Shown piece by piece: positions 1 to 64,000 of a stretch of DNA of 64,000 nt. Both the position numbers and the translations under genes were made by a program. The notes beneath the pieces are model-generated. The model saw only the letters and a program-made list of their open reading frames with translations, was not told where the DNA came from and ran no database searches. The DNA comes from Betaproteobacteria bacterium. Its GTDB lineage: Bacteria; Pseudomonadota; Gammaproteobacteria; Burkholderiales; Casimicrobiaceae. The first letter of the stretch is position 1; the number at the start of each line of letters is the position of its first letter. The stretch spans positions 620,001 through 684,000 of the forward strand of contig JAAFJO010000001.1 of assembly GCA_013298145.1 (NCBI GenBank). The letters run 5' to 3'.

Positions 1-677
1 GTTTGCAAAAGCTCTTTCGCATGGCTCAAGCGCGATTGCTCAATTGAAAGCGCGCTCCATTCTTCGGCGCTCGGCTTCGCTTCGCGAAGCTCGGAAACCT
101 CAGTTTCGAGCACTGCACGTTCGCGTGCAATCACCTCAGACGCATTCTTCGCTTCCGTAAGCGCACGTTGTGCGAGCAGGCTCCGCTTGTGAGCCTCTCG
201 CACGGCAGCCGCTTCATTCTGCGCATTGGCGAATCGATCAAGCAGCTCGCGCTGCGTGTTCGCGCGCATGAGCGCCTGGTGTTCGTGTTGTGCATGAAGC
301 TCAAGTAGCAAGCCACCGATGTCGCGCAATTCGGCGACGGAGGCCGGGCGGCCATTGATGAGTGCGCGCGATTTTCCTGCCGCATCGATCACGCGACGAA
401 GCACCACATTCTCGGCATCGGGCTCGTCCTGTGACGCAAGCCATGCGCGCGCCGCCGCGTTGTTCTGCAGATCGAATTCGGCGGTGATGTCGGCTTGCTT
501 CTCACCCACACGCACGCTCGCGCTATCCGCACGCGCGCCGAGCGCGAGGCCGAGCGCATCCAACACAATTGATTTGCCAGCGCCTGTTTCGCCCGTGAGC
601 GCAATCATGCCGCGCTCGAATTCAATATCGAGGCGATCAATCAAAACGAAGTTACGGATGGAGAGTTGGCGGAGCAC
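1..677 (-). CDS. recN: DNA repair protein RecN, N-terminal part (truncated by window edge)
   Basis: Reverse-strand translation from a GTG at 677 reads (M)LRQLSIRNFVLIDRLDIEFERGMIALTGETGAGKSIVLDALGLALGARADS..., the RecN Walker A/N-terminus; open to position 1. Confidence 0.93.
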   Translation of the reverse strand, partial: MLRQLSIRNFVLIDRLDIEFERGMIALTGETGAGKSIVLDALGLALGARADSASVRVGEKQADITAEFDLQNNAAARAWLASQDEPDAENVVLRRVIDAAGKSRALINGRPASVAELRDIGGLLLELHAQHEHQALMRANTQRELLDRFANAQNEAAAVREAHKRSLLAQRALTEAKNASEVIARERAVLETEVSELREAKPSAEEWSALSIEQSRLSHAKELLQ

Positions 678-682
678 AGTAC

Positions 683-1041
683 TTTTTGACGCAGATTACG
701 CTGATTTCGCAGATTGACGCTGATTCGTTTTTCGCCACAGATTTACGCAGCTGAACACAGATTTTTCTCTTGAAGCTCCGCTTCGTTTTACGCGCCGCCA
801 TTCTATTTTTCTGGATTCTTCTGACTCCGATTTCCGTGTTGCGTATACGTGAGTGCTTGCGCGCGAAAGCACGATTGCCTCCTGAAGTATGCGCACCCCA
901 CTTCGACACAAGAAATCTGTGTCAATCTGCGAAATCAGCGTCAAAGAAGATCGAAAAAAGAATTCATTCCACAAAGCGAAAATCGAGGAACGATCCCGAA
1001 GCTGAAAATCTGTGTTCATCTGTGTAAATCTGTGGCAAAAG
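683..1041. repeat. Dispersed inverted-repeat element, two interleaved arm pairs (CGCAGATTACGCTGATTT family and CACAGATTTACRCAG family)
   Basis: Arms ttttgacgcagattacgctgatttcgcagatt (~684-715) / aatctgcgaaatcagcgtcaaag (~924-946), and cgccacagatttacgcagctgaacacagattt (~733-764) / aaatctgtgttcatctgtgtaaatctgtggca (~1006-1037). Confidence 0.85.
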
Positions 1042-1042
1042 A

Positions 1043-1972
1043 TCACTTCTTCGCCACCGCCAAACCCTCCGGCGTCTCAGTCCAGCCGAGCTTTTCGCGA
1101 AGCGTGTGGTAGTAGTCGTAATCCAGCGGATGCCAGAGGCGCACGCGTTCGTCGGCGCGTTTGAGCGTGATCGAATCGCCTTCTTTGAGTTCCATGTAGT
1201 GATGGCCGTCGATGCTCGCGATGGCTTCGCGTGCGCGGGCGACCGTGACGCAAATTTCGGCATCGTCCGGCACCACGATCGGGCGATTGGTGAGGGCGTG
1301 TGGCGCAATCGGGACGATGGTGAACGCGTTCACCGTTGGCGCAATGATCGAGCCGCCTGCAGATAGCGCATACGCAGTCGATCCGGTCGCGGTAGAAATG
1401 ATCACGCCATCAGCGCGGAACCCATACGCAAATCGATTGTTCAGCGAAATTTCGAGATCAACGAGCGTGGTTGCGCCGCCGCGATTAACGACCACATCAT
1501 TCATCGCCAAATAGTGCACGCCGTTATCGCGCGATGCCGAGAGCAGCGTTCGCTTTTCTTCGCGATACTCGCCGCGCAAAATCTTCGGCAGCGTCGTGTC
1601 GATGTTCGCGAATGAGAGATCAGTCAAAAAACCCAGTCGCCCTTGATTCACGCCCACAATCGGCACGTCATACATCGCCAGTTGGCGCGCAATGGAAATC
1701 AAAGTTCCGTCGCCGCCGAGGGCAATCACCAAACCGCATTGCTCGCCGATGCCTTTCGCATCGAGGCGAGGAATCGATTTATTGCCGATTTCAATAGCGG
1801 TATTTTCTTCGAGCACGCCCTGATACCCGTGCGCCTTGAGAATTTTCGCTACTCGCTCTACGGGCTCTCGCATGTCGCGCACCTGCGCGCCCTCGCGGGG
1901 CGAAGGGCGCGCCGCAATTGCCACAGGGCAAGGCGGAAGCGGCGGGTAGGATTGAGGCGGGCGCAACGGCAT
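1043..1972 (-). CDS. nadK: NAD kinase
   Basis: Contains VIALGGDGTLISIAR, VGVNQGRLGFLTDL, GDGVIISTATGSTAYALSAGG motifs of NAD kinase. Confidence 0.95.
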   Translation of the reverse strand: MPLRPPQSYPPLPPCPVAIAARPSPREGAQVRDMREPVERVAKILKAHGYQGVLEENTAIEIGNKSIPRLDAKGIGEQCGLVIALGGDGTLISIARQLAMYDVPIVGVNQGRLGFLTDLSFANIDTTLPKILRGEYREEKRTLLSASRDNGVHYLAMNDVVVNRGGATTLVDLEISLNNRFAYGFRADGVIISTATGSTAYALSAGGSIIAPTVNAFTIVPIAPHALTNRPIVVPDDAEICVTVARAREAIASIDGHHYMELKEGDSITLKRADERVRLWHPLDYDYYHTLREKLGWTETPEGLAVAKK

Positions 1973-2044
1973 ACGTGGATTTAATCACAGCATTTCGAGA
2001 GAACTCCGTGGGGTTCCCTACAATCAAACGATCAATATGAATGA

Positions 2045-3082
2045 TTGCGTAACAAGGTAGTGGACGATCGCGCAAGACTTCTGCTTCGGACGTTAGTGGA
2101 GCGGTACATCGCCGATGGCGAACCTGTGGGTTCGCGCACGCTCTCGAAACACTCAGGGCTCGAGCTCTCGCCTGCCACCATTCGCAATGTGATGTCTGAC
2201 CTAGAAGAGGCGGGATTCATCGCGAGCCCACACACCTCTGCCGGGCGTGTTCCCACACCGCGCGGCTATCGATTTTTTGTTGACACCTTGCTCGTGACGC
2301 AGCCACTCAAACAAATTGAAGTGCGCGAGGCAGAGGCGAACATTCAAGGCCAGCAACCGCAGGAGTTAATTAGCTCGGCGGCGCGCATGCTCTCTGAGCT
2401 GTCTTCGTTCGCAGGCGTGGTGGCTACGCCGAAAAAAGCGCCGTCATTTCGGCACGTCGAATTCGTGCGAATTTCAGAGCGACGCGTGTTGATGGTGCTA
2501 GTCGCGCCTGATGGCGATGTGCAAAACCGAATTCTCAACACCGAGCGCGCATTTACTCATTCGCAACTCATCGAAGCCGCCAATTTCTTCAACGAACATT
2601 TCGCTGGCGTGCCGTTTGATCAAGTGCGTTCGCGATTAACGGATGAGCTGAAGCGCTTGCGCGAGGACATGGTGGCGTTGATGACAGTCGCCGTCGAAGC
2701 GAGCGCAGAGGCCGTGCAAAAAAGCGAACCCGTGATTATTTCGGGTGAACGCAACTTGCTGCAATCGAGCGATCTCGGCGGCAATATGTCAACGGTGCGC
2801 CGACTCTTTGATTTGTTTGAGCAACGCACACAGCTTTTGCATTTGTTCGATCAAGCCAATCGCGCCGATGGCGTGCAGATTTTTATCGGCGGCGATTCGC
2901 AAGTCGTGCCGCTCGATGAGCTCTCAATGGTCACCGCGCCGTATCAAGTCAACGGCCAAATCATCGGCACGCTCGGCGTGATCGGCCCCACGCGCATGGC
3001 GTATGACCGAGTGATTCCAATTGTGGATCTCACGGCGAAGTTGCTGTCGTCTGCGATGCAGCGGGAGTTGGGTGAGGGCTGA
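2045..3082 (+). CDS. hrcA: Heat-inducible transcription repressor HrcA (TTG start in the track; a GTG at 2060 is an alternative)
   Basis: [66 protein letters not shown] is the HrcA winged-helix signature. Confidence 0.95.
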
Positions 3083-3095
3083 GGCCTTTCCTGCG

Positions 3096-3228
3096 CTTTT
3101 TGACGCAGATTACGCTGATTTGCATGATTGACGCTGATTATCGGTTCTCCGATTTTTCCGTGAATGGCGAACAAGTAATCTGCTTCAATCTGCTTCAATC
3201 TGCGAAATCAGCGTAATCTGCGTCAAAA
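3096..3228. repeat. Inverted repeat of the CGCAGATTACGCTGATTT family
   Basis: ctttttgacgcagattacgctgattt ... aaatcagcgtaatctgcgtcaaaaa, near-perfect long arms. Confidence 0.88.
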
Positions 3229-3297
3229 AACCCACGTAGTCCCGCTTTCGTACTTCGCGCAGCTTCGCTAGCATCAGCGCAAACACAAAGCTACACG

Positions 3298-4413
3298 ATG
3301 TCAAAAGTCACCTCCTCTCCTCCCAATCCGGCCCACGGTCGCTCGCCGCGTATCGGTATCTTGTTCGTCAACTTGGGCACGCCCGATGAGCCGACCCCCT
3401 CTGCGGTGCGTCGCTATCTCGCCGAATTTTTGAGTGATCGTCGTGTGGTGGAAATTCCGCCGCTCATTTGGAAGATCATTCTGCACGGCATCATCCTGCG
3501 TGTGCGCCCAGCAAAGAGTGCAAAAAAATATGCAACCGTGTGGACGAAAGAAGGTTCGCCGCTTCTCGTGTGGACCCATCGCCAAGCGCAATACCTGCGC
3601 GGGCATCTGGGCGAGGAATTAAAGTCTCGCGGGCTGCCAAGCGATCTTTTGAAGATCGAGGTGGGTATGCGCTACGGCAATCCTTCGCTCGCGAGCGCGT
3701 GGGAGAAGCTCAAGGCGCAGAACTGTGACCGCGTGCTCGTGCTGCCGATGTATCCGCAGTACGCGGGCAGCACGACAGGAACGGCGTGTGATGTCGTGTT
3801 CGATTTGATGAAACGCGAGCGATTCATGCCCGCAGTTCGCACCCTTCAATCTTGGCATGACGATCCGAATTACATCGACGCGCTCGCGCAACACATCGGC
3901 GCGTATTGGCAAAAGCATGGCCGTCCGCAGAAGCTCTTGATGACGTTTCACGGCGTACCGAAGTTCACACTGATGAAAGGCGATCCGTACCACTGCTTGT
4001 GTCAAGTCACCGGGCGGTTGCTTGCAGACAAGCTGGGTTTAAGCGCGAATGAATGGCAGCTCACATTTCAATCGCGTTTCGGCAGAGCGGAATGGCTGAA
4101 ACCGTACACCGACGAAACACTCAAAGCGCTACCGGCGCAAGGCGTGAAAAGTCTTCATGTCGTCTGCCCCGGTTTCCCCGCTGATTGCTTGGAAACGCTC
4201 GAAGAAATCGCGATGGAAGGCAAGGAAGATTTCTTGCACGCCGGTGGCGAAAAGTACGAATACATTCCCGCCCTAAATGACAGCGCACTGCTCATTCGAG
4301 CAGTAGGCGAACTGGCCATGAAAAACTTACAAGGTTGGCTTGACACGCCGCCGACCGCGGCTGCGCTTGAACAACAAGTCGCTCGCGCAAAAGCAATCGG
4401 CGCAAGCAACTAA
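3298..4413 (+). CDS. hemH: Ferrochelatase
   Basis: GILFVNLGTPDEPTPSAVRRYLAEFLSDRRVVEIP, LLMTFHGVPKF, VVCPGFPADCLETLEEI motifs. Confidence 0.96.
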   Translation: MSKVTSSPPNPAHGRSPRIGILFVNLGTPDEPTPSAVRRYLAEFLSDRRVVEIPPLIWKIILHGIILRVRPAKSAKKYATVWTKEGSPLLVWTHRQAQYLRGHLGEELKSRGLPSDLLKIEVGMRYGNPSLASAWEKLKAQNCDRVLVLPMYPQYAGSTTGTACDVVFDLMKRERFMPAVRTLQSWHDDPNYIDALAQHIGAYWQKHGRPQKLLMTFHGVPKFTLMKGDPYHCLCQVTGRLLADKLGLSANEWQLTFQSRFGRAEWLKPYTDETLKALPAQGVKSLHVVCPGFPADCLETLEEIAMEGKEDFLHAGGEKYEYIPALNDSALLIRAVGELAMKNLQGWLDTPPTAAALEQQVARAKAIGASN

Positions 4414-4414
4414 T

Positions 4415-5311
4415 ATGCAGCGCCGCGCGTTCGTTTCCGCGCTGGGCACAGCGCTTCTTACACCCGCGGCCCTCATCGGCTGCGCTGAGATTGGGACCGG
4501 CTATGACGTAACAGATACACCCCGCGAAGGGGCGATTGCGTGGCCCGCCGACCGAGCGCGAACTGCGCTCGTATTGGGCAGTGGAGGGCCGCGTGGTTTT
4601 GCACATGTGGGTGTTTTGAAAGCACTTGAAGCGCAGGGAATCGAACCCTCGCTCATCGTGGGCGCGAGCGCAGGTGCGATTGTTGGCGCACTTTACGCGG
4701 CGCGATTGGCTGCGCGCGAAATCGAAGCGCTCGCGCTTGATCTTGGCGTGCGTCAAATCGCAGATCCCGCAATCTGGCGCCCGAATCGCCTCATCGGGCG
4801 CGCGCTGCAGGATACGATTGTCAACGCCACAAAAATAGCGCGCATTGAAGACTTGCCGCGTCCTTTCGTGGCGGTCGCCGCGAGCGTGTCGGGCGGCAAG
4901 CTCGTGGCGTTTACCAAAGGGCATTTAGGCGCAGCAGTTCGCGCATCCGCCGCGTTGCCATCGATGTTCTTGCCGGTGACAGTGGCTGGCGAGCTCTACG
5001 AAGATGGAGACATGGTGTCCCCTGTGCCGATCCGCGTTGCACGAAGACTCGGCGCAACGCGTGTGGTGGCGGTTGATGTGTCTGCATGGGTTGAGGATGA
5101 GCCTGCGCAAGCGTACGAATCGTGGCGCAAGCGAGACGCCGAGCGACGCGCCATCATCACCGATGAAGCGCTCGACGCAGATTACGTGCTGCGTATTCGA
5201 TTGCCCTACTACGCAGGCGCTTCTCGCGAGTATCGTGAGAACGTGATTGCACTTGGCGAGACGCAAACGCTTGCTGCCACTCAAGACATCCGAAAATTGC
5301 TCGCCGCGTAG
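4415..5311 (+). CDS. Patatin-like phospholipase family protein, exported or lipoprotein-like
   Basis: TALVLGSGGPRGFAHVGVLKALEAQGIEPSLIVGASAGAIVGALYA (oxyanion hole and GxSxG) and a DGD motif (EDGDMVSPVPI). Start chosen at ATG 4415 (MQRRAFVSALGTALLTPAALIGCAE). Confidence 0.88.
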   Translation: MQRRAFVSALGTALLTPAALIGCAEIGTGYDVTDTPREGAIAWPADRARTALVLGSGGPRGFAHVGVLKALEAQGIEPSLIVGASAGAIVGALYAARLAAREIEALALDLGVRQIADPAIWRPNRLIGRALQDTIVNATKIARIEDLPRPFVAVAASVSGGKLVAFTKGHLGAAVRASAALPSMFLPVTVAGELYEDGDMVSPVPIRVARRLGATRVVAVDVSAWVEDEPAQAYESWRKRDAERRAIITDEALDADYVLRIRLPYYAGASREYRENVIALGETQTLAATQDIRKLLAA

Positions 5312-5407
5312 CGGCGTCGCTCGCGCATTCAACTTCGCACACATTTAGCGGTGTCGCCGCGAGCAATTCAAGCGCGCGCTGAAGGAGTCTATCCGCCGCG
5401 CTGACGG

Positions 5408-6406
5408 CTATTTCGATGACCACACACCAACGCCAGTGAATGCCTTTGTGGCGTCAATTTGTAGCCACGCTTTCGCGGCTGAATCATCGCGCAAATACGC
5501 ATCAAGAAATTTACGGCTCGATTGCCCTACGGCATCCTCAATGCGTTTGCGATGTGCGGCGCTCAACGGCGCGGCCTGACGAATCGAGCGCATGCTCTGT
5601 TGTTCGTTGCCGTTAAACACCATGTGATCCGCGCCCTCAAGTACGAGGAGATATTTGTCTCCCGCAGGCTGATGTTCAAACACCGCAGTGCGCTTTTCAA
5701 CCATCTTTTTCATGTTCCGCTCGGCCGCAAACGGCTCGGCGTCTTGCGTGCCTGTAATCGAAAGGAATGGCGCATTCATCGACCCAAATCGATCCGGAAA
5801 TGTACGCGGAAGACCAGTCGCGTTCGGGCTCAATGCGATGAATGCTTTGATGCGAGGATCGGAGAGTGTTTTCACCGGCCCTGGATAGCGCTGACCTGCG
5901 AGCGCCATCGTAGTGTGTGCGCCGAAACTGTGACCTGTCATTGCGATACGGGAAAGATCAACGCGGCTCATCCACGAGGTAGCGTTGCTGCGCTGTTTTC
6001 GCTCGATTTCTGAGATCAAAAAGCGCACATCATCGACTCGGCCAATCAGGTTTTCAGGGGTCGCGATATTTCGCATGCGCTGCTTCGGCTCACCATCGCC
6101 GGAAGCGAACGACTCTCGCAACGCAGGCGTGTCGCTACCCGGATGTTGAACGTGCACCACGAGATAGCCGCTTGCGGACCACACCTCGCCCCAGGTTTTT
6201 CCGCCCTCGACCGAGCCGCCGAGTCCGTGCGAAAAAATCACCAGTGGCGCTTTCGCGGTGCCTTCGGGTACGCGCACCTTGATCGGTATCACGCGATCAC
6301 GGGACGAATCTTTTAGCTCCGTATCGATGATTTGCGGCGCGGCGGCGGATGCACCCGCAAAAAACATGGTCACGGATACAAGTGTGGAGGCGGCGAACTT
6401 TTTCAT
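5408..6406 (-). CDS. Secreted alpha/beta hydrolase (dienelactone hydrolase / PAF-acetylhydrolase-like)
   Basis: Signal peptide; PLVIFSHGLGGSVEGGKTWGEVWSASGYLVVHVQHPGSD and MTGHSFGAHTTMALAG nucleophile elbow. Confidence 0.85.
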   Translation of the reverse strand: MKKFAASTLVSVTMFFAGASAAAPQIIDTELKDSSRDRVIPIKVRVPEGTAKAPLVIFSHGLGGSVEGGKTWGEVWSASGYLVVHVQHPGSDTPALRESFASGDGEPKQRMRNIATPENLIGRVDDVRFLISEIERKQRSNATSWMSRVDLSRIAMTGHSFGAHTTMALAGQRYPGPVKTLSDPRIKAFIALSPNATGLPRTFPDRFGSMNAPFLSITGTQDAEPFAAERNMKKMVEKRTAVFEHQPAGDKYLLVLEGADHMVFNGNEQQSMRSIRQAAPLSAAHRKRIEDAVGQSSRKFLDAYLRDDSAAKAWLQIDATKAFTGVGVWSSK

Positions 6407-6469
6407 AGTGAGAATGTAACGAGCTCTCTGTGCTTGCGTTCACGGGGAAATGCAACTAAACGTTACCGG

Positions 6470-6590
6470 ATTTTTTGACACTGATTTCCGCAGATTGAAC
6501 GCTGATTACCGCAGATTCTCCAAATGGGAGAAGCCACAAAGAAATCTGCGTCGATCTGCGTCGAAATCAGCGTTAATCTGCGTCAAAAGA
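6470..6590. repeat. Inverted repeat of the CGCAGATTACGCTGATTT family
   Basis: ttttttgacactgatttccgcagattgaacgctgattaccgcagatt ... aatctgcgtcgatctgcgtcgaaatcagcgttaatctgcgtcaaaag. Confidence 0.85.
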
Positions 6591-6617
6591 TTCAGGCCAC
6601 TCGAAGATAATTACGCC

Positions 6618-8180
6618 ATGCCCGCAATCGTTCTTTCGACACTCAACGCCCGCTACGCACATGCCTCGCTTGGTATCCGCTATCTATTCGCGAATCTGGA
6701 CGATGATTTGCGTTCAGACGCAAAGATTGTGGAATTCGTGATCGGTAGCAAAACTGAGTCGCTTGTCGAGCAAATCCTTGCCGAAAATCCGCGCGTGGTG
6801 ACCTTCGGCGTTTACATCTGGAATGTGGACGAGACAACGAAAATGATTGCGATGCTGAAAGCGGTTGCGCCGCAAATTAAAGTGGTGATCGGCGGCCCCG
6901 AAGTGAGTTTCGAAATCCCTGAGCAGCGTGTGTGCGCTCTCGCCGATTACGTGATTACCGGCCCCGGCGACATTACGTTGAACAAGCTCGTTCGTGCCTT
7001 GATCCACGGGCCGCGCCCGCTCATGAAAGTGCATCCAGGCGAAGAGCCCGATCTCGAAACGCTCACGCTGCCCTACGCGTACTACACCGACGAAGACATC
7101 GCGAAGCGAAATCTCTATGTCGAGGCCTCGCGCGGCTGCCCATTCAAATGCGAATTTTGTTTGAGTGCGCTCGATAAAACCGCCGTGCCGTTTCCGCTTG
7201 AGAAGTTTCTCGACGAGATGGCGAATCTCTATGATCGCGGCGCGCGCACGTTCAAGTTTGTCGATCGCACATTTAACCTAAACATCAAAGTCTCTCTCGC
7301 GATTCTTGATTTCTTCCTGGAACGAATCAATGCGAAGCCCGATGATCCGTGCTTCGCGCACTTCGAACTCGTTCCCGATCATCTGCCCGAGAAACTAAAG
7401 GCAACGATTGCCAAATTTCCCGCCGGTACTTTGCAATTCGAGATCGGCATTCAAACGTGGAACGTCGATGTGCAAGCGAACATTTCGCGCAAACAGAATA
7501 ACGACAAAGCGAAAGACAATATTCGTTGGCTGCATGAAAACTCTCATGCCCACATGCATGTTGATCTGATCGCAGGCTTACCGGGTGAAACGTTTGCGAG
7601 TTTCGGCCAAGGCTTCGACACGCTCGCGCGACTTGGGCCGCACGAAATTCAAGTCGGCGTATTGAAGCGATTGCGCGGCACGCCGATCATTCGCCACACC
7701 GAGAATTTTGCGATGCGCTACAACCCAGACGCGCCGTACAACATTCTCTCGAACAACGAACTCAACTTCGCGGATTTGCAACGTATCAATCGCTTCGCGA
7801 GATTTTGGGATTTGATTGGCAACAGCGGCCGCTTCCCGCAATCGCTCCCGCTCGTATTGCGCGAAGCGCCAACCTCGGCGTTCGAGCGCTTCCTCGCGCT
7901 CGCCGATTGGATCTACGCCGAAACCGGCGCGACCCACATGATCGCGCTCGAGCGCCTCTTCGATCTCGTATACCGCTGGTTGGTGGAACAGGGCAACGAG
8001 CCCACCGAAACCGCGCAAGCCGCAATCCTCGCTGACTACCAAAAGAGCGGCTCGAAAGGGCGGCTATCGTTTATGCAGCGCGGGTTGACGGTGGGCGATC
8101 AGGCCACAGCAAGCGCCCAACGCGCGACGCCTGCGCGACAGCGAAGGCATTTGGAATCAGTTCAAGCACCTAATAGCTAA
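6618..8180 (+). CDS. B12-binding domain radical SAM protein (DUF4080-type)
   Basis: EASRGCPFKCEFCLSALDK is a radical-SAM CxxxCxxC motif; N-terminal B12-binding-like fold (VIGGPEVSFEIPE). ATG at 6618 preferred; the track's N-terminal extension is translated repeat DNA. Confidence 0.9.
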   Translation: MPAIVLSTLNARYAHASLGIRYLFANLDDDLRSDAKIVEFVIGSKTESLVEQILAENPRVVTFGVYIWNVDETTKMIAMLKAVAPQIKVVIGGPEVSFEIPEQRVCALADYVITGPGDITLNKLVRALIHGPRPLMKVHPGEEPDLETLTLPYAYYTDEDIAKRNLYVEASRGCPFKCEFCLSALDKTAVPFPLEKFLDEMANLYDRGARTFKFVDRTFNLNIKVSLAILDFFLERINAKPDDPCFAHFELVPDHLPEKLKATIAKFPAGTLQFEIGIQTWNVDVQANISRKQNNDKAKDNIRWLHENSHAHMHVDLIAGLPGETFASFGQGFDTLARLGPHEIQVGVLKRLRGTPIIRHTENFAMRYNPDAPYNILSNNELNFADLQRINRFARFWDLIGNSGRFPQSLPLVLREAPTSAFERFLALADWIYAETGATHMIALERLFDLVYRWLVEQGNEPTETAQAAILADYQKSGSKGRLSFMQRGLTVGDQATASAQRATPARQRRHLESVQAPNS

Positions 8181-8284
8181 GTTAAAAGACCCGAAAAACC
8201 GGGGCAAGCAGCATAAAACACTGTTTACCAACTTGGTATTTTTTAGGTCGTGAGCCCCTATCTGGCTGGGGCAAGCAGGCAAAC

Positions 8285-9835
8285 TCAGTTTGTTGCCCTC
8301 GACGACACATTCATCGCAAAAAGCTTCACGCGGTCTTGGGCGGGGCCGCTCCGAGTTGCACCAATCACAAGATCGGCTGCCCCCGCTGCGATGAATGCCG
8401 AAAGCTCAATCTCGCCCGTATCATCGAGCTCGCTCAAGAGCTCCGACACATCACGAAACGCAACGTTTTTCCAAGCGCCAGTTGAGGTGCGGTCGGATAC
8501 GAAAAGCGTCGCGCGACGTGCGGCCTTGTCCCACGCGAGGTAGGCTAGACGATCCGCGGAATCAGCTCGCAATACGCGGCAACGAACAAACTCTCGGCAA
8601 GCGCTGCGCTCACCGTTGGCACTCGCCCACGCTGCGGGCGCGGGTGTTGCGCCTTGCAGTCCTTCCAGTAGGACGACTTCGTTGCCGTTAGTTGCCCAAC
8701 TGCGAATCGTTCCGTCGGTCGCGAGTGCGAAATCGAATCGATCTTTGCGTCGTAATGAAACGCTTGCTTGTCCGACCGCGAACGGAGACAGCCACAGCTG
8801 TTGCGGCGTACTCGACGCGCGAAACCAACGACTCCCAAAGAGCGGTGAGTTCGAATCAATCTGATCGCTTAGATACGTAATGTCCCCGTTGTTTTCGATG
8901 GCCAGATCGTTGAATATGTTGTTCATATCAAACAGACAACCACGGGGCGATGGTGAAAAACACAACTCTTTGTACGCAATCGTCTTTAGTTCATTGCTTC
9001 CGCGATCACGCCACAAAAGGTAGTCGCCTCCGTAGCCCGAAAAAGGGAACGACGTCGCTGGCTCCGTGATGCCAAATAGTGAGACCACAAACACATCGCC
9101 GCGTGCTCCGGACAGCGCAGATCTCAGCGAAAATCGCTGCAGTTGGTAGCGAACGCCTCCTGCAGTCCGATCAGGTGTGAAATCGATCGGTAATGTGACC
9201 GCGGTTTGCGCGGTGCTCCCCCACATACCGTTCGACGTACTTCGAGTTTCCAGAAAATAACTTCCCGAGTTCAGTACCAACCGCGCAGCAAATAACTCGC
9301 CACCCACTGCTGGACCGACTACGGATTCGGCCTCGCTGCCGCGAAACAGTTCTGTAATTGCCGCTGGTACAACTGGACGCTGTAAAACCGAGTACAAGGT
9401 GTTTGCGCCAAACGAAACGTAGCTCACGCCCGATTTGCTGGCCACTATGTTGCTAAACGGATGCGTGAAACTGGTCGTACCGAGTGAAAACTCCGCGCCT
9501 GGTATGAGCGTTGCGAACGCTGCGCTACGCGCTTCGTTGGCTGCGCCACCCGCCTCGGTAAATGTGTTTAGGTGTATGTACGTGCGTTGCTGCGCATCGA
9601 CCGACGTTTTGAGTTGCGGTGCCATCTCAAACGTCCTGCTTAGATTGTTCACGAACGCCCCGTTGACCAGTGGGAATGCGTTCGGTGATTGAGGGACAAG
9701 CAATGAAATCACTGGCGCTGCAATTGTGACCACCGGCGTGGGCGCGACTGCGGCATCTTCGCCCGAACCACAACCCGACAAACTCATCGCAGCAGCCACG
9801 ATCACCGCTGTCGCACTGAATGGCCTACTCATCAT
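8285..9835 (-). CDS. Hypothetical lipoprotein
   Basis: 516-aa ORF starting MMSRPFSATAVIVAAAMSLSGCGSGED, a lipobox. No family recognised. Confidence 0.7.
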   Translation of the reverse strand: MMSRPFSATAVIVAAAMSLSGCGSGEDAAVAPTPVVTIAAPVISLLVPQSPNAFPLVNGAFVNNLSRTFEMAPQLKTSVDAQQRTYIHLNTFTEAGGAANEARSAAFATLIPGAEFSLGTTSFTHPFSNIVASKSGVSYVSFGANTLYSVLQRPVVPAAITELFRGSEAESVVGPAVGGELFAARLVLNSGSYFLETRSTSNGMWGSTAQTAVTLPIDFTPDRTAGGVRYQLQRFSLRSALSGARGDVFVVSLFGITEPATSFPFSGYGGDYLLWRDRGSNELKTIAYKELCFSPSPRGCLFDMNNIFNDLAIENNGDITYLSDQIDSNSPLFGSRWFRASSTPQQLWLSPFAVGQASVSLRRKDRFDFALATDGTIRSWATNGNEVVLLEGLQGATPAPAAWASANGERSACREFVRCRVLRADSADRLAYLAWDKAARRATLFVSDRTSTGAWKNVAFRDVSELLSELDDTGEIELSAFIAAGAADLVIGATRSGPAQDRVKLFAMNVSSRATN

Positions 9836-10192
9836 TCGTTTCTCCTACGCGAAGTGCGCATTATCGTGAGTTCGCCGCTGGGCAATTCATCAAAACTGCT
9901 ATGCCAGAGGTTTAACGCAGTGAGTTGATCGCGCAGCTAACGCCGACAAACAACGCTCGTCAAGCGCAACGCGAAAGCACTCGCGCGAGCGCCGCGCCGG
10001 CACGACAGCGGCGGCGCTTGTAAGTAGCGGTCGAGAGCAGATAGCCCAAAACGTCATCGCGAAATTAAATTGGTCGAGCTACTTAAATTAGCATTCTATG
10101 GACAAGATAAATTATCGCTATAGAGCCATACTTCGATGGGGCGATGCGGCCAATTGGAGTAGTCGCTTCAACACTGTGCGTTCGGTGAGAAC

Positions 10193-10292
10193 TGTCATTC
10201 CCGCGAAAGCGGGAACCTACTCATTGATTGATGTTCTCCGTTTCGGAGCGCGGGTGTCGGCAGTGGGTCCCCGCGTTCGCGGTGATGACAGA
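10193..10292. repeat. Palindromic repeat, GTCATTCCCGCGAAAGCGGGAA family
   Basis: tgtcattcccgcgaaagcgggaacc ... gggtccccgcgttcgcggtgatgaca inverted arms. Confidence 0.85.
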
Positions 10293-10326
10293 TTGGTGGA
10301 GTGCTGCGCTGGTTGAGCTGCGCAAG

Positions 10327-10530
10327 CTAAGCCAAGCGCTGCTCGTCACCCATTTCGCCACCACGCGAAGGCAACGCGGCCATGATCGCGCGCCGCTCGG
10401 CGTGCGTGAAGCTCGCCCACTGTGCAATCTCATCCAATGTGCGATTACAACCGACGCATAAACCCGAGTCGGGATCGACAGTGCAGATTTTTATGCAGGG
10501 GGTTTCGATGGGTTGGAACGTCGGAAGCAT
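10327..10530 (-). CDS. DUF1289 domain-containing protein
   Basis: [41 protein letters not shown] is the DUF1289 Cys pattern. Confidence 0.9.
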
Positions 10531-10622
10531 GGTCGAATTATCTCAGCACCTTCGCCCGCTTGTTTCGCGGCATATCGAACTATCTTTCTCGCCGGGTGTC
10601 TGTTTTCAGTTTGGAGAGTTAA

Positions 10623-11003
10623 ATGATTTCACGTTCAATTCGTGCCGCCGCGTTTGTCGTTGTGGCGTTGCTATCCGCGCAAACGCTCGCCACCGACTTT
10701 TTTCGTGTTGATTTTGAAGTCAAGGTGAACGGCGAACGAATCGCCAACCCCACGATCACGACTAAAGAACGATCACCGACAAAGATGACGCTTTCGGGCC
10801 CAAATGGCGAGGGCTACGAACTCTCGCTTTTGATTGAATCGATGCCAAGCGATCAAATCAAATTGGCGGTCGATTTTCAGTCAGAAAAATTTGGAAACGC
10901 ATCACCGGTCCTCATCACGCGCAGCGGCCAACCGGCGATTTTCTCAACCGGCAAATTGCCAGACAAATTGCTAGAAATCAAGATCGTCGCATCACCAAAC
11001 TAG
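10623..11003 (+). CDS. Hypothetical secreted protein
   Basis: 126-aa ORF with N-terminal signal peptide (MISRSIRAAAFVVVALLSAQTLATD). Confidence 0.65.
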   Translation: MISRSIRAAAFVVVALLSAQTLATDFFRVDFEVKVNGERIANPTITTKERSPTKMTLSGPNGEGYELSLLIESMPSDQIKLAVDFQSEKFGNASPVLITRSGQPAIFSTGKLPDKLLEIKIVASPN

Positions 11004-11020
11004 TCGTAGCGCAGGTAGGG

Positions 11021-11809
11021 CTACCGAGACAGGATACGACGCGCGTTGGTTGTCGTCGCCTCCGCAAACGCCTCCACGCTCATCCCCCGCACCTCCGCGA
11101 GTATCGCGCCGATACGCGCGACATGCTCGGGCGCGTTGCGTTCGCGTGAGCCCATCGTGCCGAGAAAGCTGGGCGGAATATCCGGTGCGTCGGTTTCAAC
11201 GACGATGTGTTCAATCGGCATGTCGCACAGCAAGCGCCGCACGTTGTTCGCTTGCGGAAATGTCGCCGTTCCACCGAAGCCCAAACAAAACCCGAGCTTC
11301 ACGAATTCTTCGGCTTGCTGTTGGCTGCCGTTGAACGCATGCGCGAAACCGCCGCGAACTTTAATGCGGCGCAGATGTTTGAGCAGATGATCTTGCGAAC
11401 GTCGCACATGCAGCGACACTGGCAAATCGAAATCGCGCGCGATCTTCAATTGCTCCGCGTAGAACCATTCCTGTTCCGCTTGATTGAAATTCGGAATGAA
11501 AAAGTCGAGCCCGATTTCGCCAATCAAATCTGGCTTCTCGCGCTCGACCCACTCGCGCAGCACCGCGATGTGCTCCCGCGTGGAGACGCCACCCGGCCCC
11601 GCAACCCACATCGGATGAATGCCATAGCCCGTTAAGCAAAAGTCCGCGCCGTACTTTTCACAAGTCGCCTTCGCTTGCACGAAGTGATCGACATGGCCCG
11701 GTAAGTTGATGATCGCCTGCACGCCTGCCGAGCGCGCACGCGCAACCACGTCATCACGATCCGAATCAAATTCCGGCGCGTCGAGATGGCAATGGCTGTC
11801 GATCCACAT
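11021..11809 (-). CDS. TatD family hydrolase
   Basis: MWIDSHCHLDAPEFDSDRDDVVARARSAGV, GEIGLDFF, VETDAPDIPP motifs. Confidence 0.94.
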   Translation of the reverse strand: MWIDSHCHLDAPEFDSDRDDVVARARSAGVQAIINLPGHVDHFVQAKATCEKYGADFCLTGYGIHPMWVAGPGGVSTREHIAVLREWVEREKPDLIGEIGLDFFIPNFNQAEQEWFYAEQLKIARDFDLPVSLHVRRSQDHLLKHLRRIKVRGGFAHAFNGSQQQAEEFVKLGFCLGFGGTATFPQANNVRRLLCDMPIEHIVVETDAPDIPPSFLGTMGSRERNAPEHVARIGAILAEVRGMSVEAFAEATTTNARRILSR

Positions 11810-11830
11810 GCGGTCGCTCGGGCGCGGAAT

Positions 11831-12340
11831 CTACTTCGCAGCCGAAATTTCTTTCGCAAGCCGGTCACTTCGCTCTTTCATTTGCGTCATCATCGGCTCC
11901 ATCAGTGATTGCATCACTGGCATTGCCTTTGACATGGCTTGTGGTGTTTTCTTGATCATGGCAACGCCTGCGGGTGAGCGATAGAAGTCCCGTATGCCGC
12001 GAAGCTCTTCAACTGAGTAAACCTCTGCGAAGGCATCGATCATCGCCACGCGAACCTTTCCCATGTATTCCGGACCCATCACATAGTCCATCGTTTCTGC
12101 GGCGAAGCGCTGCATGATTTCTTGCTGCTTTGCGTTGAGCTTTTCATTACCAAACTGTTTCTGAATTTGCGCCATCATTGGCTGCATTGATTGACGCATT
12201 CCCTGCACTAAAGAATCGCTAACGGTGAGCTCGACGACCTCCTGCGCGAGTTGCTTCGCATCGTTTGGCACCTGAGCCTGACTCAAAGCGGAAAGGGAAA
12301 GCGCGAGGATGGCGCCGAGGAGGAGATTGATTCGTTTCAT
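11831..12340 (-). CDS. DUF2059 domain-containing protein
   Basis: Signal peptide; FAEVYSVEELRGIRDFYRSPAGVAMIKKTPQAM is typical of DUF2059. Confidence 0.88.
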   Translation of the reverse strand: MKRINLLLGAILALSLSALSQAQVPNDAKQLAQEVVELTVSDSLVQGMRQSMQPMMAQIQKQFGNEKLNAKQQEIMQRFAAETMDYVMGPEYMGKVRVAMIDAFAEVYSVEELRGIRDFYRSPAGVAMIKKTPQAMSKAMPVMQSLMEPMMTQMKERSDRLAKEISAAK

Positions 12341-12469
12341 GACGTTTACCCGTTTTAGAAATACCTGCGGTCGTTCTTATATTGGATGCGAAGTGTAATC
12401 AGCTATCGCCACGTGCTTCACGAGAAAGCGCCGAAACGATGCCTCGCTTCGCGCGCTCGCCTAGCTCGC

Positions 12470-14083
12470 CTATTCCACCAACGCGCTAAACGTTAATCCA
12501 AACCGCGCCAAATACTTGCGCAAGCGATCCGCATCGTTCACTTCACTTCGCTCCTCGCGCGAGACGTTGTAGAGTTTGCGCCCCGCGTCCGAGAGCGTGC
12601 GGCTTTGTTTGCACACACGAATCACGGCTTCGAGTTGCAGGCGGTCGAAGAGATCGAGTTTCGCGAGTGCGGCCTCGTCGACATAGCGCTCGAGATCGAC
12701 ACTTCGCGCGCCCCTGGTCGATGCGTCTTTCGCCCAAAGCCATTTGAGCCGCTCGATTTCAGCATCGACTACGGCCTCGGTGATGCGCCCGCCGTCGGCG
12801 AGTGTGGCCATGCGAGTCACACTTGCGGAGAGATCACGGAAATTTCCTCTCCACGCCCCGTTTACGCCGGACGCGAAGCTCATATAGTGTTTTTTCGCTT
12901 CTACATTAAATCGAGCTTGTTGCCCAACATCTTTGGGGCTAAACGATAAAAGATAGTCTACGTTAGGCTCAATGTCTTCCGGTCGCTCAGCAAGGCCGGG
13001 TAAGGTGTAACTCCAAAGATTGATCCGCGCGAATAAATCCTCTCGAAACTCACCGTGCGCGACCGCATCACGAAGATCGAGATTGGTCCCCGCGATCAAC
13101 TGAAAATCGCTCGCGACTTCCTTATCTGCACCGACCGGATAGAAGCGTTTGTCTTCAATCGCTTTGAGCAGCATCGCTTGTTCATCGAGGCCTAGCGTGC
13201 CGATCTCATCAAGAAAAAGCACGCCTTTGTCAGCGCTGCGAAGTAAGCCCGCGCGATCGGCCATCGCGCCCGTGAACGCGCCTTTTTTGTGACCAAACAA
13301 AGTGGAAGCGGCGCCGTCGCCCATGAGCGTCGCGCAGTTCACTTCAACGAATTCGCCAGTGACGTTGTGTCGCTCTTTCTTCAATTCATAAATGCGCTTC
13401 GCGAGAAAACTTTTCCCCGCGCCTGTGGGGCCGGTCAGCAACACCGGTGCACTGGATCGCAGCGCCACGTGTTCAATCTCATCGATCAAGGCGTTGAAGC
13501 GCTTGTTTTTCGTCGCGATGCCGCTTTTCAAATAGCGCTTGGCATCGTCTGTCGCAATCGCAAAGCGTTTCGCAATCGCGTCGTAGCGCGAAAGGTCAAG
13601 ATCGATCAACGCATAGCTTCCCGGATCGCCTTCGCGCTGCGGGCGCGGCGGCGCAGTTTGCAGGAGCACGCCCGGCAGCACGCGCGCCTCTGCAAGCAAG
13701 AACAAACTAATCTGCGCGACGTGCGTGCCCGTTGTGATGTGAATCCAATAGTCCGATTGCTCCGGATCAAGCTTCTGCGCATGCGCCCAATCAAAGAGCG
13801 CGCCATACATCTCACCAAAGTCCCACGGATCGCACACAGGCAGCGCATGCAATGTGACGCGCGTGTCCGGGCTCACGAGCGCGATATCCGCCACCACTTG
13901 CTCTGCAATCCGCTCATGCCCCGGCGAATGCAACAGCTCAATCGCATCAATCGCGACACCCTCATGCTGCACGATGGAAATCGTAGGACGCCATTTTTGC
14001 CAGCGACCACGCCCGCCGCCTGCATCGAGTTGGGAGCCGAGGAAGCCGATGACGGTGGTGTGTTTTGTGGTTGGTTGTGACAC
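12470..14083 (-). CDS. rtcR: RNA-repair operon transcriptional activator RtcR (CARF-like N-terminus, sigma-54 AAA+ domain)
   Basis: TVIGFLGSQLDAG..., HITTGTHVAQISLFLL (RtcR N-terminal domain), then LLTGPTGAGKSFLAKRI, GHKKGAFTGA and GVLFLDEIGTLGL sigma-54 activator motifs. GTG start at 14083 preferred (MSQPTTKHTTVIGFLG); track start is 14131. Confidence 0.95.
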   Translation of the reverse strand: MSQPTTKHTTVIGFLGSQLDAGGGRGRWQKWRPTISIVQHEGVAIDAIELLHSPGHERIAEQVVADIALVSPDTRVTLHALPVCDPWDFGEMYGALFDWAHAQKLDPEQSDYWIHITTGTHVAQISLFLLAEARVLPGVLLQTAPPRPQREGDPGSYALIDLDLSRYDAIAKRFAIATDDAKRYLKSGIATKNKRFNALIDEIEHVALRSSAPVLLTGPTGAGKSFLAKRIYELKKERHNVTGEFVEVNCATLMGDGAASTLFGHKKGAFTGAMADRAGLLRSADKGVLFLDEIGTLGLDEQAMLLKAIEDKRFYPVGADKEVASDFQLIAGTNLDLRDAVAHGEFREDLFARINLWSYTLPGLAERPEDIEPNVDYLLSFSPKDVGQQARFNVEAKKHYMSFASGVNGAWRGNFRDLSASVTRMATLADGGRITEAVVDAEIERLKWLWAKDASTRGARSVDLERYVDEAALAKLDLFDRLQLEAVIRVCKQSRTLSDAGRKLYNVSREERSEVNDADRLRKYLARFGLTFSALVE

Positions 14084-14140
14084 TCTTTGCTGCTCCTTGT
14101 TCTCTCTAGCGCTGGGTTCCTTGCACCACACCTCAATCTG

Positions 14141-14246
14141 TCATCCCCGCGGAGGCGGGGACCCAGACCCAAACGGTCGAGAAACTACGATCATTTGATC
14201 AACAGCAATCTGCCCGGTCTGGGTTCCCGCCTTCGCGGGAATGTCA
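14141..14246. repeat. Palindromic repeat, GTCATYCCCGCG family, second copy
   Basis: tgtcatccccgcggaggcggggacccagacc ... ggtctgggttcccgccttcgcgggaatgtcag. Confidence 0.85.
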
Positions 14247-14255
14247 GATATTAGT

Positions 14256-14311
14256 TAGCAATTTTGCTATTTAGCGTGCTTGCAAGCTAGCTTTATAGTG
14301 AACTGATTCAC
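14256..14311. promoter_or_regulatory. Candidate RtcR upstream activating region (three small dyads)
   Basis: TAGCAA-TT-TTGCTA (14256-14269), GCTTGCAAGC (14278-14287) and GTGAA-N4-TTCAC (14298-14311), ~90-145 bp upstream of the -24 element. Confidence 0.35.
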
Positions 14312-14356
14312 GCGCGGTACCAGCAAACGTGAGCAAACAAGAAAAGTCATTAGATA

Positions 14357-14369
14357 AATCAATGGTTTA
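14357..14369 (+). promoter_or_regulatory. IHF-like binding site
   Basis: AATCAATGGTTTA matches the IHF consensus WATCAANNNNTTR and sits ~30 bp upstream of the sigma-54 -24 box. Confidence 0.6.
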
Positions 14370-14398
14370 CGGTTGGCAGCCCCCGCCGACACACGATC

Positions 14399-14414
14399 TG
14401 GCACGCTCGCTGCA
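14399..14414 (+). promoter_or_regulatory. Sigma-54 (-24/-12) promoter of the tRNA-like/slipin/rtcB operon
   Basis: TGGCACGCTCGCTGCA: the -24 GG and -12 GC are separated by exactly 10 nt; near-consensus TGGCACG-N4-(T/C)TGCA. Confidence 0.85.
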
Positions 14415-14545
14415 ATAGAGGAAACGTCAAACAGAAAACATGATGCGCTTACAGGTTCTAGGGGTTTGCTCCCCGCCGGTGCGCGATGCCTCGAATGGTT
14501 CGAGTTGCGTGTTGCGTATGCCGCCGCATGTGGACTGCTTGATAT

Positions 14546-14602
14546 GAAGTTCTCTTGGCGACAGCGGCAACGCTGTTGGGTTCGATTCCCTTGAATTTCT
14601 CC
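14546..14602 (+). ncRNA. Candidate truncated tRNA-like element
   Basis: 7-bp acceptor-like stem GAAGTTC (14546-14552)/GAATTTC (14593-14599), internal 8-bp hairpin CGACAGCG-GCAA-CGCTGTTG (14559-14578), and a canonical T-loop GG-TTCGATT-CC (14579-14589). Confidence 0.5.
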
Positions 14603-14678
14603 TTTTGGATAGCTCAATCGGCAGAGCAATCGACCACGAATCGATATGTAGCGGGTTCGAATCCCGTTCCAAAAACCA
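14603..14678 (+). ncRNA. tRNA-like RNA of the slipin-RtcB RNA-repair operon (76 nt, encoded CCA; ACG in the anticodon position)
   Basis: Cloverleaf: acceptor TTTTGGA/TCCAAAA; D stem GCTC/GAGC with loop AATCGGCA; anticodon stem ATCGA/TCGAT with loop CCACGAA; variable ATGTA; T arm GCGGG-TTCGAAT-CCCGT; then A-CCA. Position 33 is C instead of U. Confidence 0.88.
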
Positions 14679-14989
14679 GGCCTTGAAAGCCACCATGAAA
14701 CCGAGCCGCAAGGCTCACCGCCGAATGCAAATCGGCAACGCGGACAGCGAAGCATCAAAACGCGAAAGCGAATTGACGCGGCGGTGGAAGCGAAGACGAT
14801 TTGTCAGCCCGCGCGCTCTGCGATACGCAAGAGGCGAGGGCAAACGGCACGGCAGCGTTACTTGTGATGCGTTTGATGCAGTTTGATCGAGCGCAAAGCG
14901 AGCGACAACACCGATGCCCGATGTTCAACGCAAGCGAATCCCGCGAGTGGACTGTAACGGCAACACTCACGAACAAAGGAAGAACAAAA

Positions 14990-16126
14990 ATGAAATTTAA
15001 TCGAGTAAGTGTGCGCAAAACCGAACGAGCGGTCCTCTTGCGCAATGGCGATTTCGAGCGCGTGCTCGCGCCAGGTCAATACTGGTTTCCTACGCTCTTC
15101 GACAAGATTGTCGTGGAGCGAAACGAGATGGCGCAGCCACTCTACATCGGCGCCGCTGCCGACTATTTGCTGGCGACCCCAAGCGATGCCGCAAACGAAT
15201 ACTTCGTGCGCGTCGAGCTGAACGATACGCAAGCCGGTCTTTTGTATGAGAACGATTCGCTCGTCGAGCTTTTGCCGCCTGCGACGCGTCGTTTGTATTG
15301 GAAGACTTCGGCAAACGTGCGCGTTGAAACCGTTGAGCTTTCGGGTGAAGGGGAGCTTGCGAAAGACTTGATCGCAAAGATCACGCATTCGCAATTGAAG
15401 CGTCGCGCGGTCGCGGGTTTGCAAGCGGTGTTGCAAGTGCAAGTGCCGGAATTCAACGTGGGTTTGCTCACGATTGACGGAAAGCTCGTGCGCTCGCTCA
15501 CGCCCGGCGCGTATGCGTTCTGGCGATTCAACCGCAACGTTTCCGTGGAATACGTGGATTTGCGCGTGCAGGCGGTTGAAGTCACCGGTCAAGAAATCTT
15601 GACGCGAGACAAAGTGGCGCTGCGGCTCAACCTTGGCGCAACGTGGCGATATGCGGACGTGTTGAAAGCGTTCGCGACGACTGCGAAGCCGGTGGATAAC
15701 CTCTATCGCGAATTGCAGTTTGCATTGCGCGCCGCAGTGGGAACGCAGTCGCTCGACGAGTTGCTGGAAAACAAAACGGCGCTTGATGAGAAGGTTGCAT
15801 CCGCAGTGCGCGAGCGTATAGCGAATGCAGGTATCGCGCTTGAGGCCGTGGGTGTGAAAGACATCATCCTGCCGGGCGAGATGAAAGCGATCCTCGCGCA
15901 AGTCGTAGAAGCGGAAAAAGTAGCGCAAGCCAACTTGATCCGTCGCCGCGAAGAAACCGCTGCATCGCGCTCGCTATTGAACACAGCGAAAGTGATGGAA
16001 GACAACCCAGTGGCGCTACGCCTGAAAGAGCTAGAAACGCTGGAACGCGTCGCGGAACGCATCGACAAAATCTCTGTGTTCGGAGGTTTGGATGGTGTGT
16101 TGAATGCGTTGGCAAAGGCCAAATGA
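14990..16126 (+). CDS. Slipin / SPFH-Band-7 family protein
   Basis: MKFNRVSVRKTERAVLLRNGDFERVLAPGQYWF, VLQVQVPEFNVGLLTIDGKLVRSLTPGAYAFW, IALEAVGVKDIILPGEMKAILAQVVEAEKVAQANLIRRREETAASRSLLNTAKVMEDNP are SPFH/Band-7 features. ATG 14990 preferred over the longer track ORF. Confidence 0.92.
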   Translation: MKFNRVSVRKTERAVLLRNGDFERVLAPGQYWFPTLFDKIVVERNEMAQPLYIGAAADYLLATPSDAANEYFVRVELNDTQAGLLYENDSLVELLPPATRRLYWKTSANVRVETVELSGEGELAKDLIAKITHSQLKRRAVAGLQAVLQVQVPEFNVGLLTIDGKLVRSLTPGAYAFWRFNRNVSVEYVDLRVQAVEVTGQEILTRDKVALRLNLGATWRYADVLKAFATTAKPVDNLYRELQFALRAAVGTQSLDELLENKTALDEKVASAVRERIANAGIALEAVGVKDIILPGEMKAILAQVVEAEKVAQANLIRRREETAASRSLLNTAKVMEDNPVALRLKELETLERVAERIDKISVFGGLDGVLNALAKAK

Positions 16127-16132
16127 GACTCC

Positions 16133-16256
16133 CTCCCCTTCAAGGGGAGGGCGGGGTGGGGATGGGGTTCTTTTGTAGCGCTATCAAACCCCATCCCCCT
16201 CCCGTCGATACACTTTTCGACAAGCATGTCTACGTCCCCCTTGAAGGGGGAGGAAA
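16133..16256. repeat. CTCCCCTTCAAGGGGAGGG family palindromic repeat between slipin and rtcB
   Basis: ctccccttcaaggggagggcggggtggggatgggg ... ccccatccccctcccgtcg ... cccccttgaagggggagg. Confidence 0.85.
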
Positions 16257-16266
16257 CCAGCAGAGA

Positions 16267-17493
16267 ATGACTCAGATAAAAAACTACAACGAAATCAAAA
16301 CCGAAAACGTCCCGATCAAGATGTGGACGAAGGGCGTGCCTGTTGAGGACGACGCTCAGAAGCAACTCATCAACGCTTCGAAATTGCCGATTGTGTTTAA
16401 GCACATCGCCGCGATGCCGGATGTGCATTTGGGGATTGGTGCGACCGTGGGCTCGGTGATTCCTACGTTGCGGGCGATCATTCCGGCGGCTGTCGGCGTG
16501 GACATCGGTTGCGGGATGATTGCTTGCAAGACGACGTTAAGCGCGAGTGATTTACCGGATAACTTGTTGCCGCTTCGTAGCGCGATTGAGCGTGCGGTAC
16601 CGCATGGGCGCGTGGCGATGCGCGGGAAGCGAGACACCGGTGCGTGGGATACGCCGCCGGATGAAGCGGATGCTGCGTGGGCGAAGCTCGCGTCGGGGTT
16701 CGATGAAATCACTGAGATCGAACCGCGCTTGAAAAACACGAACAACCGAAAGCATTTGGGAACGCTTGGAACGGGTAACCATTTCATTGAGATTTGTCTC
16801 GATGAAACGCAATCGGTGTGGATCATGCTGCATTCGGGTTCGCGCGGCGTGGGTAACGCGATTGGAACGCTCTACATCGAGCGCGCTCGCGAAGAAGCGA
16901 TCAAACACAACATGAATTTGCCCGACAAAGATCTGGCGTACTTCGAAGAAGGCTCCAAATATTTCGGTGACTACGTACGTGGCGTGAGCTGGGCGCAGCA
17001 ATTCGCGAAGTTAAATCGCGAAGTGATGATGCAGCGCGTGATTGCTGCGATGAAAAACGTGATCGCGAAACCGTTTGAGACGCATCTCGAAGCGGTGAAT
17101 TGTCATCACAACTACGTGAGCCGCGAAACGCATTTCGGCGAAGAGGTGTTCGTGACGCGCAAGGGCGCGGTGAGCGCGAAGGCGGGTGAGCTTGGCATCA
17201 TTCCGGGATCGATGGGCGCGAAAAGCTACATCGTGCGCGGAAAAGGCAACCCGGAAAGCTTCATGTCGTGCAGCCACGGCGCAGGACGCACGATGAGTCG
17301 CACGCAAGCGAAAAAGCGCTTCACGCTCGCCGATCACATCAAAGCGACCGAAGGCGTTGAATGCCGAAAAGACGAAGACGTGATCGACGAGATTCCGATG
17401 GCGTACAAGGATATTGATGCCGTGATGGAAGCGCAGCGGGATTTGGTGGATGTGGTTTACACACTTAAACAAGTGGTTTGTGTGAAGGGGTAG
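16267..17493 (+). CDS. rtcB: RNA 3'-phosphate/2',3'-cyclic phosphate-splicing ligase RtcB
   Basis: AAMPDVHLGIGATVGSVIPT, AAVGVDIGCGMIACKT, LGTGNHFIEICLDE, MLHSGSRGVGN, CSHGAGRTMSRTQAKKRF are RtcB motifs. ATG 16267 preferred, after an SD-like ggaggaaa. Confidence 0.96.
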   Translation: MTQIKNYNEIKTENVPIKMWTKGVPVEDDAQKQLINASKLPIVFKHIAAMPDVHLGIGATVGSVIPTLRAIIPAAVGVDIGCGMIACKTTLSASDLPDNLLPLRSAIERAVPHGRVAMRGKRDTGAWDTPPDEADAAWAKLASGFDEITEIEPRLKNTNNRKHLGTLGTGNHFIEICLDETQSVWIMLHSGSRGVGNAIGTLYIERAREEAIKHNMNLPDKDLAYFEEGSKYFGDYVRGVSWAQQFAKLNREVMMQRVIAAMKNVIAKPFETHLEAVNCHHNYVSRETHFGEEVFVTRKGAVSAKAGELGIIPGSMGAKSYIVRGKGNPESFMSCSHGAGRTMSRTQAKKRFTLADHIKATEGVECRKDEDVIDEIPMAYKDIDAVMEAQRDLVDVVYTLKQVVCVKG

Positions 17494-17496
17494 ATC

Positions 17497-17928
17497 ATGG
17501 TGTTGAGAACGCCATCAAAGGAAAAGAAAACGCAGTCATTCAAGAGCGGGAAACAGCGTCGCGCAGAAATTGTTGCGCGGCGTCGGAAAGGTAATCCGGC
17601 TGTTGAGTGGATTGATCCGTTGCTGAACAAGGACAACTGGCCGAAGGGCGCGGTCGCCGCGAACCTTGAAGCGCTCGGGCGTAACAACACCTACGGTCTA
17701 CTCCCAAACTATTACGTCGATAAGCCTTTCAAATGTCGCGACTGCGGCATCGAGGAGGTGTGGCGAGCTACACAGCAGAAGTGGTACTACGAAGTAGCTA
17801 AGGGGCGTATCGAGGCAACGGCGGCACGTTGCAAATCGTGTCGTCGAAAAGAGCGTGAACGGAAAGAGAAAGCGCGAGCGGCGTCGCTGCCTGGATTACT
17901 CGCGAAGCGAATGCGGCCGCAGAGTTGA
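17497..17928 (+). CDS. Zinc-ribbon (zf-trcl-like) protein of the rtcB operon
   Basis: FKCRDCGIEEVWRATQQKWYYEVAKGRIEATAARCKSCRRKERERKEKAR resembles the probable zinc-ribbon zf-trcl (CxxCG...FY..KG...RCxxCR). Starts 4 bp after rtcB ends. Confidence 0.75.
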   Translation: MVLRTPSKEKKTQSFKSGKQRRAEIVARRRKGNPAVEWIDPLLNKDNWPKGAVAANLEALGRNNTYGLLPNYYVDKPFKCRDCGIEEVWRATQQKWYYEVAKGRIEATAARCKSCRRKERERKEKARAASLPGLLAKRMRPQS

Positions 17929-17937
17929 AGCGTAGAG

Positions 17938-18654
17938 ATGAATACTATTCCATCATTCAAGAGTTCAGTGCTGACCGACATCGAGTCGACTCGATTGTTG
18001 AGATCGGCTTTTCCGCGTTCGTTGGAGGTTTACGTTGACAACGCGTTGCGCGTTGTACCGCTTGCTGAGACGAGACCGTTTGTGAACGAACACGCGAGCG
18101 TCGATGTGCGCGGCGAAGAGTTCTGCTTGCTTCGACGTGTTTACTTTGATTACGCGTACATCAAAGACGGCGGTTGGCACACTCACGCGCGATGGCAGTT
18201 GCCTTCGCTTGAGCAGGACATTCTGGCGTGTATCTACAGCACTCATCATGACGGTACGGTGCGCGCGCAGACGATCAATCGACTGATCGAATCGCGACAC
18301 GACTGGGCACTCCCGTACCTATTGAACTTGGTAAGCGACTATGTCATTGAAGTTACGGAATTGATCGACTACCGAGTTAACCGAATCAATGCGGATCGTT
18401 TGCGGGAGTTTGCCGCAACAAACCGCCAATTTATCTCTCGATCCGCCGATCGAGCGCTAAGCTATTGGGACCTAGGCCATCGAGTACGTCACCACTCGGG
18501 TGCCGATCAACCACAGTATGAGTGGCTGGAAGATTACCCGGCTTACAAAACGCTAAGGCAGCTCGAACTTTGGCCGCGATTGCTCGCGAGGAAGTCGCTT
18601 CGCAAGCAGCGAAGACTTCGGGCCAGACGAATCGCGCGAGCATTGGAAAAGTAG
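17938..18654 (+). CDS. Uncharacterised protein, likely last gene of the rtcB operon
   Basis: 238-aa ORF starting 10 bp after the zinc-ribbon gene, same strand; basic C-terminus; no family recognised. Confidence 0.7.
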   Translation: MNTIPSFKSSVLTDIESTRLLRSAFPRSLEVYVDNALRVVPLAETRPFVNEHASVDVRGEEFCLLRRVYFDYAYIKDGGWHTHARWQLPSLEQDILACIYSTHHDGTVRAQTINRLIESRHDWALPYLLNLVSDYVIEVTELIDYRVNRINADRLREFAATNRQFISRSADRALSYWDLGHRVRHHSGADQPQYEWLEDYPAYKTLRQLELWPRLLARKSLRKQRRLRARRIARALEK

Positions 18655-18733
18655 CCCGGATGCTCGCACCCGGGTTTCCGTGTATGTGCGCGAAGCGCTG
18701 GTGTTCAATCGGCGTTGGTTGGTATCAATTTGT

Positions 18734-18756
18734 GGTGCAATGAGATTGCACCCTAC
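18734..18756. repeat. GGTGCRAT-N3-ATYGCACCCTACG stem-loop repeat
   Basis: GGTGCAAT-GAG-ATTGCACCCTACG; a second copy is at 53871. Confidence 0.7.
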
Positions 18757-18762
18757 GATCCG

Positions 18763-19113
18763 CTACGGTTTCCCGTACGCGCGCTCAACCTTGGCGACTC
18801 GCAATTCGAAGTGTTCGTACCAACGCTCGTGTCCGTTTTGTTGGGCGACTAGGTGTTCGGCGTTGGCTTTCCATTTGACGATTGCGGCCTCGTCGCGCCA
18901 GTAGGAGACGGTGATGCCGAAGCCGTCGGCGCCGCGTGCGGATTCGATGCCGAGATAGCCGTCTTGTTGGGCGGCGAGTTCGACCATGCGGTCTGCCATG
19001 TCGCCGTAGCCGTCGGACGCCCCGTGTCCGTCGTTGTCCGCACCGGGGGTTCGAAAGCTGGAGAAGATCACGGCGTAGTAAGGTGGTTTAGGAAGCGTTG
19101 TGAAGTTCGTCAT
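18763..19113 (-). CDS. Antibiotic biosynthesis monooxygenase (ABM)-family protein
   Basis: YYAVIFSSFRTPGADNDGHGASDGYGDMADRMVELAAQQDGYLGIESARGADGFGITVSYWRDEAAIVKWKANAEH. Start at internal Met (MTNFTTLPKPPYYAV). Confidence 0.85.
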   Translation of the reverse strand: MTNFTTLPKPPYYAVIFSSFRTPGADNDGHGASDGYGDMADRMVELAAQQDGYLGIESARGADGFGITVSYWRDEAAIVKWKANAEHLVAQQNGHERWYEHFELRVAKVERAYGKP

Positions 19114-19226
19114 TTTCGTATCGTGAGGCGTTCGAGGTGTGGGCAGAAAGCGTATCGCAACCGACACAATTCGCAGATGCGCGTTCGGCATTGCGGCTGA
19201 TGCGACGGATATTCAATAATCGCTGG

Positions 19227-20000
19227 ATGCGCATTCTCATCACCGGACTCAATGGAACCTTAGCGCCGCATCTCGCGAGCCTCGCGCGCGCACGCTCGCA
19301 TGAGGTGGTTGGTTGGGATCGCGATGCTGTTTCTCCGGATGATGCATCGGCGGGTGATGCGTTTCTTCGCAACACGCAACCCGATGCCATTGCACATTTG
19401 GGCTTCGGGAGCGAGGATTGGTCTGCGCGGCTTGCGACTTGGGCCGCGGCGAATGATCGATCGTTTGTGTTCACGAGCACGGCAATGGTGTTCGATCACA
19501 TGCCCGATGGTCCGCACCACGTGAATGATGAGCGTACGGCGAAAGATGATTACGGACGCTACAAAATTCGTTGCGAAGACGCGATCCGCGCGGCGAATCC
19601 GCGAGCGTGCATCGCGCGGATTGGTTGGCAAATCGACATCGACGATGAAGGCAAAGCGCGGGGCAACAACATGCTTGCAGCGCTCGATCAACAGCAAGCG
19701 AGCGATGGGCGAATTCGCGCGAGCACTGCGTGGCGGCCCGCGTGTTCGTTTATGGGTGATACAGCGTTGGCTTTGCTTCAGTTGATCGAGCAGCGCAGTG
19801 AAGGTGTTGTGCATCTCGATAGCAATGCAGACTCGGCGCTCAATTTCTATGGGTTGGTTACGTCACTCAAAGTGCGGTTCGCACGAGCATCGTGGATCAT
19901 CGAGCCGCATGCAGAGTACGTTCACGATCAGCGGCTGATTGCTGCGGAGAGTAGCGCGGTGCGTATCGCGCCGCTTTCAGCACGGCTCGGTAGCCAATAA
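19227..20000 (+). CDS. NAD-dependent epimerase/dehydratase (RmlD-like) family protein
   Basis: MRILITGLNGTLAPHLASLARARSHEVVGWDRD, FVFTSTAMVFD, YGRYKIRCEDAIRA SDR motifs. Confidence 0.85.
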   Translation: MRILITGLNGTLAPHLASLARARSHEVVGWDRDAVSPDDASAGDAFLRNTQPDAIAHLGFGSEDWSARLATWAAANDRSFVFTSTAMVFDHMPDGPHHVNDERTAKDDYGRYKIRCEDAIRAANPRACIARIGWQIDIDDEGKARGNNMLAALDQQQASDGRIRASTAWRPACSFMGDTALALLQLIEQRSEGVVHLDSNADSALNFYGLVTSLKVRFARASWIIEPHAEYVHDQRLIAAESSAVRIAPLSARLGSQ

Positions 20001-20124
20001 TTGCAATGCAACTTGGATCGCTATACCCAAGCTTAAACAGAGCAGAAGTCAATAAATAAAATTTATCAAGGCTAAGGCTTTTATCCCACTAGCCCTTTTT
20101 CAATAGGGAATAGGATTCAAAAGC

Positions 20125-20628
20125 TTATTGGGTTTCAACAAGCTGTAATGCCATGTAGAGCACATCAGGCTCGGGGTTGTGCACATACGCGTCGGTCTCT
20201 TCGAAACCGAGTGATCGGTACAGCGAAATCGCGGCTGGCATCCGTGTGCGCAGTGTGTCGAGTTTCATCGTGCGATAGCCTGCGGCGCGCGCGAAATCGA
20301 CGGAGGTTTGCGCAAGGGCGCGTCCCACCCCCATGCCCTTCGCAGCGTCCTCCACCCAAAGACGTTTCATCTCGCATTCCGCGTCGTTTAAGGGCTTCAC
20401 TGCGATGCAGCCCAGCGGTTCTTGATCGCTTGTTCGTCGCGCGATCCACAAATTTCCACGAGGCTTCACATATGCGCCCGGGAGCGCGGCAAGCTCAGCC
20501 TCGAAGTGCTGAAAACACAAGTCGATTTGCGTCCATGTTTGATAGCGACGCATCAAACCGCGCAGTGCATCCAAGTCTGTAGCCTGCGCTTCGAGAAGGG
20601 TGAAGGCAGCGTGATTTCCCGCTTTCAT
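20125..20628 (-). CDS. GNAT family N-acetyltransferase
   Basis: KRLWVEDAAKGMGVGRALAQTSVDFARAAGYRTMKLDTLRTRMPAAISLYRSLGFEETDAY. Confidence 0.92.
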   Translation of the reverse strand: MKAGNHAAFTLLEAQATDLDALRGLMRRYQTWTQIDLCFQHFEAELAALPGAYVKPRGNLWIARRTSDQEPLGCIAVKPLNDAECEMKRLWVEDAAKGMGVGRALAQTSVDFARAAGYRTMKLDTLRTRMPAAISLYRSLGFEETDAYVHNPEPDVLYMALQLVETQ

Positions 20629-20683
20629 AGCTGTCTAAATTTCACGATTGCATCAAGGAGGCAGGCGCGTGTTTCGCGCCAGC

Positions 20684-21343
20684 TCATCGGTTTTCAGGAC
20701 ACGCACCGCTCGCCACGCTGCTGCTCGGGATACGCACTTTGAATTCTTCGAGCTTCTGCATCACGCTTTGCGGTGGCTCACGCAGCACGATTGAAGCGCC
20801 AGCGACGGTTTGTTGCCGCTGCCGATACACGGCTGTTTTCACACCCTTGTTGCGCACTTCTTCAAATCGGCTGTCTGCCGCGCTACGGGTGCGAAATACG
20901 CCAAGCGAAATTGACCATTGCCACTGACCCGCTTCGCTCACGATTGCGGCGTCGTTCACATTGAGTCGGCCGAGTTCTGCGAGCGCGCGCTCGGCGGCCG
21001 CTTTGTTGGCTTTGGGCGGAATGTAGACCCAGTGTTCAGCGGTGATGTCTACTTTACGGGTCGACACGGTCTTTCCGAGCGCGAGCGGTTCAAGAAGCGC
21101 GCGCGCTTGGGTGAGTTCGGCATCATTAAAGGGCCCCCATTCCGCGCATGCGAGTGTGAGCTGTGCCGCTTTTGCGGGGCCGAGCTTGGCGTACTGCTGC
21201 GCGCTTAGTACGCGCACGCTCTCCGGATTCATCGGCTTTAAGCGTTCGTTATCGGGCGAGGCATTGGCGGCAAATTCGCGGTAATAGCCGTAGCCAAACA
21301 CCGCAAGGTTGGCGAGGAGCAACACAAAGACCCAGCGTTTCAT
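20684..21343 (-). CDS. SPOR domain-containing protein
   Basis: N-terminal TM segment and C-terminal QWQWSISLGVFRTRSAADSRFEEVRNKGVKTAVYR; overlaps coaX by 4 bp. Confidence 0.78.
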   Translation of the reverse strand: MKRWVFVLLLANLAVFGYGYYREFAANASPDNERLKPMNPESVRVLSAQQYAKLGPAKAAQLTLACAEWGPFNDAELTQARALLEPLALGKTVSTRKVDITAEHWVYIPPKANKAAAERALAELGRLNVNDAAIVSEAGQWQWSISLGVFRTRSAADSRFEEVRNKGVKTAVYRQRQQTVAGASIVLREPPQSVMQKLEEFKVRIPSSSVASGACPENR

Positions 21344-22086
21344 CGCGAAGCCTCCAGCGCCACCAAACGCACACCTTCGAGCGCTAAGGTGTCGATCACC
21401 GTAGCATCGGCGCGCAGATGCGGCAGCAGTCGATACGCGCTGCCGCCAGTGAGCACCACTTTGGGCTCACGGAGATGCCCACGCTCATGTAACACCTTCG
21501 CCAATCGCGCATGGCTTGCTTGAATTGCGCCCACCATGGCATCGATGGCGCCGGTTGCAAGCGCATCGCGCGTGTTTCTTGGCTGACTGGTCCAGTCTCC
21601 AGCGTCCACCGATAGCGCGGCGGTGTTGCCAGCGAGCCCGCCCAACATCGCGTGATACCCGGCGACGATTGCGCCCCCTAAGAATCGGCCAGTCTCGTCG
21701 AGCTGATCGATCGTGAGGGCGGTTCCGGCGCTGACCACAAGGCAGGGCCCGAGCTTTCGCTGCCAGGACGCGACGAGTGCGGCCCAGCGATCCGTGCCAA
21801 GACGCGCTGGATCGTCATAGCTATTCACCACGCCGCCGCAGCTCGCTGTGGATTCAATCCATTCGACCGCGTGGCCGAGCGATGCGAGTTGCTCTTCGAT
21901 TTTTCGGCGGGTGACTGCATTAGCGACGTGGCTCCCCGCAATTCGAGTTGGCCTGAGCGTTTCGACGCCCGCGCGGTCAAGAAATTGATCGAGTTCGGCG
22001 ATAAACATCGCGCCGCGACTCACGATCACATCATGGTCAAAGGCGGCCCATTTGAGGCGTGTATTGCCGATATCGAGTGCGAGCAT
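21340..22086 (-). CDS. coaX: Type III pantothenate kinase
   Basis: MLALDIGNTRLKWAAFD, DRWAALVASWQRKLGPCLVVSAGTALTIDQLDETGRFLGGAIVAGY. Start at internal Met. Confidence 0.93.
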   Translation of the reverse strand: MLALDIGNTRLKWAAFDHDVIVSRGAMFIAELDQFLDRAGVETLRPTRIAGSHVANAVTRRKIEEQLASLGHAVEWIESTASCGGVVNSYDDPARLGTDRWAALVASWQRKLGPCLVVSAGTALTIDQLDETGRFLGGAIVAGYHAMLGGLAGNTAALSVDAGDWTSQPRNTRDALATGAIDAMVGAIQASHARLAKVLHERGHLREPKVVLTGGSAYRLLPHLRADATVIDTLALEGVRLVALEASR

Positions 22087-22106
22087 GCGGGCGAAGTATG
22101 AGTCAA

Positions 22107-22883
22107 TCAGGCCGGGCGCAACGAAACCGCGCCCGAGTGAAGTGTATGCAATGCGCGCCCATCGTCGATGACAAGCGCGCCGCCTTCGTCGAGCGCCGTG
22201 ATTCGGCCCACGTACGATTGCCCGCTCGCATCGCCGCGCTCGAATACACGCACGGGCGTGTTGGCATATGCGCGGCGCGACCACCATTCCTCTCGAAATA
22301 TGCCAAAACCAGACTGCTCAAAACGATCCAGTGTGAGCGATAACTCGTTTAACAACGCGCTACGTAGCGCGTTACAAATGATGGTGGCACCGTCGGCATG
22401 TCGTGGGAGAACAGTGCTCACGAGCGCTGCGGGCGGTAACGCATCCGTCTCGAAAGACGTTGCGTTGGACGGATGCGGTGCGCGCACGTTAACGCCGACA
22501 CCGATCACGGCGCTGCGCCCACCGCCTTCGTGAGGCACGGTTTCCACCAATACCCCCGCGAGCTTGGCGCGATCTTCGTGCAGAACATCGTTCGGCCACT
22601 TCAGAGTGATGCGATCTGGAGAGAAATTCGTCACCGAGCGCGCCACCGCGAGCCCAACGGCGAGGCTCAGGCCATCGAGCCTGCGCGAAGACGAAAACGT
22701 CCACCCGACGCTCAACAAAACCGCGTCGCCCGCCTCGGCATACCAACGTCGTCCGCGCTGGCCGCGGCCTGTGGTTTGCACATCCGCCGAGACTGCGCGC
22801 TGATGAATCGGGCCCAGGGAAGCGCGGCGAAGCAATTCCGAGTTGGTGGAATCGATGCTGCTGACGTGTTCAAGAACAAACAT
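22107..22883 (-). CDS. birA: Biotin--[acetyl-CoA-carboxylase] ligase
   Basis: VQTTGRGQRGRRWYAEAGDAVLLSVGW, LKWPNDVLHEDRAKLAGVLVE, VIGVGVNV motifs. Confidence 0.93.
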   Translation of the reverse strand: MFVLEHVSSIDSTNSELLRRASLGPIHQRAVSADVQTTGRGQRGRRWYAEAGDAVLLSVGWTFSSSRRLDGLSLAVGLAVARSVTNFSPDRITLKWPNDVLHEDRAKLAGVLVETVPHEGGGRSAVIGVGVNVRAPHPSNATSFETDALPPAALVSTVLPRHADGATIICNALRSALLNELSLTLDRFEQSGFGIFREEWWSRRAYANTPVRVFERGDASGQSYVGRITALDEGGALVIDDGRALHTLHSGAVSLRPA

Positions 22884-23229
22884 GGGTAGTCAGGTGCGCG
22901 CGTTCAAAATGAACGAGCTTTTCGTTACGACGCTTATTTTATTGGCGCTGGAGCGAGATAAATCTTATTAGCGGAATCGAAACAAGCTGTTGCTGTTCGT
23001 CTGAAATTATGGGACAAATAAGAAAATTTGCTGTTTGTAGAGGTCCAATAAATGGCAAACCCTAGTGCCTTAACTCTTGTATAGGACTTAGACTAAAACA
23101 TTACCGACCGCGTGGTCGGTTTTGTTTCGTTGTGCGGCTCGGTCTACCGCCAAACGAAGCAAGAGCGTGATCGTAGCGCAGCGTTGAACATGGTTTTTGC
23201 GCTGCGGCTGAGTTCGATGAATAAGGAGG

Positions 23230-25179
23230 TTGACCGACATGCCCGAACCCACGACGTTTCCGCGTCTGCTGCTCGCACACGCCAACGCGCGCCCTGACGC
23301 GCCCGCGCTGCGCGAGAAGTACCTCGGTATTTGGCAAACCTGGACCTGGCGGGAAACAGCCACGGAAGTTCGCGAAGTTGCCGCCGGTTTGGCGTCGCTC
23401 GGCTTCAAACGCGGCGATAACCTCGCAATCATTGGGGATAACCGTCCGCAGCTGTACATGGCATTTGCGGCCGCGCAATGTTTGGGCGGGATCGCCGTGC
23501 CCATGTATCAAGACGCCGTCGCCGATGAGATGACCTACGTTCTTGAAAACGCCGAAATCAAGTTTGCAATCGTTGAAGATCAAGAACAAGTCGACAAGCT
23601 GCTTGAAGCGCGAGAAAAGGCGCATGTCGATCACATCATTTACGACGATCCACGCGGCTTGCGCAATTACAGCGCGCCTGGCCTGCAAAGCTTAGAAGCG
23701 CTCCGCGCGCTCGGCCGCGATTACATGGCGAAGCATCCAAGTTTTATCGATGCCGAAATCGAAAAGGGCAAAACGACTGATGTTTCAGTCATGCTCTACA
23801 CCTCAGGCACGACGGGCAAACCGAAAGGCGTGTGCCAAACGCACGAAGCGTTCATCACCGCTGCAGAAGGCGGTGTTTCGTTCGACAAATTAGTGGGGAC
23901 CGATAACGTGCTCTCCTATTTGCCAATGGCGTGGGTGGGCGATCATTTGTTTTCCTACGCACAGTGGCTGGTGGCGGGGTTCACCGTGAACTGCCCGGAA
24001 TCGGGCGACACCGTGATGATCGATCTGCGCGAAATCGGCCCGACCTATTACTTTGCGCCACCGCGCATCTTCGAAGGCATGCTGACCAACGTAATGATTC
24101 GCATGGAAGATGCGAGCAAGTTGAAGCGCTGGCTGTTTGACAAGTTCATGGCGGTCGCCAAGCGCTCGGGCGCGAAGATTCTGGATGGCGAAGCGGTTTC
24201 GTTGGGCGATCGCGTGAAGTACGCGCTGGGCAACGTGTTGGTGTTCGGCCCGCTTAAAAACACGCTCGGTCTGAGCCGCATTCGCGTCGCCTACACCGCA
24301 GGCGCAGCGATCGGCCCGGATCTCTTCCGTTTCTATCGCTCGATCGGCATCAATTTGAAGCAGCTTTACGGACAAACGGAAACCTGTGCGTACGTCACCT
24401 TGCAGCCGGATCGCCAGATCAAGTTTGATAGCGTGGGCAAGGCGGCGCCGTCCGTCGAAGTAAAACTCGCTGAGAATGGCGAAGTGCTCGTGCGCGGTCC
24501 GATGGTGCTCAAGGAGTACTACAAACGGCCGGACGCGACGGCGGAATCCATCGACCAAGAAGGCTATTTCCACACCGGCGATGCGGGCGTGTTCGATGGC
24601 GATGGACATCTCAAAATCATCGATCGCGCGAAGGACGTAGGCCGACTCGCAAACGATGCGATGTTTGCGCCGAACTACATCGAGAACAAACTCAAGTTCT
24701 TCTCGCACATTAAAGAGGCGGTCTGTTTCGGCCACGGCAAAGACGCAGTGATGGCGTTTATCAATATTGACCTCACCGCCGTAGGCAACTGGGCTGAGCG
24801 ACGAAATTTAGTGTACTCGGGCTACATTGATCTGGCCGGCAAGCCCGAGGTTTACGAGCTGATCCGCGAATGTGTTGAGCAGTGCAACGCAGAACTCGCC
24901 ACCGAAGGTGAGCTCGCGCATTCGCAAATCGCACGCTTCTTGGTGTTGCACAAAGAGCTCGATCCCGATGATGATGAGCTCACGCGCACACGCAAGGTCC
25001 GTCGCGGCTTCATTCAAGAAAAGTACGGTCCGCTCGTCGATGCGCTCTTCAGCGGCAAGCAGATTCAACACATTGAAACGCAAGTGAAGTTCGAAGACGG
25101 CCGCACCGGCTCAATTGCAGCCGATATCAAAATCGCAGACGCGAAGCGCTTCCCGGCGGTGGCAAAGGCGGCGGCATGA
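23230..25179 (+). CDS. Long-chain acyl-CoA synthetase / AMP-binding protein
   Basis: MLYTSGTTGKPKGVCQTHEAF, LKQLYGQTETCAYVT, GYFHTGDAGVFDGDGHLKIIDRAKDV. Confidence 0.94.
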   Translation: MTDMPEPTTFPRLLLAHANARPDAPALREKYLGIWQTWTWRETATEVREVAAGLASLGFKRGDNLAIIGDNRPQLYMAFAAAQCLGGIAVPMYQDAVADEMTYVLENAEIKFAIVEDQEQVDKLLEAREKAHVDHIIYDDPRGLRNYSAPGLQSLEALRALGRDYMAKHPSFIDAEIEKGKTTDVSVMLYTSGTTGKPKGVCQTHEAFITAAEGGVSFDKLVGTDNVLSYLPMAWVGDHLFSYAQWLVAGFTVNCPESGDTVMIDLREIGPTYYFAPPRIFEGMLTNVMIRMEDASKLKRWLFDKFMAVAKRSGAKILDGEAVSLGDRVKYALGNVLVFGPLKNTLGLSRIRVAYTAGAAIGPDLFRFYRSIGINLKQLYGQTETCAYVTLQPDRQIKFDSVGKAAPSVEVKLAENGEVLVRGPMVLKEYYKRPDATAESIDQEGYFHTGDAGVFDGDGHLKIIDRAKDVGRLANDAMFAPNYIENKLKFFSHIKEAVCFGHGKDAVMAFINIDLTAVGNWAERRNLVYSGYIDLAGKPEVYELIRECVEQCNAELATEGELAHSQIARFLVLHKELDPDDDELTRTRKVRRGFIQEKYGPLVDALFSGKQIQHIETQVKFEDGRTGSIAADIKIADAKRFPAVAKAAA

Positions 25180-25958
25180 GCGAAAGAAAAATCGGCGACG
25201 TGATTCTGAAGGCGGAGAATATTTCGCTTTCCTTCGGCGGCGTCAAAGCGCTCACCAATATTTCGTTGGATGTGCGCGAGCATGAGATTCGCGCCATCAT
25301 CGGCCCGAACGGCGCGGGTAAAAGCTCGATGTTGAACGTGATTAACGGCGTTTACCATCCACAAGAGGGCACCATCACCTATCGTGGCGAACAGCGCAAA
25401 GACATGGATACCAATGCCGCTGCACAAAGCGGCATTGCGCGCACCTTCCAAAACATCGCGCTTTTCTCTGGCATGAGTGTGCTCGACAACATCATGACGG
25501 GCCGTAACTTGAAGATCAAATCGAGCTTCATCGAACAGGCGCTGTGGATCGGTCGTGCACGTCGGGAAGAGATGGAAAACCGCAAAGTGGTCGAGGAAAT
25601 CATCGACTTCTTACAGCTTCAACACGTTCGCAAAACCCCCGTTGCGCGCTTGCCTTACGGCATTAAAAAACGTGTAGAGCTTGCGCGTGCTTTGGCTGCT
25701 GAGCCCAACATGCTCTTGCTTGACGAGCCGATGGCCGGGATGAACGTAGAAGAGAAACAAGACATGTGCCGTTTTGTGCTCGATACCAACGATCAATTCG
25801 GCACCACCATCGTATTGATCGAACACGATATGGGTGTCGTGATGGATATTTCTGATCGCGTTGCTGTGCTCGACTACGGCAAAAAGATTGGTGACGGCAC
25901 GCCAGATGAGGTTCGGAACAATCCCGAAGTCATCAAGGCTTACCTGGGAGCGCACTAA
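25176..25958 (+). CDS. livG: Branched-chain amino acid-type ABC transporter ATP-binding protein (LivG-like)
   Basis: IIGPNGAGKSSMLNVINGVYHP, LLLDEPMAGMNVEEK; 4-bp overlap with the upstream synthetase gene. Confidence 0.9.
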   Translation: MSERKIGDVILKAENISLSFGGVKALTNISLDVREHEIRAIIGPNGAGKSSMLNVINGVYHPQEGTITYRGEQRKDMDTNAAAQSGIARTFQNIALFSGMSVLDNIMTGRNLKIKSSFIEQALWIGRARREEMENRKVVEEIIDFLQLQHVRKTPVARLPYGIKKRVELARALAAEPNMLLLDEPMAGMNVEEKQDMCRFVLDTNDQFGTTIVLIEHDMGVVMDISDRVAVLDYGKKIGDGTPDEVRNNPEVIKAYLGAH

Positions 25959-26854
25959 TGCAATTCTTTTTCGAAGTACTGATCGCAGGATTGCTCTCGG
26001 GCGTGATGTACGCGCTGGTCGCGCTCGGATTCGTGTTGATCTTCAAAGCCTCGGGCGTGTTCAATTTCGCGCAGGGTGCGATGGTGTTTTTCGCAGCGCT
26101 CACAACGGTGGGATTGAAAGAAGAGTTTGGACTCTCGCTGTGGGTGGCAATCCCCATCACGATGGTGGTCATGGTCTTGTTGGGTATCGCCACCGAGCGG
26201 ATTGTGCTCAGGCCACTCGTGAACCAGCACGACATTACACTTTTCATGGCGACCATCGGTTTGACCTTCTTTATCGAAGGTTTCGCACAGCTCGTATGGG
26301 GCTCAACGGTGCGCAAGCTCGATTTGCCGATCCAAGACGTGCCCATCGAATTTGTGATGGAACGAACGGGAATGCTCATCTCACAGTTTGACGTGATCGC
26401 AGCGATCATCTGCGCGATTCTTGTGGCCGCGCTCGCGATCCTGTTCAACAAAACAAAAGTCGGGCGAGCGCTCCGCGCAGTGGCTGATGACCACCAAGCC
26501 GCCCTCTCGGTCGGGATTCCGCTGCAACACGTGTGGGCCATCGTGTGGGCGGTCGCTGGCTTTGTTGCGCTGGTGGCCGGGCTTCTGTGGGGCGCGCGAA
26601 ATGGCGTGCAGTTTGCGCTCATCTTCGTGGCGCTCAAAGCGCTGCCGGTGCTGATTCTCGGCGGCTTCACTTCGGTGCCCGGCGCAATCGTTGGCGGACT
26701 CATCATCGGCGCTTCCGAAAAACTCGCTGAGGTTTACATTGGCCCGTATGTCGGCGGCGGCATCGAAGGCTGGTTCCCGTACGTGCTTGCGCTCGTGTTT
26801 TTGCTGATTCGTCCCGAAGGTTTGTTCGGCGAGAAAATAATTCGGAGGATTTGA
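25958..26854 (+). CDS. livH: Branched-chain ABC transporter permease (LivH-like)
   Basis: LLSGVMYALVALGFVLIFKASGVFNFAQGAMVFFAAL, LGGFTSVPGAIVGGLIIGASEKLAE. Confidence 0.92.
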   Translation: MQFFFEVLIAGLLSGVMYALVALGFVLIFKASGVFNFAQGAMVFFAALTTVGLKEEFGLSLWVAIPITMVVMVLLGIATERIVLRPLVNQHDITLFMATIGLTFFIEGFAQLVWGSTVRKLDLPIQDVPIEFVMERTGMLISQFDVIAAIICAILVAALAILFNKTKVGRALRAVADDHQAALSVGIPLQHVWAIVWAVAGFVALVAGLLWGARNGVQFALIFVALKALPVLILGGFTSVPGAIVGGLIIGASEKLAEVYIGPYVGGGIEGWFPYVLALVFLLIRPEGLFGEKIIRRI

Positions 26855-26881
26855 GCTGTGAACCAATCGAGCGCCATAGTT

Positions 26882-26913
26882 GATGGGTATCGCTTCGCTC
26901 TACCCATCCTACG
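26882..26913. repeat. GATGGGTATCGCTTCGCTCTACCCATCCTACG stem-loop repeat
   Basis: Arms GATGGGTA/TACCCATC followed by CTACG. Confidence 0.65.
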
Positions 26914-26943
26914 TGTTTTCGTTACTGTAACCGGAGTCCGCAC

Positions 26944-28002
26944 ATGATCTACAGAGAATCCGGTCAGTACAAAACGAGCTACCTCAACGACTCGCAAATC
27001 TTCCCGATCAAGCAAGATCGCTATGCAGTGTTGGCGTTTATCGCCTTTGCGTTTCTAGCCGTCCCCTTTATCGCAACGCCGTATTTTTTCTCGGCGATCT
27101 TAATTCCCTTTTTGATCTTCTCGCTCGCGGCGCTTGGGCTCAATATTTTGACCGGTTACGCCGGGCAAATCTCTCTGGGCACAGCTGCGTTCATGGCGGT
27201 TGGCGCATTCGCGGCCTACAACTTTATGTTGCGTGTGCCCGGCATGCCCATCCTGCTCGCATTCATTTTGGGCGGTGTGTGCGCATCCATCGTTGGCATC
27301 GTCTTTGGGTTACCAAGCTTGCGAATCCGCGGCTTTTATCTCGCGGCGTCAACCCTCGCCACGCAATTCTTTGTGGTGTGGTGCTTGACGAAAGTGCCTT
27401 GGTTTACTAACTACTCCTCGTCAGGTGTCATCACCGCTCAAGAGGTAAAAATCCTCGGCTTTCACTTCAACACACCCGAAGAAAAGTATCTTCTCGTTCT
27501 CGCAATCGTGTGTGTGATGGCGCTTTTGGCGAAAAACATGGTTCGCTCCACCGTCGGGCGCTCGTGGATGGCGGTTCGCGATATGGACGTCGCCGCTGAG
27601 GTGATTGGCTTCAAGATCATGCGAACGAAGCTCACCGCATTTGCGGTCAGCTCGTTTTATTGCGGCGTTGCTGGGGCACTCTTTGCTTACTGCTACGTCG
27701 GCACCGTCGAGCCAGATGCGTACAACCTTGACCTCTCATTCCGTATTTTGTTCATGGTGATCATCGGCGGCCTCGGGTCAATCCTAGGGTCTTTCCTGGG
27801 CGCAGGGTTTATCGTGCTGCTTCCCATCGTGCTGTCGTACATCGTGCACGTCACTGGGCTGCCTAACTCGGTGACATCAAACGTCGAGTTGATGGTGTTT
27901 GGTGCGTTGATTATTTTCTTTCTGATCGTTGAGCCGCATGGCTTGGCCCGGCTGTGGCAAGTGGCGAAGGAAAAGCTGCGCCTCTGGCCATTCCCACACT
28001 AA
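26944..28002 (+). CDS. livM: Branched-chain ABC transporter permease (LivM-like)
   Basis: LAALGLNILTGYAGQISLGTAAFMAVGAFAAY, IIGGLGSILGSFLGAGFIVLLPI. Confidence 0.92.
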   Translation: MIYRESGQYKTSYLNDSQIFPIKQDRYAVLAFIAFAFLAVPFIATPYFFSAILIPFLIFSLAALGLNILTGYAGQISLGTAAFMAVGAFAAYNFMLRVPGMPILLAFILGGVCASIVGIVFGLPSLRIRGFYLAASTLATQFFVVWCLTKVPWFTNYSSSGVITAQEVKILGFHFNTPEEKYLLVLAIVCVMALLAKNMVRSTVGRSWMAVRDMDVAAEVIGFKIMRTKLTAFAVSSFYCGVAGALFAYCYVGTVEPDAYNLDLSFRILFMVIIGGLGSILGSFLGAGFIVLLPIVLSYIVHVTGLPNSVTSNVELMVFGALIIFFLIVEPHGLARLWQVAKEKLRLWPFPH

Positions 28003-28144
28003 AGACCTATGCACAACTGCTGCGAACCCATGATGCGTCGTCAAAACATCGCTGAAAAATCCTCATGCACGAAAATGCATTCCGGTGTTTTCAGCAACGT
28101 TTTTCCTCGCCAAATGGGTTCTCGCTACGGTGTGCAGAGGTCTT
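28002..28144. repeat. ~143-bp imperfect hairpin element between livM and livK
   Basis: Nested arms AAGACCT/AGGTCTT, TGCACA/TGTGCA, AACCCAT/ATGGGTT, AAAAC/GTTTT, GCTGAAAA/TTTTCAGC. Confidence 0.8.
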
Positions 28145-28180
28145 CTTAATTTGTAATTCAGTCAATCCAAAGGAGGATTT

Positions 28181-29500
28181 ATGAAACTGAAGTTCGTAAA
28201 GGCGTTAGCAGTGTCCGCGGTGGCTGCTACGACTGCGCTCACCGGCGCACTGGCTACCGCACAAGAGCAGTTCATCCCCATTCTCTCGTACCGCGTGGGG
28301 CTCTATGCCGCTGGCGGCTCCGGTTTCTTTGGTGGCGCGATCGACTATTTCAACCTCGTCAATGCAAACGGCGGCATTAACGGCGTAAAAATTTCGTGGG
28401 AAGAGTGCGAGACGGAATACGCTGCAACGCGTGGCGTGGAATGCTATGAGCGCCTGAAGAAGAAGAACGGTGGCGCAACTTTGGTTGAGCCGCTCGGAAC
28501 CGGCATTGCTTACGGCATTCTGGATCGACTTCCGGCCGACAAAATCCCGATGACAACGCTGGGCTACGGTCGCTCCGACGCTGCGAATGGTCAAGTCTTC
28601 CCGTACGTATTCCCGCTCATCACGAGCTACTGGAATCAAGCGGCAGGCATGATCAAGTACCTGGGCGACAAGTCGGGCGGAATGGACAAGTTGAAGGGCA
28701 AGAAGATCGTGCATCTGTATCACGATTCTGCCTACGGACGAGAGCCGTTTCCCGTGCTTGAAGCGTACGAAAAGCAGCTGGGCTTTCAGCTGATTAAGAT
28801 TCCCGTTCCGCATCCTGGAACCGATCAAAACGCGCAGTGGTTGCAGATTCGTCAAGCCAATCCTGATCACGTCATTCTTTGGGGTTGGGGCGTGATGAAT
28901 GCTGTCGCGCTCAAAACGGCTGCACGTGTGGGCTTCCCGCGCGAAAAGATGCTGGGCGTTTGGTGGGCGGGTTCTGAAGAGGATACGATTCCAGCGGGCG
29001 ATGCAGCGAAGGGCTACACCACGATGACCTTCAACACGCCAGGCAACTATCCTGTGATCGACGAGATTCGCAAGAAAGTTTACGGCGCGAATAAAGGCAA
29101 CTTGTCTGACAAAGATCGCATCGGCTCGGTCTATCACATGCGCGGTATCACGGCTGCGATGTTGTGGGTCGAAGGCATTCGTAACGCGCAGAACAAGTAC
29201 GGCAAAGGCAAAGTGATGACTGGCGAACAAGTTCGTTGGGGTCTTGAGAACTTGAATGTCGATGAGAAGCGTCAGCGTGAATTGGGTGCACTCAACATGT
29301 TCCCAACCATCAAAACGAGCTGCCAGGATCACGAAGGCTCGGGCGCCGTGAAAGTGCAAGTATGGGATGGCAAAGCATGGAAAGCTGTGACGCCGAACTG
29401 GGTGGTCGGTGATCGCGCGATGATTCAGAAGATGGTGGCTGAATCGTCTGCGAAGTACGCGGCTGAGAAAAAAATCACGCCTGCCTGTTTGCCGGGCTAG
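28181..29500 (+). CDS. Branched-chain ABC transporter substrate-binding protein (LivK-like)
   Basis: Signal peptide; periplasmic binding protein pattern (GGAIDYFNLVNANGGINGVKISWEECETEYAATRGVECYERLK). Confidence 0.9.
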   Translation: MKLKFVKALAVSAVAATTALTGALATAQEQFIPILSYRVGLYAAGGSGFFGGAIDYFNLVNANGGINGVKISWEECETEYAATRGVECYERLKKKNGGATLVEPLGTGIAYGILDRLPADKIPMTTLGYGRSDAANGQVFPYVFPLITSYWNQAAGMIKYLGDKSGGMDKLKGKKIVHLYHDSAYGREPFPVLEAYEKQLGFQLIKIPVPHPGTDQNAQWLQIRQANPDHVILWGWGVMNAVALKTAARVGFPREKMLGVWWAGSEEDTIPAGDAAKGYTTMTFNTPGNYPVIDEIRKKVYGANKGNLSDKDRIGSVYHMRGITAAMLWVEGIRNAQNKYGKGKVMTGEQVRWGLENLNVDEKRQRELGALNMFPTIKTSCQDHEGSGAVKVQVWDGKAWKAVTPNWVVGDRAMIQKMVAESSAKYAAEKKITPACLPG

Positions 29501-29504
29501 TGTG

Positions 29505-29590
29505 ATTACTCCCTCTCCCGCAGCGCGGGAGAGGGCTGGGGCGAGGGCGGTCGATCCAATGAAGTCGAGCGTCCTCCCTCCAGCCCCTTA
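29505..29590. repeat. CTCCCTCTCCCG...GGGAGAGGG palindromic repeat between livK and livF
   Basis: ctccctctcccgcagcgcgggagagggctggggcgaggg ... cctccctccagcccctt. Confidence 0.7.
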
Positions 29591-29602
29591 ACCTTTTCTG
29601 CA

Positions 29603-30406
29603 ATGAGCGCTTACTTAAGCATCAACAACATCGAAGTTATCTACGACCATGTGATTCTGGTGCTCAAGGGCGTGTCGCTCGAGGTGCCCAAGGGCAAGAT
29701 CGTGGCGTTGCTTGGCGCGAACGGCGCAGGCAAGAGCACGACGCTTAAGGCCATATCTAATTTGCTGCGTACCGAGCGTGGTGAAGTCACCAAAGGCTCG
29801 ATCGAATTCGATGGCAAACGCACCGATAAGCTAACGACCAATGATTTGGTAAAGCTGGGCGTGGTCCAAGTCATGGAAGGCCGGCATTGTTTCGCGCACT
29901 TGACCGTTGAGGAAAATCTTCTCACCGGTGCGTACACGCGAAAAATTTCGCGTGCAGAGCTGAAAAACGATTTGGAAAAGGTGTATCACTACTTCCCGCG
30001 CTTGAAGACGCGGCGCACCTCGCAATCAGGCTACACCTCGGGCGGTGAGCAACAAATGACGGCAGTGGGCCGCGCGCTGATGGCGAAACCATCGATGATT
30101 CTGCTCGACGAACCGTCGATGGGGCTCGCGCCACAAATCGTCGCCGAGATTTTCGAGATCGTGAAAGATTTGAACGCGAAAGAAGGCGTGAGCTTTTTGC
30201 TCGCCGAGCAAAACACCAACGTAGCGCTCAAATATGCCGACTATGGCTATATCCTCGAAAACGGTCGCGTCGTCATGGACGGCGCGGCGAAAGATCTCGC
30301 ATCTAACGAAGACGTGAAAGAGTTCTATCTCGGCGTGTCGTCCGGCGAACGCAAGAGCTTCCGCGATGTGAAGAGCTATCGCCGTCGCAAGCGTTGGCTG
30401 GCGTGA
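29603..30406 (+). CDS. livF: Branched-chain ABC transporter ATP-binding protein (LivF-like)
   Basis: LLGANGAGKSTTLKAISNLLRTERGEV, TSGGEQQMTAVGRALMAKPSMILLDEPSMGLAP. Confidence 0.92.
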   Translation: MSAYLSINNIEVIYDHVILVLKGVSLEVPKGKIVALLGANGAGKSTTLKAISNLLRTERGEVTKGSIEFDGKRTDKLTTNDLVKLGVVQVMEGRHCFAHLTVEENLLTGAYTRKISRAELKNDLEKVYHYFPRLKTRRTSQSGYTSGGEQQMTAVGRALMAKPSMILLDEPSMGLAPQIVAEIFEIVKDLNAKEGVSFLLAEQNTNVALKYADYGYILENGRVVMDGAAKDLASNEDVKEFYLGVSSGERKSFRDVKSYRRRKRWLA

Positions 30407-30428
30407 GCAACGTTACGCCCTGCGGTCA

Positions 30429-30596
30429 TTGCCACAGATTTACACAGATGCACACAGATTCAAACCAGTAACAAACGGATCACGCGCGCTGCACTCACGT
30501 CGAACTTTCGATGCGGGACTGCTGACGCGAGTGACATGGCTTGTACCCATCTGTTTAATCTGTGTGCATCTGTGTAAATCTGTGGCAAATAATTTT
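30429..30596. repeat. Inverted repeat of the CACAGATTTACACAGATG family
   Basis: ttgccacagatttacacagatgcacacagatt ... aatctgtgtgcatctgtgtaaatctgtggcaa, near-perfect arms. Confidence 0.88.
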
Positions 30597-30601
30597 CAAA
30601 C

Positions 30602-31129
30602 ATGGCTCTCTACGAACTCGACGGCATCGCGCCGACTGTTTCTCCCTCCGCTTGGATCGCCGAATCGGCGCAAGTGATTGGCAACGTCACGCTGGGTGAC
30701 AACGTCAGCATTTGGCCCGGCGTGGTGATTCGCGGCGACATGAATGTGCCGATTACGATTGGCGCGAATTCGAACATTCAAGACAACTCGGTGCTGCATG
30801 CCGATGACGGTGTGCCGCTCACCATTGGCGAAGGCGTCACCGTTGGTCATCTCGTGATGCTGCATGGCTGCACGATTGGCAATCATTCGTTGATCGGCAT
30901 CGGTGCGATTGTGTTGAACAACGCGAAGATCGGTAAACACTGCCTCGTCGGGGCAAGCTCACTCGTGACCGAGGGAAAAGAGTTCCCCGATGGTTCGATG
31001 ATTCTCGGCTCGCCGGCGAAGGCGGTGAAAGAGTTGCCGCCCGAAGCGCAGCAGAAACTCAAGTGGAGCGCGGGGCACTATGTCGATAATGGCGCGCGCT
31101 TCAAACGCGGCCTCAAACGCGTGGGCTGA
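30602..31129 (+). CDS. Gamma carbonic anhydrase family protein
   Basis: Left-handed beta-helix hexapeptides: VIGNVTLGDNVSIWPGVVIRGDMNVPITIGANSNIQDNSVLHADDGVPLTIGEGVTVGHLVMLHGCTIGNHSLIGIGAIVL. Confidence 0.94.
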   Translation: MALYELDGIAPTVSPSAWIAESAQVIGNVTLGDNVSIWPGVVIRGDMNVPITIGANSNIQDNSVLHADDGVPLTIGEGVTVGHLVMLHGCTIGNHSLIGIGAIVLNNAKIGKHCLVGASSLVTEGKEFPDGSMILGSPAKAVKELPPEAQQKLKWSAGHYVDNGARFKRGLKRVG

Positions 31130-31270
31130 GCGATATGTGCAAGTACAAAACGTACTCGCAACGCTCTCAAATAAAAGGGCTAGCGGCTGATATTGTGAAT
31201 AATTAAGAGATACGTTTTTGCTAGTCGAGCCACCACAAAAAGCCGCCTAACCGATAAAGTTACATGGGGC

Positions 31271-31738
31271 TTGACACGTTTGTTACCCTATCGACCAATG
31301 TTGCTGTTTCGTTCCCATCGCCACCTTGCTTTGATCGCGCTCGCGTTTGTCGTGCTCGCGATGCAAAGTCTCGCGCTTGTGCATCGGATCGCACACGGCT
31401 CGCACGCTCATCACGAAGCCGCAGCACACGCCGATCAAGCCGAACTGTGGCTCATCGTCGCGAACGGCGGTGAGGTGAGCGAAGCGGCATGGACGCAATC
31501 TACGAGTCCCGCGCCAACAGACCCGTGGCACGCGCATGAGAACGCAAGCGATTGCGAGCGATTCGATGCGATCGCCGCAGCGCATGCGCTTTTGAGTGCG
31601 ACATCGCCCACACCTGAGGCGTCGCCACTGATTGAAGTTTTCACGCGAAATTACATCGCGAACATCGCTGACCGCACTCCGCGCGCTCACGCTCGCGCGC
31701 CGCCGCTCGCGACCGCGGCCGCCCACACGCTCGCCTAG
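31271..31738 (+). CDS. Small His-rich exported/membrane protein upstream of the TonB receptor
   Basis: 155-aa ORF: hydrophobic N-terminal segment, then HRIAHGSHAHHEAAAHADQ. Start may be ATG 31298. Confidence 0.55.
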   Translation: MTRLLPYRPMLLFRSHRHLALIALAFVVLAMQSLALVHRIAHGSHAHHEAAAHADQAELWLIVANGGEVSEAAWTQSTSPAPTDPWHAHENASDCERFDAIAAAHALLSATSPTPEASPLIEVFTRNYIANIADRTPRAHARAPPLATAAAHTLA

Positions 31739-31863
31739 GCGAGCGTTCTTCCCTCCTTGCACCACTCGCGCGCTTTGCGTGCGGGTCGCTGCGTTTTGTT
31801 TTTCGACATCACGACGTTTTCGCGTTTTGCGCGTGCGCCGCTGTGTCTCATTGCCTCATTCTT

Positions 31864-33966
31864 ATGCAACACAATTTCCCTCAAAATCCGCAGTGCGCAA
31901 AGCCCGCGCGACGGTTATTCGTCCTCGCAATATCTGCATGCCTAACGCCTTACGCGGCGCATGCGCAAACGAGTTCGCCGCAACGAGTCGAACCAATTGT
32001 CGTCACTGGCAACCCGTTTGAGCGCGCCCTGGCTGGCCAACCGTGGTCCGTGTTGTCGGGCGAAGAGCTTGCCCAGCGACAAAGCGGCACGCTCGGCGAA
32101 ACCCTGAATGGCTTGCCTGGGGTATCGTCATCCTACTTCGGCCCAAACTCATCGCGCCCCATCATCCGTGGCCTCGATAGCGAGCGCATTCGCGTGCTGG
32201 AAAACGGCGCGTCGTCGGTGGATGCGGCATCGCTCTCGTTTGATCATGCGGTGCCCATTGATCCGATTTCAATCGAGCGCATTGAAGTGTTGCGCGGCCC
32301 AGCCGCGCTGCTCTACGGCGGCGCTGCAGTGGGCGGTGTGGTGAACGCAATTAGCAACCGTATTCCAAAGCGCGAATTCAAGCAACCGACGTTTATGTTG
32401 CAGACGCAATTCGGCGGCGCGGAGCGTACCGCGATGGGCGCGGTCAGCGCGAACGCGAGCTTCGGGCAATTAAGCCTTCACGCCGACGCGTCGCGTCGCG
32501 AAACCGAAGACTTGCGCGTTCCTACCTTCACGCTACCCGATGGCGATACCGCCAACCGAGTCGTGAACTCAGCGCTTGAAGCCACCTCCGGCGCGTTTGG
32601 CCTTTCACACACGACAGCCAACGGCTACATCGGCGCATCGTTTGATAGTTACCGCAGTAAGTACGGCATCGTCGTCGAGCCTGATGTCACGATTGATTTG
32701 AAGCGCGACAGATTCATGCTCGCGGGCGAGCAACGGGTCGCCGGTTCGCTCTTTAACACGTGGTCAGGCCACTTCGCTCACACGCGCTATCAGCATCAAG
32801 AGATCGAGGGTACAGGTGAAGTGGGAACGACGTTCACCAATCGCGGTTACGAATGGCGCGTCGAAGGCAAAACGATGCAATACGGGCATTGGCGCAGCGT
32901 GATCGGCGCGAGCGGCGACAACACGCGCTTTTCCGCTGTGGGCGAAGAAGCGTTTGTACCGCCGACGAAGTCAAGTAACGCCGCTATCTTTGCTAAACAA
33001 GAAGGCAAATTCGGCAGTTCACTGATCGCATTTGGCGGACGCTACGAGCGAAATCGTGTCTCAGCAAGCGACGTGCTTGATGACGAAGGTGATTCGCGCT
33101 TTGGCCCCGCTGACTCGAAGCGTTTAAATCTTGCCAGCGCCTCGTTTGGCCTCACTCAAAAACTCTCAAACTCACTTTCGCTGCTCGCGAATCTTTCATA
33201 TTCCGAACGCGCGCCGTCTTATTTTGAGCGCTATGCAAACGGCGTGCACCTCGCCACAGCAGCGTTCGAGCGCGGCGACCGTAATCTGCCGAAAGAGAAA
33301 TCAACGCACTTCGATGTGGGTGTCGCATACAAGGAAGGGCCACTCACAGCGCAGCTGACCGCATTCACGTCTCGGCATAAGAACTTTGTTTCACTTGATT
33401 TCACGGGTGAGTTTTTTGAAGAAGCTGTTGACGCAGCGAGCCGCCAAAAAGGCGGTGAGCACGAAGCTGAATTGCCGATTTATCAGTTTCGCGCCGTACC
33501 TGCACGGCTGTCCGGACTCGAATTTGAGTCGACGGTGCGCGTGATTGATGCATCGAGCTCGACGCTTGACATCGGTCTCGGCCTCGACCTGGTACGAGCC
33601 ACTAATCGCGCGACTAACGAGCCGCTGCCGCGGATTGCGCCCACTCGGGCTACGTTCAATGCAACCTATCGTGTGGGTCCGTGGAGATTGCGTGGCGAAG
33701 TGGTGCATTCTGCGAAGCAATCGCGTATCCCACTCATAGAGCGCGAGGAAAGCGCAGCAGGTGATGGCACCACGGCCGCTTACACGCTGTTCAATCTGAG
33801 CGCAGCGTACGAGCTTCGCTTAGGCTCGTGGCGGGGTAACGTGTTCATCAAGGGCAGCAACCTCACCAATGAACTTGCGTACAACGCATCTTCAATTCGC
33901 TCGGTGCGGGAACTTTCACCACTGCCGGGGCGTGGAGTGCGAGCTGGAATTTCGTTGAATTTCTAA
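31864..33966 (+). CDS. TonB-dependent receptor, ZnuD-like
   Basis: RVEPIVVTGNPFERALAGQPWSVLSGEELAQRQSGTLGETLNGLPGVSSSYFGPNSSRPIIRGLDSERIRVLENGASSVDAASLSFDHAVPIDPISIERIEVLRGPAALLYGG; C-terminal beta-barrel ending in NF. Start approximate (31843 or 31864). Confidence 0.88.
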   Translation: MQHNFPQNPQCAKPARRLFVLAISACLTPYAAHAQTSSPQRVEPIVVTGNPFERALAGQPWSVLSGEELAQRQSGTLGETLNGLPGVSSSYFGPNSSRPIIRGLDSERIRVLENGASSVDAASLSFDHAVPIDPISIERIEVLRGPAALLYGGAAVGGVVNAISNRIPKREFKQPTFMLQTQFGGAERTAMGAVSANASFGQLSLHADASRRETEDLRVPTFTLPDGDTANRVVNSALEATSGAFGLSHTTANGYIGASFDSYRSKYGIVVEPDVTIDLKRDRFMLAGEQRVAGSLFNTWSGHFAHTRYQHQEIEGTGEVGTTFTNRGYEWRVEGKTMQYGHWRSVIGASGDNTRFSAVGEEAFVPPTKSSNAAIFAKQEGKFGSSLIAFGGRYERNRVSASDVLDDEGDSRFGPADSKRLNLASASFGLTQKLSNSLSLLANLSYSERAPSYFERYANGVHLATAAFERGDRNLPKEKSTHFDVGVAYKEGPLTAQLTAFTSRHKNFVSLDFTGEFFEEAVDAASRQKGGEHEAELPIYQFRAVPARLSGLEFESTVRVIDASSSTLDIGLGLDLVRATNRATNEPLPRIAPTRATFNATYRVGPWRLRGEVVHSAKQSRIPLIEREESAAGDGTTAAYTLFNLSAAYELRLGSWRGNVFIKGSNLTNELAYNASSIRSVRELSPLPGRGVRAGISLNF

Positions 33967-33977
33967 GGCAACGAAAG

Positions 33978-34016
33978 AATAAAGCGCTAGCAGCAATACG
34001 CTGATAGCGCTTTATT
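33978..34016 (+). terminator. Probable terminator after the TonB receptor gene
   Basis: Perfect 12-bp inverted repeat AATAAAGCGCTA...TAGCGCTTTATT with an inner CAGC/GCTG stem, 12 bp past the stop codon. Confidence 0.75.
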
Positions 34017-34166
34017 TAGTCGGGCTAGAGCGAGTTCAGCTACTACTTCGGTAGCAGACTCAACTGATGCTTGGCCCAATTAAAATAAGCCGAAGATAAA
34101 ATAAGTTAAATAGGTTTTGTGGGTTTGTTTAACTCGGGCCGAGGCTAGAAAGTGGGTGCCGCTCCC

Positions 34167-34637
34167 CTACTGCAAGTGCGCGCGCAGCATCCAAGCCATT
34201 TTTTCGTGTTGCTCAATCAGGCTGACGAAGAAATCCTCGCTGCCCGCATCTTCAGCGTCATCGGCAACGTCTTCATACTTGCGCAGGTTGCGGATGATCG
34301 CCTCATGCGCTTTAAGTAGCGATTCGATCATCTTCGCTGCGCTGGCTTCGCTGCCCGCGCCGTCATCAATTGATTTCGCCTTCGCATACGCGCCCACGCT
34401 CGCGGGCGCGGTCGCTCCGAGGGCGCGTATCCGCTCCGCGACATCGTCGAGGATGTCGTCAAGCGCTTCGTACTGTGATTCGAAAAAGCTGTGCAGTGGG
34501 CCGAAATTCGGCCCTACGACGTTCCAGTGCGCACCACGCGTTGCGATGTAGAGCGCCACCTCATCCGCGAGCAACTGTGCGAGCACCGCCGACACGGACT
34601 TGCGGCCTTTTTCCGAAGTTCCAATATTGAGTTTCAT
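34167..34637 (-). CDS. dps: Dps family DNA-binding ferritin-like protein
   Basis: YIATRGAHWNVVGPNFGPLHSFFESQYEALDDILDDVAERIRALG is the Dps ferroxidase-site pattern. Confidence 0.92.
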   Translation of the reverse strand: MKLNIGTSEKGRKSVSAVLAQLLADEVALYIATRGAHWNVVGPNFGPLHSFFESQYEALDDILDDVAERIRALGATAPASVGAYAKAKSIDDGAGSEASAAKMIESLLKAHEAIIRNLRKYEDVADDAEDAGSEDFFVSLIEQHEKMAWMLRAHLQ

Positions 34638-34720
34638 AGCGATTCCTTTCGCAGTGTTAGAGGTGAAGTCGCGAATCTACGACGCTGTATAAAGTCTGTC
34701 TAGCGCGATCACCGAAGTTG

Positions 34721-34748
34721 GCTGGCAGCGTATGAATACGCTGCCAGC
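34721..34748 (-). terminator. Perfect hairpin downstream of katG (possible terminator)
   Basis: GCTGGCAGCGTAT-GA-ATACGCTGCCAGC, 13-bp perfect stem just past the katG stop; no clear T-run. Confidence 0.5.
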
Positions 34749-34756
34749 GCTACGCT

Positions 34757-36979
<2,223 letters not shown>

Positions 36980-37043
36980 TTAAATTGAGATGAACTTATT
37001 TTTGGGGGTGTGTAGAAATTAGTAAAACAAATTAAAATAGCTT

Positions 37044-37061
37044 CTGTAATCGAAAATACAG
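37044..37061. promoter_or_regulatory. Candidate LysR-type (OxyR) operator between katG and oxyR
   Basis: CTGTA-N8-TACAG dyad in the AT-rich divergent intergenic region. Confidence 0.4.
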
Positions 37062-37159
37062 ATCAATTGAGTTGAGTTCCACCTGAAAAGTTCCGCACGC
37101 GTTGAATTCGCCGTAACGCGTTACGCTCCGGCAACAAAGGGCGATTTAGAAAGCGCACT

Positions 37160-38137
37160 ATGGCCGCTCTACCTTCACTTCATCAACTTCGCTATCTCAT
37201 TGCGCTTCACGAAGAGCAGCACTTCGGTCGCGCGGCAGAAAAAGCGTTCGTTACGCAGAGTACGCTCTCTGCGAGTCTTCGTGATTTGGAAGCCGTGCTC
37301 GACGTCACGCTCGTGGAACGTGATCGTCGCCACGTTTCGTTTACACCGATTGGCGAAGCGGTCGTGACAAGAGCGCACGACTTGATTGCTCAAGCAAGTG
37401 ATTTGAAAGAGCTTTGCGCTTCTTCCCGAAATCCTTTGACGGGCACGTTCCGATTAGGTGTAATACCAACTATTGCGCCTTTTGCGCTTCCAGCCACACT
37501 AAGTAAGCTCCGCACGGATTACCCCAAGCTGAAACTTATCCTGCGGGAGGACCTTACCGAAGTCTGCATTGATCGGCTGGTCGCGAGCGCCCTCGACGCC
37601 GCATTGATCGCCATACCGTACGACTTACCACCCGCCATTGAAACGCTGCCCTTGTTCGACGATGAATTTCTTTTTGTCACGGCAGACAGCAAACTCGGCG
37701 CAGCGTCGTCGCCACTGCCCATCGACAAAATTGATTCTGATTCGTTGCTCCTGCTTGAGGACGGCCACTGCTTGCGCGATCACGCCATCGCCGCATGCGG
37801 TCTGAAAGAGCCCGCGCGCAACGCTTCCGCGGCCAACAGCTTAGCGGCCACCAGCTTGATCACGCTCACGCACATGGTGCAGGGCGGCTTAGGCAACACG
37901 CTCCTGCCAGAGCTCGCGATCGCAGGCGGCGTTCTCTCAGGCACCAGCCTCTATGCCCGCCGCTTCACACCGCGCGGCCCCGCCCGCACCATCGCCCTCG
38001 CATACAGAAAAACCTCTGCCCGAAAACACGAAATCGCAGAGCTAGGCCGCATCTTTTCCGCAAGTAAGGGATTCACGGGCGCGGCGCGTGCGAAGACGGT
38101 GCGGAAGGCACGCACGGGCGCTGCCAAGAGTCTCTGA
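37160..38137 (+). CDS. oxyR: LysR-type hydrogen peroxide-inducible regulator OxyR
   Basis: LHQLRYLIALHEEQHFGRAAEKAFVTQSTLSASLRDLEAVLDVTLVERDRRHVSFTPIGEAV; LEDGHCLRDHAIAACGL carries the two OxyR cysteines; divergent from katG. Confidence 0.93.
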   Translation: MAALPSLHQLRYLIALHEEQHFGRAAEKAFVTQSTLSASLRDLEAVLDVTLVERDRRHVSFTPIGEAVVTRAHDLIAQASDLKELCASSRNPLTGTFRLGVIPTIAPFALPATLSKLRTDYPKLKLILREDLTEVCIDRLVASALDAALIAIPYDLPPAIETLPLFDDEFLFVTADSKLGAASSPLPIDKIDSDSLLLLEDGHCLRDHAIAACGLKEPARNASAANSLAATSLITLTHMVQGGLGNTLLPELAIAGGVLSGTSLYARRFTPRGPARTIALAYRKTSARKHEIAELGRIFSASKGFTGAARAKTVRKARTGAAKSL

Positions 38138-38182
38138 TGCCTGCATTTTGGTATCTTTCGAATTCCCTCTAGGTTTGACTAC

Positions 38183-38878
38183 ATGGCTAAATTTCTCAAC
38201 ACTAGCGCAACAAACTATTTCCTTGAAGAACTCATCAAAGGCGCGAAAGATAGGGTAATTCTCATTAGCCCTTTCTTGAAACTGAACGACCGGATCAAAG
38301 AGCTGCTTGCCGACAAAAACCGACTCAAAATCGATGTTCGAATCGTCTATGGCAAGAGCGAGCTGCAACCCGAAGAAATCGCGTGGCTAAATACGCTCAC
38401 GTTTGTTCGAACAAGTTTCTGCAAAAACCTGCATGCGAAGTGCTATCTCAATGAGCAACTGTGCATCGTTACAAGTTTGAATCTCTACGAGTTCAGCCAA
38501 GTGAACAACAACGAGATGGGCGTGCTTTTCTCAAGAGACGAGGATACCGTTCTCTATCGCGATGTCTATGAAGAAGCGCAGCGAATCATCCGGATTAGCG
38601 AAGAGGTGCGTATTTCCTTAGAGCGTGTATCTGCGCCCCCGACGGAAACAGCGTCGGCTGACGATGAGCCAGCTAATAAGCTGTCATCGTCAAAGCTCGC
38701 TGCAAAACATGGACTGAAAACACCCCAGCTGTTGGATCGACTTACCGAGCTGGGATTGCTTGAACTCAAGGACGGAAAGTCCCACCTCACAGCAAAAGGC
38801 AAGGACGCAGGCGGCGAATTCAAGTTCAGCAAGCAATACGGCCCTTACTTTATTTGGCCTGAAAATTTGACGATATAG
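38183..38878 (+). CDS. Phospholipase D-like (HKD) domain protein with C-terminal winged-helix-like region
   Basis: AKDRVILISPFLKLNDRIKELL and FCKNLHAKCYLNEQLCIVTSLNLYEFSQVNNNEMGVLF (HxKxYxNE...TSLNL, single HKD); C-term KLAAKHGLKTPQLLDRLTELGLLELKDGKSHLTAKG. Confidence 0.85.
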   Translation: MAKFLNTSATNYFLEELIKGAKDRVILISPFLKLNDRIKELLADKNRLKIDVRIVYGKSELQPEEIAWLNTLTFVRTSFCKNLHAKCYLNEQLCIVTSLNLYEFSQVNNNEMGVLFSRDEDTVLYRDVYEEAQRIIRISEEVRISLERVSAPPTETASADDEPANKLSSSKLAAKHGLKTPQLLDRLTELGLLELKDGKSHLTAKGKDAGGEFKFSKQYGPYFIWPENLTI

Positions 38879-39289
38879 CGAACGTGCGCTGCCGGAGCAC
38901 TTCCCAGCTCGCTTCGCCAGTTGCGACGCAAACAGATGCGATCTGACTTTCGTTAACTTTGCAAATCTGGAGCTTAGCTCCAGAATAGCAAGGTTAAGGT
39001 GGGCTGCACTGATGAGAAAATCTAGTCCGCGCTTGCGCAGCTGAGCGCTACCAGTGCGATTCCCACGAAGCTCGTTGCTATCGCGACAGTTGGAGAAGGC
39101 GCTCGGCTTGCACTCCGCATGTGAATACGTAAAGCCCACCTGCAAATTCGGTGTGTAGCTGGAAAGTAGCGCTCTTCCGTGGACCATGACATCGAGGCCG
39201 TGTCGCTTGCCGCGCTCTGCGCAACGCTCAAAGCGACGGATAACTCGCCGTAGTTTCAAGTAGTGCTGCGTTGCAGCATAATCGTTCGC

Positions 39290-42031
39290 ATGAACGTCAC
39301 CGCCGCTCCCCTCCCTACTTCCGAAGACAAAGAAGCGCTCCTGAAGGCTGACACCCGTTTGGTCGGGCGGCTGTTGGGCGACATCATTCGCGAGCAGCGC
39401 GGTGGCGCTACGTTCGAGACGATTGAGGCGATTCGCAAGGAGTCCGTGCGTTTGCACAGGGAAGGCGCCTCGCATCGCTCCATGGATTCGCTGCTCGGGG
39501 ATTTGACAATTGAGCAAACGCTGGATGTGGTGCGCGGCTTCACTTACTTCTCACACCTCGCGAACATTGCTGAGGACGTGCAGCAAAATCGTCGCCGCCG
39601 ATTTCATAAGCGCAGCGGCTCAGCACCGCAGAATGGATCGCTCGCAGCAGCGTTTGGGCATTTGAAAGCGGCGAGTATCACGGGCAGCGAAATTTGGCAT
39701 TGCCTGTCGCGCGCGAACGTGAGCCCAACGCTCACTGCGCACCCGACCGAAATCAAGCGGCAAAGCATTCTGGATACCGAGCGTGCGATTGCAAAAACGC
39801 TCGCGGGCGATGATGATGAGCGCGAAGAAAATCTGAAGCGACACATTCTTCAGATGTGGCAAACGGCGATGCTTCGGCTGACCAAGCTCCGAGTGCGTGA
39901 TGAGATCGATAATGCGCTTTCGTACTTCCGCGCGAGCTTTCTCACCGAAGTGCCGCGCTTGATGAAGCACACGCTTGACGCGCTGGAAAAACACGACGGA
40001 ACCCAAGCCGAATTGCCCGCGTTTTTCAAAGTGGGGATGTGGATCGGTGGCGATCGCGATGGCAATCCGTTTGTCACTGCGGAAACGCTCGACTACGTGA
40101 TCGATACGCAAAGCGAATTGGCGCTTTCGTGTTACTTAAACGAATTGCATGCGCTCGGTGCGGAGCTCGCGATGTCGTCGCGGGTGGTGGACGTAACGCC
40201 CGCGCTGCAAAACCTCGCAGATCGTGGTCAGGATGATTCGCCGTTTCGATCAGACGAGCCCTATCGCCGCGCACTCACCGGGATGTATGCGCGCCTCTCG
40301 CTCACGTACGAGGCGATTGCAAACAAGCCGTTTTTCCGACCCACTCGCGCTGTGGGTGCGAGCGCCTATTCGGTGGCGAGCGAGTTGGAAGATGATCTCG
40401 AAATCATCGCAGAATCGCTCCGAGCCCACGGATCGCTTGGGATAGCTAAACAAAGGCTATTGCCGCTTAAGCATGCGGTGCAAATCTTTGGCTTCCATCT
40501 CGCCCCTGTGGACTTGCGGCAGAACTCCGCGATTCACGAAAGCGTGATCGCTGAACTGCTCGCGGGATGTGGCGTGTGTGAGAACTACGCCGCGCTCTCC
40601 GAATCCGAAAAAGTGGCGCTGCTTACTCGTGAATTGAACACAGCGCGGCTGTTGTCGTCGCCGTATTTGAAGCTTTCTGAAGTTGCGCTTTCGGAGCTTG
40701 CAATTTTCCGGCGCGCGGCCGAAGTGCACGCGCGCTTTGGCGCAGCCGCGATTCCGCGTATGATTATTTCGAAAGGCGAATCGCTTTCTGATTTGCTTGA
40801 GGTCGCCACACTTTGCAAAGAAGTCGGCCTCGCGCGCGGCGGCGACGTGCCGCACCTTGCCGTCGCAATTGTGCCGCTGTTCGAAACGATTGAAGACTTG
40901 CAAAACGCACCGCGCGTGATGGCCGAAGCGTTCGCGCATCCGCTTTATCGCCGCTGGATTCGCGCACAAGGCGATGCGCAAGAAATCATGCTCGGCTACA
41001 GCGATAGCAACAAAGACGGTGGTTATTTCACTGCGAACTGGTCGCTCTATCGCGCCCAACAATCGCTCGTCGAATGCTTTGCGAAGCACGGCGTCCGACT
41101 TTGTTTGTTCCACGGTCGTGGCGGCAGCATCGGACGTGGCGGTGGCCCGAGCTACGACGCCATTCGCGCGCAACCTGCAGGTGCGGTGAACGGATTTCTT
41201 CGCCTCACGGAGCAAGGCGAAATCATCTCCAGCAAGTATGGTGACCCCGAGCTTGCGCAGCGTAATCTGGAAACGCTGCTCGCTGCTGTGCTCGAAAGCA
41301 CGCTGCTGCCGAACCTCACGTCTGACGCAGCGCAGGCAGAGCGCTTTGACGCGATTGCAGAAAAGTTGAGCGAGTTCGCCTTTCATGCGTACCGCGATCT
41401 CATCTATGGCGATGCCGGATTCGTCACCTACTTTCGCGAAAGCACACCGATCAAAGAAATTGCCGAACTCAATATCGGCTCTCGTCCCGCTTCGCGCAAA
41501 GCGAGCCCTGCGATCACCGATTTGCGCGCGATTCCGTGGGTGTTTTCTTGGGCGCAAGCGCGTATCGCGCTGCCTGGTTGGTTTGGCTTCGGCAGCGCGG
41601 TCGAAAAACTGCTCGCTGCCGATCCGAAATCCATCGACGATCTTCGCGCCATGGCAAAAGAATGGCCGTTCTTCAAAACCATTCTTTCGAACCTGGGCAT
41701 GGTGCTCGCGAAAACCGATTTGCAGATCGGCGAAGCTTACGCCTCGCTCGTGCAAGACACGACGATCCGCGAGCGCGTCTGGTCGCAGATCAAAGCCGAA
41801 TGGCATCGTTGCCGCAACGCCTACGTTCAAATTGTTGGCGCCGAACCGCTCGCCGACAACGCCACGCTCGCACGCTCGATCCGCAATCGCTTCCCCTATC
41901 TCGACCCGCTCAATCATGTGCAAATCGAATTGATCCGCCGCGTGCGCTCGGGCGACGTGGAAGAGCGCACCAAGCGCGCATTGCATCTGACGATTAACGG
42001 GCTTGCGGCGGGGTTGCGCAATACGGGTTGA
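39290..42031 (+). CDS. ppc: Phosphoenolpyruvate carboxylase
   Basis: NVSPTLTAHPTEIKRQSIL, VGMWIGGDRDGNPFVT, MLGYSDSNKDGGYFTANWSLY, FHGRGGSIGRGGGPSYDAI, C-terminal RNTG. Confidence 0.98.
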   Translation: MNVTAAPLPTSEDKEALLKADTRLVGRLLGDIIREQRGGATFETIEAIRKESVRLHREGASHRSMDSLLGDLTIEQTLDVVRGFTYFSHLANIAEDVQQNRRRRFHKRSGSAPQNGSLAAAFGHLKAASITGSEIWHCLSRANVSPTLTAHPTEIKRQSILDTERAIAKTLAGDDDEREENLKRHILQMWQTAMLRLTKLRVRDEIDNALSYFRASFLTEVPRLMKHTLDALEKHDGTQAELPAFFKVGMWIGGDRDGNPFVTAETLDYVIDTQSELALSCYLNELHALGAELAMSSRVVDVTPALQNLADRGQDDSPFRSDEPYRRALTGMYARLSLTYEAIANKPFFRPTRAVGASAYSVASELEDDLEIIAESLRAHGSLGIAKQRLLPLKHAVQIFGFHLAPVDLRQNSAIHESVIAELLAGCGVCENYAALSESEKVALLTRELNTARLLSSPYLKLSEVALSELAIFRRAAEVHARFGAAAIPRMIISKGESLSDLLEVATLCKEVGLARGGDVPHLAVAIVPLFETIEDLQNAPRVMAEAFAHPLYRRWIRAQGDAQEIMLGYSDSNKDGGYFTANWSLYRAQQSLVECFAKHGVRLCLFHGRGGSIGRGGGPSYDAIRAQPAGAVNGFLRLTEQGEIISSKYGDPELAQRNLETLLAAVLESTLLPNLTSDAAQAERFDAIAEKLSEFAFHAYRDLIYGDAGFVTYFRESTPIKEIAELNIGSRPASRKASPAITDLRAIPWVFSWAQARIALPGWFGFGSAVEKLLAADPKSIDDLRAMAKEWPFFKTILSNLGMVLAKTDLQIGEAYASLVQDTTIRERVWSQIKAEWHRCRNAYVQIVGAEPLADNATLARSIRNRFPYLDPLNHVQIELIRRVRSGDVEERTKRALHLTINGLAAGLRNTG

Positions 42032-42403
42032 GCTTTGGCGCACACGTCACCCATCTCCGCTCCGACGACTCATACGTTGCGTCCTGAGGGTTAGTAAGGG
42101 GTTAGATGTTGCGCCTCAGCAGCGGTCGCCGTCAGCGACGCCGGGAATTGCGGGCGTCGTCGAGCTCCTTAAAAAACACACCCTTGAGCATCAGCGTACT
42201 CGCGCTCAGCCGACCAAAGAAGACTGATTGGCAGCGGTGCCAGGCGTAGCTTTCGAAAAGCAATTAGCTCGATGTGTTGAATCGAAATTGAACTCCTCGC
42301 CAGCTACGCGAATGATGTGCGATCCCCTTTCTTGTTGCTGTACGATTTCTGACATTGCCCGCATAAAAGCGAGCCTTACAATCTGCGGATCACCAAGGGA
42401 CGA

Positions 42404-42868
42404 ATGATGAATCTAGGCTGCTGGCTTAAGAAAAAACGCCTTCACAAGTCTGCGCGGTTTTTTGCCTCCGCGCTGCTTCTGTGTGTCGCCTCAACGCTTT
42501 TTCCGCCAAAATTGATGGCGCAAAACGCGCCTTCTGCCGCTCAGGTCAGCGAACCAGCGGCTGTGGTCCGCGCGTTAATCGAGGCGATGCACGCTAACGA
42601 CTCTGAGCGCATCCGTTCGTTCTTCGCAGCGAATGCATCGCAAGCGTACGGGGGTGGACCATCGAAATCCGGCCCCGCATTTTTTGCATGGCTCAACTCC
42701 GACATTATTGAGCGGAAGGGGGTCGTTGATGATCCGCAGTTTTCTGCCAACGGAAGCGAAGTGATTGTGAGGGGCCAATTCCGTAACAATCGCGGTTATC
42801 GTTCAGCGGCAAACTTTCGGTTTTTGGTAGAAAACAGTCGTATCGTAAGCTGGCAGATGCGCTATTGA
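42404..42868 (+). CDS. Secreted NTF2/SnoaL-like small protein
   Basis: Signal peptide and NTF2-like pattern VVRALIEAMHANDSERIRSFFAANASQAY...VIVRGQFRNNRGYRSAANFRFLVENSRIVSWQMRY. Confidence 0.6.
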   Translation: MMNLGCWLKKKRLHKSARFFASALLLCVASTLFPPKLMAQNAPSAAQVSEPAAVVRALIEAMHANDSERIRSFFAANASQAYGGGPSKSGPAFFAWLNSDIIERKGVVDDPQFSANGSEVIVRGQFRNNRGYRSAANFRFLVENSRIVSWQMRY

Positions 42869-44055
42869 TGAGCTCCAAAACAACATCTGCCTCTACGTTG
42901 CTGCGTACTCGTGTTGGTGCTGGCGCCGGCCGCGTCGGCATGGTCGAACTGTTTTTCGATCTCGTTTTCGTTTTTGCGGTAACGCAGCTCTCCCACGCAC
43001 TGCTTGATGACCTCACTTGGCGCTCTACGCTCCAGGTAGGCTTGCTTTTGTTAGGCGTATGGTGGGTCTGGATCTACACCTCGTGGGTCACCAATTGGCT
43101 TGATCCTGAGCGAGTGCCAGTGCGCACATGCTTGTTTGTGTTGATGCTGGCCGGGCTCGTAATGTCGGCCTCAATACCGCAGGCGTTTGGCGACAAGGGG
43201 TTAGTGTTCGCCTCGGCTTACGTGTTCATGCAAATTGGGCGCACGCTATTCTTTTTGTGGGCAGTTCGACGCGAGCGAATCGCGATGGTCCGCAACTTTC
43301 AACGCATACTCGTGTGGTTCTGCGTTTCGGCGGTATTTTGGATTGCTGGGGCCTTAGCAAAGGGTGATGCTCGGCTTACCTTTTGGACGATTGCGCTACT
43401 GATCGAGTTTCTCTCGCCTTCGGTCTACTTTTGGGTGCCGGGCCTTGGACGATCAAGCATCGCTGACTGGGATGTCGATGGTGGACATATGGCTGAGCGC
43501 TGTGCACTGTTTATCATTATTGCGCTAGGCGAATCCTTGCTTCTTAGCGGCGCGACATTTGCAAAGGCGCCGTGGTCCACCGAGGTATGGGTCGCTTTTC
43601 TTGCTACGTTTGTTAGCACTGTTGCGATGTGGTGGCTCTATTTCGATAAGGGCGAGCACGCGGGTGCGCGTCGCATTTCGAACGCAAGCGATCCCGGGCG
43701 GCACGCCCGCATCGCCTATACCTATCTGCATTTACCCATTGTCGCCGGGATTATTGTCAGCGCAGTCGCTGATGAGCTCGTGATCGTGCATCCACATCAC
43801 GCGACAGATGCGGGCATCGCGGCAATCATCGGTGGGCCCGCACTTTATCTGGTGGGAGTTGCGGGCTTTAAGTGGGTGTCGAACGATCGCACGCTGCCGC
43901 CGCTGTCGCATCTTGTAGGCTTGGCGTTACTACTGCTGCTTATGTTTCCCGCATACGCGCATCTGCTTTCAGCGGTAGCGCTTTATGCGCTGGTCTGCGT
44001 AGTGCTATTGCTTGTCGCAGCGTGGGAGCATCTGTCGCACCGTCAAAAAACGTAG
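42865..44055 (+). CDS. Low temperature requirement protein A (LtrA) family
   Basis: VGMVELFFDLVFVFAVTQLSHALLDDLTW, HMAERCALFIIIALGESLLLSGATF motifs. Confidence 0.93.
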   Translation: MMSSKTTSASTLLRTRVGAGAGRVGMVELFFDLVFVFAVTQLSHALLDDLTWRSTLQVGLLLLGVWWVWIYTSWVTNWLDPERVPVRTCLFVLMLAGLVMSASIPQAFGDKGLVFASAYVFMQIGRTLFFLWAVRRERIAMVRNFQRILVWFCVSAVFWIAGALAKGDARLTFWTIALLIEFLSPSVYFWVPGLGRSSIADWDVDGGHMAERCALFIIIALGESLLLSGATFAKAPWSTEVWVAFLATFVSTVAMWWLYFDKGEHAGARRISNASDPGRHARIAYTYLHLPIVAGIIVSAVADELVIVHPHHATDAGIAAIIGGPALYLVGVAGFKWVSNDRTLPPLSHLVGLALLLLLMFPAYAHLLSAVALYALVCVVLLLVAAWEHLSHRQKT

Positions 44056-44216
44056 TGAGACGCTGAATAAGCCCCAGGTGGTTATCGCATCACTGGATCC
44101 AAGCGATCTGCAAATCCAAAATTCCTCAACATGGCATCGCTATGCTGGAGGATTTTTGGCTCCCCGCTCATCCCGGTCCGCCGCACGCCGAATCGCGGGG
44201 ACTTATCAGCGTTTCC

Positions 44217-44483
44217 TTAGCTGAACTTCCACCGCACGAGAAGCGCGGCAGCAGCTGGCACGGCGAACAGCAGCAACATTATCGGCAACTCTTCGCGCAC
44301 GGAGTACCCCGCTTGGCTGACTCCTACCCACATATTGAAGGCTGTGGCCGCCAGCCAAACTGCCACAAACGCGTAGGTCCCCGCGGTAACCGCGCCTGGG
44401 AAATAGTTTGTGAAAAGGCGGCTATACAAAAAGAAACCGCTGAATAAAAGAAATCCAGCCGCCAAGATAACAAGGGTTCGCAT
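44217..44483 (-). CDS. Small hypothetical membrane protein
   Basis: 88-aa ORF from internal Met (MRTLVILAAGFLLFSGFFLYSRLFTNYFPGAV...) with hydrophobic segments. Confidence 0.6.
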   Translation of the reverse strand: MRTLVILAAGFLLFSGFFLYSRLFTNYFPGAVTAGTYAFVAVWLAATAFNMWVGVSQAGYSVREELPIMLLLFAVPAAAALLVRWKFS

Positions 44484-44736
44484 ACTTAATCTCCAAAACG
44501 TAATCAAGCAATTTTCACAGTTCGAGGGCGGTCCGCCTTGACTGGTCTTGAGCAAATACCGAGAGGTCACCCGCGTAAATTGCATCCATGGCAGGCCTTT
44601 GGTTCCACGCTCGCGACAAGCAGGCGACGGGCGCATCGAAATACTCACCGCTCGTGGTGCTGTGCCTCGAATGCGTCGATGTCGCACTCGATTCCGATAC
44701 CAGGCGCACTACGCACAAGCATTATGCTGCGTTTTC

Positions 44737-45897
44737 TCAACTCAAAATGACTAGCGTTTCTTTAACCCGCGTTGCATGCGCGAGCGCTGTCTCCAGACTC
44801 GCTGAGGTGCACGTCACATGCCCCATCTTCCTTGCGCGTCTTGGCTCGGCCTTACCGTAAAGATGTAAGTGCGCGCCGGGGATCGCAAGCACGTCGTTCC
44901 ACTTTGGATGCATAGGTGATTCGGCATCAAACCACACATCACCGAGCACGTTCACCATCACGGCGGGTTGGATGAGCGATGTGTCCCCAAGCGGCGCTCC
45001 TGCGAGTACACGCGCTTGCTGTTCAAACTGTGAAGTTACGCAAGCTTCGATCGTGTAATGACCGCTGTTATGCGGGCGCGGCGCAATCTCATTCAGCAAG
45101 AGTTCGCCTGATTTCGTGACGAACATTTCAACGCAGAGCACGCCAACGTAATCAAGCGCGGTGACGAGTTGCTTTGCGAGCGCCTGCGCGAGTTCAGAGA
45201 CCGCCGCATCGATCCGCGCAGGAACAATCGTGAGGTCAAGTATGCCGTTGGCGTGTTCGTTTTCCTGAACGGGCCACACGCGTACATCGCCATCAGCACC
45301 GCGTGCAACCAGCACTGAAACTTCCATGTCGAACGCGATGAGCGCTTCGAGCATGCACGGCACGGCCTTCATCTTTGCGAACGCGGCGAGCGCCTCTTCG
45401 AGGTTTGCAACCCGCGCTTGTCCTTTGCCGTCGTAGCCGAGCGTAGCTGTTTTCAGAATGCCTGGAAAAAGCGAGGTCGCTACAGCGCGCAGATCGGATT
45501 CGGATTCGATCACGGTGAACGCACCCACTGGCAAACCGCTTTTCGCGAAGAACGTCTTTTCCAACCGACGATCTTGTGCAACGCGCACGGCAGCAGCGCT
45601 CGGTCGGGTTGGAATTTTCTGGGCGAGGCGTTCGAGCGCGGCAGCCGGAACGTTCTCAAATTCGGTAGTGACTGCTGAAACCCGCGAGGCGAGCGCATCA
45701 ATCGCTGTCAAGTCGTCATAGTTGGCAACGATCACATCGTTGGCGGCTTGTGCGGCCGGGCCGTCGGCATCCGGATCAAGTACGACAACGTGATAGCCCA
45801 TGGCTTGTGCGGCATGCACAAACATGCGCCCCAACTGACCGCCGCCCATACAGCCCAACCATGAGCCGGGCGGGAGCGTGGTTGCGTTTTCGCCCAT
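44737..45897 (-). CDS. purK: N5-carboxyaminoimidazole ribonucleotide synthase
   Basis: LGCMGGGQLGRMFVHAAQAMGYHVVVLDPDADGPA, ATP-grasp motifs NEIAPRPHNSGHYTIEACVTSQFEQ. Confidence 0.96.
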   Translation of the reverse strand: MGENATTLPPGSWLGCMGGGQLGRMFVHAAQAMGYHVVVLDPDADGPAAQAANDVIVANYDDLTAIDALASRVSAVTTEFENVPAAALERLAQKIPTRPSAAAVRVAQDRRLEKTFFAKSGLPVGAFTVIESESDLRAVATSLFPGILKTATLGYDGKGQARVANLEEALAAFAKMKAVPCMLEALIAFDMEVSVLVARGADGDVRVWPVQENEHANGILDLTIVPARIDAAVSELAQALAKQLVTALDYVGVLCVEMFVTKSGELLLNEIAPRPHNSGHYTIEACVTSQFEQQARVLAGAPLGDTSLIQPAVMVNVLGDVWFDAESPMHPKWNDVLAIPGAHLHLYGKAEPRRARKMGHVTCTSASLETALAHATRVKETLVILS

Positions 45898-46412
45898 TAG
45901 TGCTTTTCAGTGATCAGCGGGGGCACGATCATGGAGCGCGCCGACGCCGTTTGCTCATCACGGAATGACGCGAGCTGCTGCGTCAAAGATCGATTGGAGA
46001 TACCGAGCATCGCCACCGCAAAAAGCCCTGCATTTGCCGCGCCCGCTTCACCAATGGCAAAGGTTGCAACCGGAACACCCTTTGGCATTTGCACGATGGA
46101 GAGCAGGGAATCTTCGCCACGCAAGTATTTCGACGGAACGGGAACACCGAGCACGGGAACAGTCGTTTTCGCAGCGATCATTCCGGGGAGGTGCGCCGCG
46201 CCGCCCGCCCCCGCGATGATCACCTTAATGCCGCGATCCGCTGCCGTTTCGGCGTAGGCAAACATATCGTCGGGCGTACGATGCGCCGAGACGACTTTAG
46301 CCTCAAAGCTCACGCCAAAGCGTTCGAGCATATCCGTCGCGTGTTTCATCACCTCCCAATCGGAAGATGATCCCATCACGACGCCCACTATTGCGTGATC
46401 CCCGTTTTGCAT
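45897..46412 (-). CDS. purE: N5-carboxyaminoimidazole ribonucleotide mutase
   Basis: [62 protein letters not shown]. Confidence 0.97.
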
Positions 46413-46561
46413 GCCGCGATTGTAGCCACGCACCGATTGGTGAAGGCTTTATCCCTGACGGGCGCTCGTAGCGTTGCGAATTCGCCCTTCGCGGTGCGTT
46501 GTTCGCGGGGGCGCGGGAAGTCGATGTAGTCTGCTCGCACCGATTCGCAGAAAATATCGGT

Positions 46562-48484
46562 ATGAAGTTGAAAACGATCACATTCCTGAGCGCGCTTGCA
46601 TGCTTTTTGCCAAGCGCGATGGCAAACGATGCCGCGGTGAAAGACGCATCCGAAGGCTTTCGACTGGGCGAAATGTCGCGCATCTCTGCTGCCCTGCCTA
46701 AGGTGCGCGGGCATGTGCTTGAGAACTACGTGGAATATTGGGCGCTTCGTTTGGCGATTGACGGCGCTCGTGCGGAGGAAATCGAATCGTTTCTGCAGCG
46801 CCACAAATCAAGCGCGGTTGCCGATCGTTTGCGCGTTGATTGGTTAAAGCAGCTCGGAAAAAATGATCGCTGGGATGAATTCGTACGCGTGGGCGAAGGC
46901 TTCGAGACAGACGATTCAGAAGTCGGTTGTCACCGCGCAACGCTCGCGGCACGTCGCGGCGAAACGAGTAGCGCGCTTCCTCCAGGAATTTGGTCCGAGC
47001 GGCTCACCGAGGCGTGCGCGCAGGCGTTTGCTGCGCTTGCAGAACGCGGACGTCTATCAGTTGAGGAAACGGTTTTTCGTTTACGCACCGCTGCCGATGG
47101 CGCCACCTTTCTTGCCGCACAACGCGTAGCCTCCGCACTGCCGGAGAGCGCGCGGCCCAGCGAGGAATTGCTTCGACGTGCGTTTAGCACGCCCGAACAA
47201 CAACTTAAGGCGCCGCGTGTGAGTGGCCGCGCGCAACGCGAAGCGACACTTTTCGCGCTCGCTCGCGCAGCACGCACCGACCCCACGCGCACGGCAGTGC
47301 TGTGGGATGCCAATCGCTCGCGCTTCAGCGATGATGAACAACGCTTCGCTGCCGCAACCCTCGCGTATCACTTCGCGCGCAGGCTCGAAACGGACGATGC
47401 GCTGCGCTGGTTTCGCCAAGCGGGTAGCGAGACAAATATGCCGCGTTTAGGGGATTGGCAAGTCGCGTGGATTGCGCGCGCGGCGCTTCGCGAACTGGCG
47501 TGGCCTGACGTGTTGCGCGCGATTAACGCGATGAGCGCGTCGAGCAACGGCGGTCAGATGGATCCGACGTGGCGCTACTGGAAAGCGCGCTCACTTGCTG
47601 CGCTTAATGATGCAAATGGCGCAACCAACCTTTACACGGAGCTGGCAAAAGAATTTCACTTTTACGGTTTGCTCGCAGCCGAGGAAATCAAAGCGCCGCT
47701 ACCGAGCCCAGAGTCGCTCAAAACCGGCACAGTCTCGCCGACTGCTGAACAGCTTGCGAAGTTCGAGCAATCGCCTGCCGCTAGGCGCGTGTTGAAACTT
47801 TCCGAGCTCGGCCTTCGCGCCGATGCCGCGCGCGAGTGGTTTAGCGTGGTTCGCGATTTCGGCGATGCGGACTCACTCGTCGCGTCGGAATGGATGCGTC
47901 GCAAAGGGATTTGGGATCGCTCGATCAACACTGCGGAGCGCACGCGTAGCGCACACGATTTCGGACTGCGCTTCCAAACACCGTACGACAAAGAGATTCG
48001 TAAAGCAGCCGCTTCGGTAAATCTGGATCTCTCGCTTACATTCGGCCTGATTCGGCAAGAATCACGTTTCTGGGCCGAGGCGGTATCTTCGGCGGGTGCG
48101 CTTGGTTTGATGCAGGTAATGCCCGCTACGGGAAAATGGATTGCGCAGCAGCTCAATATTCCAAATTACCGACCCAGCATGCTGACCGACATTGATGTCA
48201 GCACCGGCTTTGGCACGTTCTATTTGAAGAATGCGCTTAACAACCAAGATGGCAGCGAAGTGCTCGCTTCCGCTGCGTACAACGCAGGTGCGGGGCGCGC
48301 TCGTGCATGGCGTCATGAACGGCGTGCGCTCGAGGGCGCGATCTACGCCGAATCCATGCCGTTTAACGAAACGCGTGACTATGTGAAGAAAGTGCTGACC
48401 AACGCGGTTTGGTATGCGCATTTAGGCGTCGGCGGCGAAACAAGTATCAAGAAACGCCTGGGTGTGATTCAGCCGAAAGGGTAG
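46562..48484 (+). CDS. Soluble lytic murein transglycosylase
   Basis: FGLIRQESRFWAEAVSSAGALGLMQVMPATGKWIAQQLN, SAAYNAGAGRARAWR, signal peptide MKLKTITFLSALACFLPSAMAND. Confidence 0.93.
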   Translation: MKLKTITFLSALACFLPSAMANDAAVKDASEGFRLGEMSRISAALPKVRGHVLENYVEYWALRLAIDGARAEEIESFLQRHKSSAVADRLRVDWLKQLGKNDRWDEFVRVGEGFETDDSEVGCHRATLAARRGETSSALPPGIWSERLTEACAQAFAALAERGRLSVEETVFRLRTAADGATFLAAQRVASALPESARPSEELLRRAFSTPEQQLKAPRVSGRAQREATLFALARAARTDPTRTAVLWDANRSRFSDDEQRFAAATLAYHFARRLETDDALRWFRQAGSETNMPRLGDWQVAWIARAALRELAWPDVLRAINAMSASSNGGQMDPTWRYWKARSLAALNDANGATNLYTELAKEFHFYGLLAAEEIKAPLPSPESLKTGTVSPTAEQLAKFEQSPAARRVLKLSELGLRADAAREWFSVVRDFGDADSLVASEWMRRKGIWDRSINTAERTRSAHDFGLRFQTPYDKEIRKAAASVNLDLSLTFGLIRQESRFWAEAVSSAGALGLMQVMPATGKWIAQQLNIPNYRPSMLTDIDVSTGFGTFYLKNALNNQDGSEVLASAAYNAGAGRARAWRHERRALEGAIYAESMPFNETRDYVKKVLTNAVWYAHLGVGGETSIKKRLGVIQPKG

Positions 48485-48680
48485 CGCGTCGCGTGAGCGA
48501 AACTGAATGCCTGATGACGAGTGACCTTGAGCCTTGCGATCAATAACGCGAGGCGAGATCGCCGATTTTCATTGCATCGTGAAATCCTAGTTAAGTCAAA
48601 CGTAAAATAGGGTTTTAGTCTGCGTCTTTCGTGTTTTCGACTCGCACCGATCGTGCGTTCGCTACCCGTCTTTTTTCAAA

Positions 48681-49625
48681 ATGAATCTCCTCATTCTCGG
48701 CGGCTCCGGCTTCGTCGGCACCGCGATCTGTAACAAGCTCGCCGCACTGAACCATAACGTCACGGTGATTACGCGCAAACGCGATAACGCGCGAGCGCTT
48801 TTCATGCTGCCTACGGTCACCGTGGTCGAAGGTGACGCGTTTGATCGCGCCACGCTTGTGCGCTACGCGAAGGGTAAGGATGCGCTCATCAACCTAGTGG
48901 GCATCCTCAATGAAAAGAAGCGTGGCGGGTTCAACCGAGCACATGTCGAGCTAACTGAGCTTGCGCTCGCTGCGTGTAAAGATGCAGGCGTCTCGCGCTA
49001 TCTGCACATGAGCGCACTTGGCGCGTCAGAGAATGCCCCGAGCGAGTATTTGAAGTCAAAAGCAAAGGCGGAAGCGGTGGTGCGCGCGAGCGGACTCGAT
49101 GCGACGATTTTCGCGCCGAGCGTCGTGTTCGGGCGGGGTGACTCGTTTCTTACCCGTTTCGCTAACTTGGTCGCGCTCACGCCGCCTTTTGCGCCGTTTG
49201 CTCTGCCGGGTTCAAGTGCGATGTTTCAGCCGGTGTGGGTGGAAGATGTCGCTAGCGCGTTCGTGGCTTCGCTCACGCTCAAATCGACGATTGGGCAGCG
49301 CTACGAATTGGTCGGTCCGCAGCGATACAGTTTGGGCGATTTGGTGCGTTACGTGATGACGCTCAAAAATGATCGTCACATCATTATCGGTTTGCCTGGA
49401 TTTGTGACAAGCCTGCTCGCGGGTGTGATGCAATTTGTTCCAACGCAACCGCTCACGCCCGACAATGTGAAATCGATGTCGGTCGCGAATGTGAGCGACG
49501 CGCCGTTCCCAGCGTTTGCGGGAAAAGCAACGCCGCTTGAACAAATCGCACCGAGCTATATCGGCACAGCAGCCGTGGTCGATACTCACGCCGACGCGCG
49601 CCGGAAGGCGGGGGATCGGCAATAG
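48681..49625 (+). CDS. Complex I NDUFA9-family NAD(P)-binding protein
   Basis: MNLLILGGSGFVGTAICNKLAALNHNVTVITRKRDNARALFMLPTVTVVEGDAFDRATLVRYAKGKDALINLVGIL. Confidence 0.92.
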   Translation: MNLLILGGSGFVGTAICNKLAALNHNVTVITRKRDNARALFMLPTVTVVEGDAFDRATLVRYAKGKDALINLVGILNEKKRGGFNRAHVELTELALAACKDAGVSRYLHMSALGASENAPSEYLKSKAKAEAVVRASGLDATIFAPSVVFGRGDSFLTRFANLVALTPPFAPFALPGSSAMFQPVWVEDVASAFVASLTLKSTIGQRYELVGPQRYSLGDLVRYVMTLKNDRHIIIGLPGFVTSLLAGVMQFVPTQPLTPDNVKSMSVANVSDAPFPAFAGKATPLEQIAPSYIGTAAVVDTHADARRKAGDRQ

Positions 49626-49750
49626 CATTGATCGGTAATCCCTTTTTTAATTGGGGCTAGCGTTTCAGTTTCCGTAATAGCTAGTTGCCATGGAAATGCA
49701 AGCTAGCCCTGATAAATCGTTCTTTTCCAATAAATAGTGGAAGCACAACC

Positions 49751-50695
49751 ATGCTCGATCCTGATCTAAAAAAGTATTTCGACGAGCTGGCGCTGATGTT
49801 TCCTCCGCTTCCGCCGGACCCCACGCCGCTCATGCGTCGGTCGCGCTACTGGACACTTTGCGCGCTCGGTCGCACGGCAATTCCGTCAAACGTGACAATG
49901 AACGATATCGAGCTTTCGCTGCCGCTCGGCGCAACCCGCGTGCGCTTGTTTTATGGACATGACGGACGCGACGAACCGGTTCCCACCATCATTTATTTCC
50001 ACGGCGGCGGCTGGGTGGTGGGCGATGTTGAAACCCACGCGGTGACCTGCGCGCGCATGGCGCATGAAGCGAATGCCTTGGTCGTCTCGGTTGACTATCC
50101 GCTTGCGCCTGAGGCTGATTGGAAGACGATTACGCAAGTTTGTTTTGATGCAGCGCGCGCCATTGCCTCGGATCGCGAAGCACAGCATCCCGGAACCCCC
50201 ATCGCGCTGGTCGGCGACAGCGCGGGCGCACATCTGGCAGCAGTCACCTCAATCCGAGCGCGCGACGAGCATGCGTTTCATGTCGCGCTGCAGGGGCTTA
50301 TTTATCCCTGTATCTCGCCAGAAACTAACACACCGAGCTACACCGAATTTGAAGCAGGCCCCGGTCTCACGCGGGCCGACATGCAGTGGTATTGGCGTCA
50401 CTTCGCGGGCAACGACGCATCGCTCAGCGACGCGAGGATTTCACCAGCGCGCGCTCAATCACTCGCCGGGCTGCCGCCCGCTTACGTGACCACCGCCGGG
50501 CGCGATCCGCTGCGCGACGAGGGGCGTAGCTACGTGCTTGCGATGCGCGAGCACGGCATTGATGTCGCGCATGACGAGTTCGATTCACTGCCGCACGGAT
50601 TTCTCAGAATGGCGAAATACAGTGAAGCAGTGAATGCGGCCGTCGCGCGAATCAATACCCGCATTGGTGAATTGCTACGCGCATCCGCCTCGTAG
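49751..50695 (+). CDS. Alpha/beta hydrolase, hormone-sensitive lipase family
   Basis: IIYFHGGGWVVGDVETHAVTCARMAHEA, ALVGDSAGAHLAAVTSIRARD. Start at internal Met 49751. Confidence 0.92.
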   Translation: MLDPDLKKYFDELALMFPPLPPDPTPLMRRSRYWTLCALGRTAIPSNVTMNDIELSLPLGATRVRLFYGHDGRDEPVPTIIYFHGGGWVVGDVETHAVTCARMAHEANALVVSVDYPLAPEADWKTITQVCFDAARAIASDREAQHPGTPIALVGDSAGAHLAAVTSIRARDEHAFHVALQGLIYPCISPETNTPSYTEFEAGPGLTRADMQWYWRHFAGNDASLSDARISPARAQSLAGLPPAYVTTAGRDPLRDEGRSYVLAMREHGIDVAHDEFDSLPHGFLRMAKYSEAVNAAVARINTRIGELLRASAS

Positions 50696-50711
50696 CGCTG
50701 AAGCGGCGCGC

Positions 50712-51470
50712 GTGAGCTTTCAAATCATTACTGATCCGTGGTTTTATGTGTTCGCGATTCCCGCGATATTGATCACAGGCATCTCGAAAGCGGGCTTCGG
50801 CTCGGGCTCGGGTGGAATCGCCGTACCGATGATGAGCCAAGTGGTCGCCCCCAGCATGGCTGCCGGCATCATGTTGCCGATACTGATCGTGATGGACATT
50901 CTGAGTATCCGCGCTTATCGAGGTAAGTGGAGTGCGGCTGCACTAAAGCCCATGGTCGCGCCCGCCGTTCTTGGCATCGTGATTGGTGGGCTCATGTTTG
51001 GCGTGCTCTCCGTGAAGGCGACCAAAGCGCTCTTAGGCGCAATCGCTGTCTCCTTCGCGCTCTATCAGTTGCTGCCAGTGCTGCGAGATTTGAAGTCGTG
51101 GCTGCCCAGTCCCACGCGGCCCTGGATTTGGTGCACGCTATCGGGCTTCACCTCTACGCTCGCGCACGCAGGCGGGCCACCCTGCACGATTTATCTGTGG
51201 CCAAAAAATCTTGATCGCGTCACCTTTGTAGCGACCACGGTCGTGTTTTTCACCCTCGTGAATCTGGTGAAACTCGTGCCGTACGCGCTCCTCGGTCAGC
51301 TCAATTTCGGAAATCTTGCTATGGCGTTAGTGCTGATGCCGCTTGCGCCGCTGGGCGTCTGGATCGGTGTGCGTATCAATCGTTGGCTGAGCGAAGCTGC
51401 GTTCAAAAACACCATGCTCGCGCTCACGTTTGTCTTCGGATGCAGACTGCTATTTGAGGGATTACGATGA
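50712..51470 (+). CDS. TauE/SafE-family sulfite exporter-like membrane protein
   Basis: FAIPAILITGISKAGFGSGSGGIAVPMMSQVV, LSGFTSTLAHAGGPPCTIYLWPK. GTG start at 50712. Confidence 0.9.
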   Translation: MSFQIITDPWFYVFAIPAILITGISKAGFGSGSGGIAVPMMSQVVAPSMAAGIMLPILIVMDILSIRAYRGKWSAAALKPMVAPAVLGIVIGGLMFGVLSVKATKALLGAIAVSFALYQLLPVLRDLKSWLPSPTRPWIWCTLSGFTSTLAHAGGPPCTIYLWPKNLDRVTFVATTVVFFTLVNLVKLVPYALLGQLNFGNLAMALVLMPLAPLGVWIGVRINRWLSEAAFKNTMLALTFVFGCRLLFEGLR

Positions 51471-53824
51471 AAGACGCGCTTAGCTCGCTCACGCTTGTCG
51501 CCGTGGATTGCGCGTATCCCGCGCTCGCTGCGAAGGCGCTCCAGCGATCTGCTGCGCGCTTGCCGAGTGCACGGGTATTGCTCTTGTCAGATTGCAGCGA
51601 AGTGTTTCCGGGCGTTGAGACCGTTGCGATTGCGCCGATTAAATCGCGCTCGGCGTACTCGCGCTTCATGCTTAAAGCCCTCGCGGATTACATCGATACC
51701 GATTTCGCGCTGGTTGTGCAGTGGGACGGTTTTGTGATCCACGACAACGCGTTTGCTAAAGAGTTTTGGAACTACGATTACATCGGCGCAAAGTGGCCCC
51801 ACAAGGAAGGCGATTTCCGAGTCGGCAACGGCGGCTTCTCACTACGCTCGAAACGCTTGCTAGAGGCGCTTCGCGATCCCGCCATTGAGTTTCTGGAAGA
51901 CGAGAACGAAGACGAAAGTATCTGTATTCGTTATCGGGATCATCTCGAAACGCAGTACGGAATCGTGTTTGCTGATGAACGTGTTGCGGATCGATTTGCG
52001 TTCGATGTTTCGCGTCCGATCGGTCGCACGCTTGGCTTTCATGGCGTATTTAACTTCTGGCAAGTGCTTTCAGCCGATGAGTTAGTGGAGTTCGCGCGCA
52101 CCGCGCCCGAAGCGATTGCAGCAGGGCTCGGATTCGGCTCGCTCACTAAAAATCTAGTCGATCTGAAGCGAAATGAGGTGGCGGGTGAATTCGTGACTCG
52201 TCGGCTTGCTTCGATGCCTGTTGATCCAGCCGCGCTCGCGCTTCGTGCTCGTCTCGCCGATGCGCTTCGGGTTAATGCCTCATCCGCGCCTACACAGCCC
52301 GCTCCGAGCGATGTGGTGGTCAAACCGCCGGCATCTCGAAACGATCCCTGTCCGTGTGGCAGCGGGAAGCGCTACAAGGAATGTCATGGAGCGATTGCAG
52401 CGGCTACAACCGCTCAGAACGTCAAAATCAATGAAGAAAGCGTGATTGCCGAAGCGCTCCGGCTTCATGAACAAGGCCAGATCCAAGCAGCGGTTGATCG
52501 GTACAGCCGCGTGCTCCAGCAATCGCCTGAAAATCCGACGGCCTTGCACTTTATCGGACTCGCGCAGTACCAGGCAGGTCAGCCCAGTGATGCGATGCAA
52601 GCGATGTGGCGCTCATTGCTACTCGCGCCAAGCGAACCCGAGTTCCTTAGCAACTACAGCGCTGCGGCGTGGAGCGCGGGTCGCTACGATGAAGGCAAGT
52701 GGGCTGCTGAGCGCGCAATCGAGTTGCAAGCCGATCATCCTGGCGCCCTCAATAACTTGGGCTTTAACTTGCGTGCGCTCAATCGGATTGATGAATCCAT
52801 CACAGTCTTTGATCGTGCGCTTAAGCTGCAACCGCAGTTCGATTACGCGCGCTGGAATCGAATGTTTTCGTTGCTCGCAAAGGGCAACTACTCGCAAGGA
52901 TTTGCTGATAACGAACTGCGCTTGCAATTTCCACAAACGCAGCCTACCGGAAAGATTCCGGTGAATACGCCGCTTTGGCGCGGTGAGCCCGCCGCAGGCA
53001 AGTCAATCGTGATCTTGTGCGAACAGGGGCTCGGCGACACGTTCATGTTTTCGCGGTTTGGTCCGCTTGTCATTGAACGTGGGTTACACGTAACGTTCGT
53101 GGTTCAGCGCTCGCAAGTAGCGCTGCTGCAGCAGTCGTTTCCGCAGGCGCGCGTGCTTTCCGTGGGCGAGCACGAAACGCTCAGTTTTGATTTTTGGACA
53201 CCGTTGTGGTCACTCACCTCCGCGCTCAACATTACGCTTGAAAATCTTCCAACGCCCGAGCGTTTTTTGCAAACTAACGTGGCCGATGTCGCTCGTTGGG
53301 AAGCGCGTTTATCGCAAGTCTCCGCAGCAAATCCTGGAAGGCCGCTTCGAATCGGTTTGGTTTGGCAAGGTCAAATGGCCGGTGCCGATAGCCAAATGGC
53401 GGAGCGTTCAATCGCGCCGCGTCTGGTGAAGCGTTTCGTGGAATCGCACCCTGAACATGTGTGGGTTTCTCTTCAGCATGGTGCTGCGCCGCTCGGCGCG
53501 GGCAACTTGATCGACTGGACGAGTGAGACCGTTGAATTCACCCAAATGGCGGCGTTAATCGATGCGCTCGACATCGTGCTCACGATTGACACGGGTGCCG
53601 CACATCTCGCCGCAGCACTCGGCGCAAAAACCTGGGTCATGCTGCGCCATGCAGGCGAATGGCGCTACGGCACCGAAGCAGCGAATGGCGAGCTCTGCCC
53701 ATGGTCGCCGACGATGCGGCTATTTAGACAAGATGAATCTCGGCGATGGGAGCCAGTGTTTGAGCAGGTGAATGCCGCACTGCGCGACGCAGGGTCGGGT
53801 GCGATCCTATCGCATCCAAATTGA
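51467..53824 (+). CDS. Multidomain protein: DUF5672-like N-terminus, SEC-C motif, TPR repeats, GT9-like C-terminus
   Basis: LADYIDTDFALVVQWDGFVIHDNAFAKEFWNYDYIGAKWP (DUF5672-like); RNDPCPCGSGKRYKECHGA (SEC-C); TPRs (~52450-52900); RIGLVWQGQ...LDIVLTIDTGAAHLAAALGAKTWVML. Confidence 0.85.
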   Translation: MKDALSSLTLVAVDCAYPALAAKALQRSAARLPSARVLLLSDCSEVFPGVETVAIAPIKSRSAYSRFMLKALADYIDTDFALVVQWDGFVIHDNAFAKEFWNYDYIGAKWPHKEGDFRVGNGGFSLRSKRLLEALRDPAIEFLEDENEDESICIRYRDHLETQYGIVFADERVADRFAFDVSRPIGRTLGFHGVFNFWQVLSADELVEFARTAPEAIAAGLGFGSLTKNLVDLKRNEVAGEFVTRRLASMPVDPAALALRARLADALRVNASSAPTQPAPSDVVVKPPASRNDPCPCGSGKRYKECHGAIAAATTAQNVKINEESVIAEALRLHEQGQIQAAVDRYSRVLQQSPENPTALHFIGLAQYQAGQPSDAMQAMWRSLLLAPSEPEFLSNYSAAAWSAGRYDEGKWAAERAIELQADHPGALNNLGFNLRALNRIDESITVFDRALKLQPQFDYARWNRMFSLLAKGNYSQGFADNELRLQFPQTQPTGKIPVNTPLWRGEPAAGKSIVILCEQGLGDTFMFSRFGPLVIERGLHVTFVVQRSQVALLQQSFPQARVLSVGEHETLSFDFWTPLWSLTSALNITLENLPTPERFLQTNVADVARWEARLSQVSAANPGRPLRIGLVWQGQMAGADSQMAERSIAPRLVKRFVESHPEHVWVSLQHGAAPLGAGNLIDWTSETVEFTQMAALIDALDIVLTIDTGAAHLAAALGAKTWVMLRHAGEWRYGTEAANGELCPWSPTMRLFRQDESRRWEPVFEQVNAALRDAGSGAILSHPN

Positions 53825-53870
53825 TACCAACGATCGAGGATTGAAAAAGTGCGCTTCGCACGGCGCACAA

Positions 53871-53893
53871 GGTGCGATGGGATCGCACCCTAC
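53871..53893. repeat. GGTGCRAT-N3-ATYGCACCCTACG stem-loop repeat, second copy
   Basis: GGTGCGAT-GGG-ATCGCACCCTACG. Confidence 0.7.
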
Positions 53894-53916
53894 GTTTTGA
53901 CGCGATGGAAACCGCG

Positions 53917-55014
53917 CTACACGTTAAACAAGAAGTTCAACACGTCGCCATCATGCACGACGTACTCTTTGCCTTCAGCGCGCATCTTGCCCGCTTCCTT
54001 CGCACCGTTTTCGCCTTTGTATTTCACGTAGTCTTCAAAGGCGACCGTTTGCGCGCGAATGAATCCCTTCTCGAAATCGGTGTGGATCACGCCAGCGGCT
54101 TGCGGTGCGGTGTCGCCCTTGTGGATCGTCCACGCGCGAACCTCTTTTTCGCCGGCGGTGAAATAGGTTTGTAGCCCCAGCAAATCGTAGCCCGCACGAA
54201 TCACGCGGTTGAGCCCTGGCTCTTCAAGCCCTAAGTCTTTCAAGAATTCCATCTTGTCGGCGTCATCCATGTCGCCGATCTCGGCTTCAATGTTGGCGCA
54301 CACCGCGACGACGGGCGCTTTCTCGCTCTTCGCGTGCGCGAGCACAGCTTGATAGTGAGCGTTGCCTTCGAGATTGTTCGCGTCCGCCACGTTCGCAACA
54401 TACATCGTGGGCTTCGAGGTAATCAGTGTGAGCTGCTTGACCACCACTTTTTCTTCTTCGTAGAAATCGAGCGTGCGAACGGCCTTGCCTTCGTTCAATA
54501 CTTTTTGGCATTTCTCAAGCACGCCCATCATGCGCTGAGCTTCTTTATCGCCGCCTGCGCGGGCGAGTTTGCTGTACTTGAGAATCGCTTTTTCGACGGT
54601 TGCCAAATCCGCCAACGCGAGTTCAGTGTTGATGATCTCAATATCGTCAACTGGAGAAACCTTGCCCGCGACGTGAATCACGTTGTCGTCTTCAAAACAG
54701 CGCACCACATGCGCAGTAGCATCACACATGCGAATGTTGGCGAGAAATTGGTTGCCCAAGCCTTCGCCTTTGGATGCGCCCTTCACGAGCCCGGCGATGT
54801 CGACAAATTCAACGGTCGCAGGAATCACTTTCTGCGGCTTCACGATTGCGGCGAGTTGCGCAAGGCGCTGATCTGGCACTTCCACGATACCGGTGTTCGG
54901 CTCAATCGTGCAAAACGGATAGTTTTCTGCCGCAATGCCCGCTTTGGTGAGCGCGTTGAAGAGGGTGGATTTACCGACGTTCGGAAGGCCGACGATGCCG
55001 CATTGAACTGCCAT
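53917..55014 (-). CDS. ychF: Redox-regulated ATPase / GTP-binding protein YchF
   Basis: [45 protein letters not shown]-term [15 protein letters not shown]. Confidence 0.97.
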
Positions 55015-55134
55015 GTTGTTCTTCTGTGTAAGGGTTGACTAGCCTCAATTGTAGGCGGCGCGGGGCTTCCGCGCGCCCGTGAGCGTGTGTCTGTGTAGCG
55101 GAGCGCGGTCAAGCCCGCGCCTACAATCCGCGCG

Positions 55135-55704
55135 ATGAATATCCTGTATCTACACGGTTTTCGCTCGTCGCCGCAATCGATGAAAGCGCGCTTAATGGCC
55201 GCGCACTTCGTGACGACGTCGCATCGATTTGTTTGCCCGCAGTTGCCTGCAAGCCCGGCGCACGCGATTGAGCTTGCCTGCGAGTTGATCGAAGATCGAG
55301 GTGAGGCTGCGAAAGATTGGGCCGTGATTGGTTCTTCGCTCGGCGGTTTCTACGCGACTTTTCTTGCGGAAAAATTGGGTTGCCGTGCGGCAGTGTTGAA
55401 TCCCGCAGTGTTTCCCGCTGACGATTTAGCGGCCTACGTGGGCGAGCTCACGATGTATCACTCGAATGATCCCTTTGAATGGAAGGCCGAGTATCTGCAC
55501 GAACTCGAATCGCTACGTGTCGCGAAAATTACACGGCCTGAACGCTACTTTTTGCTCGCTGCCACCGGCGACGAAGTGCTTGATTGGCAAATGATGCGCG
55601 ATCACTACGCGGGCGCGGAGCAGGTGATCATTCAGGGTAGCGATCACGCGATTAGCGAGTTTGTGCGCTACGTTAATCGAGTAGCTGTTTTTTGCACCGA
55701 GTGA
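55135..55704 (+). CDS. YqiA/YcfP-family alpha/beta fold hydrolase
   Basis: MNILYLHGFRSSPQSMKARLMAAHF, AVIGSSLGGFYATFLAEKLGCRAAVLNPAV, GSDHAISEF. Confidence 0.9.
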   Translation: MNILYLHGFRSSPQSMKARLMAAHFVTTSHRFVCPQLPASPAHAIELACELIEDRGEAAKDWAVIGSSLGGFYATFLAEKLGCRAAVLNPAVFPADDLAAYVGELTMYHSNDPFEWKAEYLHELESLRVAKITRPERYFLLAATGDEVLDWQMMRDHYAGAEQVIIQGSDHAISEFVRYVNRVAVFCTE

Positions 55705-56548
55705 TTCGCGGCTGACCCGCTAAATCGCGAATCATTTCAACACTTTCAAAACCCGCTTCACGAAATAGCGCGGGCACAGATTCGCCCTGGTCGTAGCCAT
55801 GCTCGACGATAAGCAATCCGCCTTCGCGCAAATGCTTCTTTGCACCTGCAGCGAGTTCACGATAACTTTGCAACCCATCGCCGCGATCCTGCAAAGCGAG
55901 CCACGGCTCGAAGCGCAGATCGCCCTGAAACAGGTGTGGATCGTTCGGCACGATATAGGGCGGATTGCTGACGATGATGTCGAACTGGGCATCCTCAGCG
56001 ATCACGCTAAACCAATCACTTTCCAAGAACTCGATCTTCGCGCCCAGTGCGCTTGCGTTGGCGCGGGCAAGCGCGAGCGCGTCGCGCGAGATGTCGAGCG
56101 CAGTGACTTTGGCGTTTGGCAATTCAAGCGCGAGCGTGATGGCGATGCAGCCGGTGCCGGTTCCGATGTCGAGGATGCGTGGCGGCGGCTGCACGTCGAC
56201 GGAACCCGATCCCCACCCCGTCCCTCCCCTCGAAGGGGCGGGAGTCAGAGCGAGCACTTGTTCCACAAGCAATTCTGTTTCTGGCCGCGGGATCAAAGCG
56301 GCGGGCGAGCACTTAAATTCCCGACTATAAAACTCGCGATACCCGATGATGTAAGCAATGGGTTCACCAGCCGCTCGGCGCGATACAGCAAGGCGAAGCG
56401 CGCTCTCGTCGTCGGGTGCGATTTCGTGGTCATCATGGGCCGCGAGCCACGCGCTGCTTCGCGAAAGCACGTGCGACAGCAGCAAACGAACTTCTAAACG
56501 CGGCACAGCGTTCGATGCGAACTCGGTGATGAATTGACGAATGTTCAA
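55673..56548 (-). CDS. prmC: Peptide chain release factor N(5)-glutamine methyltransferase (carries an in-frame repeat insert)
   Basis: ILDIGTGTGCIAITLALELPNAKVTALDIS, FDIIVSNPPYIV motifs. Confidence 0.95.
   Translation of the reverse strand: MNIRQFITEFASNAVPRLEVRLLLSHVLSRSSAWLAAHDDHEIAPDDESALRLAVSRRAAGEPIAYIIGYREFYSREFKCSPAALIPRPETELLVEQVLALTPAPSRGGTGWGSGSVDVQPPPRILDIGTGTGCIAITLALELPNAKVTALDISRDALALARANASALGAKIEFLESDWFSVIAEDAQFDIIVSNPPYIVPNDPHLFQGDLRFEPWLALQDRGDGLQSYRELAAGAKKHLREGGLLIVEHGYDQGESVPALFREAGFESVEMIRDLAGQPRITRCKKQLLD
56208..56246. repeat. CTCCCCTYSAAGGGGMGGG family repeat in frame inside prmC
   Basis: cgatccccaccccgtccctcccctcgaaggggcgggagt; encodes TPAPSRGGTGWGS between VEQVLAL and PPRILDIG. 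Confidence 0.7.
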
Positions 56549-56713
56549 ACTGCCGCCGAAAACGGGTACGTGAAACGGAACAAGTTATTCGCTTAAAGCC
56601 AATATAGATTGGGGCAACCTGCGCAAAATAACGCTTAACAAGAAAATTATTTTTAGCCTGCTAGCCCAAATAAATTTGGCCTAAGACGATATTGCTATTT
56701 GCAAGACTCGAAA

Positions 56714-57526
56714 TCACTCAACCTTCGCGCCATCAGCAATCATTTGCTCGACCACGCCGCGCGCGGCATGCGCAAAGTCTTCACCATTGCTCGCGTAAAG
56801 CACAGAGCGCGATGCGTTGATCACCAAACCCGCACCTTTGATATCGCGACCCGCTTCAACCGTTGCTTTGAGATCGCCGCCCTGCGCGCCCACACCGGGC
56901 ACGAGAAGTGGCATGTCACCCACCACATAGCGAACATCCGCGATCACCTTCGGCACAGTCGCGCCGACAACAAGCGAAATGTTCTTATTGCCATTCCACT
57001 CGTTCGCGGCTTTTCGCGCGACGTGAATGTAGAGCGGCTTGCCGTCGATCAGGCGCTCTTGGAAGTCGGTCCCGCCGGCGTTTGAGGTGCGACACAAGAG
57101 GATCGTGCCACGATCGGCGTACTGTGTGAAAGGCGCGATCGAATCACCGCCCAAGTATGGATTTACAGTCACTGCATCCGCGTGGTATTGATCGAACGCC
57201 TCTTTCGCATAAAACGCGGCGGTCGATCCTACGTCGCCACGTTTCGCGTCCAGAATTACCGGAACATGTGGATACCGATCACGAATGTAGTCAATCGTTG
57301 CGCTCAATTGATCGAGCGCGCCCGCTGCAGCGAAGTGGGCGAACTGCGGTTTGAACGCGCAAACAATATCGGCAGTTGCATCGATGATCGCTTTGTTGAA
57401 CGCGAAAATGCCGTCAGGGCGCGATTGAAAGCGAGCAGGGAACCGCGATGGCTCCGGGTCTAAACCCACACAAACAAGAGACTTGGATCGTGCCCACGCG
57501 GCCTGAAGTTTTGTTGAGTAGTTCAT
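56714..57526 (-). CDS. pyrF: Orotidine 5'-phosphate decarboxylase
   Basis: SLVCVGLDPEPSRFPARF, VPVILDAKRGDVGSTAAFYAKEAFD. Start at internal Met. Confidence 0.95.
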   Translation of the reverse strand: MNYSTKLQAAWARSKSLVCVGLDPEPSRFPARFQSRPDGIFAFNKAIIDATADIVCAFKPQFAHFAAAGALDQLSATIDYIRDRYPHVPVILDAKRGDVGSTAAFYAKEAFDQYHADAVTVNPYLGGDSIAPFTQYADRGTILLCRTSNAGGTDFQERLIDGKPLYIHVARKAANEWNGNKNISLVVGATVPKVIADVRYVVGDMPLLVPGVGAQGGDLKATVEAGRDIKGAGLVINASRSVLYASNGEDFAHAARGVVEQMIADGAKVE

Positions 57527-57591
57527 GCGTTCTCGCTTTCTTATTGTCGTTTCAAAAAACCTTCGCATCGCGTAGGTACCGAAGTTGAAAA

Positions 57592-58671
57592 CTACGCGGT
57601 CTCCATCGAAGCCATTTGTTCTGCCTGATGCTCGCTACGGAGCGCATCCACCATATCGCCGATGTCGCCATCCATAATCATGTCGAGCTTGTAGAGCGTC
57701 AAATTGATGCGGTGATCCGTCATGCGGCCTTGTGGATAGTTATAGGTGCGAATGCGCTCGCTCCGGTCGCCGCTACCGACGAGCGATTTTCGCAACCCCG
57801 CTTCTTTGGCGTGCGCGGCCTCGCGCTCGCGCTCAAGCAGGCGCGAGGCGAGCACTTCCATCGCGCGCGCCTTGTTCGAATGTTGTGAGCGCCCATCCTG
57901 GCATTCAACCGTCACGCCGGTCGGGATATGCACGATGCGCACGGCCGAATCGGTTTTGTTGATGTGCTGACCGCCTGCACCGCTCGCGCGGAATGTATCG
58001 ATTCGCAAGTCCGACGGATTGATCGTGATGTCTTTCACCGGATCGGCTTCGGGAAGAATTGCCACCGTGCACGCGCTCGTGTGGATGCGGCCTTGCGCTT
58101 CCGTTTCCGGCACGCGCTGCACGCGATGGGTGCCCGATTCAAATTTCAACTTTGAATACGCACCCTGACCGATGATCCGCGCGATGACTTCTCGATAGCC
58201 GCCGAGTTCACTTTCGTTTGACGAAACAATCTCCACTTGAAAACGCTGACGTTCCGCGTAGCGCGTGTACATGCGCAACAAATCACCCGCAAAAATAGCC
58301 GACTCATCGCCACCCGTGCCTGCGCGAATCTCCAAAAAGATATTGCGCTCGTCGCTCGGGTCTTTCGGCAACAGAGCGACGGTTAACTCTTTGTCGATCG
58401 CATCAATCGCCTCCTTCGCGCTCGCGATTTCCTCTTGTGCCATTTCCTTCATGTCAGGATCGGCAAGCATTTCTTGCGCCGTTGCGAGGTCTTCCTCACG
58501 CGCCTTAAATTGCTTAAAGAGCGCCGCCACAGGTTCCAAATCGCTACGCTCTTTCGACAGCGCACGATAGCGATTCATATCGTTTACTACCGACGGATCG
58601 GCCAGCAACGACTCCACCTCCACCAAGCGGCGTTCGAGTTGTTCGAGTTTGATACGGAAACTGTCTTTCAT
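57592..58671 (-). CDS. prfA: Peptide chain release factor 1
   Basis: [48 protein letters not shown] (GGQ), [13 protein letters not shown]. Confidence 0.98.
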
Positions 58672-58677
58672 GTCTCT

Positions 58678-59100
58678 TTATTTTTCTGTATTTGATGCTG
58701 GCGCTAGCCAGTTTTCAATTTGCAGCGCGGGAACCCGCATGAACTCACTCTCGTTGTTGGTGATGAGCGTGAGTCCTTCGCTGCGTGCGTGCGCTGCGAT
58801 GTGCAGATCATTGACGCCGATGGGCGTACCGGCCCGCTCTAGCGAGGCCCTGATCGCGCCATAGTGCGCGGACGCTTTCGCGCCGTACGGCAAGACTTCA
58901 AGGCGGCTACAAAAATCTTCAACGACCGAAAGATTTGCGTTTCTGCGTTCGCTTTTCTCCGCACCGTGCATGAGCTCCGACAGCGTAATCGATGAGATAG
59001 CCATTCGTCCCGCGTTCTCATTAAAGCGAACACGCGCGACTTCGGGGCGCTTTTTGATGACATAGATCACGATATTCGTGTCCAGAAGGTAGCGCAGCAT
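58678..59100 (-). CDS. vapC: VapC-type PIN-domain ribonuclease toxin
   Basis: MLRYLLDTNIVIYVIKKRPEVARVRF, ISSITLSELMHGAEKS, PIGVNDLHIAAHARSEGLTLITNNESEF. Confidence 0.92.
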   Translation of the reverse strand: MLRYLLDTNIVIYVIKKRPEVARVRFNENAGRMAISSITLSELMHGAEKSERRNANLSVVEDFCSRLEVLPYGAKASAHYGAIRASLERAGTPIGVNDLHIAAHARSEGLTLITNNESEFMRVPALQIENWLAPASNTEK

Positions 59101-59107
59101 GAGGCAG

Positions 59108-59341
59108 CTACAGCGTGTCGCGGTCGGCTTGCGTCTGCGATGCCCGCGTGTTCATGAAGTCATCGCTGACTGTTTCAGTGGCCGAGAAAAAGCTATCCCA
59201 CGACGCGCCAGCGGGCGCAATGATTCGCTCAACGCCGCGCGCACGCACGTCCACATGCTTCACGCCTTCCGGCATACGAAGCTCCGCCGGCAGGCGAACT
59301 GCTTGCGTGCGGTTGTTGGTGAAAACGGTGCTGGTTGGCAT
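59108..59341 (-). CDS. vapB: VapB-type antitoxin (AbrB/SpoVT-like)
   Basis: MPTSTVFTNNRTQAVRLPAELRMPEGVKHVDVRARGVERIIAPAG; immediately upstream of vapC. Confidence 0.9.
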   Translation of the reverse strand: MPTSTVFTNNRTQAVRLPAELRMPEGVKHVDVRARGVERIIAPAGASWDSFFSATETVSDDFMNTRASQTQADRDTL

Positions 59342-59598
59342 GGAAATCGAAGTTAGCGTGTGTGTATATAGCTCTAGTATAGCGCATCGCGCTTTTTTGC
59401 GTCACGATGGACGGCTTGAGACGTTGTTGCGACCAGCACATTTCACTTGATCTCGTAGCGCTAACGGACGTCAGCAAGAGAAAGTGCGAAGCGACGAGAG
59501 ATTCACGGGCATGAGTATCAGATCACAATACTCACGGATTAGCGACACAACACAAGCGATCAATAAGTGCTGGAGATTGCGATAAAGCCTAAGCTTCG

Positions 59599-61089
59599 TT
59601 GCCTATCTCGCTTGAAAGATTTAGATTGACACACCATCTCGCGAACAGAGACGCCAGGAGCACGGAATGCATAGACGCTAAGCGTCGACGTCTCTTGCTC
59701 GCAAGCGCTGCTGCGGGCGCAACGATACTCGCCACACCATCGATAGCCCGTTCATGTCGCGTTGGTGACGTTGTGAAAAACGTGAGTCAGTTGGACTCAG
59801 TTGGCGTTGAGCGAGCTTTTTCGATCCATAACGTAGATGAACTGCGTGATGCACTTCGTCGCAGCGAAGGTTCCATTGCGATCGGTGGTGGGCGCTACAG
59901 TATGGGCGGTCAAACAGCGATTCGCTGCGGATCACACTTAGATATTCGTCCGCTCAATTCGGTGTTGAACTTTGACCCTGAAAATCGACGCATTCGAGTG
60001 CAGGCAGGTGCACGTTGGCGTGATCTGCAATCGTTGATCGATCCCTTCGGGTTGTCGATTCGTACGATGCAGAGTTATGCGAACTTCACAGTCGGCGGCT
60101 CGATCTCTGTAAATTGTCACGGTCGCTATGTGGGGCATGGCGCGATTGCTGAATCGATCGAATCGATGACGCTTTGCCTAGCCAACGGCGAGATCATCAG
60201 CACTTCGCGCGAGCAAAATCGGGACCTATTCGCCGCAGCAATCGGTGGCTACGGTGCGGTGGGTGCCATCGTTGACGCAACGCTACGCCTTGACACGAAC
60301 GAGAAGATTTCAAGGCATCTTCAAGCGCTACCGGTGAACGAATACTTTGATTGGGTGACATCGGAAGTGCTTCGAAGCAACTCAGCGGTTATGCACAACG
60401 CAGATCTGATGCCCGGTGCGTGGCGCACCGCAAGAGCGACGACGTGGCATCGCGCACCTACTGAGGCAACGCTTACAACGCCAGACCGACTTCAAGACCA
60501 GAATTCAAAGTATCTCGCGCAGCGAACGGCGATCAGCACTCTTGCGGGAAGCCGAATGGCTGATCGTGTTCGCGCAAAACTTCTTGACGAGAGCAACGCG
60601 CCACCGAAAACTATATGGCGAAACTACGAAGCAAGCCTTGACGTCGCATCGCTCGAACCATTTTCAAGAGAGCGACATTCGTTTGTGCTTGAGGAGTTTT
60701 TTGTTCCAGAGCGCAATGCTCGCCAGTTTGCGAACGCCCTTGCAACCTATCTGGAGACAAGTGCGTCCGGTACGTTGAATGTTTCGATACGGCACGCGCC
60801 GATGGATGAGCTCGCGCTAATGTCGTGGGCACGTGAAGCGGTGTTCTCATTTGTGCTCTACATTCGTGTCGGCACGAGCAAAGCTGCGCTTGAGGCGCAG
60901 GCACGCTGGGTGCGTGCACTCATTGACTTAGCGCTTTTGAACGATGGAACGTACTACTTACCCTACCGCCTTCACGCTACGACGAATCAATTCGTGCGTG
61001 CTTATCCCAATGCGTTGCAACTCAAACGAATACGAAATGAAGTCTCTGCGGAGCGATTCCTGAATACGCTTTGGGAAAAGTATCTTTAG
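59599..61089 (+). CDS. Tat-exported FAD-linked (PCMH-type) oxidase
   Basis: RRRLLLASAAAGATILATPSIA Tat-like signal; FSIHNVDELRDALRRSEGSIAIGGGRYSMGGQT, GGYGAVGAIVDATLRL FAD-binding motifs. Confidence 0.85.
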   Translation: MPISLERFRLTHHLANRDARSTECIDAKRRRLLLASAAAGATILATPSIARSCRVGDVVKNVSQLDSVGVERAFSIHNVDELRDALRRSEGSIAIGGGRYSMGGQTAIRCGSHLDIRPLNSVLNFDPENRRIRVQAGARWRDLQSLIDPFGLSIRTMQSYANFTVGGSISVNCHGRYVGHGAIAESIESMTLCLANGEIISTSREQNRDLFAAAIGGYGAVGAIVDATLRLDTNEKISRHLQALPVNEYFDWVTSEVLRSNSAVMHNADLMPGAWRTARATTWHRAPTEATLTTPDRLQDQNSKYLAQRTAISTLAGSRMADRVRAKLLDESNAPPKTIWRNYEASLDVASLEPFSRERHSFVLEEFFVPERNARQFANALATYLETSASGTLNVSIRHAPMDELALMSWAREAVFSFVLYIRVGTSKAALEAQARWVRALIDLALLNDGTYYLPYRLHATTNQFVRAYPNALQLKRIRNEVSAERFLNTLWEKYL

Positions 61090-61101
61090 CGCTTTTCGCA
61101 A

Positions 61102-63276
61102 CTACGCCTTCGCAAACTCCGTCCGATTCTGAATCCAACGCGCTAGAAAAGCCGTGCGATTAAAGCTGGGATCGGCTGAAATTTTGGTGGCGACGTCCCG
61201 CGCGGCTTCTACGAGATCAATGTCTTCTTCAATGTTGGCGTAACGCAATCCAGGTACGCCGGATTGGCGCGGGCCGAGAAGTTCGCCGGGGCCGCGAATG
61301 CGTAAGTCTTCTCTTGCGATAACGAAACCGTCGGTGGTTTCATAGATCACTTTGAGGCGTTGTTTGGCGGTGTCGGAGAGCTTGTCGGCGAAGAGCAAAA
61401 TGCAAGTGGAGGCTGCGCTGCCGCGTCCGACGCGACCGCGTAGCTGATGCAGTTGCGCGAGGCCGAATCGCTCGGCATGTTCGATCACCATCCAACTTGC
61501 GTTCGGTACATCGACGCCGACTTCGATGACGGTGGTGGATACCAGCACTTGAACCTCGTTTTCGATGAAGGCTTGCATGACTTCGGCCTTCTCGTCTGCT
61601 TTCATGCGCCCGTGCAAAAGTGCAACACGAACGTTTGGCATGATCATGACTAAATCTGCGTAGAGCGCGCTCGCGTCTTGCAGTTGCACTTCAAGTTTGT
61701 CGCTCTCTTCAATGAGAGGACAGACCCAATAGGCTTGCGCGCCTTGCTGCGCGGCTTTGTAAATTCGTTCCGCAATTTCCGCGCGACGTTGTTCTGAGAC
61801 GAGTTTCGTAACAATGGGTTGCCGTCCGCTTGGGATTTCGTCGATGACGGACACGTCGAGGTCGGCGTAGTAGCTCATTGCGAGCGAGCGCGGGATGGGC
61901 GTGGCGCTCAGCATTAAAGTGTGAGGGGCGAGTTGCTCCCTCCCCTTCAAGGGGAGGGTGGGGATGGGGTTGTCGTCTGGCTCGTTAAACCGGACGCCAT
62001 CTCCCTCACCCGCCCTTTGGGCACCCTCTCCCAGAGGGAGGGTTTTCGAGCGCAATTGCAACCGCTGCTCAACGCCAAATCGATGTTGTTCATCTACGAC
62101 TACCAAGGCCAATCGTGCAAACGACACTTTCTTCTGAAATAGCGCATGGGTGCCGATAGCGATTTGCGCTTCGCCACGCTTGCACTTGTCCTGCGCGGCT
62201 TTGAGCTCTGCCGTGGTGAGCGAGCCCGCGAGCCAGGTGAGCTGCACTGGTAGGTCTTTAAGCCAGTGTGTGAGTTTTCGGAAGTGCTGCTCCGCCAACA
62301 ATTCGGTCGGCGCCATGAACGCGACTTGATAGCCCGCCTCGATACAGGCGAGCGCTGCCAGTGCGGCAACGATTGTTTTCCCGCTGCCGACGTCGCCTTG
62401 AAGCAGGCGCGTCATCGGCACATCGCGAGTGAGATCGGCAAGCACATCGGAGACGGCGCGTTTCTGTGCGCTCGTGAGTGTGAACGACAGTCGCTGCATC
62501 ATCAAGGGCGAGATGAGCTGCGTAGGCGTAATCGATGGCGAGCTCTCGGCGGCGCGAAGTGTTTTCGCATCCTTGAGCGCGAGTTGCTGCGCAAGCAGTT
62601 CATCGAACTTGACGCGTCGCCACGCCGGATGATTTCGCGATTCCAGCGCGCCAATCGCGCTCACATCGGTGGGCTGATGGAGTGCTGCGAGCGCGTCGCT
62701 CCACGAAAGTAGTTGCAACGATTCACGAAATGGCGCGGGAAGCAGCTCGGCTTGCCAATCCCGTACTTTGAGGGCTTTGGTGGCGAGCGTGCGCAATGCC
62801 GCCTGCGGAATTCCGGCGGCAGATGGGTAAACAGCTGTAAGCGCTTCCCCCTCACTCGATTGAGGCTTAGCGTCCGTTTTCTTAAAAAGCGGATGAACTA
62901 TTTCTAACCCGTTCCGCCCTTCTCTAATTTCGCCGAAGACCCGAATGCTGTTGCCAATAGTGAGCGCTTTGACGATGTTGGGATAGAAGTTGAAATAGCG
63001 AAGCGTGAGGCGAGGCGTGAAGTGCGAGCTGCCGTCGTCATCACTTGCGCGAATCAGCGCAACAAATTGCCGACGCGGTCGAAACTGCGTCTCTGCAAAT
63101 TCCACCACGCCCTCGACGACCACCGACTCGCCGACCATTAAATCGCGCAACGCCACAACTCGCGTTTGGTCCTCGTAGCGCATCGGCAAATGCAACAAAC
63201 AATCGCGCAAGTGCGCAATCCGCAGTTTGGCAAGCTTGGGTCGCAAAGCGGGCGGTAAATACGTCTCTTCGTTCAT
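61102..63276 (-). CDS. recG: ATP-dependent DNA helicase RecG (carries an in-frame repeat insert)
   Basis: RLLQGDVGSGKTIVAALAALA, MAPTELLAEQHFRKL, VVDEQHRFGVEQR, LMLSATPIPRSLAM, LHQLRGRVGRG. Confidence 0.97.
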   Translation of the reverse strand: MNEETYLPPALRPKLAKLRIAHLRDCLLHLPMRYEDQTRVVALRDLMVGESVVVEGVVEFAETQFRPRRQFVALIRASDDDGSSHFTPRLTLRYFNFYPNIVKALTIGNSIRVFGEIREGRNGLEIVHPLFKKTDAKPQSSEGEALTAVYPSAAGIPQAALRTLATKALKVRDWQAELLPAPFRESLQLLSWSDALAALHQPTDVSAIGALESRNHPAWRRVKFDELLAQQLALKDAKTLRAAESSPSITPTQLISPLMMQRLSFTLTSAQKRAVSDVLADLTRDVPMTRLLQGDVGSGKTIVAALAALACIEAGYQVAFMAPTELLAEQHFRKLTHWLKDLPVQLTWLAGSLTTAELKAAQDKCKRGEAQIAIGTHALFQKKVSFARLALVVVDEQHRFGVEQRLQLRSKTLPLGEGAQRAGEGDGVRFNEPDDNPIPTLPLKGREQLAPHTLMLSATPIPRSLAMSYYADLDVSVIDEIPSGRQPIVTKLVSEQRRAEIAERIYKAAQQGAQAYWVCPLIEESDKLEVQLQDASALYADLVMIMPNVRVALLHGRMKADEKAEVMQAFIENEVQVLVSTTVIEVGVDVPNASWMVIEHAERFGLAQLHQLRGRVGRGSAASTCILLFADKLSDTAKQRLKVIYETTDGFVIAREDLRIRGPGELLGPRQSGVPGLRYANIEEDIDLVEAARDVATKISADPSFNRTAFLARWIQNRTEFAKA
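61936..62045. repeat. CTCCCCTTCAAGGGGAGGG family repeat in frame inside recG
   Basis: ctccctccccttcaaggggagggtggggatggggttg ... cgccatctccctcacccgccctttgggcaccctctcccagagggaggg; encodes TLPLGEGAQRAGEGDGVRFNEPDDNPIPTLPLKGREQ. Confidence 0.85.
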
Positions 63277-63314
63277 GGACTTCGCAACTCGCTTAAGCGA
63301 GTTGCGACTGATAT

Positions 63315-63356
63315 CTCCCCTCTACCTCGGGGAGAGGGGTCGGGGGTGAGGGATGA
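63315..63356. repeat. CTCCCC...GGGGAG palindromic repeat upstream of recG
   Basis: tctcccctctacctcggggagaggggtcgggggtgaggg. Confidence 0.65.
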
Positions 63357-63516
63357 CCGAAGGGAATGGCGGTAGCGCTTTTCACGCGTGTGAGTTTATC
63401 CACACGTCATGTAAAGGTTCATTCAGACAGCTTGTGTTTGTATGCGCGTACAGATAGAAATCTCTAAATCAAAGAAAACTGTCGCGCACTTCGCGCCGCC
63501 GACTCCGGGAATCTCA

Positions 63517-64000
63517 ATGAACCGTCTATTTATTGCTGGCCTGCTTGCATTCGCGAGCATCGCCACGCCTTTCGCCAAACTCCCTGCGCTTGCTGAATCA
63601 CGCCCCGCACACGAGGCGATCAACATCGACGAACAGCAAGCCTTCCTAGTTCGCGCGAAAGGCGCGGTCACCGCGAAGGATTTTGTCGAGAATGTTTTCT
63701 GCGAAGTTGAAGGCGTTCGTTCGGTCAACACCGTCCGTGTGATCGGCGGCAAACGCAAAGAGGAATTGCTACAAGCCGCTGGAATCAGCAATCCAGAAAA
63801 CTGGATCGCATTCCGCTGCACGCAAAATTTTCCAAGCGGCGCGGATGTGATCATCCGTTGGGATTCGAAAGCAGACACCTTTCAAGCGGCTGACTATTTG
63901 CGCTTCAAAGTGCGCACTGGCGAATGGCTTGAATTCACCTGTATGCGCGAAAACCAGGGCGCCGACTGCAATCCGTTTGGCACGGCATCGTTTCAGTTTC
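63517..64000 (+). CDS. Exported protein, N-terminal part (possibly alpha-2-macroglobulin family), truncated by window end
   Basis: Open reading frame from ATG 63517 (MNRLFIAGLLAFASIATPFAKLPALAESRPAHEAINIDEQQAFLVRAKGAVTAKDFVENVFCEVEGV...) with signal peptide; no stop before 64000. Family is a guess. Confidence 0.6.
   Translation, partial: MNRLFIAGLLAFASIATPFAKLPALAESRPAHEAINIDEQQAFLVRAKGAVTAKDFVENVFCEVEGVRSVNTVRVIGGKRKEELLQAAGISNPENWIAFRCTQNFPSGADVIIRWDSKADTFQAADYLRFKVRTGEWLEFTCMRENQGADCNPFGTASFQF

Follow-up and report, generated by a model that had tools for sequence, protein, structure and literature searches.

The elbow, the acceptor/T stack and the 3′ end are the substrate features recognized by RNase P, RNase Z and the CCA enzyme (PMC4919913, PMC11693755), and for RNase P a T-loop or a similar loop is required while the D-loop is dispensable (PMC4919913). 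In the case of mascRNA, cleavage by RNase P and RNase Z is followed by the addition of CCA (PMC11693755). YrlA, a Y RNA of the Salmonella rsr-yrlBA-rtcBA operon, is a tRNA mimic under the control of RtcR (PMC7790460, PMC8394870), and Salmonella RtcR itself is activated by tRNA fragments (PMC7790460). In Anabaena (trn operon and TrcR regulon), a single regulator controls rtcB, a slipin gene and a tRNA array induced by stress (PMC10272220). For tRNA-like RNAs in RtcR-slipin-RtcB loci, we have found no paper in the literature searched and no family in Rfam; an earlier mention may exist.

Here we have analysed a stretch of 64,000 nucleotides of bacterial DNA (the window), in which an earlier note, made from the sequence alone, had described a truncated tRNA-like fold (M1 below) just 5′ of a full tRNA mimic (M2).

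Organization of the locus

The locus is arranged in the order rtcR, promoter, E0, M1, M2, E3, slipin, rtcB (Table 1). As in an RtcR-controlled RNA-repair operon, rtcR is divergent from a sigma-54 promoter that drives rtcB, and the leader between this promoter and the slipin gene contains four conserved elements, E0, M1, M2 and E3. Judging from the promoter at 14399, transcription is expected to start near 14424. In many orthologues, sites resembling this promoter are found 450–810 nt 5′ of slipin. Among the 83 loci checked, 48 have RtcR upstream and 61 have RtcB no more than 2.5 kb downstream, and upstream tRNA genes were counted in 28, a few of them being M1 itself called as a tRNA. The module is also present in cultured relatives, including Acidovorax, Roseateles, Delftia and others. 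The whole genome has no match to the Ro60/Rsr (TROVE) domain PF05731, and an RtcA gene was not found in it either. Searches of plasmids with the window leader and of phages with the leader of locus L071 gave no match.

Table 1 Features of the locus, with positions counted from the first nucleotide of the window.
Feature	Position	Strand	Evidence or remark
rtcR	12470–14131	-	RtcR (CARF-type) domain PF06956, E=9e-74; sigma-54 activation domain PF00158, E=2.5e-49
Sigma-54 (-24/-12) promoter, TGGCACGCTCGCTGCA	14399–14414	+	sole TGGCACNNNNNYTGCW match in the window, 0.22 expected by chance
E0, RNA element of two hairpins (GGGG-loop-CCCC followed by a GCCGGUGC stem that closes on AUGCCGC)	14451–14526	+	27-sequence alignment
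M1 acceptor, 5′ strand, GAAGUUC	14546–14552	+	pairs with 14593–14599, 7 bp, one G-U
M1 mini D-arm, UC-UUGGC-GA	14553–14561	+	2 bp, conserved GG in loop; covariation against L002 and L003
M1 anticodon-arm-like hairpin without anticodon, CAGCG-GCAA-CGCUG	14562–14575	+	3 of 5 pairs compensatory among the three closest relatives
M1 T-arm, UUGGG-UUCGAUU-CCCUU	14576–14592	+	3 bp and two U-U mismatches
M1 acceptor, 3′ strand, GAAUUUC, then UCC	14593–14602	+	in 50 of 65 orthologous M1s, the acceptor is followed at once by NCCA
M2, full-cloverleaf tRNA mimic, C33, ACCA end	14603–14678	+	ARAGORN tRNA-Arg(ACG); Rfam tRNA 60.8 bits
E3 hairpin, GAGCC-GCAA-GGCUC and ACCGCCGAAUGC, after M2	14703–14728	+	conserved as GGTCGAAAGACC-ACCCGCCGAACGC in aligned loci
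Slipin / Band-7 (SPFH) protein	14990–16126	+	PF01145, E=1.5e-29
rtcB RNA ligase	16123–17493	+	PF01139, E=7e-129

Some other features of the window were observed in passing. Between rtcR and its sigma-54 promoter (14140–14250) there is an inverted repeat of the GTCATCCCCGC...GCGGGAATG type, at a position where the upstream binding sites of RtcR would be expected, and a repeat resembling it occurs near 10200. ARAGORN also calls a tmRNA on the minus strand at 4626–4793 with the tag ASASISRAANRAA; this call stays below the Rfam threshold and is probably spurious.

M1 folds as a mini-cloverleaf

M1 covers 14546–14599, followed by UCC at 14600–14602, and lies directly 5′ of M2. The earlier note had placed the fold at 14546–14602, with a 7-bp GAAGTTC/GAATTTC stem containing one G-U pair, a TTCGATT T-loop and a TCC spacer of 3 nt before the mimic starting at 14603, and all of these are confirmed, the T-loop lying at 14581–14587. 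The T-stem, which it regarded as weak, is indeed made of only three G-C pairs (14578–14580/14588–14590) and two U-U mismatches. A GCAA hairpin is present as well, but it has 5 bp at 14562–14575 and not the 8 bp proposed, and the orthologues support a mini D-arm of 2 bp 5′ of it. On this covariation evidence, we have replaced the 8-bp hairpin by a mini D-arm plus a 5-bp hairpin. The description of M1 as a minimal mimic of acceptor and T-arm therefore needs to be extended: it is tRNA-like, with these two arms as its base and with a fuller mimic directly 3′ of it, but the mini D-arm and the anticodon-arm-like hairpin make it a mini-cloverleaf and not merely an acceptor with a T-arm.

The loop of the hairpin is a GCAA tetraloop and not a 7-nt anticodon loop. 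M1 is missed by both the Rfam tRNA model and ARAGORN, and it falls outside the tRNAs as defined by at least 29 bits with RF00005 and a 7-nt anticodon loop. As to the 3′ end, UCC (14600–14602) reads by its sequence as N73-C74-C75 of an NCCA end, which is encoded in full in most orthologues; M1 of the window has no encoded A76.

When M1 was folded alone, the z-score was -1.8 against shuffled sequences, and 10 of 200 shuffles were as good. That is, the fold of the single sequence exceeds the shuffles only to a modest degree and would not prove the element, so comparison with other loci is needed. The acceptor match in the window is above the expectation from shuffled flanks (p=0.01).

Conservation and covariation of M1

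We have examined a sample of 80 loci encoding related slipins, together with relatives. A T-arm element is located directly before an M2-like fold in 74 loci (duplicate records excluded, window included). The consensus of M1 is a mini-cloverleaf with an acceptor of 6–7 bp, a D-arm of 2–4 bp with GG in its loop, a hairpin of 4–7 bp usually closed by a tetraloop (missing in L013, L030, L057, L071, L077 and L080), and a 5-bp T-arm with the loop TTCRANN, usually followed by an encoded NCCA and then at once by M2. Among the 65 distinct M1s, which come from related loci and are not independent events, the acceptor is paired in 89% of cells, compared with 34–47% after sliding. GG stands at a fixed place of the D-loop in 58 of them (26 expected), and 62 have the mini D-arm, with a total score of 415 against a permuted maximum of 365. 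The register of M1 was picked by complementarity, against which the sliding and model tests are only a partial guard.

Since the M1s differ in length, the MAFFT alignments of all of them (A1 and A2) are not structural, and we have used a set of eight ungapped sequences (A3) for the covariation analysis. In A3, 14 of 18 pairs show changes on both sides, and the covariation score is 0.647, while it is 0.200 for shuffled and at most 0.165 for slid sequences. For the window and its two nearest relatives, L002 and L003, both sides have changed in 9 of 19 pairs (0.719 versus 0.355 shuffled). In this comparison, the acceptor strands GAAGUUC/GAAUUUC of the window are opposed to AGCAAAU/GUUUGCG, and both pairs of the mini D-arm have changed together, being UC/GA in the window and CU/AG in L002 and L003. 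The two T-stem pairs that are U-U in the window are also U-U in L003, and they are paired in L002 (UCGGG/CCCGA, 5 bp). The covariation across orthologues that the earlier note had proposed to look for is thus found in the acceptor, the mini D-arm and the hairpin.

These data bear on whether M1 is simply a decaying, functionless remnant of a tRNA gene, a reading close to the decayed tandem copy of the earlier note. M1 of the window has two T-stem mismatches and lacks CCA, other lineages carry tRNA arrays 5′ of the same module, and the 5′ member of the tandem pair is a full cloverleaf in Pseudomonas (L064, L065 and L075) and in L086–L088. However, the compensatory changes in the acceptor, the D-arm and the hairpin, observed against the nearest relatives as well as across the 65 forms, contradict the idea of decay, and the mini form prevails among the Burkholderiales loci. 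We consider decay very improbable and have rejected it. Since compensatory changes affect 9 of 19 pairs against the two nearest relatives alone, M1 of the window is, as far as the sequences tell, a maintained structure with one weakened stem.

The structure of M1, its position and its operon context are conserved. Overall, the sequence comparison argues that M1 is a real conserved RNA domain, whose fold has been kept by paired mutations in dozens of related bacteria.

Searches with covariance models

Eight loci, among them neither the window nor its near relatives, served to train the models R1 and R3, of which R3 also includes the mini D-arm. With R1, 14546–14599 is the top match in 64 kb (20.2 bits, E=0.01), and with R3 M1 of the window is the best hit at its exact coordinates (25.2 bits, E=0.0002 in 73 kb). 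In the own genome (4.1 Mb), the window element is still ranked first by R1, at E=0.67; the E-values for M1 are rough in all these searches. Large genome scans with R1 and R2 (the model that finds E0) used strict filters under which known loci were missed, and they give no prevalence. In such a scan of low sensitivity over 300 order-level genomes, five of the six hits were upstream of a slipin gene.

Neighbouring elements of the leader

As a domain, M1 belongs to a larger structured leader (E0-M1-M2-E3), and M2 is the only part of it that ARAGORN and Rfam detect. For E0, compensatory changes are found in 12 of 18 pairs of the 27-sequence alignment. R2 recovers E0 of the window with 49.1 bits (E=3.9e-7), the window being among its 27 training sequences, and no Rfam match was obtained for it when the L071 region was searched at E up to 5. 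In two Pseudomonas loci (L074 and L079), E0 is found 5′ of slipin at 52–53 bits and neither M1 nor M2 is recognised, which shows that the tRNA-like pair need not accompany E0.

Concerning M2, a 7-nt anticodon loop is present in no more than 26 of 67 distinct loci, and a GNRA tetraloop often takes its place. The 7-nt loops carry U33 in 23 of 26 cases with scattered anticodons, and the acceptor in orthologues usually has only 3–5 bp. A conserved 7-nt anticodon loop with U33, as expected for functional decoding, is not observed, and the window has C33. As the anticodon loop is of 7 nt in a minority of loci and the acceptor is usually short, M2 is not a decoding tRNA in most lineages. Near the slipin start, a CTGTAACGGCACC stretch is conserved in addition.

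Related loci contain further RNAs. Between slipin and rtcB, a conserved RNA of ~210–240 nt with tRNA-like ends is observed at L024 (6160–6392), L045 (6160–6392), L046, L038, L048, L059, L060, L070, L080 and L081; it is absent in the window. It has a 7-bp acceptor with compensatory changes (GGGCGCG/CGCGTCC, GGGCACG/CGTGTCC, GGGCATG/CATGCCC), a T-arm, ACCA and a long conserved insert. The copy in L045 has no Rfam match at its cutoff (tmRNA 13 bits), and this RNA could be a tmRNA-like RNA or a tRNA-like RNA bearing an insert.

Arrays of up to 16 ordinary tRNA genes lie 5′ of E0-M1-M2-slipin-rtcB in L005, L006, L007, L013, L019, L058 and others, mostly at loci where no RtcR was found in the stretch examined. 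L019 and L058 have in common a small protein encoded ahead of the array (without a Pfam match in L058), and L058 also encodes an HNH endonuclease. In the own genome, a 26-tRNA array covering nearly all amino acids was seen at L118 (5841–8500; C1:862841-865500), and genes near it encode a KptA/Tpt1 RNA 2′-phosphotransferase, a NACHT protein and an HNH endonuclease similar to the one in L058.

A proposed processing model and its alternatives

In terms of sequence, M1 appears to keep the features read by RNase P, RNase Z and the CCA enzyme, i.e., the elbow, the acceptor/T stack and the 3′ end, and to have dropped those for decoding, with its anticodon arm reduced or lost. It is probably a handle for tRNA-processing enzymes, and the release by RNase P/Z suggested in the earlier note fits its apparent anatomy. 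We give about an even chance to the reading that we prefer, namely that the RtcR-induced tRNA mimic is cut by these enzymes, which would part the leader RNA from the slipin-rtcB mRNA. Damaged tRNA would activate RtcR, and the leader would be transcribed together with slipin-rtcB. M1 would then fold as a mini-cloverleaf, with a tRNA elbow formed by the GG of the D-loop against the T-loop and with an acceptor/T helix ending in NCCA. RNase P would cut at the 5′ end of M1 and free E0 from the mRNA, together with the upstream tRNA genes in other lineages. If cleavage also took place at the M1/M2 junction (14602/14603), M1 would end in UCC with only A76 missing, and tRNA nucleotidyltransferase could supply this final A to a presumably functional product. 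Because of the two T-stem mismatches and the lack of an encoded A76, M1 of the window may be a weak substrate, and a second RNase P cut at the junction is doubtful in most orthologues, as the acceptor of M2 is so short. As the module is present in cultured relatives, direct tests of its processing and of how it affects RtcR are feasible.

Another idea is that M1 and M2 serve as decoys or as reporters, either for RtcR or for toxins that cut tRNA. Intact mimics would soak up nuclease or tRNA-binding proteins, while cut ones would give 5′ tRNA fragments that sustain RtcR, the CARF domain of which binds 5′ tRNA fragments with cyclic phosphate (PMC7790460). The induced transcript does begin with tRNA mimics, and the missing RtcA gene would agree with this idea, in that cyclic ends would have to arise from cleavage itself. 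On the other hand, the anticodon loop, which is the usual toxin target, is absent from M1 and often from M2, and Salmonella YrlA stays uncut under inducing conditions (PMC7790460). We regard a decoy or reporter role as unlikely.

Returning to the cleavage model, a role in cleavage alone does not explain the conservation of M2, E0 and E3. M1 and M2 may instead be parts of one stable noncoding RNA (E0-M1-M2-E3) that takes part in tRNA repair as an effector or a ribonucleoprotein scaffold, comparable to YrlA, and whose tRNA-like domains would bind tRNA-handling enzymes. We hold this as a tentative alternative. YrlA is likewise a tRNA mimic in an RtcR-controlled rtcB operon (PMC7790460, PMC8394870), E0 and E3 are conserved along with M1-M2, and M2 is unable to decode in most loci. 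The YrlA model (RF02553) also aligns weakly over the T-arm of M1 and the D-arm of M2, with 22.9–26.3 bits in L071, L080, L012 and L070, but these scores are far under its cutoff of 69 bits, and no match is listed in the window region. Moreover, in a genome without Ro60/Rsr such a scaffold needs another partner, such as slipin. A wider form of this idea, which we put forward only as a possibility, is that E0-M1-M2-E3 is a composite noncoding RNA, hitherto undescribed and induced by RtcR, whose mascRNA-like mini-tRNA and second mimic act together with slipin and RtcB as the tRNA-mimicking partner of a repair system without Ro60 and RtcA.

Finally, the tRNA-like leader might be a cis operator, through which RtcB, slipin or a tRNA-binding enzyme controls the translation or stability of the slipin-rtcB mRNA. 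tRNA-like operators exist, e.g., in E. coli thrS; the elements here lie in the leader of a ligase operon, and conserved sequence (the stretch mentioned above) reaches close to the slipin start. However, ~300 nt separate M2 from this start and no link from M1 to the ribosome-binding site was seen, which makes this reading quite improbable.

Comparison with known systems

The locus resembles the rtcBA operons of E. coli and Salmonella in that rtcR is divergent from a sigma-54 controlled rtcB operon. It differs from them by the presence of slipin and the apparent absence of RtcA, and in E. coli the gap between rtcR and rtcB is 188 bp and contains neither E0 nor M1. The Anabaena trn operon/TrcR regulon shares rtcB and slipin, and some of the orthologous loci also have tRNA arrays ahead of the module; its regulator is different, and no mini-tRNA is reported there.

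Compared with tRNA (RF00005), M1 has an acceptor, a D-arm, a T-arm and a CCA end, but no anticodon and a length of only 54 nt. M2 has the full cloverleaf, but its anticodon loop is unconserved and often a tetraloop. YrlA is, like M1 and M2, a tRNA-mimicking RNA in an RtcR-controlled rtcB operon. It carries a tRNA-like domain with the T-arm before the D-arm on a Ro60-binding stem, whereas here two tRNA-like folds stand in tandem and there is no Ro60 gene. M1 as a member of YrlA, mascRNA, tRNA or tmRNA was rejected, since the scores are under the cutoffs.

The top Rfam resemblance of M1 is to mascRNA-menRNA (RF01684), with 31.3 bits in L073, 25.5 in L053, 23.9 in L012 and 17.3 in L071; the cutoff is 42.5 bits, and the window element is not listed among the matches. 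M1 has the same architecture, i.e., an acceptor and a T-arm, a reduced D-arm with two G, a compact equivalent of the anticodon arm and a 3′ CCA, and like mascRNA it is placed at the boundary of a longer RNA (PMC11693755). In human mascRNA, the tRNA-like domain guides RNase P to part a noncoding RNA from a small tRNA-like RNA, which offers an analogue for M1. Unlike mascRNA, M1 is bacterial, belongs to an RNA-repair operon, has its CCA encoded in most orthologues and is directly followed by a second tRNA mimic. As the Rfam scores are below the cutoff, the likeness is likely convergent. If so, M1 would clearly illustrate convergent tRNA mimicry, as a conserved bacterial RNA that shares the reduced-tRNA plan of its mammalian counterpart and belongs to an operon for the sensing and repair of broken tRNAs, and it would give a handle on the role of noncoding RNAs in RtcB repair operons without Ro60.

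Follow-up and report, generated by a model that had tools for sequence, protein, structure and literature searches.

A putative non-decoding tRNA mimic in a slipin-RtcB operon leader of a Casimicrobiaceae bacterium

Described tRNA mimics and tRNA arrays of repair operons

YrlA is a tRNA mimic that sits in the Rsr-type rtc repair operons; its binding partners include PNPase as well as DusA and TruB (PMC8394870, PMC7790460), the latter two of which modify it (PMC8394870). RtcR binds 5′ tRNA halves, and those that carry a cyclic phosphate activate it (PMC7790460). In Anabaena, the repressor TrcR controls the trn tRNA array, rtcB, and a slipin gene (PMC10272220). For the rtc locus of P. aeruginosa, an SPFH gene was noted in a 2026 paper in which tRNA is unmentioned (PMC13086221).

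The locus described here lies in a window of 64,000 nt (the whole stretch of DNA that was analysed), where a tRNA-like domain, designated TLS2, is situated in the leader of a slipin gene. The leader RNA resembles YrlA (RF02553, rsr-yrlBA-rtcBA) in that both mimic tRNA, have D- and T-arms that are conserved, and belong to RtcR-controlled repair operons, and the tRNA-like D-, T-, and acceptor arms expected of a Y RNA were present. It differs from YrlA in that its fold has the normal tRNA order, is mostly doubled, and is embedded in an RNA of about 550 nt upstream of slipin. No match to RF02553 was obtained in the window leader at E ≤ 10, nor in the slipin leaders at E ≤ 0.05, while the leader of a control Rsr operon (locus L095) matched the family with 62 bits (E = 1e-11), which is below its gathering score. 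Searches for TROVE (Rsr/Ro60) gave 0 matches in the own genome, and Rsr had no match in 100 slipin loci. Membership in YrlA was rejected because Rsr is absent from the genome and RF02553 was not matched. Three rtcR loci of small genomes (L094 to L096) carried several tandem YrlA-like RNAs, which precede Rsr in L095.

Three other kinds of RNA were compared. As with the Anabaena trn array, tRNA arrays occur upstream of slipin-RtcB in some relatives, but TLS2 is part of the slipin leader rather than an array tRNA. TLS2 shares non-decoding tRNA mimicry with the tRNA-like domain of tmRNA, from which the leader RNA differs in lacking a tag reading frame and an mRNA-like domain; a separate tmRNA was called in the own genome by ARAGORN. 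The tmRNA call in the window (nt 4626–4793, minus strand) is only 168 nt long and has an unusual tag, ASASISRAANRAA; it may represent a permuted form in two pieces. A T-box or attenuator was rejected, since the window leader had neither a T-box match in Rfam nor a terminator-like site on the plus strand. No Rfam family other than tRNA was recognised in the slipin leaders, and no description of the RNA was found in the open-access literature searched. By these searches, the leader RNA appears to be a previously undescribed addition to the tRNA-mimicking RNAs of repair operons.

Organization of the locus and its leader

The features of the locus are as follows.

12470–14131, minus strand: RtcR, sigma-54 activator of RNA repair, divergent (NF038308, 780 bits against a cut-off of 650; Pfam RtcR (CARF) and Sigma54_activat)
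14399–14414, plus strand: sigma-54 (-24/-12) type promoter, TGGCACGCTCGCTGCA, read from the sequence and kept in same-genus relatives
14434–14527, plus strand: conserved 5′ domain of the leader RNA (alignment A4; model R2 finds one copy in the own genome)
14546–14602, plus strand: TLS1, minimal tRNA-like domain (sequence, hairpin covariation, acceptor pairing)
14603–14678, plus strand: TLS2, the reported element, putative non-decoding tRNA-like domain (ARAGORN, Rfam, 65-sequence alignment A2)
14703–14716, plus strand: hairpin GAGCC-GCAA-GGCTC after TLS2 (sequence, clade-wise RNAalifold)
14717–14969, plus strand: predicted 3′ domain of the leader RNA, ending about 20 nt before slipin (conserved blocks in relatives, clade-wise RNAalifold)
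14990–16126, plus strand: slipin (SPFH/Band 7), first gene after the leader (Pfam Band_7, 103.7 bits)
16123–17493, plus strand: RtcB RNA ligase, whose true start may be inside the ORF (Pfam RtcB, 431 bits)
17497–17928, plus strand: zinc-finger (zf_Tbcl) protein of the operon (Pfam PF13451, 54.7 bits), with relatives in other rtc operons

A protein of 238 aa encoded last in the operon (nt 17938–18654) matched neither Pfam nor NCBIfam. Between rtcR and the promoter there is a REP-like inverted repeat (nt 14141–14165 and 14220–14245, ATCCCCGCGGAGGCGGGGA ... TTCCCGCCTTCGCGGGAA), with similar sequence near nt 10130–10260.

TLS2 was called as tRNA-Arg(acg) by ARAGORN at exactly nt 14603–14678, the label that the initial annotation had foreseen from an automated caller, and it matched the Rfam tRNA family RF00005 over nt 14603–14675 with 60.8 bits (E = 1e-10), a score far above chance level. 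The element is thus a real tRNA-like fold of 76 nt, with arms of 7/4/5/5 bp, a fully paired seven-bp acceptor, the anticodon loop CCACGAA, C33, and A15/A48, all as first described, and its assignment to an mRNA leader was borne out by the slipin start at nt 14990 and the divergent rtcR. Genes for tRNA-Arg(ACG), the presence of which had been proposed as a check, exist elsewhere in the own genome, and the tRNA genes there that are most similar to TLS2 have only about 50 of 76 bases in common with it. The identical unusual loop CCACGAA was also observed, on unrelated stems, in loci of this genus and of Pseudomonas (L169, L181, and L185). Outside the window, about 25 tRNA genes, many of them low-scoring, lie on one strand (G000:C1:862842–865499) in a cluster that resembles stress-induced tRNA arrays.

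Comparison of homologous leaders indicates that two tRNA-like domains, of which TLS2 is the second, stand in tandem within a conserved structured RNA of some 550 nt that lies between the sigma-54 promoter and slipin. The sigma-54-type motif was present in most RtcR-adjacent homologues and missing from most of those without adjacent RtcR. For the 5′ domain, on which the covariance model R2 is based, compensatory changes were seen at 16 of 20 pairs among the 46 sequences of A4. TLS1, a cryptic second domain directly upstream of TLS2 that had been missed earlier, consists of an acceptor (nt 14546–14552/14593–14599), a short GCAA hairpin replacing the D- and anticodon arms (nt 14561–14576), and a T-arm (T-loop at nt 14581–14587). 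Its hairpin covaries in relatives, and its acceptor forms 6 to 7 of 7 pairs in 68 of 73 homologues, compared with 41% when the strands were swapped. The same order of parts, with the hairpin and the 3′ domain after TLS2, was obtained in five clades by clade-wise RNAalifold; the structure of the 3′ domain, based on clade-by-clade pairing prediction, is tentative.

In 34 of the 73 homologues, a CCA was located 12–13 nt past the T-loop of TLS1, just before TLS2. This CCA, the well-paired TLS1 acceptor, and the tRNA array context in several lineages would fit a processing signal, in which RNase P and RNase Z cut the tRNA-like folds and separate the leader or an upstream tRNA array from the slipin mRNA. 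Such a role is nevertheless unlikely, given that the outer acceptor pairs of TLS2 are mostly unpaired with CCA absent, that RtcR operons have nothing upstream needing separation, and that cutting would break the conserved RNA.

Conservation and divergence of TLS2

Pairing in TLS2 was compared with slid partners and shuffles in alignment A2, which comprises 65 sequences. Paired cells amounted to 89.9%, as against 32–43% when partners were slid, and the covariation score was 0.449, as against 0.139 for shuffled alignments. The anticodon stem was 97.5% paired, and each of its five pairs had changes in both partners. The T-arm was 99.7% paired and the D-arm invariant across the 65 sequences, and together with the D-loop GG and the T-loop TTCGA these arms were near-invariant. 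The outer three acceptor pairs formed in 26, 46, and 57% of the sequences. Since the D- and T-arms are near-constant while the outer acceptor pairs degenerate, the elbow formed by these two arms is the conserved part of TLS2.

The anticodon loop varied freely among 72 homologues, ranging from 3 to 15 nt. Loops of 7 nt were found in 36 of them, the remainder having 3–6 nt or, once, 15 nt, and many loops had GNRA-like tips. Among the 36 seven-nt loops, many of which had the form CU-NNN-AA, there were 19 different anticodons, and position 33 was U in 28 and C in 5. Across homologues, ARAGORN accordingly gave the TLS2 domains many different tRNA names. Same-genus relatives kept the leader with the TLS2 loop and 3′ end altered: one has a loop of 6 nt, and another has CCAAAACCTGG in place of the ACCA end, which is peculiar to the window sequence. 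A CCA at the exact tRNA position of TLS2 was present in 3 of 73 homologues. Both C33 and the encoded CCA are therefore local quirks of the window sequence.

With canonical tRNA (RF00005), TLS2 shares the cloverleaf, the D-loop GG, the T-loop TTCGA, and D- and T-arm sequence; it differs in its variable anticodon loop, in an acceptor that is short in most homologues, in having no conserved CCA, and in being embedded in a leader. Because the fold is kept by covariation while the anticodon loop is free in length and sequence, and because the genome encodes tRNA-Arg(ACG) elsewhere, it is well supported by these comparisons that TLS2 is a tRNA mimic in an mRNA leader rather than a decoding tRNA. A genuine tRNA-Arg(ACG), or a decaying pseudogene of one, would account for the ARAGORN call and the good Rfam score, and is extremely improbable: anticodon and loop length differ among orthologues in the presence of normal tRNA-Arg(ACG) genes, on which grounds the former was rejected, and the strong covariation in A2 excludes decay.

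The initial annotation had reached the same reading, a non-decoding mimic in a leader, partly on other grounds. C33 is a weak argument for it, and as a functional hallmark it was rejected, U33 being commoner in homologues; A15/A48 is equally weak, as this pair is not conserved. An alignment of leaders had been suggested to look for compensatory changes and for conservation of C33, of which the former were found and the latter was not. U33 in homologues had been named as evidence against mimicry; it is indeed common, but the set of anticodons looks random, so that decoding still lacks support. The proposal that CCA-handling enzymes recognise the element did not survive for TLS2, in which the outer acceptor pairs degenerate and CCA is nearly always absent, and CCA-dependent recognition was rejected because CCA is not conserved there.

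The loops bear on another possible role, that of bait for anticodon nucleases, the cut products of which would feed RtcR in a positive feedback. Half of the TLS2 loops have 7 nt, many with CU-NNN-AA, and 5′ tRNA halves are bound by RtcR (PMC7790460). The other half have 3–6 nt or 15 nt, the leader RNA also occurs in lineages without adjacent RtcR, and the Salmonella nuclease leaves YrlA uncut (PMC7790460), which together make this role very improbable.

Linkage to slipin and proposed function

A sample of 80 slipin loci was taken from named genomes, 79 of which had enough upstream DNA for scoring TLS2. R2 matched 78 of the 80 and TLS2 was present in 75 of the 79, although many of these loci were training sequences for the models; these and the following linkage counts are raw and ignore relatedness. 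The independent test, a whole-genome search with R2, covered 350 genomes of the order, with matches in 17, and 399 of the phylum, with matches in 7; each of these genomes had a single match, which always lay just upstream of a slipin gene. In the order sample, 28 of 29 slipin genomes had the 5′ domain or TLS2 upstream, an approximate count, as a real tRNA could be taken for TLS2 where a tRNA array adjoins. Among RtcR loci, a TLS domain was found in 13 of 13 headed by slipin and in 0 of 20 tested with other heads, the YrlA-type RNAs of L095 and L096 apart. The RNA is thus tied to slipin and conserved in many Proteobacteria, the tandem mimic ranging from Burkholderiales to Pseudomonas and to Photobacterium, in which both TLS domains are present.

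In most slipin loci, RtcR is adjacent and a sigma-54-type site is present. RtcR is not adjacent in lineages of the Rubrivivax/Roseateles/Ideonella type and some others, in which the block is often preceded by a tRNA array of the same orientation, sometimes with RtcB within the array region. In L225, L216, and L218 (genomes G076, G134, and G209), RtcB is upstream of the TLS leader and slipin, and in L225 it is embedded in a large tRNA array. Two slipin loci were found on viral contigs, one of which (L228) has a tRNA-like match upstream.

The leader RNA is always directly upstream of slipin, 230–510 nt from its start, and is kept behind both sigma-54 promoters and tRNA arrays. This would suit a cis-acting sensor, in which RtcB, a tRNA nuclease, or a maturation enzyme would be bound by the TLS domains, and either this contact or a cut would alter slipin and RtcB expression from that transcript. 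A sensor of this kind is a possibility that we hold only tentatively: the window leader has no plus-strand terminator-like site, the ribosome-binding site is predicted to be one of the most open regions of the leader, and plain hairpins stand in place of the TLS domains in some species. Such hairpins replace both domains in P. donghuensis and P. aegrilactucae and TLS1 in P. aeruginosa PA7, and Ideonella has no TLS2; mimicry therefore seems dispensable in some lineages.

We favour, with a probability of roughly 0.55, a free-standing tRNA-mimicking RNA that serves as a tether or decoy and is the slipin-operon counterpart of Salmonella YrlA. Cut tRNAs would lead to transcription of the operon, and the leader RNA would be made together with slipin and RtcB. 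Its elbow, imitating tRNA, would bind tRNA-handling proteins, for which modification enzymes, an exonuclease such as PNPase, RtcB itself, or a tRNA nuclease are candidates, and the RNA would then tether these proteins or act as their decoy, filling in slipin operons the place that YrlA has in Rsr operons. The predicted open ribosome-binding site (79 leaders), a trait common in mRNAs, and the lack of a plus-strand terminator in the window argue modestly for a free-standing over a cis-acting RNA; the constant position before slipin also fits a cis-acting leader. A more specific proposal, which we regard as rather doubtful, is that this new large structured RNA forms a ribonucleoprotein with the RtcB-associated slipin, whereby the tandem mimics would recruit tRNA-handling or repair enzymes to a membrane scaffold upon tRNA breakage.

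Repair operons that respond to broken tRNAs thus carry a tRNA mimic of their own, and tRNA mimicry may recur in them with two protein partners, Rsr or slipin. A conserved tandem mimic tied to slipin offers a concrete RNA for experimental study of the roles of both. The TLS domains may also be misannotated in genomes as tRNA genes with unusual anticodons.

The slipin leaders of E. coli and Citrobacter kept the T-arm hairpin alone, which likewise speaks against the favoured role. Slipin with its leader in the E. coli form was present in 1629 of 5426 complete E. coli genomes, and in one such locus (L229, nt 4690–6928) slipin and a nucleotidyltransferase gene, with a sigma-54-type site, are located between rluF/DUF3811 and lysC.
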